A DNA stretch of 64,000 nucleotides from Endocalyx cinctus (Eukaryota; Ascomycota; Sordariomycetes; Amphisphaeriales; Apiosporaceae), in NCBI GenBank assembly GCA_001600455.1, contig BCKC01000004.1, positions 1,178,001-1,242,000 on the forward strand, given 5' to 3'. Each line of letters begins with the position of its first letter. Within the stretch, counting starts at the first letter, position 1. Both the position numbers and the translations under genes were made by a program. The notes beneath the pieces were generated by a model, which did not search any database, had not been told where the DNA came from, and worked only from the letters and a program-made list of their open reading frames with translations. Of this stretch, positions 1-64,000 are shown piece after piece.

Positions 1-982
1 GAGAGAGAGAGAGAGAAATAAATCGACGGCCACCGACAATTCGAGCGGCTCTAAATTAGCGAATAGAGCTTTCGCGGCATTTCTCTGATAATGCATGGGT
101 TGTTGTCCACAAATTTCCGTAAAAAGACTAAGCCAGTGTAAACTGATTCGGTATATCATTAATAGTTTGCTAATAATATATATTAACTACTGAGTACACA
201 CGTATATGTACTAGGTTCATCCTTAAGGCTGGGCTATGGATACTACTTATACATCATTGATGAATGTATTACCAAATAGTTTTATTCGAATTTTCTATCT
301 TATCCTATGAAATTTGTATAATACTCGTTGATTAGCTAGTTGTGATCCGCGGAGCAAGTTGTCCCGTAGTATTTCTTATTATACATACTCTGTAATTACA
401 ACTATGGATCTGACTATTGGTGGTCCATCAGAACAAACCCTTGTACGTTTACCAACCACAAAATAAGAAAGCTACGGGGCCATTCACGTGGCATGATTAG
501 TTTATAATTATCCTCGAACGAACGCCGCTTTCGTGAATTTTGGTCTTTTGCATTTCCAGATTTCCCTGTCAAAGATCAACTTTCTCCACCCGGTGTCTCG
601 AGCTAATCTGCTTTTAGGTTAATTTAAAGCTATAGCCGCGTGTTCAATGTGTGTATACCTATATATAGTGTACTTTTGCGGAAGCTTTCATGTTTATATC
701 ACTTGTTTTAAGCAAGACACGTAAGGATTAACATTGGTTTCCGTATACGATGCCGTTTGAAGCAGCACAGCCGATTCGATGAGACGGATCCCTCGCCACA
801 TATTGTATTCAAAAAGATTTGGTTCGATACAGCATGCGATCCTTTTCGACACTCGACTAAAAATATAAAGGGTTCGCGCAAGAAGCAAGCAGATTCTTGG
901 AAACGGTTTGTTGTTTCTTCGGTACTGTTCCAACTTGTTAAACATTCATCATTGCGTTCAGAGTGATTCTTGACACTCCATA
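1..982. other. Intergenic, no gene seen
   Basis: Begins with a short GA microsatellite (1-16). The rest is AT-rich with no convincing coding sequence on either strand. The last few hundred bases should hold the promoter of the membrane protein gene that starts at 983. Confidence 0.6.
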
Positions 983-2242
983 ATGAAAATGTGGCCGAGC
1001 TTCTTCCTCGCCGGCTTTTTATTGCTGTCCCCCTTAGCATCAGCAGAGAACACCATAGCTCGCTCCCGCGACCAATTCAAGAATATCCCCTCCGATTATG
1101 CCGTCGGAAAACTCGCCAAGGCCCTGGCAGACCCTGACCAGTGCAAGTCCGACTACGACCTATACATCTCCCCAGACGTCCAAGACACCTGGGCTACCGG
1201 CCACGTTCACGCCTCCAACCTCGCGAGCTGCATCTTCGGCATACTCCCTCAATGGGCGCAGGCCGAGTTCACCAGCATATCCGTCGCGCTCGGGTTGATA
1301 CCGCCATCTCTCCTCGTCGTAGGGCCGGACGCGACCCAGATAGCGCTCCTGAGTACGCGTAGGCCTTTCCTCGCGACGCTACTGGCGTTCGGGTCTCCCG
1401 CCGTGAGACCCGGCGGCGATCCGGCCGAGGTCCTATTCACGACGCCGACGAAGGCCGGCCTTTCCGCCGCCGCCGTCGTCGCGCAGAGGAAGGGATGGAC
1501 GGCGCGGCTCGTGCACATCGCCATCGTCGTCGTCGAATACGCCGTCGCCGGCGCGGCCGTCTACAACGTGCTCTACCAGACGCACTTCCTGACCTACCGG
1601 GCGGTCTGCTGGGCCGCCATCCAGCTCTTCCAGACCGAGTACCTGCCTGAGACGGCGGCGCCGCTGTTCTGGGTCCTGTTCGGCGTTCCCGTGCACCTGA
1701 TCTTCAACTTCGCGCTGAAGCTGCGGATCAAGAAGGTTGGGGAGGAGGAGGCCGAGGTGGACCTCGGTCGGGGAGACAAACGAGCGCCTTCTACCGACGG
1801 GTCGGCGATCATGATGACGAGTATGAATGATAGGGACGATAAGAATATGTTCACCGCCGAGGAGGACGTGGTGCCGCGCCGGAAAAAGTCGAGGTCGATA
1901 CCGGTTTTATCCTGGGTGTGGAACTGGATCGCTGACGAGCTGACGCCTTGCGTGTACGGTAGGCCACTAGCGGTAAAGGTACAAGAGGATAGTTTGGTGT
2001 TCATGGGCATTGTGCAGTTCGTCAACCTGTCCTCCTTGGCGCATGTGTTGATGGGCACTATCATAACCTCGACGGTATTCTTCATCGGTATCCGAAACGT
2101 GATAATCATGGCAACATATTTCTTGCTCGGGGCTGTCGGATGCAGGGCTGTGGCTTCTTTTGAGATTTATTGGATGAGGAAAAACGCGGTGCAAGTTAGC
2201 AATATTGATCGATATGCTAGCGTGTCAAGGGTTGAATCGTGA
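983..2242 (+). CDS. Secretory-pathway integral membrane protein, function unknown
   Basis: Single-exon ORF of 419 residues starting at ATG 983. The N-terminus is a clear signal peptide (MKMWPSFFLAGFLLLSPLASA, cleavage near residue 21). Several hydrophobic stretches follow, roughly at residues 90-115, 175-200, 225-245 and 340-395. A charged hydrophilic region near residues 250-310 contains acidic and RRKK patches and is probably cytosolic. The GC-rich codon use and clean frame support a real gene. I do not recognise a characterised family. It looks like the lineage-restricted membrane proteins common in Sordariomycetes. It is convergent with the phosphate symporter gene downstream. Confidence 0.8.
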   Translation: MKMWPSFFLAGFLLLSPLASAENTIARSRDQFKNIPSDYAVGKLAKALADPDQCKSDYDLYISPDVQDTWATGHVHASNLASCIFGILPQWAQAEFTSISVALGLIPPSLLVVGPDATQIALLSTRRPFLATLLAFGSPAVRPGGDPAEVLFTTPTKAGLSAAAVVAQRKGWTARLVHIAIVVVEYAVAGAAVYNVLYQTHFLTYRAVCWAAIQLFQTEYLPETAAPLFWVLFGVPVHLIFNFALKLRIKKVGEEEAEVDLGRGDKRAPSTDGSAIMMTSMNDRDDKNMFTAEEDVVPRRKKSRSIPVLSWVWNWIADELTPCVYGRPLAVKVQEDSLVFMGIVQFVNLSSLAHVLMGTIITSTVFFIGIRNVIIMATYFLLGAVGCRAVASFEIYWMRKNAVQVSNIDRYASVSRVES

Positions 2243-2693
2243 AGGTGAAGGGGTCCGCGGTAGGCTACTCTTCGATTTAGGTGGCCTAGTCTCCTCGAGT
2301 TGGCTAGGTTTCGAAAAAAAGAAAAGAAAAAGAACATCAATATTTTTATGAATTATACGTAACTATACTAGAACCAATTAGAAAACTCAAATACATTTCA
2401 TATATATTCGGAGTCGGCAATCCATCTTATAAGTATGAAGTTAGTTTCCAGTTGATGAAAAGCTCCGAGTCCTCAATTAACCAAGATAAAGTCAAAAGCG
2501 GTACTAAGATTTCGAAATTTTTATTTATTAAATCTAGCGCGATAGGATAGGTTTAGAGACTTAGGTAATGGGACAGAATCTAAGATAGCTGTATTATCGT
2601 AAATCTTTTATCCATACAGGAGATGCCATTGAGGCATCTATAGTTTATTACAATTAAGTTTCTTACAAGAGAGTTATATACACCACGAGCCTT
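2243..2693. other. Convergent intergenic region
   Basis: AT-rich spacer between two genes that point toward each other, so it should carry both 3' ends. No ORF or recognisable element was seen. Confidence 0.6.
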
Positions 2694-4738
2694 TTACCAA
2701 TGCGGAGCGTTGAGAATTATGCCCATGAGCACACCGGAGATTATGCCGGCTGCGGGGAGGGTCAAGATCCAGCCAGAGTAGATCCAGCCAATCATTCGCC
2801 AGTTGAGGGCTCGCCAATCCCCGTTGCAGAGACCGACACCGACGACAGCGCCGGTGATACATTGAGTAGTTGACACAGGAAGTTCTATGATTGAGTAAAG
2901 TTAGTAAAACGTGTTACGGATAAAATTACCGACTCTCTTTTTTTCTAACCAGAGTCTGATGCGGAAATGAAAAAAAAAGACCCAAACCTACTTAGACGTG
3001 TGGCAATAATAATAGTGATTGTGCTGCCCAGCTCGATGGAGAAACCGCGAGAGGGTGACTGTAGCGTGAGCTTATTGCCGAGATTGCTCATGATGTTGTA
3101 TCCGTAAGTCCAGAGACCGATAACGAGGGCTGCAGCGCCAAAAGCCAGAATCCACGTGTCAACGTAGGGTTTGCCGGTGGGAACCTCTCCTTTCTGCCAG
3201 ATCTGGTACACTGTAGTGAACGGGCCGATGGCGCTAATAAACAATGTTAGTTGAATTCGTTGCGGCAGAAATTCTCAAATTCCCAATTCAATCGCCCCGT
3301 TTGTGCCTCTTTTCTATCTAGACTTACTTGGAAAGGTCATTCGCTCCGTGGGTGAAGGATGCGACACTGGCAGTCATGATCTGGAGGAAAGAGTACATGA
3401 ACTCGGCCTTGTTATCGTAGTGAGCAGCACGGGCGTGCTTCTCCGCTAAGTCTCCCGTCAGGACGGATTTCTCGTTCTGCATATTGACGACATCCTTGTC
3501 TACGCCGTGGAAGATGGCGAACTTGAAGTACCAGAAAAGCATGTCGCCTGAGTACCAGGCCTTGCCCTCGGGCTTAGGTCCGATGAGAGACTTATGAGGC
3601 GGGGCCGGCATGACCGGCTGCGCGTCGACGACCTTACCTTCGTTGCTCCCGTCGGCGCTGGCAGCTTCGATATCGCCCGCAGGCGCGGTGCGGGTGCGTT
3701 GGGCGTCGAGCTGCTCCTTCGTGAGATGACCCTCGTAGAAGTCACGGATCGCGCCTTGGAAGTCGGCCGGAGGAGCGGTAGGCTCAGGGCGCCTGAGGAG
3801 GAGAGGTCCCAAGGGGATATGGTACCATCGTAGCTGCCAGTCCTCCTTGACAACGACACGCCAGAGCCAAGGCATAAGGAAGATGGCGACGAGGGCGGAG
3901 AAACCGACGCCGGCGCCGAGAATGACGCCGGCCATTTGGCCGTCGGATAAGTTTTCGACGTCGATCTGGCCTCCCTTCCAGACGAGAAGCATGACCAGCA
4001 AGATGGCGGCGATGCCGAAGTAGACGGGGACCAGGTAAAATGCCCTCAGCACCGGGTTCTTTCGCACCAAAACGCCGTACTTGGTGATAAGGAAGACAAC
4101 GGATGCGAAGAATCCCGAGAGTATAGGCGCGATGACCCAGGCGACGAACACGGATACGACACCTTTGTTGATGACGTCGGTGCTGCCGCTAGCGCCAGCG
4201 GGGGCGACCCACTGAACGTTTGAAGCGCCGACCGACGCCACTGCCATCCCGATGACACCACCCATTATGGAGTGCGTAGTCGAAACGGGGAAGCCGATCC
4301 TGGTGGCGATGGTGAGCCAAATGGACGAAGCCGTGACGGCGCATACCATTCCAAGCATCAGGACGCCGGGGGCGTCGGTGTATAAAGTGGGGGAGACAAC
4401 ACCCGTTCGAATGGTATCGGCCACACGGGCACCGACACCCAAACCTCCGGCGAATTCGAATATCGATGCACCAATCATAGCTTGTAGGAGGGTCAAAGAG
4501 CGAGAAGAAACCGATGTGGCCCATGAATTGGCAACATCGTTGGCACCTGTAAATCAATCATGTCTATTAGCTATTGCCTTGAACAAAGCCGGCTATGTGA
4601 TATATAACTGAATGTTATTTTGCTAAAGAATAACGACGTGGAAATATGTGGTTATAAGTGCGTACCGATATTCCAGGCATCGAGAGCGGCGAATACTACG
4701 CCAATGGCGAGGAGATAGTCATACTGATGTAAGACCAT
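2694..4738 (-). CDS. PHO89: Phosphate permease, PiT family (PHO-4/PHO89-like Na+/Pi symporter)
   Basis: Four exons on the minus strand: 4738-4666, 4546-3328, 3233-2992 and 2884-2694. They give 574 residues, close to Neurospora PHO-4. Exon junctions restore both PiT signatures: the first reads WNIG|ANDVANSWATS and the second FTHGANDLS|NAIGP. The C-terminal signature RGFSIELGSTITIIIATRL followed by LPVSTTQCITGA is also intact. A long hydrophilic loop in the middle (about residues 245-390) separates the two membrane halves, as in the family. The protein is expected in the plasma membrane, importing phosphate with sodium, and is usually induced by phosphate starvation; I could not identify the regulatory site here. 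The start ATG (4738) is the only one giving MVLHQYDYLLAIGVVFAALDAWN, matching family N-termini. Confidence 0.95.
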
Positions 4739-6979
4739 CTTGTCGACTACTGATGTAATAAATAAATGAAGTTCAGTATCGTTCCGAGAATGATAATCGG
4801 CAGCTTCGCAAGGCCTATCTATGAGTTGACTCAAGGAAAGAAATTGAGCTGAAGATCAAGGCGAACGGATAAAAACACTACAGCAAAACAGAAGCGTAAG
4901 CTAGGATATATACTTTTCTGCTAGGCGCGACTTAGATTCATCGGTGGATCCTAGATAATACGTTACGCATATGTCGCCAAGGCTGAGTTGGGAGCTCGAC
5001 CGAGGTGGCCAAGTCCCAAGAAGTACGGCTTTTCCGATGATGGATGATCAAAGAAAACACATCAGGGTGGGAGGTAGCCAATAGTTACATTGCATGAATG
5101 AAACGTGCTTCGCAGACTGTGGGAAACATAAATGGAAAGAATCAATTAAATTGAGCCAATAATAATCCTACGGATTACGATCTATTCAATATTTTCTAGG
5201 CCCGTTTTCACGACTTATTTTTCGGTTTCCGGCCAATGGAGAAGTTGGAGGTGAATGTACCAGTACCTAATAGTAGAAGGTCATGTAATTATGATGCGAT
5301 CGTTTTATTTCTTCCTATTGCGTCGCTTCCGCGTAGTGAGATATCATTGATACCTACCAAGCGGTTTATTATATAATATAAATAAGCTGAAACTGTACTG
5401 GGTATACATACAAACTTATTTCGAGATAGGGAGAGGTCAAGTTGGCCATCTACCTAGAATGTTTATCTGTAGGCAGGTTCTTTGAGGAGGTGGTTTATCG
5501 ACCGTCTAGTAATTACCAATGTTGGTCAGACATTTTCACCAATGGAAAAGAAAGTTAATACGATAGGATGGAAGATTCGGTGCATGCTGCCAAGTCGCCA
5601 AGCGAAGAGGATGTTGATGATAAAAGGTCATGTATATGCGTCTGGTATCTTGGCAGATACGTAAATTTCGTAAATTTATATAAATATTGAGCTGATATCT
5701 AGTAGAAGTCTCTATTTAGTAGGGGTTTCAAATCACGTGATATCATAGGATCTGGGGTGTTGCTAGTGGACCTGGTTACCGGACAAGTAAAAGGATTAGT
5801 GCGGCTCTCTTGGCTCCTCGAGCCAAGCAGCCAAGATACACCGATGCGGGTAAGTTAATCTATACCCATACCAAGTCTTTGACCTATGAGAATGCTTGTT
5901 TCAAACACGTGTATGCCTATTATTACTTCATAGGTTATAAAGCATCACGGAAACCATTACTTGATTCGAAAAAAAAAAAAACAGAAAGTGATCTTGTGCA
6001 GATAATCAAGACGAAGTACGAGATAATCAAAGTCTCGTCAATACATGAGTATGTAATTGCCCGAAATATTAAATGATAGGTACATAATCCTTACATACCA
6101 AGCAGCTTGTTGAGATAATAATATATTCGACCTTGGTAACTTACATTACACACGTGTACTCCCTATTTACTTATTTAACCCTTTACTGAATTGTTAGTAT
6201 ACTTGTCTTCAGTTAAACTTAAAAGAAAAGATCGTCTTACGATTCCATCTACCAACAGTGCGCTTCGCCTCTCTATCCAGATTAAATCTTGGTATAATTT
6301 ACAGCATACTTAACTACCCATGTATGACCTAGGCTGCGTGGTTACTCGATATGGTTATCGCACGTATATCCACTACTACGTTAACGCCACTTTGACTTGA
6401 TCTCGGATCACCCCATTCAGGCGTAACCATTCCGTCCCGCAGCTAACAACTGACGTTCAGTTTCCATACATGGTCAAAGCCACCTAAGCCAACTAAGCAG
6501 GACACGACCCAGACAATCGGTAAATGTATCGCGCTAGATAGATAAGTTAAGCCCCGAAGCAAACATGGCTATGGCTTCGGAATAATTTAGGCAGGCGATA
6601 TAAGATCGAGAGTCTAAGTACCTAGTCGGGAGCATTCGTAGTATACTAAAAATTTTTCACAGATACGAGTGCCCTGAAATAATAAATAATTGTGATACCC
6701 CAGTAACGGTATATGGAGAGATATAAAATTCACATTATTATCATTCAGAGACTAATTATTTCGCAGGCATCCGGGGAAAATAGGTAGAAGGAACCTATTA
6801 CATGACTAACTCCCATTGCCCAAATATTGGATACTGACACAATATATAATATATTAGTACAGGCAAAAACGAATCCGTTATTACCTATTTGGTTATAACG
6901 GTTTATCTAGTATCCACTCTCTGATATATATCAAGTAAATATCTCAGGGGTGTTGATTGGCCCCCCTTTTTTTTTACTT
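4739..6979. other. Intergenic, no gene seen
   Basis: About 2.2 kb of AT-rich sequence. Short open frames near 5482-5664 and 5810-6076 lack ATG starts, domain resemblance and plausible splice partners. The left end should hold the promoter of the phosphate symporter; the right end is the 3' flank of the oxidase-lyase gene. Confidence 0.6.
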
Positions 6980-9900
6980 TCATCCCGTCTTCCACTGATC
7001 TAAGGCTTCAACTGGTCGTGACATATCTAACCCATGAGAATGGCTCTCCCATAAAGGCGAAAATAAAATAGCCAGGGTACGGTCACCCGGCGCAATATCT
7101 ACACATAATACCTCAACTCCTGGGTTAGGTAAGTCCACCATCCCGAGGGGAAGCGGAGGATCCCCAGGCAATCGTTCAGCTCTAGCAGTACTAAACACCA
7201 TATTAGGGGAACCTTGTAGAATAACTTTCATTATTTTCCCGTTCTGTGATAACTCTACAAAATCTGGGATTAGCTTTTGCTGTGAAGAATATGAGTTAAA
7301 TTACTTCACTTACGTGCGCTTCTGCCATCCTCGTCAATCAAGATGGCGGCTCTTGTATGCATCCTCCATTGACTCCCGTATGCAGCATTTCGGATCTCGT
7401 CCTGAATGAGCACTTGCTTTCGTTCACTGAGCATTCTCAGACCCCTATTTATTCTAGGACCACCATAGACGGATGTAAGATTAGCGATCCAGAAAGAATC
7501 GTCGTTATGCTCTGCTTTTTGAAAATGCACTTTCGGTACAGCCGCGACCAATTGGTTCGTCTGGTTGTATAATATCGTGTTTTGACCCGCCGTTCTAGTT
7601 TGGTAATAACGCCATCGGGTGCTATCCTGCGATTCTCCTGAGAAGTATCCGGTGGAGAGATAATCGCCATGACAGAGCTCGACGGCCCATCTCTCGCCCA
7701 TAGCGTCGAGGACGAAGTCTCCGGCGTCAAGGTCGCCGTCTATTCATATGTTATTTTCAATGAACTATTTTAACCCTTAATTTTATGTCTAATGATAGGT
7801 GAGTACTCACGTGTTTGATGACCGATCAACGCGCCAGCTTTCATAGCGACGAACAATCCCTCAGCAGAAGACCACGAACTCCGCATGGACACCCAGGAGC
7901 CCCGGGGGTCTTCAAAACTTCGGTCAAGCGGCATCGTCTCCGGCCGCTCTCCCGACGCCACATCGGTGTCATACCAGAGGATAGCGAGCGGATCCGCTGC
8001 CTCGTCCAACTCTCGCTGGTAGATAGTGTAGGTCGAGATGTTGAAGTAATCGCCGTAGAAAAGCATCGAGTTAGCAGATGCCGTGATCTTCTTTGGACCA
8101 CAGTCTCCATTGTCGAACTTTCCCGCCGGCCCCTGACTGTAGATGTGAAAGAGGCCGGTTTCCTTGATCGACGGGTTGGCCGTCAGAAGACCGAAATCGC
8201 TGCCGGTGGCGGCCAGGAGGGCCGATGCCATCTGCGCGTGAGCTTGGGTACCGAAGTGCCAGTAATCAGGCGTTTCCGTCCACGTGCCGTCAGATAACAC
8301 AGCATTTGCGCAGTATTCTCGTGCATTGTTGATAGCTAGGGGAAGAAGTTTTTCAGAAAGTCCTGTCCGGTCATTTCCATAAACAGCCAAGGAACCTAGA
8401 ATAATCCCATCATTTACGACACCTGAGATAATACCATTGGTTAGATTAGGTGCATAGAATTTCCGCTTATAGATAACTCACAATTCCAATTCCCCCTCAC
8501 GGACAGGAACCAGGCATCGTTATCGTATGCCTCCTGTGCTTTGGCTAGTCCAAGCGATAATATTGACCACATAATGGATTCTCTCTGGGACTCGCTCCAT
8601 TCATTATAAAGCCAATCGTAAGCAACAGCAAATGCAACTAGGAACTCTCCAACATCAAGCCAATGTCTAATTGTGATGTTGTTAGCTCATGCATATCGAG
8701 TATGTTAAAGGATGTAATTATAAATAAACTTACTGGCTGTTCCAATTGTCCCCTGCTGGACCGAAATACTGCGTGGAGTTTCCGGACGCTAATTGTAGAA
8801 AATCCCAGATAGAATTCTTCCATTTTTCATCTTGTGTAATCCGGTACGCGTACGCCCAATATTTCACCCGCAATTGAAACTCACGAGCGGTATCCAGAAC
8901 ACCCTCGGTATCCAAGGAGCCAAATGCCGTATAGTTAATCGGAGGCTGTGAATACATGTGCTCCGCTCGTTCTAAGACTGTTTCGTTCCATCGACTTAGA
9001 TATTTATCTTGATTTATAGACCTCCGTATTAGACTCTGCCACTTCTGCTTTCCTGCAATAAGTCTTGGATGAGAATTTCGAATAGGAATATCATCAACGT
9101 GAGTTAATTGTCCTGGTTTGTAACCTTGGGGCGAGGATGGTGTTTGGTGAGCTTCTGTTGCCTCTAATGCGGATTGTACTGGAACGTAAATAGATTTTGA
9201 AATAGATGGCACCCCATGCAAGTTGATAGAAAAGAGCATCCAGTACCCGGGGACCAAGATCCCTGAATCCTCTGGCATTATCATTTGATAACTCCAGTTT
9301 GTTCCTTGTTCTTTTCTTTTAATAGATGATTGTGTGCGCTGAAATAAATTTGTTTCGTCAGACACAGGTGAAGTCAGGATTAGTTGATGATCAAGAGGAA
9401 TACGGCGTTGGTCTGTGTTGATGGAATGTGTGGCGGATCCGTAACGGATCAAAGAAAAGGCACTGATCTTCTCACTGGTATCTACCACGAGTTGAGACCC
9501 TGGCGTAACAATGGTAGACGAAACGTTTTTTATGATGGGTCGACTTGCCAGATTGCGAGTCCTGGCCTGGAAGAGATATGGTGGGGAGTAAATTTGAATG
9601 CTGGGATGGTTGACCGATTCGTCTGCGCATTCATGCCAACATAGACCGCCACCTCCAGTCAGTACCGTGGCATCCGGGAGTAACAAAGCAACGCTGTGGT
9701 AGTTACGTGCTTCAGGTGATCTGGCCATAAGCCTGAATGATTTTGTGATTGGATCCCAGATTTCTGGGGTCCACGAGGAGTTGATATCAGCCCATTGCAT
9801 AGCATAACTAGCCCCACCGTTGGTGAAAACTTCGCCTGTTGGAAGCACGACGCTATTCGCATAAACCCGAGCGAAGTGCATTGGTGCGAGTTTCTCAACT

Positions 9901-10948
9901 CGGACATTCTCGAGCGGAGTCGATATCGTGATTAAATGAGCAGCCCTGGTACTGACTGCTGACGAGTAGCTTGTGGCACCTCCAAGAGTCAGAATCTTTC
10001 CGTTAAGGGCATCATACATAACAGCGTTTCCATTCATAGCATCCGGATCGGCTGCCCGTAGGCCAGCTGCGGCGTGAAATCCGTCGTTATTGACCCCATA
10101 CCAATTCATACGTGAAGAGGGACCGGCTTGAAATACAGTGTCATTCTTCCACGCAAACAACCAAGCGTGGTTGTCGGCGCAAAACGTGCCTCTGTCATCT
10201 TTTGTCATCATGGGTGCCACTGGACAACCAGACAGCCGGCGCCATGACTGACTAGCTGGGTCAAAGATTTCGCCGTCTTTGTCTGCCACCTGGTCGCCAC
10301 CGACACCGCCAGCCCAAGAACCCCCAATGGTAAATATACGACCATTTGAGAGAGTTGCCTGAGCGTGGTACCCTCGTCCGACCGTCATAGGAGACCCTGT
10401 GAGCCATTTTTCCAGACCGGGCTCGTATATGCTGACTTTGCCAGAAGATCTTCCCCCGCTGACAAATGGTCTGCCATGCGCGTCAAGTGAGAGACCAGGA
10501 CAAAACATACCGTGCTGAGTGTCTGACAGTCTGATTTTACTCACATTTCTCGTGGCAAGGTCAAATACAGCGGAAAAGGTAGCGTCCCAATTGCCATCGT
10601 TGCCGTCAAAGTGATCAACTCTATCGGCGGCCCACTAAGTAATATATTAGCTTTCGTGGCCTCCTAGCTAATACATTTATCATCTTGACGATATGAAATT
10701 GTTTATCTACGTACCGCAATTACTTTTTCTGTTTCAGGTAAAACTGCCACCGCAACGGGTACGAGGGGAAGGCGAATTTGAGGACCCCATTCTCCCACTT
10801 CGGCTGGCTCATCGCTTAGGTGAAGCCACGGAGAAAGTGAAAACGACGTATATGTATCTTTAAGACGAAATGTGTAAATAAGTATGAGTATCAAGAATGT
10901 CGTAGTCACTAGCAATAAGTTTCGTCTAAGAAGCAAGAAGAACGCCAT
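6980..10948 (-). CDS. Membrane-anchored fusion: galactose-oxidase-type copper radical oxidase + heparinase II/III-like lyase
   Basis: Six exons on the minus strand: 10948-10715, 10634-8734, 8666-8482, 8422-7811, 7739-7314 and 7263-6980, giving 1213 residues with consistent phase. Residues about 8-28 are a hydrophobic signal anchor after RR, so the rest should be outside the cytosol. Residues about 90-565 form a Kelch-type AA5 oxidase. The family's copper-radical residues are all present: Cys123 in MFCPG and Tyr167 in GRGYH (thioether pair, 44 apart as in galactose oxidase), Trp185 in GGSW, Tyr390-His391 in RNYHS and His481 in SATHSINTDQRR. After a short linker, about residue 600 (HPRLIAGKQKW) starts an alpha-toroid like that of heparinase/alginate-lyase proteins (TPDYWHFGTQAHAQMASAL). 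The C-terminal heparinase II/III beta domain begins with HGDLDAGDFVLDAMGERW. The oxidase/lyase junction lies inside exon 2 with no stop or intron, so the fusion is not a prediction artefact. Oxidation of a primary alcohol and glycan cleavage are inferred from the families; the substrate is unknown. Confidence 0.88.
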
Positions 10949-12940
10949 GATTCATGGACAGAGTTGCGTATAGAGGAAGATGGTTTGACACTCGTAACTA
11001 ACCTTGATGGTCCCAACCATATTAGTAATTCCATTTTTCCTAGTCGGCTCAAACAACCTTAGTAAACCGGAATTGAACCCTGATTCCCGATTTGATACGA
11101 TGTTGTCAAGGTTGGTGAGCAAGATGGGCTTGTGAATATGAGCCAATGACTGTCACTCAGCCGTATACGAAGTCACTATACTGTTTTGATCATTGAAATA
11201 TACTACCAATTACCGATTCATGCAGCGATATCGGGCTTCACAAACCCAAATTGCATGTAACTTAGACAGGATTGAAGTCCGCAAACCATGGACCTCATGT
11301 CACATGTCCAGTCCACGTTTTATGCGACGGTAGTAACTATCACTTACAGACATGGGGAAAATGCGAACCCATGTAGCTGAAAACAATACAAACCTTGTCG
11401 GCTGTATTGATGACACTAGCTGACATACAGTTAGGGTGGGTAATCAATCTAGACATTCAGTTCACGTAGCTCAAACCGAGCTGTTTGATTGATGGAAGGA
11501 GGCTACCCTAGTATAACGAGGCTCTATACGTTATCTTGATCGCTGTGAAGTGGATATTTTCTTAACTTGAAGAAAATTTGTCAGTGATCTGCTTATGGGT
11601 CTCCCAAGTAGTATAACCTTGTATGATTACTCGACTGGAGCCACTATACTCGGTTTCTGTAAGAGGTTGTGCCGGGGAGACACTGGATGTGTCAGCTTAT
11701 TGGGTATTCTTACATTTTCGGTTAAAGTACCATACATGTATAAATCGTAACGCAGAGGGTACTGATTACTTAATTTACATAAGGGAGTCATCAGTATAAA
11801 AGTATGAAGGTATATACGAAATCCTAGTATGTACTTACATAGTAAGTAGGTAATTAAATTACGGAGTTTGAAGTAGTTAAGCGGCGGAGTTATGAAGTAA
11901 ACCGCGTAGTTGTGATATTAGCTTTGGTAAAAATAACGATAGCATTGATTAATATATCCCCGAAACTCCGCATACTATATAATATACTTAACTAAGTAGT
12001 TATACTAAGCTTATGGGGAAAAAGATCAACTACTATATTATGGAAAGGTATGAGAGCAAACTACATATACATAAATATACATATAATGTGTGTACGTAGG
12101 CCCTTTTATAAAATGAGTTAAGTAAGTGGTAGAAATTGCAAGTACTAGCTAGAATATTAACCAAGGGTACTGATATCTCGTATAATTATACTCGGTATTT
12201 ACTTAAGTAGTTGGCATAGTTGGTATATCAGGATTGAATATTGTGTTCTATGTATGAACTACATTATACAATGAAGTATCCCATTATTTGACATACTATA
12301 GAAAACTATTAGTGATAGAAGCAATGGACGAATAACACGTACTCATTGGCCCTGTCAGAAACTTACCCCTCGTCCGTTACATTGCCGGGGCCGATAAAGA
12401 ATAGTCTGGACCCGTTTCGGTTTGTGGTAAATACCATGTCCACCCTGCCACCATACGGAATATTAGTCAGATATAAACGAATCCTGCATACTATCACACC
12501 TAACCTAGTCGCGTAAGCATTAAACCAGGCACCGGAGAACCTTGAAACCGTAACGTCTTCACCGATAGTGGCTCTTAGACGAACATATTAGCCATGCAGC
12601 TTTCATTTCTCTCGACGATAGGTGATAGCCAGGGCGGCCCCGAATTTATTTCAGTAGGGATTGTTATTCGGTTAGCTTCTCGGCCCCTCTCCGATATACC
12701 GTCGGATATTTACTCTTTTAAATGTGATGGGAGACGATATCGGAAAAAAAAATCAAGTGGCCATTCATTTATTCAAGGTAACTGGAATGTGAGATATTAG
12801 ACATTATTGAAATGACAAGGTGAACTGTGAGTATATGTAAGTCTTCAATTCGCCCCTCGTTGGTCCTTGAGAAGAAGAAAGCCAGGGCATCATCCTATTC
12901 ATCTGGATCTCCCTCAAATTTCCTGCTTCATATTTCAAAA
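10949..12940. other. Divergent intergenic region between oxidase-lyase and GT2 genes
   Basis: About 2 kb of AT-rich sequence between two head-to-head genes, so it contains both promoters. The short motif AAGTAGTT recurs at 11871, 11994 and 12205. The frame opening at 12827 begins with GTG and is only the 5' extension of the GT2 frame. No gene was seen. Confidence 0.55.
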
Positions 12941-15626
12941 ATGCCTATTATCATCGGAAATTCTCGTATTAATTTCCCCTTTCGAAAAAATAATTCTTTC
13001 AAATACAAAGATGAGAACACTTTCGTAACAGAAAAGGTTCTCGACAAGCAAGAATCCGAAGATGGAGAACCCATCAGCCCTACCTATGGTTCAATGCAAT
13101 ATGTTCTCGATAGGGATAGAGTATACGCCATTCGAGAACTCGACCAAGACGAGTCTCCTGATGTCATGCGAACGTCTCCCCTGAAACGCTCTGCTACTCG
13201 CCTGCTGCCACTGACTGCACTGCTGAGTCCAATCATCTCTTCATATGTCACCTACATTCAAGTAAAATTCTTTTTGGTGAACATCCAAAGAGGTACTTTG
13301 TCACCGGCAAGAATTAGCATAGGTTGGATAATGTTGGGGGTCAATCTGGTTTTGATGCGTACACCTCCATACCCGCATTATCTAATTGGATATAGACTAA
13401 CAGGGGAGACAGTACTCACGATACCGATGGGCTTGGGCAAAACTTTTTCTGTTCTCGGAACGTACCGTCCTCGTCTTCGCCTTGTTGGGGATGATGTGCC
13501 GTTTATCGACGTGCTCATTCCTTGCTGTAAAGAATCTATAGATATTGTCCAGGATACTGCTATTGCTGCACTGGCACAGGACTACCCTCGAGACAAATTC
13601 CGGGTAATTATAGCTGACGATGGGTCATCGGCTAGCTTACGAGCTTGGGCTGCTGAAATGGGACGAGAGAACTGTAAGTTTTTTCTCTCTTTTTCTTTGG
13701 AGTACTTATTTACTTTCTACACTTTGTTCTTGGGTTTCATGCGGACCCAAAGTGCCCTTGAACGTATTATCAACCATAAATCGAAAATAAGACAATTTTC
13801 TTCAATTTCTCCCAGGCCCCAAGAAGAATCAAAGTACTGATTTTGTTATTCGTGTAGTATATTATGTTTCTCGAACCAAAAATGGACCTTCCGGATATAA
13901 AGCAGGCAACTTAAACCACGCCATCAAGTGGATCAGAGAACGCGAGCCAAAACGCGTTGCTGAATTTATGGCTTCTTTGGATGCCGATATGATACCCAAA
14001 AAGCATTGGCTACGGTCTATTGCCGCACATATTGTCCGTGATACTCGAGTCGGTATGGTATGCCCCACACAAGTAAGTTGGCATTATATCTTCTCCTTTT
14101 TCTCTGTCTCTTCTCTAGATGATATATCATCTAATTAGAATAAAACAATTAACAAAAACCAGAGTTTCTACAACGTTCCTCAAGATGATCCTATTTACCA
14201 GAGCCAAGGACATTCATGGAGATGTCTAGATATCTTGAGAGACTTGTGTGGTGGAGCATGGAATACGGGTTCTGGTTTCATCGGTAAGCAAGTACAACGA
14301 TGCTATTTCCTTAACTTATCTTATTTCCGGACGTCGCTATTGGTGAATTTTATATTATAATGAACTATTCGACATTTTCTCTGAAACTTGATACTAATTA
14401 ATTGTTGCTTTCCAGTACGCTACGAAGCACTTGCCGATATTAATGGCTTCCCCGAGGCCTTCCTGATTGAGGATGTCCATAGCTCGATGCTGATGATGGC
14501 CAAGGGTTTGAAAACTGCTTACCTACCAGAAGCCCTCCAAAACGGCTTGATACCGGAAAGTTACCTGGGACATATTAAACAGTTTCGCCGATGGGTATGT
14601 TCACAATCCCCATCATAGCTAATGGGTTCATTGGTAAATCTTCTTTCCTGCTAATCAAATTATTTAAGAATATCGGTGGGGTCCAATCAGCGATTTGGTT
14701 TAGGTTTCACCTAGACAAATCACGAACTGGGTACGAAACCTTTCGCCAGAGAGTTCTGGGGTTGACTAATGGTGTCGCTGTGTCTCTCTTCACACTTACT
14801 ATGACGCTCAACCTTATTGCTACCCCAATCTACTTATTCGCAGCGGTACCGTCGATGTACTTCCTGACCAAAGAGCATATGCAATTTATTCTTCGAGCAC
14901 AATGTATACTAACGTTGGCTAAATGGACCAACTCATTTCATGCTGGTATGATGTCCAGCTACCGGTTGTCTATGAGAGAAGACGCTATTGGCATTTTTAT
15001 GTCCCCTTGTGAGTTTACCTCCACAGGGAATGAAAAAAAAAAATTCTAATATATTTATCTCTATTATAGACTTCTCAATTGACATATTGCGCGGGTTTAT
15101 CTTGCCAAAATGGCTTGGTGGAATAGAGCCCGGATTCACACCAACCGGGAGCATATACTCCAAAGTCCACGAACGAGATGCCTCTCGTCGAGCACCTCTG
15201 TCCACAAGGATCCGGCACACTCTGTTTGAATGCGGAGCTTGGTTTCATCTCACGGTCGTCATTGGCATATTGACCGGCGTCTCCTGGCGCCTTTACCAAA
15301 TCCTAAATGCCCACCCGGTCGGTGCGAGCGGGACCCGAGACTGGCATGCGTTGGCTGTTGAGCTGTTAAAATATGTTGCCTTCCCACCTCTTGGATGGCT
15401 GGAGATTTTATCTGCCTGCATGACCCCGATCAACTATATTCTTAGCCCTCCTAATATGCCACCGCGCGACAAGTTGTTAGGCGAGAGGGACGGAAATGGG
15501 GCGAGACACCCGCTCCCCGAGCACGAGGATGTTCGGTGGTCATCGTGGAGCTTTGGATATGACCAACTGTATTCCATCTGTCTCATATATACTGCTGTGG
15601 TCTTCGTGGGAACATGGTGGCTCTGA
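12941..15626 (+). CDS. Cellulose-synthase-like family 2 glycosyltransferase (processive polysaccharide synthase)
   Basis: Six exons: 12941-13673, 13816-14072, 14163-14283, 14416-14594, 14669-15008 and 15070-15626, giving 728 residues. The first ATG in the frame (12941) was chosen. All processive GT2 motifs are present in order: the first Asp in VIIADDGSS, DxD in ASLDADMIP, the ED motif in LIEDVHSSM, and Q-x-x-R-W as QFRRW, completed by splicing to NIGGVQ. Two hydrophobic segments precede the catalytic domain and several follow it (for example the Leu/Ile-rich stretch around genomic 14770-14880 and the segments after 15220), the usual layout for synthesis on the cytosolic face with export through the membrane. 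Fungal relatives include mixed-linkage glucan synthase Tft1/CelA and the hyphal GT2 proteins; the polymer made here cannot be told from sequence. It is divergently paired with the oxidase-lyase fusion. Confidence 0.9.
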
Positions 15627-17201
15627 TGTGTCGATCAGGTCGTAAACGTATTTCTCGAGAAAAGCGTTTACACAAATTACTCCGGAGCAGTAAAGAAAAT
15701 AAAAGATAATTAGTCAGGAAACAATTTGGAACGTGATAAATTCATATTTATGGGCTAGACTAAGAAAAGGGTTAGTTTGCCATGGAGTTGAGCCATTTCT
15801 ATCAACTGTGGAATATATCTCCAACGTAGAAATATACAAAGTAAATACCGTTAAACAGTTAGTACGCCAAGAATCAGTGGATAGTATGACACTGAAAGAG
15901 AAATAACTCATACACCAAGTAAATTAGGATAGACTTGAAGGGATCCACGCCGGCTTTTCCTTGCAAGAGAGGTTACAAAGGAAATTTGACAAATAATCAT
16001 TGGAAAACTGTAGAAAGTTCCAACAGATATATGTGTATATTTTCCCCCATAGTCTCTCTGCATGAATAAGACCAGTATTCCGCGCGGGCAAATGGCGGGC
16101 GGGGTATGGGCCCTTTTCAGCCAATTGTAAAATATTTTGTCACCGCTATTCTATCACGTTTCCTTTAAAATTTAAGATGAAAATTCGTTTTCTATTAATA
16201 TACAGAAATGGAATATGTTTTGGTATAGTCTTACAGCAAAATTGCTTCTTATATACTGGTGTATAACTTGCACGGCGGATATACTTTGTATGATGTATCC
16301 CGCGCAACAAGCTTTTTGCGCAGTACGGAGTACGCAGTAAGTACTTCCGTGCTACTTTTTTGTTGGAATACTGGCACAACATCCTCAGATTAATGATCAT
16401 CTTATCGTTTAAGTCACTTACATGTATTCAAGGCGTTCTGTACAATTCAGATGATAGGTGTCACTCTTTCAGGGTAATATCTTCTCCTTGTAATGACGGG
16501 AAATTCTCTTACTTAGACCAAGCAGTTAGAGAATAACAGCAATAGAACAAGTATATACGTGTTTAGCAAACAATTGTACGATCACCCGTAGTCTATTCAG
16601 CATTTTGACTTTAGGGAAAAAATATGTTTCTTTTTCTATCTTTCTTTTCTTTTTAATATAACATAATTATTTTCTCTCCAAGTCATCGGGTTAGAAAGTC
16701 ACATTACCGTCACCTCAGTTCTCCCAATGTACCCCACTCAAACAACTCCATGTTCTCCGCATCGTAGAACTCTACTAACCCAGAGCTATTCAACCGTCCC
16801 CTATTTAAACCTGTCTCGGTAGAAGGCCCGAACAAAACCCTGCTCCCCAACCCTTTCGCCACTCCACTTGAATGGGGGAATAAGTAAAAAAAGACTAAAG
16901 ATGACTTCATCGGCTATTCGTTCATGTGAGGGCAGTCGTGGGACTCAATTTAAGACTTGGGACAATATAGGTGATCCCGAAACCGGCAATGTCATTGTTA
17001 AATACCGCGGTAACTATGTGGTATATAAATAAGTAGCCCATATCAACTAGCAGAAATGAATTGTTCTTTCGTCTTCTCTTGTTTCGACCAGGCCTTGCTT
17101 TTTCCGCTTCTTGGCCCATATTCGCATTCTTCAACTCATCGTTTTCTCTTTCTTTGTAGAAGTTTCGATGTATTGGATGTGATATATCCTTCTCGGACAT
17201 C
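15627..17201. other. Intergenic, no confident gene
   Basis: About 1.6 kb between the GT2 and Sde182-type genes. A 66-codon frame on the minus strand (16710-16910) has protein-like composition near its end but no recognisable homology or splice partner. The right end holds the promoter of the downstream gene. Confidence 0.5.
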
Positions 17202-18720
17202 ATGATGTATCACCAACGGGTCTTTTCCTACCTCTTCCTCTCTCATATTGTCTTAATATGTGCGGCTGTACCCATACAAGGAAGCCAGTGCGAGGCGTCG
17301 CGTTATGAGGGCAAGCATCGGGCTTACATCGCGACCGACATCAGCAATGAGCCGGATGACCAGATGAGCTTGGTCCGATTGCTCACTTACGCCAATGAGA
17401 TCGACATTCAGGGCATCGGCGTCGTAACTTCAGTTTGGAAGAACGACTCCATCGATGTAACGACCGTTCACGAGGTAATTAACGATGGTTATGCCCAGGT
17501 CGTGTCGAACCTCAACGCCAACGTCCCTCTTGCTGGTAAATATCCGACAGCCGAGAGTCTTATCTCTAAAGTAAAATCCGGTCATCCGGTATACGGCCTC
17601 GCGGCGCTCGAGCTGTCTCCCAGCGACGCGGCGCTCTCGCTAATAGCTGCCGCCGATGCTTCTTCTCGCGATGATCCCCTTTGGGTCTGCCTCTGGGGCG
17701 GTGCAGGCGTTCTTGCCGAAGCGCTGAACCACGTTTCCAAGACTCGAACATCAGACAAGGTCAGCGGTTTTATCGAAAAATTGAAGGTTTACTCCATCTC
17801 GGATCAGGATGACGCGGGTTCATGGTTGAGGGTCAACTATCCGTCGCTTTACTACATCGTTTCGCTTCACGGGTTCAACGAGTACACGCAGGCCTCGTGG
17901 AACGGCATCTCGGGCGAGCTGTTCCGCCACTTCGACAAGGGAGGCCCGGATACCTCCCTCGTCACCAACGACTGGCTGCAGACGCACGTCCGTCTCGGAA
18001 AGTTGGGCGCCCACTACCTGAACTGGACTTATATCATGGAAGGAGACACGCCGTCCTTCTTCCCTCTCATCCGCAACGGGCTCGGCGACCCCGATCATCC
18101 GGAGTGGGGCGGCTGGGGAGGCCGTTTCCTGCCCGTCGACGCCTCCGGAAGGTACCCCGTCTTCAGCGACGCCGGAGACGCCGTCGTAGGCCAGAACGGC
18201 GAGATCTTCGTCAGTAGCTTCGCGACTATCTGGCAGTGGCGTAAGGCCTACCAGTACGACTTTGCGGCGCGCATGCAGTGGTCTCTCAACGGCGATTACA
18301 CCAAGAACAACCACTATCCGGTGGTGGTCTTAAACGACACCTGCGGGCTCGACGTCATGAAGGTCCCATACAAGCTTGGCGAGACCATAGTGATGGATGC
18401 GTCGAAGAGTTGGGACCCGGACGGCGACGCACTCAGCTATAAGTGGGTCCATTACCGCGACGTGACGGCTCGCATGGAGGAAGGCCCAATTGATCCGGTG
18501 AGCCTCAACGTCACAATCACAGCACTGGACAACACCGGCGGTTTGGTGAGCCTCGAACCTAAAGATAACAGTGTAAGTATATCCATCCATCTTAAAAAAT
18601 GAAAGCCCTGTTCTAATTAGATAATATATACAGACTATGCACATTATATTATCAGTCGAGGACGACCGAGAGATCGGTATGACCTCTTACCGCCGCATCA
18701 TCCTCGAGCCTACCGCATAG
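17202..18720 (+). CDS. Secreted Sde182/DUF1593 family protein (nucleoside-hydrolase-like fold, 'cellulose-binding')
   Basis: Two exons, 17202-18572 and 18634-18720, 485 residues. A signal peptide of about 26 residues ends near the AAVPIQG segment. The N-terminal domain carries the DUF1593 hallmark ATDISNEPDDQMSLVRLL, an acidic motif like the metal site of nucleoside hydrolases. A C-terminal beta domain starts near residue 395 (DASKSWDPDGDALSYKW). Splicing replaces the apparent end at 18602 and restores the family C-terminus, with TMHIILSVEDD followed by TSYRRIIL. Family members are annotated as cellulose-binding or nucleoside-hydrolase-like; catalytic activity is unproven. It lies in the same block as the GT2 and oxidase-lyase genes and may act on extracellular carbohydrate. 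ATG 17202 is followed directly by a second ATG, either of which could serve. Confidence 0.88.
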
Positions 18721-19276
18721 ACCTTCCTTTGAAGGTTATGAATAGAAAACCACCTACGGCGTTAATAAGCGCCTTAATAGCTGTGTCCTATTTAGATAAT
18801 CATATTGGTATATATGGATGTGAGGAAAATCGCGTTTTCGGTATACCAAATCGAGCCAGGTCAGTTGGACTTTACAAAAAGCGTTAATAACATAATATTC
18901 GCATAATAAATAATAATAACTGAAAATATTGGTGCACATTATTTTATTTTGACCTGTCAATCAGATCGATTTCGGGTAATGGAGTTCTTCAAGTAATTGA
19001 GCGAATCCTGGCATCTAATATTAGTGTGTGTGATATGCCAGTATATACGAGTAGTAGCACTCTGTAAAGTAAGTTTGACAGTTCCGAAGACAACACTCCT
19101 ATTCCAGTTGAAATTAATCCGATATGAATATTAAAGATTGCAATGGAAATGCTTTAGAATAAATAATTCTATGACCTACAACAGACCTTATACCAACCCT
19201 GCAATTCAGGGGTAAAAGGTAGAGATGGGTATCTAAGTAAAAGGGGTGGACAAGGTAAATAATTCATCTCTCTCCG
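18721..19276. other. Convergent intergenic region
   Basis: AT-rich spacer between two convergent genes. No ORF or element was seen; it should hold the two 3' ends. Confidence 0.6.
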
Positions 19277-21088
19277 CTACGTTTCCAGATGTACTCTTCT
19301 GAATACCGTTACCGCCGTTCCATCATCCAACACTTCTTCTTTTTCTTGGAGTCTGTAGTTTCCCATCTTTGGCATGATGACCGTCCATATTAACCAATAC
19401 AATACACCAAACGCGATTCTGCGAGTATGTCAGTCTTTGATCCCAGAATCGACGATGGCGGGGTTTGAAATACTTACATACTAACGCCGATGATCGCATA
19501 TGTGGCATAAAATAAGCCTCCTGGTTTTGGCTTTGAAGGTGGAAAGAAGGGCGCGGCAATGAGAATCAAACAGAGTAAAATCCTAAACACCACAACCGGG
19601 ATCCATGCCTTGAATGGTCTTTTGAGATCGGGACGCTTATATCTCAACCATAGAAGGCCAGCTGCCAACGCCAGACCATACAGCTGACCAGGATAACCTT
19701 CAACTTCTAGGATAAGAGAATATACTTCGTTAGAGGGTGGGAGAGTAATCACTAAGAATGATGGGATGTAGTGGACGATAAGACCTCCCAAAGGTGCGCC
19801 GAAGGGTTTCGATGACGCTAAAAGTTTTGGGAATGGCAGAAAACCTGCTCGTGCAACTTCTTGGTTTAGACGAGCCTGTTATTCTTAGCATTTCCCTTTC
19901 TTTTTTTTTTTTTGTAGTGTGTGTCACGAGCAGACTTACCAAGGAGAAGGTAACGACCATAACATTTCCCATAGCCGAAAGCGCGACGGCCAAAGGGAGA
20001 AATCTTCGTCCCACTTTCTTCCCAAAAGTCCGCTCGAAAAATAAGGCGGATATGAGCTGGCCACTTTGCTTAATCTCCTGGACCGGCACAACGGCGAAGT
20101 ACGCTAGATTCGCCAACAGGTAGAGAAAGCAAGCCGTAGCTAAGGCCGAAAGGGAAACTGACCTGAGGGTTCGAACGGGGTCCTTAACTTCGTTCATGAC
20201 GTTATTGAGGTTCGCTAGCCCTGTATAAGCGTAGAAAACTTTGAACAGCGACGTGGCGATTGTCCCAAAACTCCAATCGCTATTCTCCCATAACCCGTCC
20301 CAGTCCATGAGCGTCGCCGCTTGTCCGTGATCCCCTGGCGTATCGGGAGTCTGAGTGATATCTTTCGGGCGGAGGATAACGACATAAAGTGCCGCGAAAA
20401 CCATGAATATCACTAGACCTACTTTGATCCAGCCCAGGAAGTTTTGAACCCGTATTCCTACGCGATAGAAGCAGCCGTGCACGATGGTGATTACGGACAG
20501 AAGCGCTACGGCTAGCGTTTTCTTGGAGAAATCTGTGGGGTCGAGCTCGAAGGCAAAGTGCACGTATTGGCTAAAGATGATGCAGTTGCTAGCGGTGAAA
20601 CCTAGAAGTACAGCTTGCACCGCGACCATGGTCGAAGCGAAGAAGCGAGGCCGAGGGTAGGTGAATTCAAGATATACTTTATCGCCGCCCGAGCGCGGTA
20701 GCATCATTCCGTACTCCAGAGAGATAGCCAGCCCGCAGGCCGACACGACGGCGCCGAGTAACCATAAAGTCAGCGACAGGCCGATGCTTCCGACCGAAGT
20801 TAGGATGACGCCGGGGACGGCGAATATGCCACTTCCGATCACGCGCGATATGGCTATTATGTAGGCAGATTTCCAATCGATATTTCTCCCCAGCACGGAC
20901 TCTTCGGGAATCACGTCGTCTTCAAGGCGGCCATGCTCAGGTCGCACCGGAGGCCCGTCTTCGTCTCCGGTTTTCGGTCTACTCTCAGTGGAACTGTCAC
21001 GCGGCGTCGGTGGGGTCGCATCTCTTAAGAGGGGCTGTCTCTCCGAAACGGTATTTGAGCTGGGCATCCCGTTTCGATAAGAAAGCAT
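19277..21088 (-). CDS. APC-family amino acid permease, methionine permease (Mup1/Mup3)-like
   Basis: Three exons on the minus strand: 21088-19940, 19875-19478 and 19418-19277, 562 residues. ATG 21088 is the first ATG in the frame; ATG 21067 is an alternative. A hydrophilic N-terminus of about 75 residues (acidic, proline-rich) leads into about 12 hydrophobic segments. The first membrane segment has the glycine-rich substrate motif of the LAT/b0,+ group (SRVIGSGIFAVPGVI), followed by SLEYGMMLPRSGGDKVYLEF, typical of fungal Mup1/Mup3-type permeases. Introns are 64 and 59 nt; phases match. The likely role is plasma-membrane uptake of methionine or another neutral amino acid, but the substrate is not proven by sequence. 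Confidence 0.9.
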
Positions 21089-21850
21089 CAAGATCAAATA
21101 TTAATACTTTCGATCTGATATCAGTGTAATATGTGATTAAAAGGATGAGCACTCGAGATACCTTTATGATAGAAAATTTGAATAACGACAAGTACTTGTT
21201 AATTTACCGCATATCATTTTCTTATCATTGAGAGATTTGTCATTTGATTAGCATCGATAAACAATAGTGTCTGTTTTTGCGACGATTCTTTAGAACGCGA
21301 AAACGTGGGGATATTGCGAGATTTTAATTGACGAGTTTGAGTGTATCTTCTCAGCTAAAAAACACAGATTCTTTGAAGTCCAACATAATATTTACGAGCT
21401 CGCACGTCATATTGCACCACCAAATCTATTATTGCGCACAATCCGTGATTCGAATTTGGAGGCACGATTAGATAAGCTACGTAGGACCGATGGCGTTGTC
21501 CGCCTTCACTCATTCATCTACATCTACTTAGGCTAGAAGTATATCTAAACCCGTCTGCCTTCTAGCATGAAGAGGATAGATGAGGCTTAAGCTTTGAATT
21601 AATTCTATCGAAGTAGATCGTAGCTATGGGAATTCCGGCAGCCCGGGACTATTCCTAAATAAAAATCAACGTATAAGCCAATTAAATAATTGCGAATGGC
21701 TTAATTTGGAAAGAATTTAGTAGTTGATTGGTAGCTCAAATAACCCATTAACTTACAAGTTCCCTTGATGCAAGATAGCATGGACGATCCTGTAGGTGAA
21801 TTTCTCAATCTTCTGGTAGAGCTATCAAATCATAACCTAGCACGAGGGAG

Positions 21851-21885
<35 letters not shown>

Positions 21886-22036
21886 ATGATTCGCTATGAA
21901 TCTCCATCGATATATTAATGGTCATCCATTCAACTGCCTCGTGCATTTACATCAGGTTTTGTCTGTTTATCATAACCGTGTTTTCTAATACTAACTTAAC
22001 AAAGGTACCCCTGTGACCCCACCCCATCATCACTCT
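21089..22036. other. Intergenic with 29-bp poly-A tract
   Basis: No coding sequence seen. An uninterrupted A tract runs from 21853 to 21881. The part near 21.1 kb should contain the permease promoter and the part near 22.0 kb the 3' end of the acetylesterase gene. Confidence 0.6.
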
Positions 22037-23438
22037 TCACACGGGAATCGTGCTGTTATGCGCGATGCAAGGTCCGTAGAAGCTCGTGGTAAGCGAATCG
22101 GTCGTGTTCTTGACGGCTTGGCCTAACTCCGACGTACCACACTTGAGGCCGAGAACGAAGCTACCAGCCATGACGTTGGCGAGATAAGGTCCGGTATGTG
22201 TGTCTGCTTACGATGATTAATGTCTTTAAATAACGGCATATGCATTGCATTTAAGTGGATTAAAAGACTTACGATCGTTGGGGTATCCGGAATTAACGGT
22301 TGACGAACCTAGATTCGTCATCGCCTGCGCCGCGTATTCGCCATGAGGTACGTGATAAACTCCCTCCTCCGGTCCACCTAGTTGAGATGCGGCGAGCCTG
22401 TTCGTCAAATTATTTATTAGACTCCATGAAATGTTTTTGAGTGCTTAAAGTTCGTTGGGCAAGACCAGGGTAGAATTACCATGAATAATAATCAAATCGA
22501 TATGGGCCCCAAGAGCATGCCCCCGTCTCGCAGATGTTGTTAGGGGTCGGTGAGCTTAGAGACTCATGTTAGCATTACTATATCGACGAACGAGTTATAT
22601 ATATATATATATATATATCCCATAATACACTTTACCTCAAAATGACCTTGGCTCCCTTGGCGAGGAACAAGTTCGCGGCGTTTTTGTAATAAGCTGGGTA
22701 TGTGAGGACCGTCTCCGTGACGCCATCGTACACCTATCCATTCAAGAATTCATCGTCAGTCCCTAGAATTTTTTTTTTTTCGCCTCACCGCCAGAAGGTT
22801 AACACTCACCGTCGAGCAAGTTTGATCTCCATCTCCAAAGCAGTCCGTGCGCCCGTTATCTGTCGGGGTCAAGCTGCCACCATCGTTGTGACCAAATTCG
22901 ATGACGACCCAATCCCCGCTATTAACCTCGTCCGCGACAGATTGGAACCTGCCCTCTCTGGTGAAGCTCCTGGCACTACGGCCGCCAATAGCGTCGTTGT
23001 GAACCACAACGCTGGCGTCGAAGCTGTACGCTAAAAATTCNCCCCNCCCCTCGGTTCCTGAACCGCCTCCAGCCCTAGCCATAGTGCTGTCGCCGCAGAG
23101 GTGGATCGCGAATGAACCGGTCGGGGCGGAGCCGGTCGCCGTCTTCGTTGTCGTTAACACCGTGGTGGGAGCTGCGGTCCCCGGAACGCATTGGGAGTAG
23201 TAATCGTTCGAGACTCTGCCAAAATTGAAACGCTTAGATCATTCTTCTCGATGATATTTTTCTTCCCCCCTTTTTCTCTCGCAGCTTTGGTAGAAGGTGT
23301 TACGTACTGACAGACTGCACCGGAGACGCAAGCTGTCTCTCCGGACCATCCAATTCCTCCGCATTGTCCATAGAGTGGCTGCGCAGCTTGCGCAAGTCCC
23401 AAAAGAGACAGTGCCCATAGTGATTTAAGGGAGATCAT
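22037..23438 (-). CDS. Rhamnogalacturonan acetylesterase-like SGNH hydrolase (CE12) with N-terminal CBM1
   Basis: Six exons on the minus strand: 23438-23308, 23215-22810, 22733-22636, 22554-22480, 22397-22273 and 22203-22037, giving 333 residues. Residues 1-20 are a signal peptide. Residues about 21-57 are a fungal cellulose-binding CBM1 ([18 protein letters not shown], then SNDYYSQC after splicing). A short Thr-rich linker follows. The SGNH esterase core has the GDS serine block ([10 protein letters not shown]), the glycine block AIGGRSARS, the asparagine block FGHNDGG and the catalytic His in NDHTHTGPY, which forms only after the last splice. It is expected to be secreted and to remove acetyl groups from pectin backbone while tethered to cellulose. 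Two N bases (23041 and 23046) fall in neighbouring codons. The intron at 22555-22635 holds a TA repeat. Confidence 0.92.
22596..22618. repeat. TA dinucleotide microsatellite
   Basis: About eleven TA units, lying inside an intron of the acetylesterase gene. Confidence 0.9.
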
Positions 23439-24513
23439 TTTGACGAGTTTTTTTCTATGGATTGAATGAATGAAAGGATGGTGAGTTAAGGTAAGAGGCT
23501 CAAGTGTCATATATAAAAAAGAGATGATCCTTGCAGCACACGGTTAGATCAATCTAATGTATAGAGATCTTCAACCGCAGGCCCGGGTCTTCTGCCCGCC
23601 GCCATCTCATCCTATTAACGCGATATTAACCGCCCACCGGGCCCTCTTATTATCCAAGACTCATCAATACTCAGCACGAGTTCATTTTCATACCCCGCCC
23701 GAAAACCATGGCTTAGGGCAATGACACGGCGCATTTCGGTTCACCTAATCGAAATCAGCGATTTGAAGATGACTCCATGATGCCAGGAATGTGGAAATAT
23801 TGTTCTAGACCTCCTTAGACGCCGAGGCTGGTGATGGAGAAGTTGGTCGCGCTAAGCTCACTGGAGACTTCGCCAGCTTTGTGGGGTGTTACATTACCAA
23901 TGGTTTGAGGAAGGTCGGTTCGGCGCCATGTGTTCCGTATTGCAGAGCTTTATTCCGTCGGGATATATCAGTTTTAAGGTACACGAAATTACTATTGCTT
24001 TATCATGGGTGTCACGCTTCTTTTAACACAAAAACAAAATCCGTCATGGCCACTAATACTTAGTCTGTCCTTATGTCGCGCACCGTTGCCAAGACAACTC
24101 TCGGGTGAAGCTCGTCTCCTATTTGAATAATGGTTCACATATGAGCGATTCGTGCGATATCTTCATGAGGTTTCTATTTGGTGGCAGAGAAAAAAGGACT
24201 ATAGACTTCAATTTTTTTCATTGGAAGAACACATGAATTTTTGTGGTAGGTATGCGGAGCAGTGTAACTGATCCACTACTCAGTCGGCAACAAGCCGAAG
24301 TGGTAGCCAATCATCGAAGAGAAGTTCGCCGGACTACACCGGCAAATCGTGATAACTCTAAATGTTATCGTCGCACTAATGACGTACCTTAAAACCGTCA
24401 TTATAGAATTACCGCAGGGTTGTTCTCCGAGACTACTCGATATCTTCTGTACTTATAGGAAGACGGTTTGATCTTGTCTCATCAATCGCAGCATATAACA
24501 GCAACGATAAACT
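23439..24513. other. Intergenic, no gene seen
   Basis: Divergent spacer containing the promoters of the acetylesterase and amidohydrolase genes. No supported ORF. Confidence 0.6.
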
Positions 24514-25283
24514 ATGGCGGCAACGGTCGGAGATCATCCTCAGGCGGCGTCTTACGCCCAAAGCGGTTACGGTAACCGCATGGGCTGGGGCCAAAAGCCA
24601 GTCCTCCTGTTGATCGACGTGTGTAAGGCGTACTGGGAACCGGGCTCGCCGCTCGATTGCTCGGCTCACGAACCGACCACTAAATGTCCTCAGGTGATGC
24701 GCAACCTGCTCGCGGCCGCGCGCACACACGGCATCCCCGTCGTGTGGACCACGGTCGAGTACACCCATCCCGGAATGAAGGATGCGGGGCTGTTCTGGCT
24801 CAAATCGAAGACGCTGGACGTCTGGAGTAACGTGGATACGAGAGGGCTGAACGACTGGGTGGTAGGTCTCGTCCCCGGGAAGGGCGAGCTGCTCATCAAG
24901 AAGAAGTACCCCAGCGCTTTTTTCGGCACGACGCTTTCTACGGATCTGGCTATCATGGGTGCGGATACCGTCGTTATCTGCGGTGTGAGCACGAGTGGAT
25001 GCGTGAGAGCGAGCACGTTAGATGCGATGCAGTACGGTTTTAGACCTATGGTGAGTACTAAATCATTTATTATATGTACATGAAGCATCCGTCAATCGAT
25101 GATAGTCATTTATCCCCTTGAACTTTCGAGTTGACTTGATAATAGGTCGTCGGTCCCGCTTGCGGTGATCGCAGTGAAGAAATCCAGAACGCGAATTTAT
25201 TCGATTTGAATGCGAAGTATGCCGACGTGGTCAGTGAGGAGGAAGCTATGGAACATTTACTTAAAGGATGGCCCAAGGAATGA
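24514..25283 (+). CDS. Isochorismatase-fold cysteine hydrolase (N-carbamoylsarcosine amidohydrolase/ureidoacrylate-hydrolase-like)
   Basis: Two exons, 24514-25050 and 25146-25283, 224 residues. The Asp-Lys-Cys triad of the cysteine hydrolase group is visible: Asp35 in VLLLIDVCKAYW, Lys130 or Lys131 in IKKKYPSAFFGT, and Cys163 in CGVSTSGCVRAS. The sequence after the intron (VVGPACGDRSEEIQNANLFDL) matches the usual family C-terminus. Enzymes of this group hydrolyse carbamoyl or amide groups of ring-opened N-heterocycles such as N-carbamoylsarcosine, ureidoacrylate or maleamate. There is no signal peptide, so it is probably cytosolic. The next gene is an NCS1 nucleobase permease on the same strand, which fits catabolism of a purine-, pyrimidine- or hydantoin-type compound. 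Exact substrate unknown. Confidence 0.92.
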
Positions 25284-26351
25284 TTTGGTGATTATGTGGA
25301 TGGAGTAAACATGCAATTACACGAGTCAGTTTATTGATTTATCCTTCTTTTCTCTCTCTCTTCCCTTATTTCTCTCCAAGTACCCAGAATGTTGCACCTA
25401 ACTCTATTTAAAAAGATCGCAGGAGTGCATCGCCTTGAATTGGCAGACAGGTTCTTTTTAAAACGAAAGCTTACACTGAGCTAAGATTCAACGAGAGCCA
25501 ACGACTTGATAATTTCAAAATCATCATGTCATATACACTGACCCAGATTCGTCATATCAGGATTTTCGATTAGACATCAATATGATCATCTATTCTACCC
25601 AACATTGACAGGTATATTACTCATGCTCCGTTTTTCGGCTTCAGTGACGATGACTCTTGCTTCATAAATGCTCTATTCGGATAGTTACGGATCGTTAACG
25701 CTCTACGGCCCTAAAGCAAGCAACCAACGCAGCCTCAAAACTCCGATCTAGGTACTTAGTACGCACTTAACCAAATACCTAAAAATGCTACAGTACTGTA
25801 GAATGGACTGCTGTGCTGTGCCGTGCTGTGGTAGCTACTAATAGAGGATAACGGATTAGATCATTTACCCACTAATAACGGCGTCTACTAATACGTGCTA
25901 CATATCAGTCATGACCAAGGAATATTCCCGAACCCCCCACAAGATAAATGTTTTTATTTTGAAGATTCTCAAGAACTTTCAAACCTATACCGATTGATTT
26001 ATTGTGTACCACTTCATATAGATATTGTACTGACCATGATAACGACGATCTGATTGGGGTAAGAGATAAAAAGATCTTCTACATTAGAGTTGGTTGCATC
26101 GGCGTGATTCTTATCGATTATCCATTCCCTTTCAAGGCGGGAACCCCGAGGTTGGCTGGTTGGTTCACAACAGCTGAGACATTATTATCCTTATCTCCTC
26201 TCTCTCTCTTCGATAAAGCATTCTCTAAACCCTTCTTACTGGTCGCTTGTATAACCTAATGATGTATTATCTATGACCCAATAGATCTGAAATTGTCAAT
26301 ATCTTATTATTTATTATTACTATATTCTCCCGTCTCTGGAAGAAATGATTA
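25284..26351. other. Intergenic, promoter region of the NCS1 permease
   Basis: No ORF supported. A perfect 14-bp palindrome (CTACAGTACTGTAG, 25788-25801) is followed by tandem GCTGTG-type repeats (about 25812-25831). These could be regulatory but are untested. Confidence 0.5.
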
Positions 26352-28214
26352 ATGGCAGCCCACTCGGACAAAATGATAGAAACTCCTGAGCTTCGCGACC
26401 GGGAGAATAATTCGCCCTCTTCCCACGACGCCGGCCCTGTCGACATCGAAAAGACCGCTAGTCAGACGGATGAAGTCGGCGAGGCTCGATCTCGCGGAAA
26501 ACTCGAGAATGCCAGAGCATATATTCTAAAAGCCATTTCAGCCGGTCCCGTCGAGGAGAGAGGTGTAATGCCCGTACCCATCGAGGAACGAACTTCCACC
26601 AGATATTCTAGCTACTTCTCCATTTGGACCTGTATGAATATCAATCTTTTACCGTACGTCTCCATACCGCGTTCTACTCTTGCCGTTCTTCTTTTTTCTT
26701 TNTATTCCTGTTTTTTTTTTTTTTTTTTTCGCTTGACCGTAAAGATTAAACTTATCTCCTTACCTTGAAGCTTAAATGTAGAGCGACCCGATTTGTATGA
26801 AAATAATTAACTAATAATGGAAAAATAGCATTACATTCGGACTTCTCGGCACATCGGTCTACGGGCTGAACCTAAGAGATGCGTCGCTCGTTATTCTCTT
26901 CTTTTGTCTTCTCACCGGCTCAATTCCTGCTTATTTGGGGACCTTGGGCCCCAAAACGGGCCTGAGGCAAATGATCCAAGCCAGATACTCCTTCGGTCGA
27001 TACGGAGTGTCTCTCCCGGTGCTACTGAACCTTGCCACGCTCACCGGCTTCTGCGTTATCATCTGCGTTATTGGCGGTCAGTGCTTATCCGCCGTCACGG
27101 GCGGGTCCCTCACCCCGAGCGTCGGCATCGTCATCATCGGGCTCTTATCTCTGCTGATATCCTTCTGCGGTTACAACGTTCTGCATCAGTACGAGAGATG
27201 GGCTTGGATTCCGGCCGTGATCACCATCGTTATCATTACCGGCTTGGGAGGCTCGCAGCTGAGCAAGCAGACGCCCGCGCCTGAGGGGACTGCCGTAAGC
27301 GTGCTCAGCTTCGCCGGCGTCATCGCTTCCTACATGATTCCCTATGCTACGCTTTCCTCCGATTTTACGACTTACCTGAACCCTAACTTTCCCTCGTACG
27401 TATCTACATTGATAATACCTGTATCGAAATGCTGACTCGTTTCTCTAGTTGGAGACTTTTCTTGTATGGACTTGCTGGGTTGACTATTCCGACCATAGTA
27501 AGTGATTTTTTTATTCCCTATCGGTGTCCCACCGTCTGGTTTATCGTAATGTTAACTTTATCTTCACAGCTGTTAATGACCCTCGGTGCTGCAATCGGCG
27601 GTGCTATATCCAGCGTGCCATCATGGCAAGAAGGATATGACACGACGGCCGTCGGCGGGGTCCTCGCAAGCATGGCATCGAGAGCTGGCGGTTTCGGGAA
27701 ATTCGTGGTGGTGGTACTCGCCTTTACGCTACTCGGAAATATCGCCGCGACCATGTATTCTATCACGCTCAACTTCCAAATACTCGTGCCGCAATTATCC
27801 GTGGTACCTCGATACATCTTCTCCATCGTCGTTACGGCCATAATTATACCCGTTAGCGTTAAGGCCGCTAGCGAGTTCTTCGCCAACCTGGAGAATTTTA
27901 TTGCCCTCATTGGATATTGGTCCGCCGCCTTTGTGGCTGTCCTCATAACGGAGCACGTCGTGTTCCGAAAGATGGACTATGCGACGTACAATCAGGACAT
28001 TTGGAACCAAGCCTCACGATTGCCCTGGGGTGTCGCTGCTTTAGCCGCGGGAATCTTGAGCTTTGCGGTAGTAGTGCCGTCCATCAATCAGGTATGGTTT
28101 GTGGGACCGATTGCGGAGGTCACTGGCGATATTGGATTTGAGATCGCATTTGCCGTCACAGCAGTTCTTTACTTACCCTTCCGGACTATAGAGAAGAATT
28201 TTACCGGTAGATAG
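26352..28214 (+). CDS. NCS1 nucleobase transporter, purine-cytosine permease (Fcy2/FcyB)-like
   Basis: Four exons: 26352-26653, 26829-27395, 27449-27497 and 27570-28214, giving 520 residues. The cytosolic N-terminus of about 85 residues precedes the family start of membrane segment 1, assembled by splicing as FSIWTCMNINLLP|ITFGLLG. The signature LGPKTGLRQMIQARYSFGRYG is characteristic of Fcy-type NCS1 carriers. Further blocks include SDFTTYLNPNFPSWRLFLYG and PSWQEGYDTTAVGGVLA. About 12 membrane segments are expected. It is a proton-coupled plasma-membrane importer of cytosine, purines or related heterocycles by family. The N base at 26702 lies in the first intron and has no effect on the protein. 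It is flanked by an amidohydrolase and a Dal5-type carrier. Confidence 0.92.
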
Positions 28215-28466
28215 ATAAAGTTCTGATACGATACTTGGGATATGATGAAGACCGGATAGTTCAACAACCGCAGTCCCTTTCCTTGTATTAGCCCTCAAAA
28301 CTAGAAGTTTTATTTAAATATACAACTTAATCTTAATTGCTTACAATGAACTAGCATTCAACGTATGCGCTCGAGGTTAAGCGAACTTGGTGTGATGGCA
28401 CAACATAGATTTGCGCCTATTGGTTTGATTGGGACTAGCCATCACCAACCTGCTCTGCCTCCTCTA

Positions 28467-30110
28467 TCACAATATATACCGAAACCCCCTTGGATCTGTG
28501 CCTGCTTCTCTGACCGTTAGCTCTATATCTTCACCGACATTACCTCCCCGGCGAAGGGCTTCGTCAGTTTTCTTATTCTCCAGATGCAACAAGAGCATTA
28601 GCAGAGCTGCTGTGGCCGCGGCAAATAAACAAAAGCCAAACGAGATCCAAGATCCCTTTTTATAGTAAGGTCCATCCGTTGGAGGAAACAGATTCGTCCC
28701 TACGAGTGGACCGGTCTGACCTAATGCTCCGAAGATAGCCCACCCCCCTATGCGCTTGCTCTCGTTACTGTGAACGTTTGACATCCACGTGACCGTGATC
28801 GCAATGCAGACGAAGATGGTGATAGCGAGGAAAATACCTACATATCGCGACGCGGCGTGTTCGGTCGTGGCAAGCAACAGGAATCCCACGGCGGAGACGA
28901 GGCTGAATCCTATGATGAAGGGCCCGCGTAAGTGAAGGCGATCTGACAAAAAGGAGGCCAGGACGATGAGGAAGAAGGTGAGCAGGTAGGGCGGCGCCGA
29001 TAACCCGTTCGCCTGGAGTCGGGAAAAGGTCCCCATTTCGGCGATGATGATCGGAACGAACAGCGGCAGGGACGCGAACGAAACGTTACACCCGAACCAG
29101 ATAACGGCGGGAAGATAGCTTCTCCAATCCCTGAAAGCGGAAAGAAAATCTTTCATGCACAAATCCCTGTCGTTTTCCGTCCCGGCGCTCTGCCCGCGCC
29201 CCACCATGGCTTGGACGACGGTCTTCTCCCTCGCGTTGAGGAAATAGGCCGTCTCGATGTTGTCGGGAAACGTGAACCAGGCTATGACGACCATGATGTA
29301 CGCCGGCAGCCCCTCGACCAGAAATAGAATCCGCCACGCGGATAGCCGACTCTTGATCAGCATGATGCCATAAGCTAAGGCCCCGCTGTACGCGTTCGCG
29401 AGCGCCGAGCCTGATACAAATAAGCCTTGTCGAAGCCCGAGATGATCTCGAGGGTAGAAAAAGGAGAGGTAAACTACCACGCTCGAATACATGCCTTCGG
29501 CCGCGCCGAGGAGGAGACGTAAGACTAGAATTCTGTATTTTATTTTAGTGGCTAGACTTGGAGTACTTTCTTCTTCTTTTTAGGTTTTCATTATTGAGGA
29601 TACGTCTCTGAATAAAATATCAACTATACACACCCTCTAAAAGTTTTCACGGCCGCCTGCGCGGAAGAAATGGTTGCCCATAGGAAGATAATCAATGAAA
29701 CCCATCTATGGGGTGGGAATCGCTTCCAGCCAGGTGATGCACACTGAAAGATTATATCTACGCCGAATTTCGTTAATTAATCCGGGCATTGGTGGGATGT
29801 GTATATTAACAGTACATATTAAATTTGATGTTTACTCACATGGAACATAAAAGAAGGTCCCTAGCATCGAAAACTGATTTCCCGTTAACCCGATACCTTC
29901 GTCGAGGCCTGCGACATGCGCGTTTCCGATGTTACTGCGATCGAGCACAGAGATAGTATAGAGAAGGATGACAACGGGCATCAGGTGCCAGTCTAGCTTA
30001 CGAAGGACGGCCCTCTCTTCATTGCGGGTGGGGGGCGTCATATTCGCCTGGGGAAGCTCGGACATCGTCACTTCTTGGACCGTCACGGTCGCTTCCAACT
30101 TCTTCTTCAT
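28467..30110 (-). CDS. MFS anion:cation symporter, allantoate/nicotinate permease (Dal5/Tna1)-like
   Basis: Three exons on the minus strand: 30110-29840, 29757-29634 and 29532-28467, 486 residues. The first ATG in the frame is 30110. The N-terminus carries the ACS-family motif LDWHLMPVVILLYTISVLDRSNIGNA, followed by splice-completed FFYVPYIIF. The central block RLLLGAAEGMYSSVVVYLSFFYPRDHLGLR and WRILFLVEGLPA are typical of Dal5/Tna1 relatives. Such carriers import organic anions such as allantoate, ureidosuccinate, nicotinate or pantothenate. It is convergent with the NCS1 permease (252 bp apart) and divergent from the flavoprotein gene. Substrate not determinable from sequence. Confidence 0.9.
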
Positions 30111-31918
30111 CGGCAACTCTGCGTCTATTCGGATGAGGTGGGGGGAATATTAGGAGATAGAAGGAATACAGATATTAACGATCTTTTCTTTTAAGATAGT
30201 AGTGAGTAAACGCTGGCTGGCATAAGCCAATCTGTCGTTTCAATAACAAGCATACTGGACTCCGTGCTCATGTTATACAGCAGATGGATGGACATACTCT
30301 CGGACCTCCCGTTTCTGTGGCTTCGCATGGTCCTCGATAGATTTACCAGCTGAATGTTTCCAAGCTTGGTAGGTTCTACGCGCCGCCATGATGCCCTACC
30401 GAATATCTTAGCTAGTTTCACCTTCTGTGCTTATATCACCATCTTGACTCATTTTCATAGACGATACCGTCAACTTTTTCCTGAGGAGGGCTGAAAATAA
30501 TGTGGGGTGAAGAAGAAAATGTGTCTAGCGCCGAATGTCGATTGGTATTCAAGGTTAGGTTCGGTTCCCAGCAGCGGGATAGGTAGGATCTTATTGTCTT
30601 TCTGGAAGGTCTAGGATTAATAGAGTAAATGTGCCGAAACCTAGATTTGATAGATTGGTTACGTAGATGGCATGACTCGATGCGAAAACCTCACGGCAGA
30701 TGTTTAGCCTCCTCGAGGTTGGATGAGGGAGACATATCATCACTTTCACGCCATGTCACTGCAAGATGATCCCCAGGGATGTGGGGAGCCCCGTAAATGG
30801 GTTAAACTTTGTTCATAGTACCTACATTAGTATAAAGTATATAGAATACTATATTTATGAAAATCTTGAGTTGAAGATGTAGGGATGTAGTATAATAGGT
30901 GAAGTGGACGATACCGTGGTTTTTCCAGAATGTTCATGATGATGGATGGATAAGGGTGATTGTAATTGTAACGGATGTCACGGAAAACTTTAGCCCTTAG
31001 CACCTAACACTTAGCACCTAGTACTTGGCACTTAGCACCTACCCAGCCAGCCCAGCTACCGTACGTGCTGTACGCTTGCTATTAGGCTATGCTAAGTACA
31101 CTAAATATTAGCACTACCAGTCCCAAGGGTTCGTACACTATTATTGCCAAGACGTCTCGGTCTGACATGTTGAGGTTAGTGTAAAATTGAGCATCAATTC
31201 GCCGTTAGAAGACGTCGTTTGAATCACCAGTGGCGAGTGATATGAGTTTGAATATCTAATACGACAATACTCGTCATGAGTAGCATTATCACAATCAACA
31301 GGCACAATTACATAAAAGTTTTGTTTGAAAATCACATGCATCACTATGTATTTCCTCCTTAAGTACCGTCTAACTCTAAGAATTACCTCCCCGAATCTTC
31401 TCCGTCCGGAGTGTGAAATACAACGGGACCGCGACTCTTTATGTCACGACTACCCCCTCGTCTGCCTCTCAACAAGGCCAATGGTATAATTTGCCCTACT
31501 TCTATCTGCGCCGACTTGTTCCTGATGATAGATTTATGTCCATATAGCTGTCGTCAGGTGATTCCCAATCGACCTTTAAAGAGCCTTTTATAGAAAACCC
31601 TTTGACACTACTGAGAAGTAACTGACCATGTAATACATCTTCAAACCTAGTAGGTAACCGAGGAGCAGAAACGAAGTGTGGGGTGAGGGAGGATATCGGG
31701 ATTGCTTGTGGTCTTTGGGAATGCGGGGTTTCGGGGTGGACTATGTATAATTAGGTATTGGACTTTCTTGGTGATGTTGGAGAAATTCACATGACATGAT
31801 ATGATGGGTAAGTAGTAAATAGATACTCTAATATCGCAAATCTTCATCTCGAATTCCCTGCATCTTAGCTTGAGTTGTTATTGTAGTAGAGGAAGAACAA
31901 AAGAAAAAGAAAAACGAT
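30111..31918. other. Divergent promoter region between MFS carrier and flavoprotein genes
   Basis: No ORF supported. It contains three copies of CTTAGCACCTA at 30996-31006, 31010-31020 and 31031-31041, close together in the same orientation. They may be regulator sites or simple local repeats. Confidence 0.5.
30996..31041 (+). repeat. Three direct repeats CTTAGCACCTA in a divergent promoter
   Basis: Perfect 11-bp units start at 30996, 31010 and 31031, spaced 14 and 21 bp apart. They lie about 880 bp upstream of each flanking start codon. A regulatory role is only a suggestion. Confidence 0.6.
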
Positions 31919-33734
31919 ATGACAACCTTCGACGAAGAATACGATGTCGTAGTCGTCGGTGGCGGGAACGCGGGTTTCTCCGCAGCTACCACGGCGGCTC
32001 AAACAGGTTCAGGAGTTCGAGTCTGTCTCCTCGAGAAAGCTCCGTTTGATGATGCCGGAGGCAACACCTACTTCACCGCTGCCGCGTACCGGTACTGCTT
32101 CGATGGGCTGGACGATCTGCTACCTCACCTCTACCGTGAAGATGGAACCAAAGGGCTGTCGCCAGATTTAGTGACCAAGATAGAGATGGCGCCGTATACA
32201 AAGGAAGATTTTCACGCAGTGAGTATTTCCTTTAACCGTATTATGTTAAATTTCTTCTCAGGGCATAACTGACGACGGCGAGAGGACAGGATATAAAACG
32301 CGTCACAAAGGGGAGGGCAGATCCGGTACTGGCCAATATACTCGTAGACCGATCGCGGGAGAGTGTGCAGTGGATGATGGATAACGGGGCGAAATTCGTC
32401 TTGTCGTTCAACCGGCAGGCCTTCCACGTCGACGGAAAGTACAAGTTTTGGGGAGGTATGGTGACAAATATGGCAGGTAAGTTATGAATTTCCTCACGGG
32501 GGGCTATACTAAAAATTAAACTAATCTGCATATGCAGGACATGGTAAGGAGTTGTTCGATTGGCATCTGGACCTTGCAAAGCGACACGGAGTCGATTGCA
32601 GATTTAGCTGGTGCGTATTTAGCAAGTTTTTATATACCAAAATATCGCTAAATTCACGACACTGTGAAGTTCCAATAGAGACACAAAAGACTAAACAGCA
32701 AATCTATCGCATATAGTCCAGTCACCGATCTTATCATAGACCCGACGACGAGCGCAGTCTTGGGAGTAAAAGTCTACGCAGGAGGTAAATTTTCTTCCAT
32801 AAGAGCCCGGGGCGGCGTCATTCTCGCCTGCGGCGGCTTCCAAGCGTCCCCGGAACTGCGGTCGCAATACCTAGGGCCTAGCTGGGACCTCGCGCACGTC
32901 CGCGGCAGCAAGTACAACGTGGGGGACGGACACCGGATGGCGGGCGCGATCGGCGCCATGAGAAGGGGCCACTACTCGGGATGCCACTCGGTCGCGTGGG
33001 ACGGGAACTCGCCGGCCGAGTGCGGGAGCCGCGCCCTCACGAACCGGTACACGAAGTCGGGCTACCCGCTCGGCGTCATGGTGAACGCCGAAGGCCGCCG
33101 GTTCGTCGACGAAGGGTTCGACCTGCGCAACTTCACGTACGCCGTCTTCGGGAGGGAGATACTCGCGCAGACGGCCGGTATCGCGTTCCAGGTCTGGGAC
33201 GCCCGCGGCGCCAAGTGGCTGCGAAAGGAGGAGTATTCGGACGAGGTCACGGATATGCTGCGCGCCGACACCTTGCCGGCCCTGGCCGAGCTCTTGCGCG
33301 CCAACGGCCTCCAAGACGAAAAACAGTTTCTCGATACGATAAGACAGTTTAACGAGGCGTGCACGAGTTTTCGCACCGAGAATCCCGACAAAATCTTCGA
33401 CCCGTCTGTGAGGGACGGCGTGTCCACTCAGGCCAAGGCGTACTCGCTACCTCTGGCCAAGTCCAATTGGGCCATGGCGGTTGAGGAAGGGCCGTTCTAC
33501 GCCGTCACGGTAACGTGCGGCATTACCTTCACGTTTGGCGGGCTGGCGGTTACCCCGCAAGCGCAGGTGATCAGAGAGAATAATAGGGAGCCCATAGATG
33601 GATTGTATTGCGCTGGAGAGTTGCTCGGGGGACTTTTCGTTCACAATTATCCGGGCGGCTCGGGCTTGATGATGGGTACGGTCATGGGTAGAATCGCGGG
33701 AAAGGAAGCCGCCGAGAGGGCTAAAACGAGATAA
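31919..33734 (+). CDS. FAD-dependent oxidoreductase, tricarballylate dehydrogenase (TcuA)/fumarate-reductase flavoprotein family
   Basis: Four exons: 31919-32218, 32290-32476, 32538-32610 and 32699-33734, 531 residues. Residues 8-35 form the FAD-binding Rossmann motif (VVVVGGGNAGFSAATTAA, ending in LLEKAP). The middle part has the TcuA-type block VTKGRADPVLANILVDRS. The C-terminus has the second FAD block GLYCAGELLGGLF and GGSGLMMGTVMGRIAGKEAA. The fourth exon start was chosen because it is the acceptor that avoids a TGA at the junction; this gives FSCKSIAYSPVTDL and should be checked by RNA data. The protein probably dehydrogenates or reduces a carboxylic acid substrate in the cytosol. Its placement beside two importers and an amidohydrolase suggests a shared catabolic route, which is inference. 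Confidence 0.88.
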
Positions 33735-34188
33735 AGTAGTATACTGTCTACCACAACCAGGTCTATAGCATTTCAATGTGAGATCTATTTCGCAACTAAT
33801 AAAAAGAACAAGCGATATTACTTAGGTTGATATTATTTTGCAAATGGCATATCTGAGTGTGCTAACTTCAGAAGCGTGTCTAGCAACAAGTACGTAAGAT
33901 GAGTGTATACATGCTAAATAAGACTTAAGGGAAATTCTTTAGGCCAAATGTTGTTTGAGAAAAAATATTCCGAATAGCGCCATATAATGCAAGAAGTTGT
34001 CCTAACTTGAAACAAGACGGCTTTACCGACACTTTACCACAAAGTTAAATATACGATACACCGAAAGTATCATTGTCATCGTATTCAATATTTCACCTCC
34101 GTGCGAGACGACTAATACCATGGGCACGTAGTAACCGAATTTACCAAGCGCATGCATTCCAAGCAGCATAGCGACCGTCTGCTTCCTG
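33735..34188. other. Convergent intergenic region
   Basis: AT-rich spacer between the flavoprotein and CMR1 genes. No gene seen; both 3' ends should lie here. Confidence 0.6.
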
Positions 34189-35826
34189 CTAGGTCCACAG
34201 ACATAGCTTACCGCTTCCGTTACCGCCGGCAACCCAATTCTGGGTCGGGTGCAACTCCGCGACTGCTGGAACGGCAGTAATACCTTCTCCGTCCAACTGG
34301 GCAAGTTGTTTACCATCCGCGCCGTATATATCAACGAATCGGTTCATGTTGGCAATGGCGAACTTTTGTACGCCATCCGCAGGATTTAGCTGCCACTGCG
34401 GCTTTAGAATCGTGACCCATCGGCCGGTCTGGTTGTTATGGGGTATCTTGCTAACCGGTTCCATATCTTGGGAGGACAGGTCGTGACCGGGTTTCCATTT
34501 GGAAGCGGACGACATATCGTATATTTTGACCGTGTCATCGTAGGATGATGTGGCCAGGTAACCGTTCCGACCCCAGGAAGCATGCGAAACAGAGAGCCGG
34601 GAGCTGTGCTCGCCAAGAAGAGCTGGATGGCGAAGCTCGTCTTTTCCCTTGATCATTCGCAAATCCCATATTTTGAGGGTTCTGTCTAGGGATGCGGTAG
34701 CCACGAGGTGCGGAAGTAGGGGATGCAACGAAAAGCCACCAATCTTCTGATCAGAAAGGTTCCATATCTCGACTTCACCCTTTGTTCTCCTGTCAAATCG
34801 GCCAAGAGACCCTTCCAAGGTAGAGAATATAAGGGTATCTTTCGCCTCGGGTGAAATATCGATACAACTAATCCCGAGTTCTTCGTTGTCGTCATCTGGA
34901 GACCAAAGCTGAGTGCTAACCTGCTTTTGCATATCAAGACAACGGATGGAAGAATCATAAGAACTAGTGATGATGGAGTTCTGATCAAAGCTTGGTATTT
35001 TAACGGAGGTAATGGTTCGGTTATGGACTTCAAAGGCGCCGATAATTGGAAGTGGCATATCGAAATCTTCATCATCGTCTTCGGGGTACTCGGGAGGTTT
35101 TTGTGACGCATCGAAAAAACCTAGTGTGCCCTTCTTATCCCCTGCGAACACGATAGTTTTGTCTTTCATGGGGTGGAAAGTGAGGGCGTAGACGCGTTCG
35201 GGGGTGATTTTGATGTCTAAGGCAGGCAGACACCTCGTGTATCAGCAGAATTTCTCTCCCAACCCAGGTTCGTAATTATATGAAAACAGGCTAAACTTAC
35301 CGTTAGGTTGCCAAACGTCGTACAGCTTTAATTCGTTCATACCCTTCCTCGCGCGTTTAAGGTCTTCATCTTCATTTTCTTCCTCCTTAATATTCTCTTC
35401 TGTAAATGTTCTTACGCCGGGCTGAGCGCCTTGGACGAAAGTAGCTAGGGCATCGCTGTTGGACCATCTTTGCCCTTCGACCTTTAGATCGGATAGAACC
35501 AAATCGGCATTTGTGCGCGTTCGTTTGGACTCTCGTGGTTTCAACTCGGCTGGTATATCCTCCAATTTTATGTCGTTGCTGGTAGATTCTGAGTCACCGC
35601 CGTTAGCAGCAGCGGCAAGTCGGCGGCTTGAACGTGTGCCCATCACACGAGGCGCGGGTGCGGAATCTGCCTTTCTTTTTCGAGAAGCTGCTGGTTTAGC
35701 GCGTGGTGGAGGTGCTGCTGCTTTTCGTATCTTCGCTGCGACCTCATTCGTATCTTTCAAGAGCTTTGCGTTGTTGGCAACGTTGGCTCGTCTTCGAGCC
35801 TCAAAGGCGCTTAACTCGGGTGCCAT
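34189..35826 (-). CDS. CMR1: DNA damage-binding WD-repeat protein CMR1
   Basis: Two exons on the minus strand, 35826-35301 and 35216-34189, 517 residues. The N-terminus (FEARRRANVANNAKLLKDTN) and the basic KRK-rich stretch match fungal CMR1 proteins. The body is a beta-propeller with several WD units, for example ATASLDRTLKIWDLR and ATSSYDDTVKIYDMS, ending in GKLCLW. Yeast Cmr1 binds DNA, associates with histones and replication-stress foci, and is nuclear. Splicing joins YDVWQPN to DIKITPERVYALTFHP with an 84-nt intron. Length is normal for the family. Confidence 0.95.
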
Positions 35827-36645
35827 AGGAAGAGGTAGAAGAAGTGACTAATTGACGATACTTTTCTAGGGATGATTAGATTCGCGTACAATGAAGGATA
35901 GAGAACATAGACTTTTGAATATATACAAATTAACAAAGAGTTTTAGACAAAAGTACAAGAATAATTTGGCTGTCAAGAGAAAAGAAAAAGTGAGGTAGAA
36001 AGGTAAATAATTACTAACTAGGTGAGTATTATGGGTAGGTACACAGCAGAAAAAAAAAACGAAGTCGCGACTGGTAATTATGAATGAATTCTTGATGAGT
36101 GATACCCGTGACGCGAAAGACGCGAAGTCATGAGATAACGCGTAAATAGGCTACTTTAATACCGGTTTAGGCGATTGATATACGCTACGCACGTTATTTA
36201 GGGGATTAGTAAAATTCATGGATCTGACTAGGGGTTTGCACTAGCGCTGTACTTAGGTAACAAGGAGTAACAAGGAGTAACAAGCAGACAAGTTTTAGCA
36301 AGCAGGCGAAATACATTTAAGTACTTACATAAAGGTATTATTATCAACCGCAAGAGCACATCAACGTTCAACGACTTCACACAACTTTATTCTGTACTGA
36401 AATTGAGATGGGATATTGAAATTATAATGATCAGCCAGGTCATATATGTATCTTTGTTTATGACTGGGGTATTTAATATATATACACATCGCCCAGCGCA
36501 AACTAGGTCTTGATTTGACGAGATGCGTCTTCAATACAGTGTAAACTACCTGGATATTATATATATAGGTATATAGGTATATATACAGAGTATATACATA
36601 CTTATATATGAGCAATAATAAATTTATTTACTACCAGCTAGAACA
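35827..36645. other. Intergenic, short tandem repeat only
   Basis: Holds the CMR1 promoter. A decamer GTAACAAGGA is repeated nearly three times at 36257-36286. Nothing else was recognised. Confidence 0.6.
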
Positions 36646-38143
36646 TTACATTGCCATGTCTCCCCGTCGTTCTTGAATCGAGATATCTACCTTTCTATGC
36701 CAAAACTTGATGCGCTTGCGGACTGAGCTTTCCCATTCCGGCATTCGGAGAATGGCCATGGCAAAAGAAGACTTGTAGCCTGATTCAAAAGTATTGCTCT
36801 TCCCTATAGCCAAGTCGTTCAGGATGTTGTCAACCCGATTGAGTATCGCCGCCGTCTCTGGGTTGAAATAAAGACCGCATTGTCGCATTTCTTCAAGAAG
36901 GGCAAGCATACCGGTCAGATCGCCGCGACGAGTCCAGTATATTTGCATCAATTCGTTATAAAACAGAGTGGAGACTCCCAGCACGTAAGACTCGAGGCCT
37001 AACTCCTTGATCCTAGGCAAAAGTGAAAAGGCCAAAGGAGATGGGGATTGAAAAGCCGTGTCGAGACGTCGAAGCGCAAGTAAGAGGTAAGCCGGGTAAA
37101 GAGGACCGTGGATGTAGAGACTCAATTGGGGAGCACCGTCCTTCTCCACGGTCTCATCTGTTGTCTCAACAACGTCGGTCTCAGGCCTGCCCTTTTAATG
37201 ATTAGACGACAAAATCTCACACCATTTATCGGGATCGTGAAACGGGACCTACTTTTTCAGAAGACGTGTTTTCGGCGGCGGATTTCTTTCCCTTGCGCTT
37301 CTTCTTCTTCTCCTCTTCCAGCTCTTCCGAGTCTACCTTCCCATCGAAACCAAACTTAGCAGGCATGGTGAAGACTTCTTTTTCTAAAACATTCCACAGG
37401 TCGTGATCGGTTTTGGCCGAAGTGATAAGACCTTCGATCCGGGCTCTTTCGGGATATCTCTTGGATTCCACCTCTATGGTACGACTCAAACTATGAGCCG
37501 ACGACGACCAGCTGTCTCCTTTCTCTACCATTTCATCAATCTCGTCAACGTCCTTACTTTTTTTATCCTCGGTCGTACGAGGATGGGGACCGGCGGTGAT
37601 TGGGTAGTAGGATGAGCTAGAAGAGCCTAGAGGGGCAAACCCCGAAGCAGACGTCTCTATGGTACTTAGTGCCTTACTCGCGGCGGCTCGAAGTTCGGGA
37701 GGGAATCGTAAGAGAGCTTTGTTGCGATCAGCGGCGGCACCGGCTTGGAGGGCTGGGCCGGTTACGTGACGTGAAGCGGCCTGACCAGCATCTGCTTCAG
37801 CTTGTTGCATGATGAGCATCGCCGATCTAGCACCGACGACAGATTTTGGGTCGGGTGTATCATCTTCACGGATAGTAGGTTTCAATCCTCGGGCTTTGAT
37901 ATCGGCAAAGATGCGTTGAAAGATTTGGCGCTCGGCGGGAGTGATGGTGCCACGTTTGACATTAGCTTTCGCTTCTTTATCGCCGTTTCGTCCAACTGTG
38001 CCATCAAAAGGTACATAGCTATCTTTTGATACTGATTTACTTTGGTGAAAAAAACGTAGATAAGTCACGGTGGCGCGACTACATGGGCGCAGAATGGTTC
38101 TCGTTTGATATAGGAAGGGGAGTAGACTGGTAGGATGCGACAT
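36646..38143 (-). CDS. Mtf2-like mitochondrial protein
   Basis: Two exons on the minus strand, 38143-37253 and 37191-36646, 478 residues. The basic, Arg/Ser-rich N-terminus (SRATVTYLRFFHQSKS) looks like a mitochondrial targeting sequence. The C-terminal half contains the Mtf2-type domain: RFPPELRAAASKAL, then IHGPLYPAYLLLALRRLDTAF and RIKELGLESYVLGVSTLFYN. A lysine/glutamate-rich low-complexity patch (EELEEEKKKKRKGKK) precedes the intron. Yeast Mtf2/Nam1 helps mitochondrial transcripts reach translation; the fungal family is expected to act in the matrix. The acceptor at 37191 was chosen because the nearer AG would put a TGA in frame. Confidence 0.85.
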
Positions 38144-38919
38144 AATAAAGGCAGGAAATTATAAACAAATAATCGAGATAAACCAATGGATGATAAAAGT
38201 ATATTACAAGTCAACAAATATAAAATATTATAATACACTTAAAAATAAGAGATGAAAAAAGGCAGGTGGTTAGTTATAATATTATAAGGCCAAAAATATA
38301 AATATTTCGATCAATGCACATTGGAGCTTTTCCAGACGGGCTTTTTTTTTTTTTTTTTTTCCTCTCTTCCTGTTATCGATAATCTCGTGCTACTCTAATT
38401 GGACTTGAGTGGGTTTAGAACAGTAGATTAGATAAGGATTTGGTCACTGAATACTATGTATATAGCGGCGAAACACAGGCTGCTCAGCTACCTACACAGT
38501 AAGATATGTACCCTGTCAGCCTGTTGCCTGTCAGCCTGTACAGAGGAAGCGAAACAGCAGCCAGCCAAGTCTCTCTCTTCTCTCAAATATTTCTCAATAT
38601 TATTCCGACAAGATTCGGAATATCGTCTTTTCTTTTCTGATAAGGTGGCTTGCAGAGTTTTGAATGCAAATGCATTTTGATCAAATTTTACGTAATCCAC
38701 GCAACAAAATTATTCTTACAAAAAGCCTAGTTCGCGGATACGGATTTCAAGTCCCAACAATGAAGTTAATATGGTAGAGCTGTCGTCATAAGCCACTCAG
38801 TGAACAAAAAAAAAAAAAATCTAAGTATACGGATACACATAATATGATCTAAATGGCATGTGAAAGGGGCAGTAGATTAAGGGGTTAAAAAAAAAGAATT
38901 TACAATTGGAGGGTGTATA

Positions 38920-38981
38920 CGATGCGCCATTAGTGCACACCACCGCCAAGGGACAACAATACGCTAAACTAAAAATGAAAA
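38920..38981 (+). repeat. Left terminal inverted repeat
   Basis: Partner of 40026-40087 in inverted orientation, same length, five mismatches. Confidence 0.88.
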
Positions 38982-40025
38982 TTGAAAATGAAGCAAAAAA
39001 AAAAAAAAAAAAAAATTCATAAGGGATAATATAATATTTTATTTCGTACAAATTATTCACCTCATATTTTACTACGCGAATTACTTAAAAAAGAAAAAGT
39101 ATTTATATATATATTTTTATCTATACTATCGGGTCTTAATTTCTTATTATCGTACGATAATAATATTTATCCAGAATACCACGAAAAGGTACCCGACAAT
39201 CGTTCTGGGCCGCTATCGGATTTCTAATAACGACACTTCTATCAAAAATCGCTTAATAATTAACTTCATAAATAATATATGCTATATTATAATATATTAT
39301 ATTATACCGGAGAGTATTATATTATATCGTACAAAAAAAAAAAATTATTTACTTATAAAAATATCGGGTTATCCTAAAAACTAGCCGGGGGACTAGGCCC
39401 GGGCGCGTCGTCGTCGTCATCGTCATCGATAATAATAACGTTACCGCTACTACTATCGCTAAAAGCCGAGAATTACTAGTTACCGTCCGGTTCCTCCGGC
39501 CCGCTATTCCGTACGAAGTACCGAATAACGTGATCCCAGAACTTATAATTAGCACAACTATTACCGAAATAGCCTGGAAATCGTACGTAAACCGGGATAG
39601 GGTAGGCGAACCTATAGATATCTTTTAAAACTTATTTATAGCAAACTTCGCATCTACTTCGTACTAACTAGAGATAAGATTTATCGTACAAAAGGAAATA
39701 ATAGTTAAAATATTATTTACTAATTCTCCTAATTTATATAATAAAAAAATTTCTTCACGATAATTATTAATTTAAATATTTAAATTTTATTTTCGTTATA
39801 ATCCCCAAGTTTAAAATTTTCGTTTAAGTATACGAAGATTAAACTAATAATTTATTTTAAAAAATAAAATATTAATAATTTATTTATACGTTTCGTTTTA
39901 TTAAAATAATTTTATAATCCTATTTTTATAATTGTTAATATTTATTATTATTGGTATGAGGGTATATTAAATATAATTAATTAAGGGAAAAATTTAATTT
40001 TTTTTTTTTTCTAAAAAAAATTTTT

Positions 40026-40087
40026 TTTTCATTTTTAGTTTAGCGTATTATTGTCCCCTGGCGGTGGTGTGCACTAATGGTGCACAG
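40026..40087 (-). repeat. Right terminal inverted repeat
   Basis: Inverted copy of 38920-38981, ending at the TA dinucleotide 40088-40089. Confidence 0.88.
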
Positions 40088-40763
40088 TAGGGTGTGATCG
40101 CGATCAGTCAAGTTAAATCATTGTACAGCGTGTGGTATCACCAGTAAGTATCACCATACATCCATCCCCTGTGGATACTTCACGTATATCCACGGGTATA
40201 CTGTATCGATCGAAGCTGCGGCTGAATCGATCAAGCGTTCTTTTTGACATGACGGCTACAATTTTCCGATAACAATTACGGTACACATGTACCCGTCGTA
40301 CATTAGCTTCTAACTACTACCCGTCAAAGAACAAAAAAGAAGGGAAAAAAACCAAGAAAACAAGGAAGACATTGTCTCGTTTTATTCCCACTAATGTACA
40401 CTATAGCTAATAACCTCCTTTTATTGGCGCCGCTTCAGGGAGCCACCTCACTTACAAGTTCAGCTGGTGGGCTGGTGGGTTAATCTACCCTACCATACCA
40501 TACCATAAGACATAAGACGTCATACACCGTAATAAAGGATGCGTTTCTTGAATAATGGAGACGAATATTGCAATATTCCATTGCTCGAATATATAAAACG
40601 TAAATGCGAACGCGGCTTTCATCTCATCTAAAAGACGAAATTCCGAGGGCAACCTAGATTAACTCCCATGTTACTCGTACTTAAAAGAGACTATGAATTG
40701 CATGTTAGGGGAATAGATGTAAGGATATGAGGAATCGGATAAAACTTCATAATACTACGACAT

Positions 40764-43091
40764 ATGGCTTCTTCGACCGATAATAATCATAAGCGGATCA
40801 CGCTTACCAGCGGGTTCCCTCTCGCATCATTGACAGATATTCTCCCGATCCCCTCCACCGCGCAACAAGTTAGCGAATCGGATAAACCCGAGGTCGTGGA
40901 CAATCTGGATGAAGCGCCAACATTGTCGCATTCCTTAGCTATAGATCACCATAATGAGAAAGAGGCCGTGTCGCAACAGGATCCCAAAAACGAGGTCGCC
41001 GATCTTGGCTGGAATGAAAAGAAAGATGCCATCGCAACTCCTCTAGTGGATGGCATAGATAACGAAGACTTGTGGCTTCTAATCCGACGTTTCAACAAGG
41101 TCTGAAAATTCCTATGACAACTAAAATTTGAATCGTGGTATAACGAGACAATACAGACTAAGACTTAAATCTCAAAACAGCAAATTTCTCATGTTAGGGA
41201 GATAACAGGTACGGTACCTGGGGACTTGGATCTGAATGTAGCCGACGACGACGAGTTTTCGCCGGATAAACTCCGAGCCACCGTCGAGCGCTTCTACATG
41301 ACCGTCATTATCGGTTTATTAGCATTTCTAAAACATCTTGCTCGACTGAGGTCATGGCGGGAAAGACGGCGAACAGCGTCTTTCTGTGCGGTAAGCCTCT
41401 TCCCTTGCGTAAAATAAGATGAAAGCATGTTCAAAGTTGGCATTGACAGAAACTTACATAGATTTATTTCATATCTTGGGCCCTTGATCTCATATCGCCC
41501 GTTATAACCCTTACATTAATCATTTTAATCCTCTATCCTCGATCTCGTCGCGTCTTGTTCCCTCCGGCACCACTCGCACTAGTCGATTCGAAGACGGGAG
41601 GTCTACAGAAACCGAAAGCTGGTATTTTGGGTAGTCGATCAAGCGCTACCGGGGCTCCCGAAAATCATAAAGGAGAGGCTGTTGAACAAGAAGCCGCTAA
41701 TTTCTTTAACGGGTTTACGGCCGTGGTCGTCACGAGTGCCACGGGGAAGAATGCACAAGCTCAGCCATCGCCAGAGGGACCCGCGGATCAAGCAATACCG
41801 TAAGTCAAACCCCTGAACCCTACAAGAGCTTGACAAAGACAAGATTACTGACTTATCACCAAACAGCGACCCTAGTAATCTAGCAGTAGCCGCAGCCGAA
41901 GCAAAAGATGTTGCCGTCGGGGGGAGGCCGATTTCACGATATGACAAGACCAAAATACCCGTGGAGAATGCAATATGGACCAAAATGCGTCCCGTAATGC
42001 ATGCTATCACAGATGTATCTGACACATGGGAGCGTTTTGGTAACGCATTATCTCCCACACCTCCTTTCCGAAAAGATGTTTACAGATTGCGGCTTGCTTC
42101 TCTTATCGTACCTCTTCTCGTCATATCGCTATTTTCGAGTTCCTACATGTTTATGAAAGGATTCACTTTCAGTATTGGACTTGGCTTCTTTGGAGATCCT
42201 GCCATTACCCGGGGTTTAACCTGGCTAAACCGACGATATCCTCGTTGGCAGAAACTGTTGGAGATTCGTAACACGGTGCTGAAGGGAGTACCCACGAATG
42301 CCCAGCTCGCGCTAACGCTTCTGCGAATCGGCGAGGCTAAGTATGCTCCGCTACCACCTCCGCCGCGAGTAGATCACGACCCCCCTGAACACCCCATCGA
42401 TCTCAACGAGGAAGACTTAAGCGCAACCGGTGATGATCTACCCCTTAATGCCACCGACGACGAGCTGAGGGCTGCTATGACACAAGCACCACCAGCAACG
42501 TGCGACACCGGAGATTCGGTCTTAGTCTCCTCTACACCCACGAGGCACGGCAGGAAAAGCAGTAAAATTTTGTCACTCTTCAAATCCAGTGCTAAAGCAG
42601 CGGTTCATACGGCGATTGGCGCTGACGCCGCCAGAGCGAAGGCAGGATCAAAACACGCACGAAACCGATTGGGCGCCATTCCGCGTCCAAATGCGAATTT
42701 AACGTCTGGCCCTGTCGAGTTTAAATGTAGGTACCGAGGCGAAAAGGGTTACGCGTACATTACGAACAGATCAACGGTTCCGGCAGTCGCATTTAGTACC
42801 AGCGCTCCTCCTGATTCCATCGAAGACTACATCAGTACCGACGGTGGCAGTCAGCGCATCCATCCGCAATGGAGTATCGCGGTGGCAGACATCAGGGAAC
42901 TTAAAAAGATCGGGGGTTACGGCTGGAAGGCGAAGATGGTCGTGGGATGGGCTCTCGGACGCGAGGTTGCGGATGGTCTCGACATCACGGACAGAACCGG
43001 CCAGATCCGGAGGCTGACGGCCCTGCCTCTGAGAGACGAGCTTTTCAACCGTTTAATCGCCATGGGAGGGCAGAAATGGGAAGCTTGGTAA
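40764..43091 (+). CDS. DUF3292 family membrane protein
   Basis: Four exons: 40764-41099, 41181-41390, 41462-41799 and 41867-43091, 702 residues. The assembled segment LLIRRFNK|QISHVREI followed by LDLNVADDDEFSPDKLR matches the fungal DUF3292 family. FPPAPLALVDSKTGGLQKPK and the membrane segment before FSIGLGFFGDPAITRG are further blocks. About four hydrophobic segments are visible. The C-terminal 150 residues are soluble and contain YRGEKGYAYITNRSTV. Function is unknown; some relatives are annotated as peroxisomal-type membrane proteins without strong support. The first donor is GTCTGA, a weak consensus, but the acceptor and phase give the conserved family sequence. A further splice after the GCTTG preceding the stop would replace only the last residue and is not needed. 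Confidence 0.88.
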
Positions 43092-44267
43092 GATTGGCTT
43101 ATTTTCATCTTCTTTACGTAAAATTTTGAATGGTGAACGGTTCAAGAGTATAATGACTGACTACTATCTAGTGCGAGAGCCTGGGCTTCAGCTGGTTGAC
43201 ACGGTTGAGAGGTTATTTGTATCAGGAGGGCGCTTAGACATAGACGTGTTGATACCAAGCTAAGGAAAATATTCTAGGTGACATGGTCACGACAGATATT
43301 TCACGGAAGGTGACGAGCGATTAAATATACGATACCATGATTGTAAACATGTGGGTTGGGTTAGGTTAAGAAGAATTGAAGAAGCCAAGGAAGCGTCACT
43401 CGGGTGATGCCTTGGATTTTAACGCATCATATCACGAACTGCGCTCCCAGTGCCGCCTCCCGTCTCCTTCATTATCGGTTCGATATATTACTCAAAAAAT
43501 AATTTTGGTTAAATAGAAAAATTTAGGATTTGACTTCAATGTTGAACATTACGTGGTTATTCTTCAAGATTATCCATGACATTATACCATAATAACATAC
43601 ATAAATCTTGTTGTCGTATTCGGAGATAGGTAATCTCGAAACCCCGTATAGGGGGTTAGCGGGAGGTTTTATAGTGCTTCTCTCATCACCAATCACCAAC
43701 CCCCGGGCTCTTCCAATTTCAGCTTCTTTACTTACGTGTGTCATCGGCGCAGTCAGGCTGTAGGGCGTACCTAAGAATAGAGTACATGAAAACTACATTA
43801 ATCATCTAGGAATATTATATGCAACCCGGATAGATTATGATACCGACGGATATATCGCCGGGAAAAATGACCTGAAAATGTTTTCTTACTTCATTTGATC
43901 TGATATAATAATTATTTCTAGTATTCAAATTTCAGGCCAATCATCAGCAATGAGAACAACGACAAAAGCCACGTTATTACATTATGTCAACAAGATAGAT
44001 TCCAAAGAAACCATAGAACATTCGCTCATATCTAATAAACGTCATAAAATAGCTACCTAATAAAAAGGGGGAAACCCCGTGTGTTCAGGAGACGATGGCG
44101 ACCTCCTATATAAATCTGGTCTTCAGCCTCAAGAGATTCATGATGTGATAAATCATTGTCAAAGCATCATTAAAGCCTTCTCTTTTTCTTCATTTACTAT
44201 TTACATCAATTAAATCCAAGAAAGAATATCCAAATCAACTCCACGTAGCCCATCAGTCGATATCATC
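43092..44267. other. Intergenic, no gene seen
   Basis: A 73-codon ATG frame on the minus strand (43523-43744) has a donor-like GTAAGT at its fourth codon and no family resemblance, so it is not called. The right end contains the SDR promoter. Confidence 0.55.
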
Positions 44268-45394
44268 ATGGTTAAACTCGACGATGTACGCGCAGCCAAC
44301 ACGGCACTCGTGAACACCAAACCCTTCGTCGCCGTGGTGAGCGGTGGCACGTCGGGTATTGGTGAGGGTGCGGTGCGCGCTCTTGCCCGAACCTTTTCAA
44401 ATGACGGGCCGGGGGAAAATCTACGTATCTATGTCGTAGGGAGGAATCAAAACGCGGCCGATAAGATCATCACTGATTGCTCGACCATATGTCCCGGTGG
44501 TCAATTTCGTTTCCTCAAAGGTGACTTGGCTCTCATCAAGCAAGTGGACGCGGTATGCGAGGAGATTAGGAATAACGAGGAGATCGAAGCCAAACGTACG
44601 GGCGCCGCCGCGAAAATTGACTTCCTAGTCCTAAGTCAGGGGATTCCATCTTCTTTACGCGAAGGTATTCTATCGTAACTCCCTCGTTTTTCACTGCGGA
44701 ATCGAGACTAACCTCTACGTCGGGAATAGAGACGGAAGAAGGCATTGATAGGTACGGCAGCCTCTTCTACTATTCGCGCATGCGCTTCGTCGTGAACCTG
44801 CTTTCTTATCTGACCGCATCGCCCGGCGGCGGTCACGTGGTCGCGGTGCTCAACTCCGGGTTCAAGCCGAAGTTCAACTTCAACGATCTGTCTCTGCGAG
44901 ACCCTCGCAACGCCAACGGCTTCAATCTCGGCCACTTCCCGCCCATGATCACCGTTTTCCTCGACCAGGTCGCCCTGCGTAACCCCGGAAGACTATCCGT
45001 AAGCCACTGGTACCCCGGCATCGTTACTACGGGGGTGCAAGGCAAGTCCAACGTGCCTAGGTGGCAGAAGTGCCTTTTAAACAATATCGTGGAGCCCCTA
45101 AGCCGGCCGTTCTCCATCCCGATAGAAGAGTGCGGTGACAGACTAATCTACATGGCATCTTCCCATTTTCCTCCGGCTGGCTCCGTCGGCCAAGGTCAGG
45201 ATCAAGAGACTGTTGCCGAAGGCCTGGACGGCAAGGTGGGAAGCGGGGCTTACAGAGTGAACTGGAATAATGAGACGCAGCCGAGGGACGAGATATATGC
45301 GAAGTATCGTGACGATGGTCATGCGAATCAGATCTACGCGCATACCATACAAGTTTTCGCAGATATCCAAGCCAACGGCGTGTTCAGGGGGTGA
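44268..45394 (+). CDS. Short-chain dehydrogenase/reductase, atypical (YxxxR)
   Basis: Two exons, 44268-44664 and 44730-45394, 353 residues. The NAD(P)-binding motif is clear in AVVSGGTSGIGEGAVRAL, and LSQGIP stands where classical enzymes have NNAG. Splicing gives SSLREETEEGIDRYGS. The expected catalytic position reads Y147-S-R-M-R151, so the usual YxxxK lysine is Arg. The C-terminus continues with HWYPGIVTTGVQGK, the PG block of the family. It is probably a cytosolic oxidoreductase of unknown substrate; the Arg may be normal in this fungal subfamily or may reduce activity. Confidence 0.88.
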
Positions 45395-46901
45395 ATTAAA
45401 TACGGTGTTAAACCTCGATTTTCGTATGGGCTATTGTGGCTGAGGAAACGTATTGAGGGGATATTAGATGTCAGATTAGATTTACATGAATCAGTTTATA
45501 CTCTTGTTTGTGTTTATCTAAACACAGTTTAGAAATCCCTACTAGTTACTTGGGACTTTGCATGTAAGTATATTAAGACGAAAGTCATATAATTAGAGTC
45601 TCCAAGGAAGGTGAAGCCTTTAGACTTTTCTATAGGCGACACGCTCACCTCCAGTGTTTTAATTAGCTCGGTGGTACTCTACATAGGCAGGTGTATCTAC
45701 CCCTGAGACTGTATACATTGCCGCCGCCAACCCTACATTGCCAGCCCTTCGAAAATAGATATACCTACTGCACTTAAATACTCCAAGTATCAACGCTCAT
45801 TAATGATATATGCTCATCAGTTAAAGGATTGGCGGGGTTACCCCGTAAGGATCCATGACGCATAATTGTACTCACCTAGCCTGCCTTGGGGTACTTGAGC
45901 TACCTAGTTAATACTTGATTATGCACGGTCCTAACAACAGCATGCAACTCGACCACGTTGCAACGTTGAACCAACACGGTCATCTTGATAGAGGGTTTCC
46001 GGGCCGGATCTTTATTACCCCTCGCAGCATTAAAAGTGAATTTGCAATGTGATTTTTTCCCTCTTCACTCATCTTTCTTTGGGGGATGACACCACTTTTG
46101 AAGAAGACCTCCGTATGCGTACGACATTAAATAAAGTTCTCCATAATATATAGGTAGTGATGCCAAATTAGGCCCTTCCGTAAGCTGCAAGCTTGCCTCT
46201 AGTACTAAGAATATGAAGTTCTCATCGGACGAGTAGCTGCACATTGTCTCGCGCTAACATTTTTGGCCCCTGAATAGTTGTAGGCGTCAAGTTTTCTATA
46301 CCTGTAGGCATGTTGGTTCACTAAGGGCACCTTGATAAGCGGTACTTACTGTGTGCAGAGTGGGCTGATTTCACTATGCTCCGCATGCGCCGTAGTCTTA
46401 GTTACGCACCAACACATTGGCACATCATTGTTGACCCTACTCATCAGCAACACGATACTACTGTGGTGCTCAACGAAGCCCATTCCCAATCAAGATTAAG
46501 CTGGAATTGATTGCCATATTGTAATAAGTTATGTTGGTAGCGAGGTAGATCTGCTTATTTACTGACTACAAGCGATAATCTGTTAGTATAGTGGTGGATA
46601 AGTGCTCAACGCTCACTCCGCTTTTCTACTTGCTACCACCGCCCCCATTCCAACTCTCGTCTTGCTTAATTTTCTAATTGGCAATGCATCTTTTTAGAAC
46701 ATACTTTGACGCAACATTTAACAAGTTTCAGAACGAAATTCGCTTTGAAAGTGGCTGAAAACATAGGAAACGGACTTCACCCCATTTCTAAATGACGGGT
46801 GATAGTATCCTCGTAAGACTCCCCCTAAATCGATTTCTATGCTCTCTTCAGTCATCATAGTAATAACCTCCGTCTTAAAATCATTAGTTGATCCTTCTAA
46901 A
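45395..46901. other. Intergenic, no gene seen
   Basis: About 1.5 kb without a supported ORF; includes the GMC gene promoter at the right end. Confidence 0.6.
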
Positions 46902-48955
46902 ATGGGCCTATACACTGAGCTACCTGATGATATCCAGACCGTGGACATCATCGTTGCAGGAGGTTAGTACCACTTCTTCCTTCCCCTAGTACAATTTCCT
47001 ACGGCCTCGGTGCTCATTTAATGCTGAATTCATTTTCAAAGGTGGTACCTCTGGATCCATCGTCGCCTCGAGGCTTGCGGATGCCGATCCGAAGCTCTCC
47101 ATCTTGGTCCTTGAAGCAGGGCCCAATGGTGCTGGTAATCCCGCGGTCGATTATCCTGCATTCTTCCTGACCAATACTCTGCCAAGTGCCGTCACCACCA
47201 AATTCCACAAGAGCGAGCCTTCAAAGGTTCTTGCAGGCCGTGAGATCATGATACCTACCGGTCGCGTCCTTGGTGGTGGCTCGTCTGCGAATATGATGAT
47301 GTACAGCCGAGCTCAGCGTGATGATTGGGACTCTTGGCAGACACCTGGCTGGTCTGCCGATGAGATGCTACCATTTATGAAAAAGGTACGATAAACCATA
47401 TTTATTGGTTCCTCTCACCATGCATGGGTCTTACTATTAGCCATTAAGAAAGAGTGATTATTTTGGATATTGACTTGCATTTGATAGTTCGAGACATACC
47501 ACGGACCTGGTTCAATGGATAAACACGGATCTAGTGGTCCGATCCAAGTGTCTAAAGGTACCTTTGTAGCGAAAAGGTGCCAAGATGACTTTATTTCCGC
47601 CATGAACAAGGTCGGGTGGCCAGAGATTGAAGATCTAGGTAGCCTAGATGACTGTAATGGTGTACAGCGAGCAGTTAGATTCATCTCTCCTGATGGGAAA
47701 CGTCAGGACACTGCGTCAAGATACTTGCAACCTCGGCTCCAGGATGGAGCTCACCCTAATCTTCACGTGGTGGTTGAGTCTCAAGTTATCCGTGTACTTT
47801 TCGACGGGAAAAAGGCGAGCGGTATAGTGTACCGACCCAGTGGAGAGAAAACTGAGGATCGCACAGTTAGTGCGACTAAAATGGTCATTGTGTCCAGCGG
47901 CGCCTTTGGAACCCCGGCCATTCTCGAGAGATCCGGCGTCGGAGAACCTGACGTTATTCATCGTGCGGGTATCCCAGAGGTCGTCGCGAATGTTCCCGGT
48001 GTTGGTCATGGATATGATGACCATCATTTGTGCCTATACTCCTACAAGTCGAGTCTTGATCCTGATGAAACCTTGGATAAACTCTTGACGGGTGAATTGA
48101 ATCCCACGGAATTGATTCAAAACAATCACAAGATCTTGGGCTGGAATGCCCAGGATGTAACATGTAAACTCCGTCCCACCGAAGAAGATGTTACCACCCT
48201 GGGTCCCGCGTTTCAAGAAGCATGGGACAAGGAATTTAAAGATCATCCTAACAAGCCTCTGATGATGATGTCGTTGGTAAATGCGTGAGTTTCATTCGTT
48301 CATTTATTTAGTCATATATTATTTGCTTTCGGTGGGGTGCTAACAAGTTAATTCCAGATTCCCTGGCGTGCCTACCAATATCCCGCAAGGGCAGTACTTT
48401 GGTATCTCCACCTTTACCACGTACCCATTCTCACGAGGCCACATTCACATCACGGGTCCCAAAGTGACGGATCCACTCGACTTTGACACGGGGTTCTTCA
48501 CGGACGAGAAAGGCATTGATCTTCGTAAGCACCGCTGGGCTTACAAGAAGCAGAGAGAGGTTGCGCGGTGAATGTCAGTGTTCCGTGGCGAGATGGCGGT
48601 TGGCCACCCCCCATTCCCGGCGGACTCCCAGGCTGCGTTATCAGCGCCAAACGGACCTCTCGTGGATGTTCAAGATATCGAGTACTCGGCGGAAGATGAC
48701 GCAATTATCGATAGGTGGGTGGCTGATAATGTCGGCTCAGCGTGGCACTCATCCGCGACGTGTAAGATGGCCCCGTGGGACCAGAATGGTGTTGTGGACC
48801 AAACACTTTCTGTGTACGGTGTCGAGGGTCTCAAGATTGCTGATCTGAGTATTCTACCAAAGAGTGTCGCTGCGAACACCTGTAATACTGCTCTAGCGAT
48901 CGGGGAAAAGGCTGCTGATATATTTATTAAGGAACTAGGCCTCGACGCGAATTAG
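46902..48955 (+). CDS. GMC oxidoreductase (alcohol oxidase/choline-dehydrogenase type) interrupted by an in-frame TGA
   Basis: Four exons: 46902-46962, 47042-47385, 47488-48284 and 48358-48955, about 600 codons. The FAD-binding motif is completed by splicing (VAGG|GTSGSIVASRL). GMC signature 1 is GRVLGGGSSANMMMYSRA. The catalytic His sits in GSAWHSSATCKM and the Asn in NTCNTALAIGEKAADI. The length and C-terminus resemble fungal alcohol-oxidase-like enzymes. A TGA at 48569-48571 interrupts the conserved block KKQREVAR*MSVFRGEM, where relatives read Arg; CGA-to-TGA is the likely change. The stop lies within a possible 54-nt in-frame intron (48525-48578, GTAAGC to TGTCAG). Splicing it would rescue the frame but would delete conserved residues. 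It is therefore a recent pseudogene, a gene with an exitron-like intron, or a sequencing error. Confidence 0.85.
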
Positions 48956-51900
48956 TCCATGCTCCAATCTCTATGTTAAGGCCGGTGGAGCCTTAGAGAG
49001 TCACTTCGTAGTTAGCATCAGTTCAATTCATGTGTACTTTTTCACAACATATCAAGGTTCTCAGGAGTGAATACAAATCCGCGTAACTTATATTACACAC
49101 AACGAATAATCAGAGATAAATTAACATTTCAGTAATTAGCACTGAAATACTTTAGATACTAATTAAACTGCTAAAGACAACTTCCAAATGTGATATAATT
49201 TTGCTATTTAGTCTCTCCCAAGGCTTGGTGACTGTTGTATCTCGTTACACTAAAAAGATATCAATTATCTTGCAGAGAAACCGACGTACTACAGCCACTT
49301 GCCACCCATCCTCTATAATACAATATTATTTACTATCAGACCTTTTACTATTATCGCAAGTCCCGTCATATTTCACTACGGTTAGCTGTGTCAACATACT
49401 CGGAAAATATCGACTCGTAAGTTAAGTTCATAGAATTAAGTAACTATATTCAGAGATGATAGCTACCTATACAATAGACTAGACGTTCAAAATATTTAAC
49501 GTATCTTTAGACAACTACCAGAAATCACAATGTAATTAACTAGGTAATTTCCGGTGTTTTCTTTTTATCTAAGGTTCCCAGTCAGCAGTGATCATAAATT
49601 ATATTTAATTATGTGGAATATATTATCTATATTCATGACTATCGCCATTATGTTGACAAGTCTTTTGATTTTGTAGCTATACTACGCTTTGCTCAAGATC
49701 TCGAATGATATCTTAACATAGTTCGCCAAGTTACATATATGCCCGTAGGATAATATTCCAGGTCCCGAGAAAGGTGTAAATCTTCGTGGTGCCGACTGAA
49801 TTTCAACTTCTTGGTAATGTGTAGAGTTCATTTCACTACCGATAATATTCTCCGTCCGAGGTGGCCTATCATGACGGGAACCACGAGATCGTGCTGTTGT
49901 CACATCCGAAAATTGCCGTTATCGACCCGAGCCAGCTAATTACTTGATCTAACTATCGCTACTTTACTCACGCACTATTCAAGTATTACTTGGAGGATAC
50001 TTGAATGTATTTAAGAGAATTAATTATAATAAACTTATCGCATAACTATTTTAATTTATAAATCAACTACTATAAATTTAAAAGGAAAATTAAAAATTCA
50101 GGACGAAGCGATTACAATGATATCATGAGATCAATTGAAGGTTAAAAATGTAGATATGCATCACCACACCATACCAGAAATGCTCTATAGCCTAATAGCC
50201 GTAAATCTATTTGTTACCAATCCATGCAAAAGTCACGTCGCCGTAGAGAAAAGACTCTGATCTAAAGTGCCTCAATCATTCTCATCGATAAAATACGCTG
50301 TTTTATTCCGCTTCCCTGATCATGCATAGTCCTTTTCCCAGCTTCTGATAACATTAGGCTATCTTTAAGATATGGTTCATGCATTAAGAATGGTTATCGG
50401 ACTGGCTCTTCATATTGTGAGCATTTGAAACCTCAAAATTGTTTGGAAACGAGTATGAGTCCGAATAAGATCAAGTTGGTCTCCAGGGCAGCGTTGTCGT
50501 CTTATTTCGGGCCCGAGAATTCCAATTCCATCTAAGTTGCTCCTTTAAGTATTGTCTCATAACAAATTCAAAAATGTCATCTTTCGACGGATCCAGGCAT
50601 ATAGAGGGGGGGGAGAGAGAAAGGAAGCTCTGTTGTGTAGTACAAACTCAGGTTGTACCATAGCTAACTGAACATGAGTAGTTATCAGCAGCCACGTATA
50701 ATATCACTTAACCGGCATTCTCCTTTGTGCTTCCATACTATATCCGCTTCCAAGCGAAACTGCCTGATTCCTTCGGAGCTTCGCCTGCAGCATATTATAA
50801 GATTTATTTTTACTGGATTTTCAAAGTTCTCGCAGATGTGATATTTTTTTTTTTTGTTGCCGACATTGGTTGCTATTTCAGGTCGATGTCATCATATGTG
50901 ATTATACGCTAGCCACGTAGAAATTGAAGCAAAAAATGCGCATTCAGTGGTGGCTAAGTGTCGATAGTTCCTACAGGTTTATCTTAGTTAAACAAAGACT
51001 TAATATTTGTGTAACTTCTCGAAATATGTTATCCTGTCAGCAAAATGACACGCGTAATTGTTTCTGTCGTTAAATCTACCAATCATGGGTGAAATCATGG
51101 TAGCACATTCGATCGACAAGAGGAGATATTATGCATACACACGGGGATAACAACTTTATCCGTGCTTATCCTCCGGGACATCCTTCGTTACACGTGAGTG
51201 TATTATTCTCTCCATAGTCGAAAGTACCTTAGCAAACGCATTACTGGGTTGCGTCTGGTTTGGAGACCATTAGACTAGTTAATTGTAAGTGGACCGGATA
51301 CTATAATAACCAGTATTTCAGAATATTATCATTTATACGCCGTATATCTAGTTAACGCTAGATCTAGTAAATAATAAGTCGGTGTTGATGTTTCTGTGTA
51401 ACTTGATCCTACGAAACAGGCATCACGGTCATACATGGTTGCCTGTATAGGTAGGTGTAAGACAAATTCTGTCGTTGTAGGGTGGCACAGAGTTTTGGCA
51501 ACGCGGATAGTTACTCTATGTCTTTTTCACCGGTTTTCCACAAAGGCTGCAACACGTATACCGACGTGATCTTTCAGCCAATACATTTCCGGCAAAACAG
51601 CTCACCTCCGACGCCCCAAACGTCACATCGATATCACCCTATTAAACCATTTTCTATGATAGGGTATCGGTAACACAGGGTGATTACCGTCGTCTCACCA
51701 TAATACAGCAAATATCACCTTACCACTGCGTTATGAAATAATAGAGTGGCTTCACCGTACAAGTCAGCGCAACTACATTATACTTTAACCACGTATATCT
51801 TCTTTTTCCGAGCCCCCACGGGGTTATATAACTTGGATTTACGTAAGCTTACTAACTAATTGCTCCAAGAGAGAGGATATTTCTATTACTTGCATTACTC

Positions 51901-54900
51901 TGAATTGATCTGCACTGGGATGCAAGTAATATGTGCCGTAAAATGCGATTCAGACCGCCTCGAGTATTGGCACGCACCATATTTAATGACAGTTGAGAAG
52001 CGAAGGTACAACGGGTAAGACGCATGTAAAGCGAGATACTTTATTTTTACAGTTCTTCTAAGCATAATCATATATGCACGAGATGGATGCCTGCGCCAGT
52101 GCCTAAATAAATTACTCCTGAGAGGTAATTAACGAATTTATTCTAAATACACGGTTACTGCGGCAAAGCAAAATCCTTTAAGAATAACAACTCAGAGATA
52201 TCTTCATACGACTATTTTTCAGGACTTCTCGAAAAGGTTACTTCGTAAACAAATTATTTTCTTACAACAGCCATCGAATACTCAAGAGGCTACTAGAATG
52301 GAAACCACTGCAACGCTGCAGGATGAAACCTTCTCGGCGATCGCGCAATAGTGCATATGTAGTTTAGACCGAGACCTTCGGGAAGCTTCGAGATTAGTGA
52401 GCCGCAACGATTAACGTGATCTGGTTCCAGAAACTCGGTATGAAAAGCGGTCATCCTCGGCAGAGGAATCTGTACTCTATTAAGGTGTGCATCGTGTGAA
52501 ACTCGTGGCTGGTTGCATTAGCCTTGGAACTTCGAGCCTCCCGCGCATACGACTACCTGTCGTAATACCTCTCAATGATGCGACACAGGCAACTATCGCC
52601 GTATAGAAAGTAATCAAGTCTAGGTTAACTATGTGTGTGCAACGTAGGTCAAGACGAGCAAATTCGAATATGTCGTTAATATTATAATTGGACTTTGTTA
52701 CATTTTCCCGGCTTTTCCAAAACTCAATAGTATGGTATCTAACTTACCACCGGAGACAGTATGCTGACGATGGTACTAACTTTATGCCAGAAAAATAATT
52801 TATGGTTGTCTAGAAAAAAAAAAAAAAAAAAAAACGGAGTTGCCTGGGGTAAACGTCGCCATTGCCATACTCTAGTCCGCCACGGATGTCGAATCTACAT
52901 TTATGATGGCAAAATATTGAAGATGAGAATCTTTGTTTACTCTTCCATTCATATTCAATTATTCACAAACAACTCACCTTACTTATAGAAAATTATCTAG
53001 ATCCTAACGTGTTGACTTGGGTGAAAATAAATCGTCGCCGGGCCTACTGTCGGAACTTTCCCACCGCCTTGTAAACAAGAACATATCTCTAAGAAAAAAG
53101 ATATATGAGAATTAGAATAGGATATAAGGAAAATAAGTAGCCTATATAGAAAGGCTATGACCTACATGAGGTCGATTCTTAGGTAACATTGTCGATATTT
53201 CAAACAGGGCTGGTAGATTCGAGGCACGGTTTGTGTAACCTCGCTTTTATCGTATACACCGACAATCCGCATTTATCGGATTTACCTTCCGAAAGTGAGA
53301 AATATCCGAGACGGTCAATCAATTACCTATCATCATTTGCCGTCTTTTTTTTTTCAACCAGTTAATATCATGCGCCCGTTCAGCTCTGTGCTTCGCCACT
53401 ACCAAGGGTAATGATTTAATACGAACTTTCATAATCATAAAGTCCAAAGGCTGAGAATCCATCGATTTTAATATCGTCTTTCCATAATTATTGACTATAT
53501 GGATAGGGTAGTAGTAATTAGTTCACTATTTATTCCGTCGTGCTATAATCTGAGGGAGATAATTAGTTGCTGACACGGAAAATCGGGTATAAAGTACTAT
53601 TCTACTAAAATATTATTGAAGAACAAAAGGAAAACAGAGAGGGAGAGAAAGAGAGAGATTGGACAAGAAAAGGGGGGGATCATCCCTCGGCTTCGTGGAG
53701 GTATCAAAATTCAACATCCAGCTGATATAATCTAAGAAGATTCGATGATACACGTGCTCCACCTTAAAAAAGGGTGCCTGGAATTTCATTCACATTTCAA
53801 TCATTCTGCCCATAGCATAGGAGAATTTTTACATCATATCGTGATCACAATTCATGAATATTGGAGCCAAGGATCAAACTTGGCAGGTTTTTTTTTTTTT
53901 TTTTTTTTTTTTCGTAAGTGTGTGTGTTCATGCAGTCAGAGAACACTTAGGTAAGATTTATGAATTCCAGTTATAATAATTGATAACAAGGAGTAGGTAT
54001 CGATAAGGTGCCAGTTACAAGATGACTTGAACTCGCTGAAGACGCGATGTGATGTGTTGACTAGGCATTATTCCCTGCATGTCAAGAAGGAAAAAGTACC
54101 GTACCGCTGTTCACTAACCGTAACCAGGATGTTTCCCTAGGGTAATAATCAAGTACCATCGATAAGGGGGTATACGTATACGTAAATAAACAAAACTTCT
54201 CATGATTCAGGGGTAATATCTTGTCCTGACAAGAAAGCAGTATGTAGTGTGTGTAATTAAGTGCTGAAACAACCACGTGGTACACTATTTACTTTAAAAG
54301 AGAAAAGAGGAATAAGCCATGCTAAATATCTTACCAAAGTAACGTATTCAGCTGATATTGTTCAATTCTTGTTCAATTCGGTAGTGATTATTCTAACGAA
54401 ATTCATGTCAGGGAGGGGGGAAAAGAAGAAGAAATCTTACGGTGATCGCAGCAGAATGATAATCTTATGTTACACATTTGCCGCTCCCGTGATACTCGCC
54501 TTTTCCCCTCTCCCCCTCCTTATTGAACGAATCGGCTGGCTCAAAACGACTTCCGATTCGTGTAAGACTATGTGTTAATTACATGGGGGAAAATATTTCG
54601 CGCGTTTATTCCTGATCCAAATCTGCAAGCTCAGTATTAAACTAATTACCCTTTTCTTTTTTTTTTTTTTCTTTTTTTTACCTGTCAACTTTACAGGGAA
54701 GAGGTGTCATCCCATAATCTTATTACAATAGGCAGACAGCAAACGTGAAAAAAAAAAAAAAAAAAAAAAAAAAAGAGTTTGGCGCACAGCCATAATGCAA
54801 ATGAACGGCGTGAGACCAAAAAAAAGAAGTAAAAAAAAAAAAAATAAACATTTATTTATTTTGATTTGTTCGGTTACGTTTGGGTGGTACCAGCTCATTC

Positions 54901-55956
54901 TAGCTCTCTGCAACTCTCGCATACCCATACAGGTTCTATGAAAAATTAGTTTCAATGCCTTTTCAGCCTTACCAAAAAAAAAAAAAAAAAATGCATAAAT
55001 AAATATGACAGAAATGACAGAACAGTCCAACCGCAAAAAGAAGCCTAAACGGTCAATAACAATACGACGTATCATAAGCAGGCAGGTGATAAAGGGTTGT
55101 CTCCAGGTGAGGTTACAATTAACTTCATCTATCAGATAGCTCGTTATAAAGCGTGGTCTTGTATCCCAGTTACGGATACATGGTGCGTGATTGGTGTACA
55201 TCATTGTTTCTTCGCGATATACAAAATATTACATATATGGTAGACTTCTATATTATACTATACATACTATACTAGAATAAAATATGAGTCTTAACTAATT
55301 ATAGAGTATAGTCGTACGTAAACCAGAATCCACTCCTGTGTAACAATAAGCGGATTCAATCGGGATATCTCATTTGTCGTCGTTGGGGAAATCTACCTCG
55401 GACTTTACAGCTTGCATAAAACGACTACTATGTGTGACAGCTAGGGATTGATTACGATTATATATAATGCGTATATGTGTGTGTGTGTGTGTGTGCTCGT
55501 GTGTACGGGTGTATTGTACTTATGTAGCCAGATAAAGGAGTCGGGAAGAAATAATCATTATGGATGCTTACATTATAAACCGTTCTTCGTATCTTATTCA
55601 TGTCGAGTGCCCTTAATAGGAACACTGACCGGATTCGCATATCGCATCTGCAGTCAGCTTATTTATTCTGTGTAACCTAAGTCCCATAATGTAGCAGAGA
55701 GCGCATACTTATTAAGTTGAACTTGATTGCCCACAACCCCCTTTGTGACGTAGTTCTACCTTTCTTTTCTCTTAATTCCATTATTTATTTATATATTTTT
55801 TTCTCTTATTTCCACGCCTTTTCTCCCGCCGTTGCTCGGAAACGTTTCCGCCGGTTCTGCAAAAGTAACGTCCCACCGTCGCCTCCTTGCACCAACAAGC
55901 ACAATTTCCGACTACATGGTTCACCCTGAGTGACACGGATCTCGCAAAAAAAAATC
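48956..55956. other. 7-kb gene-free stretch
   Basis: No ORF with an ATG start, domain or splice support was found on either strand over 7.0 kb, the longest gap in the window. Long homopolymers cluster at its right side: A at 52814-52834, T at 53888-53912, T at 54657-54670, A at 54748-54774, A at 54831-54844 and A at 54974-54991. A (TG)10 tract is at 55476-55495. I found no terminal repeats. It may hold non-coding transcripts or fully decayed sequence. Confidence 0.55.
55476..55495. repeat. TG dinucleotide microsatellite
   Basis: Ten uninterrupted TG units in the gene-free stretch. Confidence 0.9.
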
Positions 55957-57622
55957 ATGAAACATAAGCGGCGATGGACAATCGAAGAAGACAACATACT
56001 ACGAAAAGAAGTTAGAAAACAAATTGAACGTAAGTTATATTAATTTCAACCCCTCGGCACTCCAAACTACCAGTCATAAAACACGACGGCCTAAGCTAAA
56101 GAAAGATATTCTCATCTCTGCTTAGACCCTACAGGGAAAGGTCATACGATCAATTGGAAAGAGATCTCCAACGCTCTCCCCGGCAGGACGAACAAAGACT
56201 GCAGGAAGCGGTTCGTCAACGAGATGTCCGGACCGTTGAAAAAGGTATGGCAAAATTTCGTCCTGACATTTATAAACACGGTCAGGATAAAACTGATGAT
56301 ATTGGATGCGACAGGGACCTTGGTCAAAGGAAGAGGATCAGCTGTTGACGCGACTAGTTCAAGAACAAGAACAAGAACAGGGAATATCTTGGGTAATCAT
56401 AGCAAGCGCAATGAGGACAAGGAATGCCGATCGTACGTTAAATCCATTACCTTCTTCTCTCTCTTTTTCTTTTTTATTTTTTTCTGAAACCCGCATCAAT
56501 GAGATGCGAAGATGAACCGTACATCATCATTGCCCACGCTAACAATGAAGCTTGCGAAAATATAGAATGTTCAAAACGGTGGCAGAACTCCTTGAATCCG
56601 AGAATTCAAAAAGAACCCTGGAAAGAAGAAGAGGTTTGAATGTTCAAAAGTAACAGAGACTCGTAGATGGGATAACTAACAGCGGGAAATAGAATCATTT
56701 ACTTCTCCAGACCCTCGCTACTCATGGGAATAGCTGGACAGAGATACAAAAGAAACACTTCCCCACTCGATCTGCAAACAGTATTAAGAATCAGTAAGTT
56801 TTTTTCTTTCATTTTGTTTCTTTCTCGAGTTGCATTTTTTTTATCGGACGATTAACGTTGCACAGACACACGATCTTAATACGACGCGGTGTGACGCTAG
56901 ATAACTCGGCGTACGACTACCCGTGTTGTCCCGTCGGCACGCATACCGAGCCGTCTCACGGCTCGCACTCGCGCAGCCCATCGTTTGAACAGTATGGCCT
57001 AGATTCGGAAGGGCGAAAATACCCGTCCTCGTACCACACCCCAGACCTTATGAGGGAGCATCTGGATGGGCCCTATTACCAAGATCCCACAGGAGCAGGC
57101 TCCCTTCGCGACTGCTCCTCGACTTTCGGCATGGCCACTCCGGCTCACAGCGACGTGACTTCTAGCAGCACGATATTCTCTCATCAGTACGGGAGCGACG
57201 TGAGCAACATCTCGGAACAAATACCGGTTAATCAGATAAGAATGGGGGGTCCATCGGTGACAAAATATATAGGAGAATCTTTCTTAAGCTATCCGAGCAA
57301 CGTTAACTCTCCGATGCAGAATCCGAGATGCGACAGCATGCACTCGGAGAGCATGTTGGTCCCCATGCTTGACCCTGGAGCATCGGTACATTCAACCCCC
57401 CGGTTGGAGGCTCCTCCTGCCGGTATCATGGGACAATACCCACCTCACTCATCGGAATCGAACGACTGGAGTCGGCTGAGCGGCGGCCAACTTCCGAGTA
57501 TCACCAGCAGTAGGGGGTCATCAAGGATGACTATAGTTGTCGAAGAGGCACACCCGGAAGTGTTATTTCGAGTCATGAAGCTATTGGAAGATTCCAACGC
57601 CCGGTTCACTTGCGAGCGGTAG
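55957..57622 (+). CDS. Myb-like (SANT repeat) DNA-binding protein
   Basis: Six exons: 55957-56029, 56135-56244, 56315-56432, 56566-56633, 56693-56793 and 56866-57622, 408 residues. Three Myb repeats are assembled only by splicing. Repeat 1 runs from RRWTIEEDNILRKEV to GRTNKDCRKRFVN. Repeat 2 runs from GPWSKEEDQLLTRLV to ADQCSKRWQNSL. Repeat 3 runs from EPWKEEENHLLLQTLATHG to RSANSIKNQHTILIRR. Each keeps spaced Trp residues (one helix-3 aromatic substitution per repeat). The C-terminal 250 residues are Ser/Pro/His-rich and low in structure, as expected for a transcription regulator's activation region. It is probably nuclear; targets unknown. Small exons explain why only the last exon is easily seen as an ORF. 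The 133-nt fourth intron is the least certain part. Confidence 0.85.
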
Positions 57623-58065
57623 GAAGGACGAGGGATTGAAACTGGTTTCCTTGTCTCTCTTCTCCTTATTGGTTTCTTCTTCTTCTTCTTCTATTATTCA
57701 TTCCTTTCTTTTCAGCACGAGATATCAAATGAGTTGATTTCCTGGTACGTGAACGGCGCAATAGGAAGGTCAAGGATATGACTGGTTCATCTGGAAGTAT
57801 ATAGACACACATAGTTCGTAACTATAAAGTACCCTTCGCTGGGTTAAAAAAAAAACTTATAAATTATTCAACAATCTGGTTGGTTTGTCGAAGTGACGAA
57901 TCTATTTACCTTGGAATTATATGTAGCCCTCGTTGAATGAAGTTTTACCCTAGCCCGTATTTGGGTATTTACTCATAGTTTATATTAAATCTCTCTCCGG
58001 CAACTATCCAAATAGACAATGGAAGCAAAACTAAATCACACATTCAGCACACGCCCACGTAGCAT
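57623..58065. other. Convergent intergenic region
   Basis: Spacer between the Myb and SDR genes, containing short TTC and poly-A tracts. No gene seen. Confidence 0.6.
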
Positions 58066-59048
58066 TCATGTCAAGATGTAACCCCCATCAACCACCATAG
58101 CGTGTCCCTGGACAAAAGATGCCTTGCTAGAACACAAGAACAGCACGCAATCGGCGATCTCGTCAGGGTGGCCCATCCTCTGCATGGGAGCCTTCTGAAT
58201 CCAAGGCTCGAGCGCCTTAGCGGCCTCTTCGCCGCGGCCCACGGTAGTCATGGGCGTCTCGATGACGCCCGGACATACGCAGTTAACTCGGATACCGTCC
58301 TTGGCGTAGTCGATGGCGTCCGAGTGCGTCAAGGATATAACGGCTGCTTTGGAAGCTCCGTACGCGTCTATCAAATTCGATTTTTAGTCACGCATTGATT
58401 AGCACACTAATAAATTGAAAATAAAGACGAATAGAACTCCAATGATCCTTGTTTTCTTCTTCTTCTTATCCTTCTTCGTCTTCTTCAAATAGAATAGAAA
58501 TAAAGATTCAAATACGTCAACTCACTATTTTTCGGCTTGCTCACGATCCCCAGCTGGCTCGCGATATTAACGACCGCGCCCCTCTGCCACCTCCGCCCGC
58601 TCGCGTGCGCCGGCAAAGGTTCCTGCTTCAGCATCGCGGCGTACGCGGCGCGCGAGCAAAGCCACACGGCGCGGTAGTTGACGCTCGTGACGCGATCAAA
58701 GTCCTCGATCCTCAGGTCGGCCGACCGCTCCGGCACGCCCATGATGCCGGCGCAGTTGACGACGTAGTCGACGCGGCCGAACCGGGTCGCGGCCGCGTCG
58801 AACACGCGCGCCACGAACGACGGGTCCGATATGTCGCCCTCGAGCCGCTCGATCTGCGGCGTTTCCGAGCCGTTGTTATTATCAACGGCAGAAGCGAGCT
58901 CGGATAGCCCGGACGATACGTTGCGCACGTCCGTGATCACTAGGCGCGTGCATCCCGCCGATAGGAAGGCTTTGACTACGGCGGCGCCGATGCCCCCGCC
59001 TGCGCCGGTCACGACAGCGACGCCGGGGAACTCGGTGGGGGTGGACAT
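58066..59048 (-). CDS. Classical short-chain dehydrogenase/reductase
   Basis: Two exons on the minus strand, 59048-58526 and 58367-58066, 274 residues. The cofactor motif is VVTGAGGGIGAAVV (TGxxxGxG), with VNCAGIMG as the NAG block, the Ser in VVNIASQLG, and the catalytic pair Tyr177-Lys181 in NAYGASK, created across the splice. VCPGVIETPM and the C-terminal DGGYILT are typical of 3-oxoacyl-reductase-like SDRs. The 158-nt intron is long for this window. The start at 59048 sits directly beside a TA repeat in the 5' flank. Cytosolic NAD(P)-dependent oxidoreductase; substrate unknown. Confidence 0.92.
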
Positions 59049-60749
59049 TTTATATATATATATATATATGCGATATGTTTCTGACAAGAATTAATATAAA
59101 AAAAAAATTGTCTATAAAAAAGACTTATTCTAATCGGGGGTATATCGTTCTTGTCTTCAAATTCTCTAGACTTTTTCCTCGAATACAAAGGAGAGAGTTT
59201 AGGAAAAAGCAGAAGAGAGAACCGGTATTCAGTGCCATGTATGCATGTGTAAGTGAGTGTGTGTGGAGAAGTCGTTATTACTGATTAGCGGGATGCGGAT
59301 CTACCACGAAACTATCGGAGTGACGCCGAAGCTTTGACTCTGTCTAGCGGGTACGGATACGGATCACATGATTATATCGACGTATCGTTGTTTGTTTTTG
59401 CAGTAGCACTAAGCGAAAGTCGCCACGCGTCCGAGTCGTGGCTGCAGGTGTCGATGTCTTGGGAATAATTTATAAGTAGAGGACGGCGATTCCGGTGCCA
59501 CCGGAGAAGATAATATGCATCATGGGTTTATTTATTATTATTATTATTATTTTGTCTCCTTTCTTATATCCGTGCTTTTTGAATTGTTGTGAGCAAAACC
59601 CGATAAAGTATCTTTATATATTTTCAATGAGATGCACATGTTGTAGGTTTGTAGCTTTGAATGTCTTATATTAGAACATCATGCGTGAGCATTGATTTGC
59701 TAGCCAATACTTGTCTTTCTAGTACTTGTAGTATCAGGTATCTGTCCTTTTGTTGACCGAGTTGTCGTGGAAACTATCATGCTTCAGGTTTAATTATTAG
59801 TATAATGTCTGTTCTGAGATAGCTTGTGACTCCTATTTACCTGTGCTAGGGAAATTTATACCTAGAAAATAGTCTGGATACTGACGTAAGAAGTTGGAAA
59901 TTTCTAAATAGTTATGTCAAGATTTAGTAAGTGAATATATAAGAATAGGATACGAAATCAAGAGTTTATGACTGTGATACAGTATCACTAAGTTATAAGA
60001 ATATGATCTCTTCTTTCTTTGACTGTGGTGTAACCAACCCGGCAGTAAGCCACAATCACCTTTCGGTTGACTCACTTTATCTTTCTGCCTCAGAAAGAGA
60101 AACTTGGTTCGGAAAAGACCATAGCATACATAGCACAACGTAATTAGGTATCTTAAGTTTTAGCTTTGTGCTATAGTGAAAAGGGGTTTGTACGACCGTC
60201 TTGAATAGATATATGTACTTAGACACTTCTACTAGCCTTCTGACGTGATGCCAAACTACTATTTTTGTCATTAAGTATGAAGCATGCACACTGGTTGGGT
60301 GCATAGCGCCAACCTTCTCACATACAACCACTACGGCCGAAAAACGTTTTCGGTCAATGCCATAGAAAGTCATGCGTAATACGTTGTGTAAACAGAAGCC
60401 ACCTTGCTCACCCCTTTGGATAAATGACTGAAGACGCAGCTCATGATATGTGATAGTTATGCAATGCACTCTCTTAACCCCCTTTTCAATAATATATATT
60501 TACACCTATTTTTTACTTGATTTATCTATACATCTCCTCTCACGGGGAGGGGGAAAAAATCTCATTCCATCAGACCGCAAATTATTATATACGTAACTCG
60601 GCTTTAGGGTTGTTATCATACAAACGTATCCGCACGTCTCACATCAATGCAAACCATATCGAGGCCACGCAAGACTCCACCACGATGCAAGGGTATCCTT
60701 ATAATCTCATCTACACGCTAACGCTTTACTTTTCTTGCACTGAAACCCA
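59049..60749. other. Intergenic, no gene seen
   Basis: About 1.7 kb. Contains the SDR promoter and the 3' flank of the Cdc7 gene. Open frames here (for example 60077-60469, minus) have no recognisable family features. Confidence 0.55.
59050..59069. repeat. TA dinucleotide microsatellite upstream of SDR start
   Basis: About ten TA units adjacent to the SDR start codon, in its 5' leader or core promoter. Confidence 0.85.
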
Positions 60750-62378
60750 TCATAACATCATTACGTCGTCGTCGTCGTCGTCCTCTCCTTCGGCGCCGAC
60801 CGTCTCCTCCCCCTCGTCCAGCGCCGCCAGGAACTCGTGCTGAAGCGCTTCTTTGGCGCTGATCCTCTTGCTCGGGTTGAGCTCCATGCATCGTTTCAAG
60901 AATTCGACCGCCCCCTTCTCCTCGTCGGAGAGGGCGTCCGAGATTTTACCCTGGGCCCCTCCTTCGATACGGCACGTGCTCCACAGCATGATCTTCTCGA
61001 ACGAGAACCCCTGCGTACTGACGGTGGGGATGTTGGTGTCGAACATGCAGCCGTGCATCTGGCCCGCCAGGCGCATACGCTTGCTCCCGAATATGGTGGC
61101 GATCTCGATCATGGCCTCGACGTCGTCGGCGCTGTTGAAGAAGGGGAATCGCTTGCAGAGGATGGTCAGGAGGATGACGCCGGCGGACCACACGTCGATC
61201 TTGGTGGTCTGCTCGGTGCATTTGAACAGCACCTCGGGAGCGCGGAATCCACGGGTTCCGGCTCGGTTCGCCCGACGCGACGGTCGCGTGTCGTTCACCG
61301 GATAGCCCGGGGGCATGTTGGTGTTGTCGGTATTGTAAGAGATTGCCCTGACGAGACGCATCTTCCTTTTGGCCGGGTCGTCGTGGCAGATGCAGGGCTT
61401 CGCATCATAACCTTCTCTCTCGGCCAAACCAAAATCAACGAGGACGCCGCGCTTCTTGTCCGGATCATAGAGAAAGTTGGTGGGCTTAATGTCACGATGA
61501 ATAATGCCCTTTTCGTGTACGGCGGCCAGCGCGGTGAAGAGTGAACGAAAGTAGTATCTTATATCGCCGACGTTCATGCGAGAATAGTACCCACGGAAAT
61601 CCTGGTGACGGAAATAAGGGAGAACGGCGAGAACTTGGTCGGTATGGCGGAAAGCGGTGATGAGAGGACAGACGGAGGGAGACTCGCGCAGATCATGTAA
61701 GAGCTCTAGCTCGTTGAAGATGCGGGCGGGTGAAGAGGTGACGTAGATTTTCTTTATAGCGACGAATTTCGGTTTCCTCCTGGGCTGATGATGTGCTTCG
61801 GACTGACCACGAGAATATGACGAGGATTTGGTGAGAGGTGGAGGTGTCCATTGATCTTCGTGCGCATCGAGATCCCAGGTGTTACTGTAGAACTCGTATC
61901 GGAGATCTTCCGCTTTGTAAACGGTGGAGAAAGTACCTTCGCCTATGCGTTTAATCAGGCGATAATGATCTTTGAAGTTAGGAAATGCGTTTTGAAGCTT
62001 TTCCATATCCCTCTGGACGCTGAGATCTATGGGATCATTTTCATCGGATGAATCGGTTTCGCAGTCATCTTCCGGCTGTTCTTCCTGCTCCTGTTCCTGC
62101 TCCTGTTCCTGTTCCTCTTCCTCGTCTTCTTCCGGTTCTTCTGGCTCTTCCAACTCCTCTGGTTCCTCCGGTTCTTCTAGCTCCTCTTCCTGCTCAAGAG
62201 CATGATCTAAACCCTGGTCAGGTTGTTCTCGCTCTTCGTTTATTTCATAATCATCTTCACCCCGTACTGTTTGACTCTGGGAATTGTCACCATTATTGGG
62301 AACAGGATCTAGGTATGATTGGTGGTCGTGAATCGGAAAGGGCTCCTTGGCGACGCGATGTCGACTTAAAGTAGCCAT
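60750..62378 (-). CDS. CDC7: Cell division control protein 7 (Cdc7/Hsk1-type, DDK) Ser/Thr kinase
   Basis: Single exon of 542 residues from ATG 62378. Residues 41-114 are extremely acidic (EEPEEPEELEEPEEP-type runs). The kinase domain starts near residue 139 with the glycine loop RIGEGTFSTVYKA. It has the VAIKK lysine, the catalytic loop HRDIKPTNFLYD, DFGLAE and the APE-type block RAPEVLFKC. Two insertions, one after EFYSNTWDL and one after DFG (CHDDPAKRKMRLVRAI), are typical of the Cdc7 family. With its Dbf4 partner, Cdc7 phosphorylates the MCM helicase to start DNA replication in the nucleus. The C-terminus ends in a short poly-Asp tail. It is divergent from condensin subunit 1. Confidence 0.93.
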   Translation of the reverse strand: MATLSRHRVAKEPFPIHDHQSYLDPVPNNGDNSQSQTVRGEDDYEINEEREQPDQGLDHALEQEEELEEPEEPEELEEPEEPEEDEEEEQEQEQEQEQEEQPEDDCETDSSDENDPIDLSVQRDMEKLQNAFPNFKDHYRLIKRIGEGTFSTVYKAEDLRYEFYSNTWDLDAHEDQWTPPPLTKSSSYSRGQSEAHHQPRRKPKFVAIKKIYVTSSPARIFNELELLHDLRESPSVCPLITAFRHTDQVLAVLPYFRHQDFRGYYSRMNVGDIRYYFRSLFTALAAVHEKGIIHRDIKPTNFLYDPDKKRGVLVDFGLAEREGYDAKPCICHDDPAKRKMRLVRAISYNTDNTNMPPGYPVNDTRPSRRANRAGTRGFRAPEVLFKCTEQTTKIDVWSAGVILLTILCKRFPFFNSADDVEAMIEIATIFGSKRMRLAGQMHGCMFDTNIPTVSTQGFSFEKIMLWSTCRIEGGAQGKISDALSDEEKGAVEFLKRCMELNPSKRISAKEALQHEFLAALDEGEETVGAEGEDDDDDDVMML

Positions 62379-63501
62379 GGAGGAATAAATTACCAAGAAT
62401 AACTCTTTTTTCGTGATCCAATTGAAAAGTCCTACACCATTCTATACATCTAAAATTCAACCTTACAAGTAGTCTCAGTGAAGAGCAACGTCGGGTGTAA
62501 TATAGGTTTAGGTATAGACGAGCGGATTGGTAATAAGACTGAAGAAATTAATTGGCGGTGCCTTTGGAAAACTAGAATAGAGCACAACTTATTATTTGCT
62601 ATCATGACATTTTCAGTCTTCCGCTGTTATCGTGAATGAAGTACAGAATGAAAAGAAGAAGAAAAAGAAAAAAAAAAAAAAAGGAGGAGATCAAGGAAGC
62701 AATAACAATAAGTTGAACGCTGACCGCAAGATAATTCTGTGTAAATAGGATAGTCGCGAATACGCTAGGGCATATTATAACATACTAATAATTGTAGACT
62801 TTACCGATCAAACCGCGTTTTAGTAAAGTTCGTTAGTGATCAATAGTGGATTGACAGCTAAAAATTAGCCTGGTAAGACGCTATGATAATCGTTTAAAGT
62901 TACGATGATAATGATCTTTAAATAAATATATGTTTAACTAAATATCCAAGTCATTGATTGATTTATTGATTTACTTAACGGCTGTCGGTACTACTAAATA
63001 CCGTTTATACCGTTATGCTTGGAACAGTACTCCGTATTTTTTTTTTATGTATTGGTGGGGGTGGGGTTGTTTCTAGTAATCAAATCTGCCCAATTCGCGT
63101 CGCAAATAAAATATTAACAAAATAAACAAAAACAAACCGTTGTCTAAGGGAAAATTGGGGATACCCCTTCAACCCTCTTCCCAGTCACATTTCGTCAATC
63201 AATTTTAATATTCCATTAATACAAGACGTCAGTCCATAACATCTACATCAACAACAACCCCATGAATGACGACGAGAAAGATAATTTTGAAATGATATGA
63301 TGAATAATAAATGATATATTCTAAATAATTACATTTTAATTTCATCCCCCAAAATACCATTCATCAACTAACCACGGATTGATTAATCAAGACAATTACA
63401 TATATCCATCCATCTACTATACTGCACATCACTTTGATTTGCGCCGCGCAAAAGTCGCGATACGAGATAAAACGAGACAAAAAAGAATAATTCTCGTCAA
63501 A
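62379..63501. other. Divergent intergenic region
   Basis: AT-rich spacer carrying the promoters of Cdc7 and the condensin gene. An A-rich tract lies near 62663-62683. No ORF supported. Confidence 0.6.
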
Positions 63502-64000
63502 ATGGATTCCATAAACTTCGATATAAATGATGCTCTTAAGCATTATATGAGTGATCCAGCTTCTATATCTACGCCTGAAGCCGATAGCGCATTACTCGAC
63601 TGCGAGTCCGATCCGGAATCGCTATCAAACATCTCTCTCATCAACCCGATATTGAATCCTATTATCGATGCTGTCGCCGGAAACCCAGATGCAATCATGC
63701 GCAGCTCTTACTTTGACTCCTTACAGTTCTTATTAAAGTGTGCACCCACCTCCCCAGCCCCCAAATCCCTTGAAAACTCGAAGGATCAGTATCCTTCGAA
63801 TACTACCACTACTTCCACAACCCGAAGAATACAAGAACCTACTTCTAAGCTTTTCCTAAAATCCAGATATACCCAATTTCTGCCCACGCATGCTCTCAGT
63901 AAGATCTTCGATCTGATCATGAGTGGTCTCTCGGCCGAAGCCGACGCCGTCAACCACGACCTAGAAAACCCCGATGAACAGGAGATTCTCGCCCATCACA
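63502..64000 (+). CDS. Condensin complex subunit 1 (Cnd1/Ycs4), 5' part only
   Basis: Starts at ATG 63502 and runs off the window. The N-terminus reads MDSINFDINDALKHYMSDPA, followed by DSALLDCESDPESLSNISL and INPILNPIIDAVAGNPDAI, which match Sordariomycete condensin subunit 1. An intron is likely at 63738-63866 (GTGTGC to TCCAG), joining SLQFLLK to YTQFLPTHALSKIFDLI. It is 129 nt, a multiple of three without a stop, so the unspliced frame also stays open and inserts 43 Ser/Thr/Pro-rich residues. Condensin organises mitotic chromosomes in the nucleus. Confidence 0.85.
   Translation, partial: MDSINFDINDALKHYMSDPASISTPEADSALLDCESDPESLSNISLINPILNPIIDAVAGNPDAIMRSSYFDSLQFLLKCAPTSPAPKSLENSKDQYPSNTTTTSTTRRIQEPTSKLFLKSRYTQFLPTHALSKIFDLIMSGLSAEADAVNHDLENPDEQEILAHH

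Follow-up and report, generated by a model that had tools for sequence, protein, structure and literature searches.

A putative membrane-anchored oxidase-lyase fusion encoded beside a cellulose-synthase-like gene in the fungus Endocalyx cinctus

Results

A 64,000-nucleotide stretch of contig BCKC01000004.1 of Endocalyx cinctus, referred to here as the window, contains a fusion gene on the minus strand (10948-6980) for a protein of 1213 amino acids, both halves of which match solved structures. The gene was spliced by hand in one frame, with splice sites picked from the frame and homology, and consists of six exons (10948-10715, 10634-8734, 8666-8482, 8422-7811, 7739-7314 and 7263-6980) separated by introns of 80, 67, 59, 71 and 50 nt, all five with GT-AG ends. 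A preliminary description of this DNA had proposed a six-exon, in-phase gene at 6980..10948, and its coordinates, strand, exon number and frame were all reproduced. From the N to the C terminus, the protein comprises a hydrophobic segment, a galactose-oxidase-like domain (approximately residues 50 to 563), a linker (approximately 564 to 597) and a PL35-like lyase domain (approximately 598 to 1213). The divergent neighbor (12941..15626, plus strand), also spliced by hand, is predicted to encode a GT2 cellulose-synthase-like synthase of 728 amino acids from six exons (12941-13673, 13816-14072, 14163-14283, 14416-14594, 14669-15008 and 15070-15626). This protein contains ADDG, DAD, IED and QFRRW motifs, matches Pfam GT2 models above cut-off and has bacterial cellulose synthases as its closest solved structures (E = 1.4e-20). 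A coding stretch at 17202..18602 (plus strand) matches PF07632 (Sde182, named cellulose-binding and nucleoside-hydrolase-like; Pfam E = 3.1e-97) and is a possible third member of the locus.

The boundary between oxidase and lyase lies inside exon 2, which is 1901 nt long and open across 634 codons, as expected from the earlier placement of the boundary within a single 1.9-kb exon. The longest open stretch after shuffling of this exon (mononucleotide, 500 times, six frames) was 204 codons. Following Met544, at the end of the oxidase domain, there is no methionine until residue 638, within the lyase domain; hence, the fused lyase lacks a start of its own at its N terminus. The linker (9078..9179, minus strand), recognized by the positions of methionines and by poor conservation among fusions, contains no methionine and exhibits 12 to 29% identity to those of four other fusions, compared with 52 to 60% for the flanking domains. 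Two adjacent genes with two transcripts may have been misread as one, and in Periconia and Xylogone, the genes for unfused oxidase and lyase do lie on a common contig. The excess of the open exon over the shuffled maximum, the interval free of methionine and the presence of an in-frame boundary in four other proteins, however, make this explanation very improbable. At the level of sequence, these analyses confirmed the prediction that the gene codes for one two-enzyme protein in which both sets of catalytic residues are complete.

The oxidase domain (9180..10801, minus strand, interrupted by intron 1 at 10714-10635) was delimited by phmmer and Pfam, matching galactose oxidase chains in the PDB with a best E value of 9e-124 and the Kelch and PF09118 models above cut-off. 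No match to PF07250 was found in the window protein by Pfam search, and no carbohydrate-binding module was present among the Pfam matches of the fusion. A search of the same genome with PF07250 detected a different gene, on contig C1. In phmmer alignments, C123 (10502-10500), Y167 (10370-10368), W185 (10316-10314), Y390-H391 (9701-9696) and H481 (9428-9426), with codons worked out by hand, correspond to Cys228, Tyr272, Trp290, Tyr495, His496 and His581 of galactose oxidase. The preliminary description had assigned the complete catalytic set to exactly these positions. It had also equated the spacings of 44, 18 and 205 with those of galactose oxidase, and these are indeed equal to the intervals between positions 228, 272, 290 and 495 (Table 1 of PMC6519835), while the spacing between the two histidines is 90 rather than the 85 of galactose oxidase. 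All of the AA5 features (Cys-Tyr pair, axial Tyr, two His ligands and stacking Trp) are found in the window protein, indicating an AA5-type copper radical oxidase with a predicted activity of alcohol oxidation dependent on copper and O2; its AA5_2-like placement reflects nearest relatives rather than a CAZy model.

In a tree, the window oxidase falls in a distinct clade (support, 100/100) whose 14 other members all retain the cofactor residues. Arg330 of galactose oxidase is an Arg in 0 of these 14 members but in 82 of 108 other oxidases, and Tyr329 is replaced by Phe or Ile in all 14. Phe464 is a Trp throughout the clade (14/14) and in none of the 108 others; Pro463 is a Gln in 14/14 and 4/108, respectively. 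Arg330 and Tyr329 are listed as galactose ligands in Table 1 of PMC6519835, and both of these marks of a strict galactose 6-oxidase are replaced in the window protein, by Cys230 and Phe229. As the clade lacks Arg330 and has Trp in place of Phe464, galactose is probably not the substrate of this oxidase.

A hydrophobic segment at approximately residues 6 to 29 (10862..10933, minus strand) was read from hydropathy as a signal anchor, with a type II topology inferred. The best 19-residue mean was 2.17 (residues 11 to 29), while the maximum past residue 45 was 1.36; a scan of this type detects signal anchors and cleaved signal peptides alike. Similar segments (mean of at least 1.59 within the first 45 residues) occur in 10 of the 14 other members of the oxidase clade; the remaining four comprise three models that begin inside the domain and P0004, in which the segment is at residue 83. 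The membrane anchor proposed earlier was thus upheld as an N-terminal hydrophobic signature, the anchor itself being a hydropathy call, and the fusion protein is probably held in the cell membrane by this segment.

The lyase domain (6983..9077, minus strand) matches PF07940 above cut-off and, by phmmer, the structures 8khv, 8khw and 9o3q. With the whole protein as query, residues 598 to 1211 matched the PL35 lyase 8khv (E = 1.2e-48). The domain alone aligned over its whole length with PL35 structures as a single sequence (E = 5.5e-49), and a profile built from unfused lyases of fungi (21 sequences) gave an E value of 5.7e-79. The three best structures for the domain were PL35 chains, with PL21 heparinase II (3e7j, which we take to be PL21) matched far more weakly (8.6e-07). 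A PL15 oligo-alginate lyase was also far behind the PL35 chains with the fungal profile (5.3e-12; 3a0o, assigned to PL15 in Table 4 of PMC12088678). The putative catalytic triad of N771 (8491-8489), Y827 (8264-8262) and H978 (7811 and 7739-7738, its codon being interrupted by intron 4), with codons located by hand, was kept in 115 of 115 homologues and corresponds to the Asn/Tyr/His triplet reported for PL35 in PMC12088678. Equivalents of Asn192, Tyr246, His401, Arg94, His136 and Asp405 of PL35 are present, while Arg87 and Arg88 have no counterpart in the pairwise alignment. Asn191, of the second carboxylate site, is a Gly in 114/115 homologues. The Mn ligands His403, Asp405, Asp421 and His457 of GAGase II align with D980, D982, E998 and Q1030, only Asp405 being retained, in a ligand set that is known from two bacterial enzymes and not as a defining feature of PL35; among the homologues, His403 is replaced by Asp or Asn and His457 by Gln, each in 113/115. 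These comparisons indicated that the lyase is nearest to the PL35 glycosaminoglycan lyases rather than to classical heparinases, a placement based on similarity to solved structures and not on a CAZy model. The heparinase II/III-like module of the preliminary description hence stands as a full lyase domain with a triad and PF07940 but with a different closest family. Beta-elimination on a uronate polysaccharide is the predicted activity.

The preliminary description knew of no described enzyme with this architecture and suggested a search for it in other fungi. The same fusion was detected in hypothetical protein E8E14_004610 of Neopestalotiopsis sp. 37M (P0001), the aligned portions of each domain being 60% identical. 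Domain order and boundary are alike; the model in the database is incomplete relative to the window protein, with an N-terminal part and the C-terminal end missing. The database entry carries no functional name. Three metagenome open reading frames (P0003, P0004 and P0005) also run across the boundary in frame; P0004 and P0005 stop exactly at the position of intron 2 of the window gene and P0003 stops eighteen residues beyond. These four were the only proteins covering 100% of the boundary segment among the best 120 of 201 matches. The window and Neopestalotiopsis lyases are sisters in the lyase tree (98/88). Another candidate, P0002 (Microbotryomycetes, 1643 amino acids), was rejected as a full fusion; inspection by eye identified two tandem lyases, each behind a hydrophobic stretch, and no oxidase. 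No description of the fusion or of an oxidase/lyase/GT2 gene set was found in the titles and abstract openings of the part of the matching literature searched, and passages of PMC13390370 describe AA5 enzymes with WSC and PAN modules without mention of a lyase fusion. The fusion is not, therefore, unique to the window on sequence evidence; the claim of novelty survives for the literature searched but not as a singleton.

The two domains might share no more than a location. In that case, the main role of the oxidase would be to provide aldehydes or H2O2 for cross-linking, the lyase would trim or release chains separately, and neither would depend on the product of the other. Both domains have unfused relatives, and the poor conservation of the linker (12 to 29% identity) is in keeping with this reading. 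It is considered unlikely, however, as both the window and Neopestalotiopsis have retained the fusion, their domains being 60% identical. The fused lyase also lacks the N-terminal hydrophobic segment of unfused ascomycete lyases (at least 1.53 in six of six tested), which fits a benefit of physical coupling without proving it.

Contigs were considered shared when matches came from the same species and from contigs of equal size, a rule that implies neither adjacency nor a given distance, some contigs being megabases long. Xylogone PMI_703 has a GT2 (P0237), oxidase (P0127) and lyase (P0009) on one contig of 9083828 bases. GT2 and lyase share a contig in Phaeosphaeria MPI-PUGE-AT-0046c (P0238 and P0012; 1043029) and Thozetella PMI_491 (P0254 and P0007; 1613493), as do GT2 and oxidase in Colletotrichum truncatum (P0239 and P0149; 4568912) and oxidase and lyase in Periconia macrospinosa (P0126 and P0015; 255999). 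Among the matches listed, six species had both GT2 and oxidase, with a common contig in only two and the other four oxidases falling outside the clade. Neither the divergent GT2 neighbor nor this sharing of contigs featured in the earlier reading. Among the matches listed, there was no fusion in Truncatella angustata (120 matches), whose GT2 pairs weakly with that of the window (82/53), and no GT2 in Neopestalotiopsis (63 matches), where the fusion is present. Searches for the oxidase and the lyase exon gave no match near another GT2 encoded in the same genome (the second GT2, on contig C10), and its neighbors were inspected by eye. The idea that the pairing arose in bacteria received little support: when fungal profiles were run against the DNA of the best 80 out of 205 loci from bacteria with an AA5 relative, the lyase was matched in 0 of 80 and GT2 in 3 of 80. 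Some of these loci are short contigs, and the scan was not directed at GlxA itself. The unfused oxidase, lyase and GT2 seem, with support from these contigs, to be a gene set kept as separate genes in other ascomycetes.

Alternatively, the fusion may be a surface enzyme that breaks down acidic polysaccharide of foreign origin, in which case both domains would act on a glycan from the environment and the neighboring GT2 would be incidental. Bacterial PL35 lyases degrade uronate glycans (PMC12088678 and PMC11262172), and PL35-annotated fungal proteins appear in exoproteomes or secretomes of wood-decay fungi (PMC9499651 and PMC8052766), indicating that related lyases can be extracellular. Contigs shared with GT2 in four genera, the anchor-like N terminus (by hydropathy, a cleaved signal being an option) and Pfam matches devoid of a carbohydrate-binding module argue against this scenario, which we regard as having a low probability.

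Discussion

The arrangement of the locus points to a possible editing of a surface polysaccharide by the fungus during synthesis. In this proposal, which we rate as about evenly poised between right and wrong, the fusion is a synthase-associated, cell-surface two-enzyme protein acting on the glycan made by the neighboring GT2. The N-terminal anchor would keep the protein in the membrane close to the synthase; the copper radical oxidase would convert primary alcohols (C6-OH) of the emerging glycan, yielding H2O2; and the PL35-like domain would break the chain by beta-elimination at residues having, or given, an electron-withdrawing C6 group. The coupling of oxidation to cleavage on a single shared glycan is inferred, as are the order of these steps and a complex with the synthase. 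The open boundary exon, the complete catalytic sets, the occurrence of the fusion elsewhere, the divergent GT2, the shared contigs, the hydrophobic N termini within the clade and the Streptomyces parallel speak for editing, and several observations count against it. A crude hydropathy scan detected just two transmembrane-like segments in the window GT2. It has no strict orthologue among the GT2s on shared contigs, that of Thozetella being closer to the second GT2 on C10 and that of Xylogone lying at the base of the 19-row GT2 clade. In basidiomycetes, the lyase is widespread but, among the matches listed, has no fused oxidase. Contig sharing of GT2 and oxidase in only two of six species, the mismatches in Truncatella and Neopestalotiopsis, the negative exon searches near the second GT2 and the changes at the second carboxylate-site Asn and most Mn ligands of the lyase weigh on the same side.

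The fusion may also act as a single-chain oxidative lyase, the oxidase making a C6 aldehyde or uronate on a neutral beta-linked glycan from the neighboring synthase, thereby acidifying H5 for beta-elimination by the lyase. This possibility is put forward tentatively, as less likely than not; it would provide a route by which a lyase cuts a neutral glycan, a polymer made without uronic acid. Editing of a nascent glycan, if correct, would provide a biological setting for a distinct clade of copper radical oxidases. It would also mean that fungi have an equivalent of the CslA-GlxA machinery of bacteria in which oxidase and cutter form one protein. As related fungi hold fused and separate versions, a direct test of the coupling of oxidation and cleavage is possible.

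The window oxidase shares a Kelch propeller, an E-set domain and six active-site residues with Fusarium galactose oxidase and other AA5_2 enzymes but differs from the Fusarium enzyme in lacking the F5/8 (CBM32-type) module and in having a hydrophobic N terminus and a fused lyase. The lyase has a whole-domain alignment and the catalytic triplet in common with the PL35 lyases GAGase II (8KHV), GAGase VII (8KHW) and chondroitinase (9O3Q), while differing in its Asn191 and Mn ligand sites and in the oxidase fused to it. In Streptomyces, CslA and GlxA form a cellulose-making complex in which GlxA has an N-terminal transmembrane helix (PMC11022532), and the locus includes, as its third conserved member, a gene for an endoglucanase (PMC3543389). 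The GlxA model was the sole NCBIfam match of the oxidase exon, at 130 bits against the equivalog cut-off of 800; because this score is so far under the cut-off, the likeness to GlxA is limited to one of "works like." In the window, a GT2 synthase gene similarly adjoins a gene for an AA5 oxidase with a hydrophobic N terminus (an anchor predicted here by hydropathy alone) and a glycan cutter. The window genes are divergent and form no operon, and cutting would fall to a lyase joined to the oxidase, whereas Streptomyces has a separate endoglucanase. The window gene would represent a fused version of an oxidase/lyase/synthase gene set, with a logic parallel to that of CslA, GlxA and endoglucanase in Streptomyces.

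Results

The fusion gene was modeled, like all the genes here, by hand. With manually picked splice sites, it runs on the minus strand from 10948 to 6980, with five GT-AG introns and a spliced product of 1213 aa. Galactose oxidase chains aligned to residues 50 to 562 (best E value, 9e-124) and the PL35 lyase 8khv to residues 598 to 1211 (E value, 1.2e-48), while the Pfam models above the cutoff were Kelch repeats, PF09118, and PF07940. The oxidase/lyase boundary lies inside a 1901-nt exon with 634 open codons, whereas the longest open stretch in 500 shuffles was 204 codons. Residues 544 and 638 have no Met between them. Together with the in-frame splicing, these features bear out the proposal of the preliminary description that six exons encode an oxidase and a lyase in one polypeptide. 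The catalytic His978 of the lyase was hidden in a six-frame reading because intron 4 splits its codon. A hydrophobic segment is present at residues 11 to 29 (mean hydropathy, 2.17; maximum beyond residue 45, 1.36), but an anchor and a cleaved signal cannot be told apart by hydropathy alone; P0128, a secreted-type oxidase that is not in the window oxidase's clade, also reaches 1.61 near its start.

A protein search gave at least 795 matches, of which 120 were listed. Among those listed, both domains were found in P0001, a protein of Neopestalotiopsis sp. 37M, whereas the metagenome proteins P0003, P0004, and P0005 extend from the oxidase across the linker into the first part of the lyase. Of these three, P0004 and P0005 end exactly at intron 2 of the window gene, and P0003 continues 18 residues beyond. 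Only these four gave full coverage of the boundary segment as a query (120 listed of 201 matches). Their identity to the window protein was 57 to 60% in the oxidase, 52 to 60% in the aligned lyase parts, and 12 to 29% in the linker. A lyase tree of 27 chosen rows placed P0001 as sister to the window protein (98/88), and an oxidase tree of 51 chosen rows grouped the five fusions, though weakly (92/24); several tree rows are metagenome ORFs. Judged by sequence, the fusion is a small family, likely of single origin.

The oxidase tree placed the window oxidase within a 15-row clade (100/100). The cofactor residues were present in all 14 other members, and an F5/8 module was detected in none of them among the matches listed. 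An N-terminal hydrophobic segment of at least 1.59 was found in 10 of the 14; of the remaining four, P0001, P0123, and P0125 lack the residues before the domain and part of the domain itself, and the segment of P0004 is found at residue 83. In galactose oxidase, galactose is bound by Arg330 and Tyr329, while the catalytic Tyr495 has Phe464 stacked on it (PMC6519835, Table 1). While the cofactor residues are the same, the clade differs from galactose oxidase in lacking Arg330 (0/14 versus 82/108 other oxidases) and in having Trp for Phe at position 464 (14/14 versus 0/108, with one gap) and Gln for Pro at position 463 (14/14 versus 4/108). By these residues, the window oxidase departs from an ordinary galactose oxidase, and its substrate is expected to be another primary alcohol.

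AA5 relatives were also found in bacteria (P0195, P0201, P0227, and locus L015, 993 to 2426). P0201 had 43 to 46% identity to the unfused fungal clade members tested, and P0195 and P0227 have the clade's Gln at 463 without its Trp at 464. Around bacterial AA5 relatives, a GT2 gene was present in 3 of 80 loci scanned and a lyase of the fungal kind in none.

The catalytic triplet of GAGase II is Asn192, Tyr246, and His401 (PMC12088678). Of 121 lyase sequences, 118 were matched and 3 short matches were dropped; the equivalents N771, Y827, and H978 were conserved in 115/115 homologues, a set including P0001 and a few without known organism. These homologues keep the triplet of this PL35 enzyme but differ from it at the second carboxylate-site Asn (Gly in 114/115) and the Mn ligands His403 (Asp in 101/115, Asn in 12/115) and His457 (Gln in 113/115). 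When 21 unfused fungal lyases were combined into a profile, its top matches among solved chains were three of PL35, with PL15 chains far behind. PL35-annotated proteins have been described for wood-decay fungi (PMC9499651 and PMC8052766). The fused lyase looks active on the basis of its residues. Among the listed matches P0014 to P0120, PL35-like lyases that begin with a hydrophobic segment and keep the triad were widespread in basidiomycetes. P0002 (Microbotryomycetes sp. JL201), a 1643-aa model, appeared by eye to be two tandem PL35-like lyases, perhaps two merged genes.

A GT2 gene of six exons (12941 to 15626, plus strand) lies two kilobases away, divergent from the fusion gene. Its motifs are of the processive-synthase type, and its solved relatives at an E value of ≤0.01 were exclusively bacterial cellulose synthases (best, 1.4e-20). 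Downstream, a PF07632 Sde182 gene (17202 to 18602, plus strand), named cellulose-binding and nucleoside-hydrolase-like, may be part of the locus. ORF 22756 to 23238 resembles, by eye, a GDSL-type esterase and contains two of the window's single ambiguous bases (23041 and 23046; the third is at 26702).

Species and the lengths of their contigs were matched by eye between the lists for GT2 (63 matches), lyase (120 listed of at least 795), and oxidase (120 of 201), a shared contig not being equivalent to adjacency. GT2 and lyase shared a contig in all three common species (Xylogone, Phaeosphaeria, and Thozetella), oxidase and lyase in both (Xylogone and Periconia), and GT2 and oxidase in two of six (Xylogone and Colletotrichum truncatum). 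The last pair was on separate contigs in C. chlorophyti, Paraphoma, Microdochium, and Sarocladium (the Sarocladium pair may be from different assemblies), with oxidases outside the 15-row clade. As a rough guide, the five shared-contig coincidences would arise by chance with a probability of ∼1e-7, a hand estimate assuming 40-Mb genomes and no paralogues. The window GT2 and the contig-sharing GT2s are not related by strict orthology; in the GT2 tree (30 of the 63 matches plus two own genes), Xylogone was at the base of a 19-row clade, and Thozetella grouped with a second GT2 of the same clade from this genome (contig C10, locus L013, 7382 to 9287). No oxidase or lyase match was found near this second GT2, and the surrounding ORFs showed neither by eye. 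Searches of this genome gave no further close copy of either the oxidase or the lyase exon, such counts being lower bounds.

Discussion

Galactose oxidase products are described as undergoing base-catalyzed β-elimination to unsaturated aldehydes and, in part, further conversion to uronic acids; the elimination in that study was a chemical reaction on terminal galactose, favored by heat and alkali (PMC3388858). By analogy, the fused lyase could perform enzymatic β-elimination at an oxidase-made C6-aldehyde or uronate: its active site, which contains Tyr and His, could catalyze the same reaction at an internal C6-aldehyde or, alternatively, could cut a uronate derived from that aldehyde.

Cellulose in Streptomyces is reported to be made by a complex of CslA with GlxA, an anchored radical copper oxidase (PMC11022532); an endoglucanase gene is described as the third conserved member of the locus, and glxA as probably acquired from fungi (PMC3543389). 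The fungal set would follow the same logic as CslA-GlxA-endoglucanase, namely, a synthase, an oxidase with a putative anchor, and a cutter.
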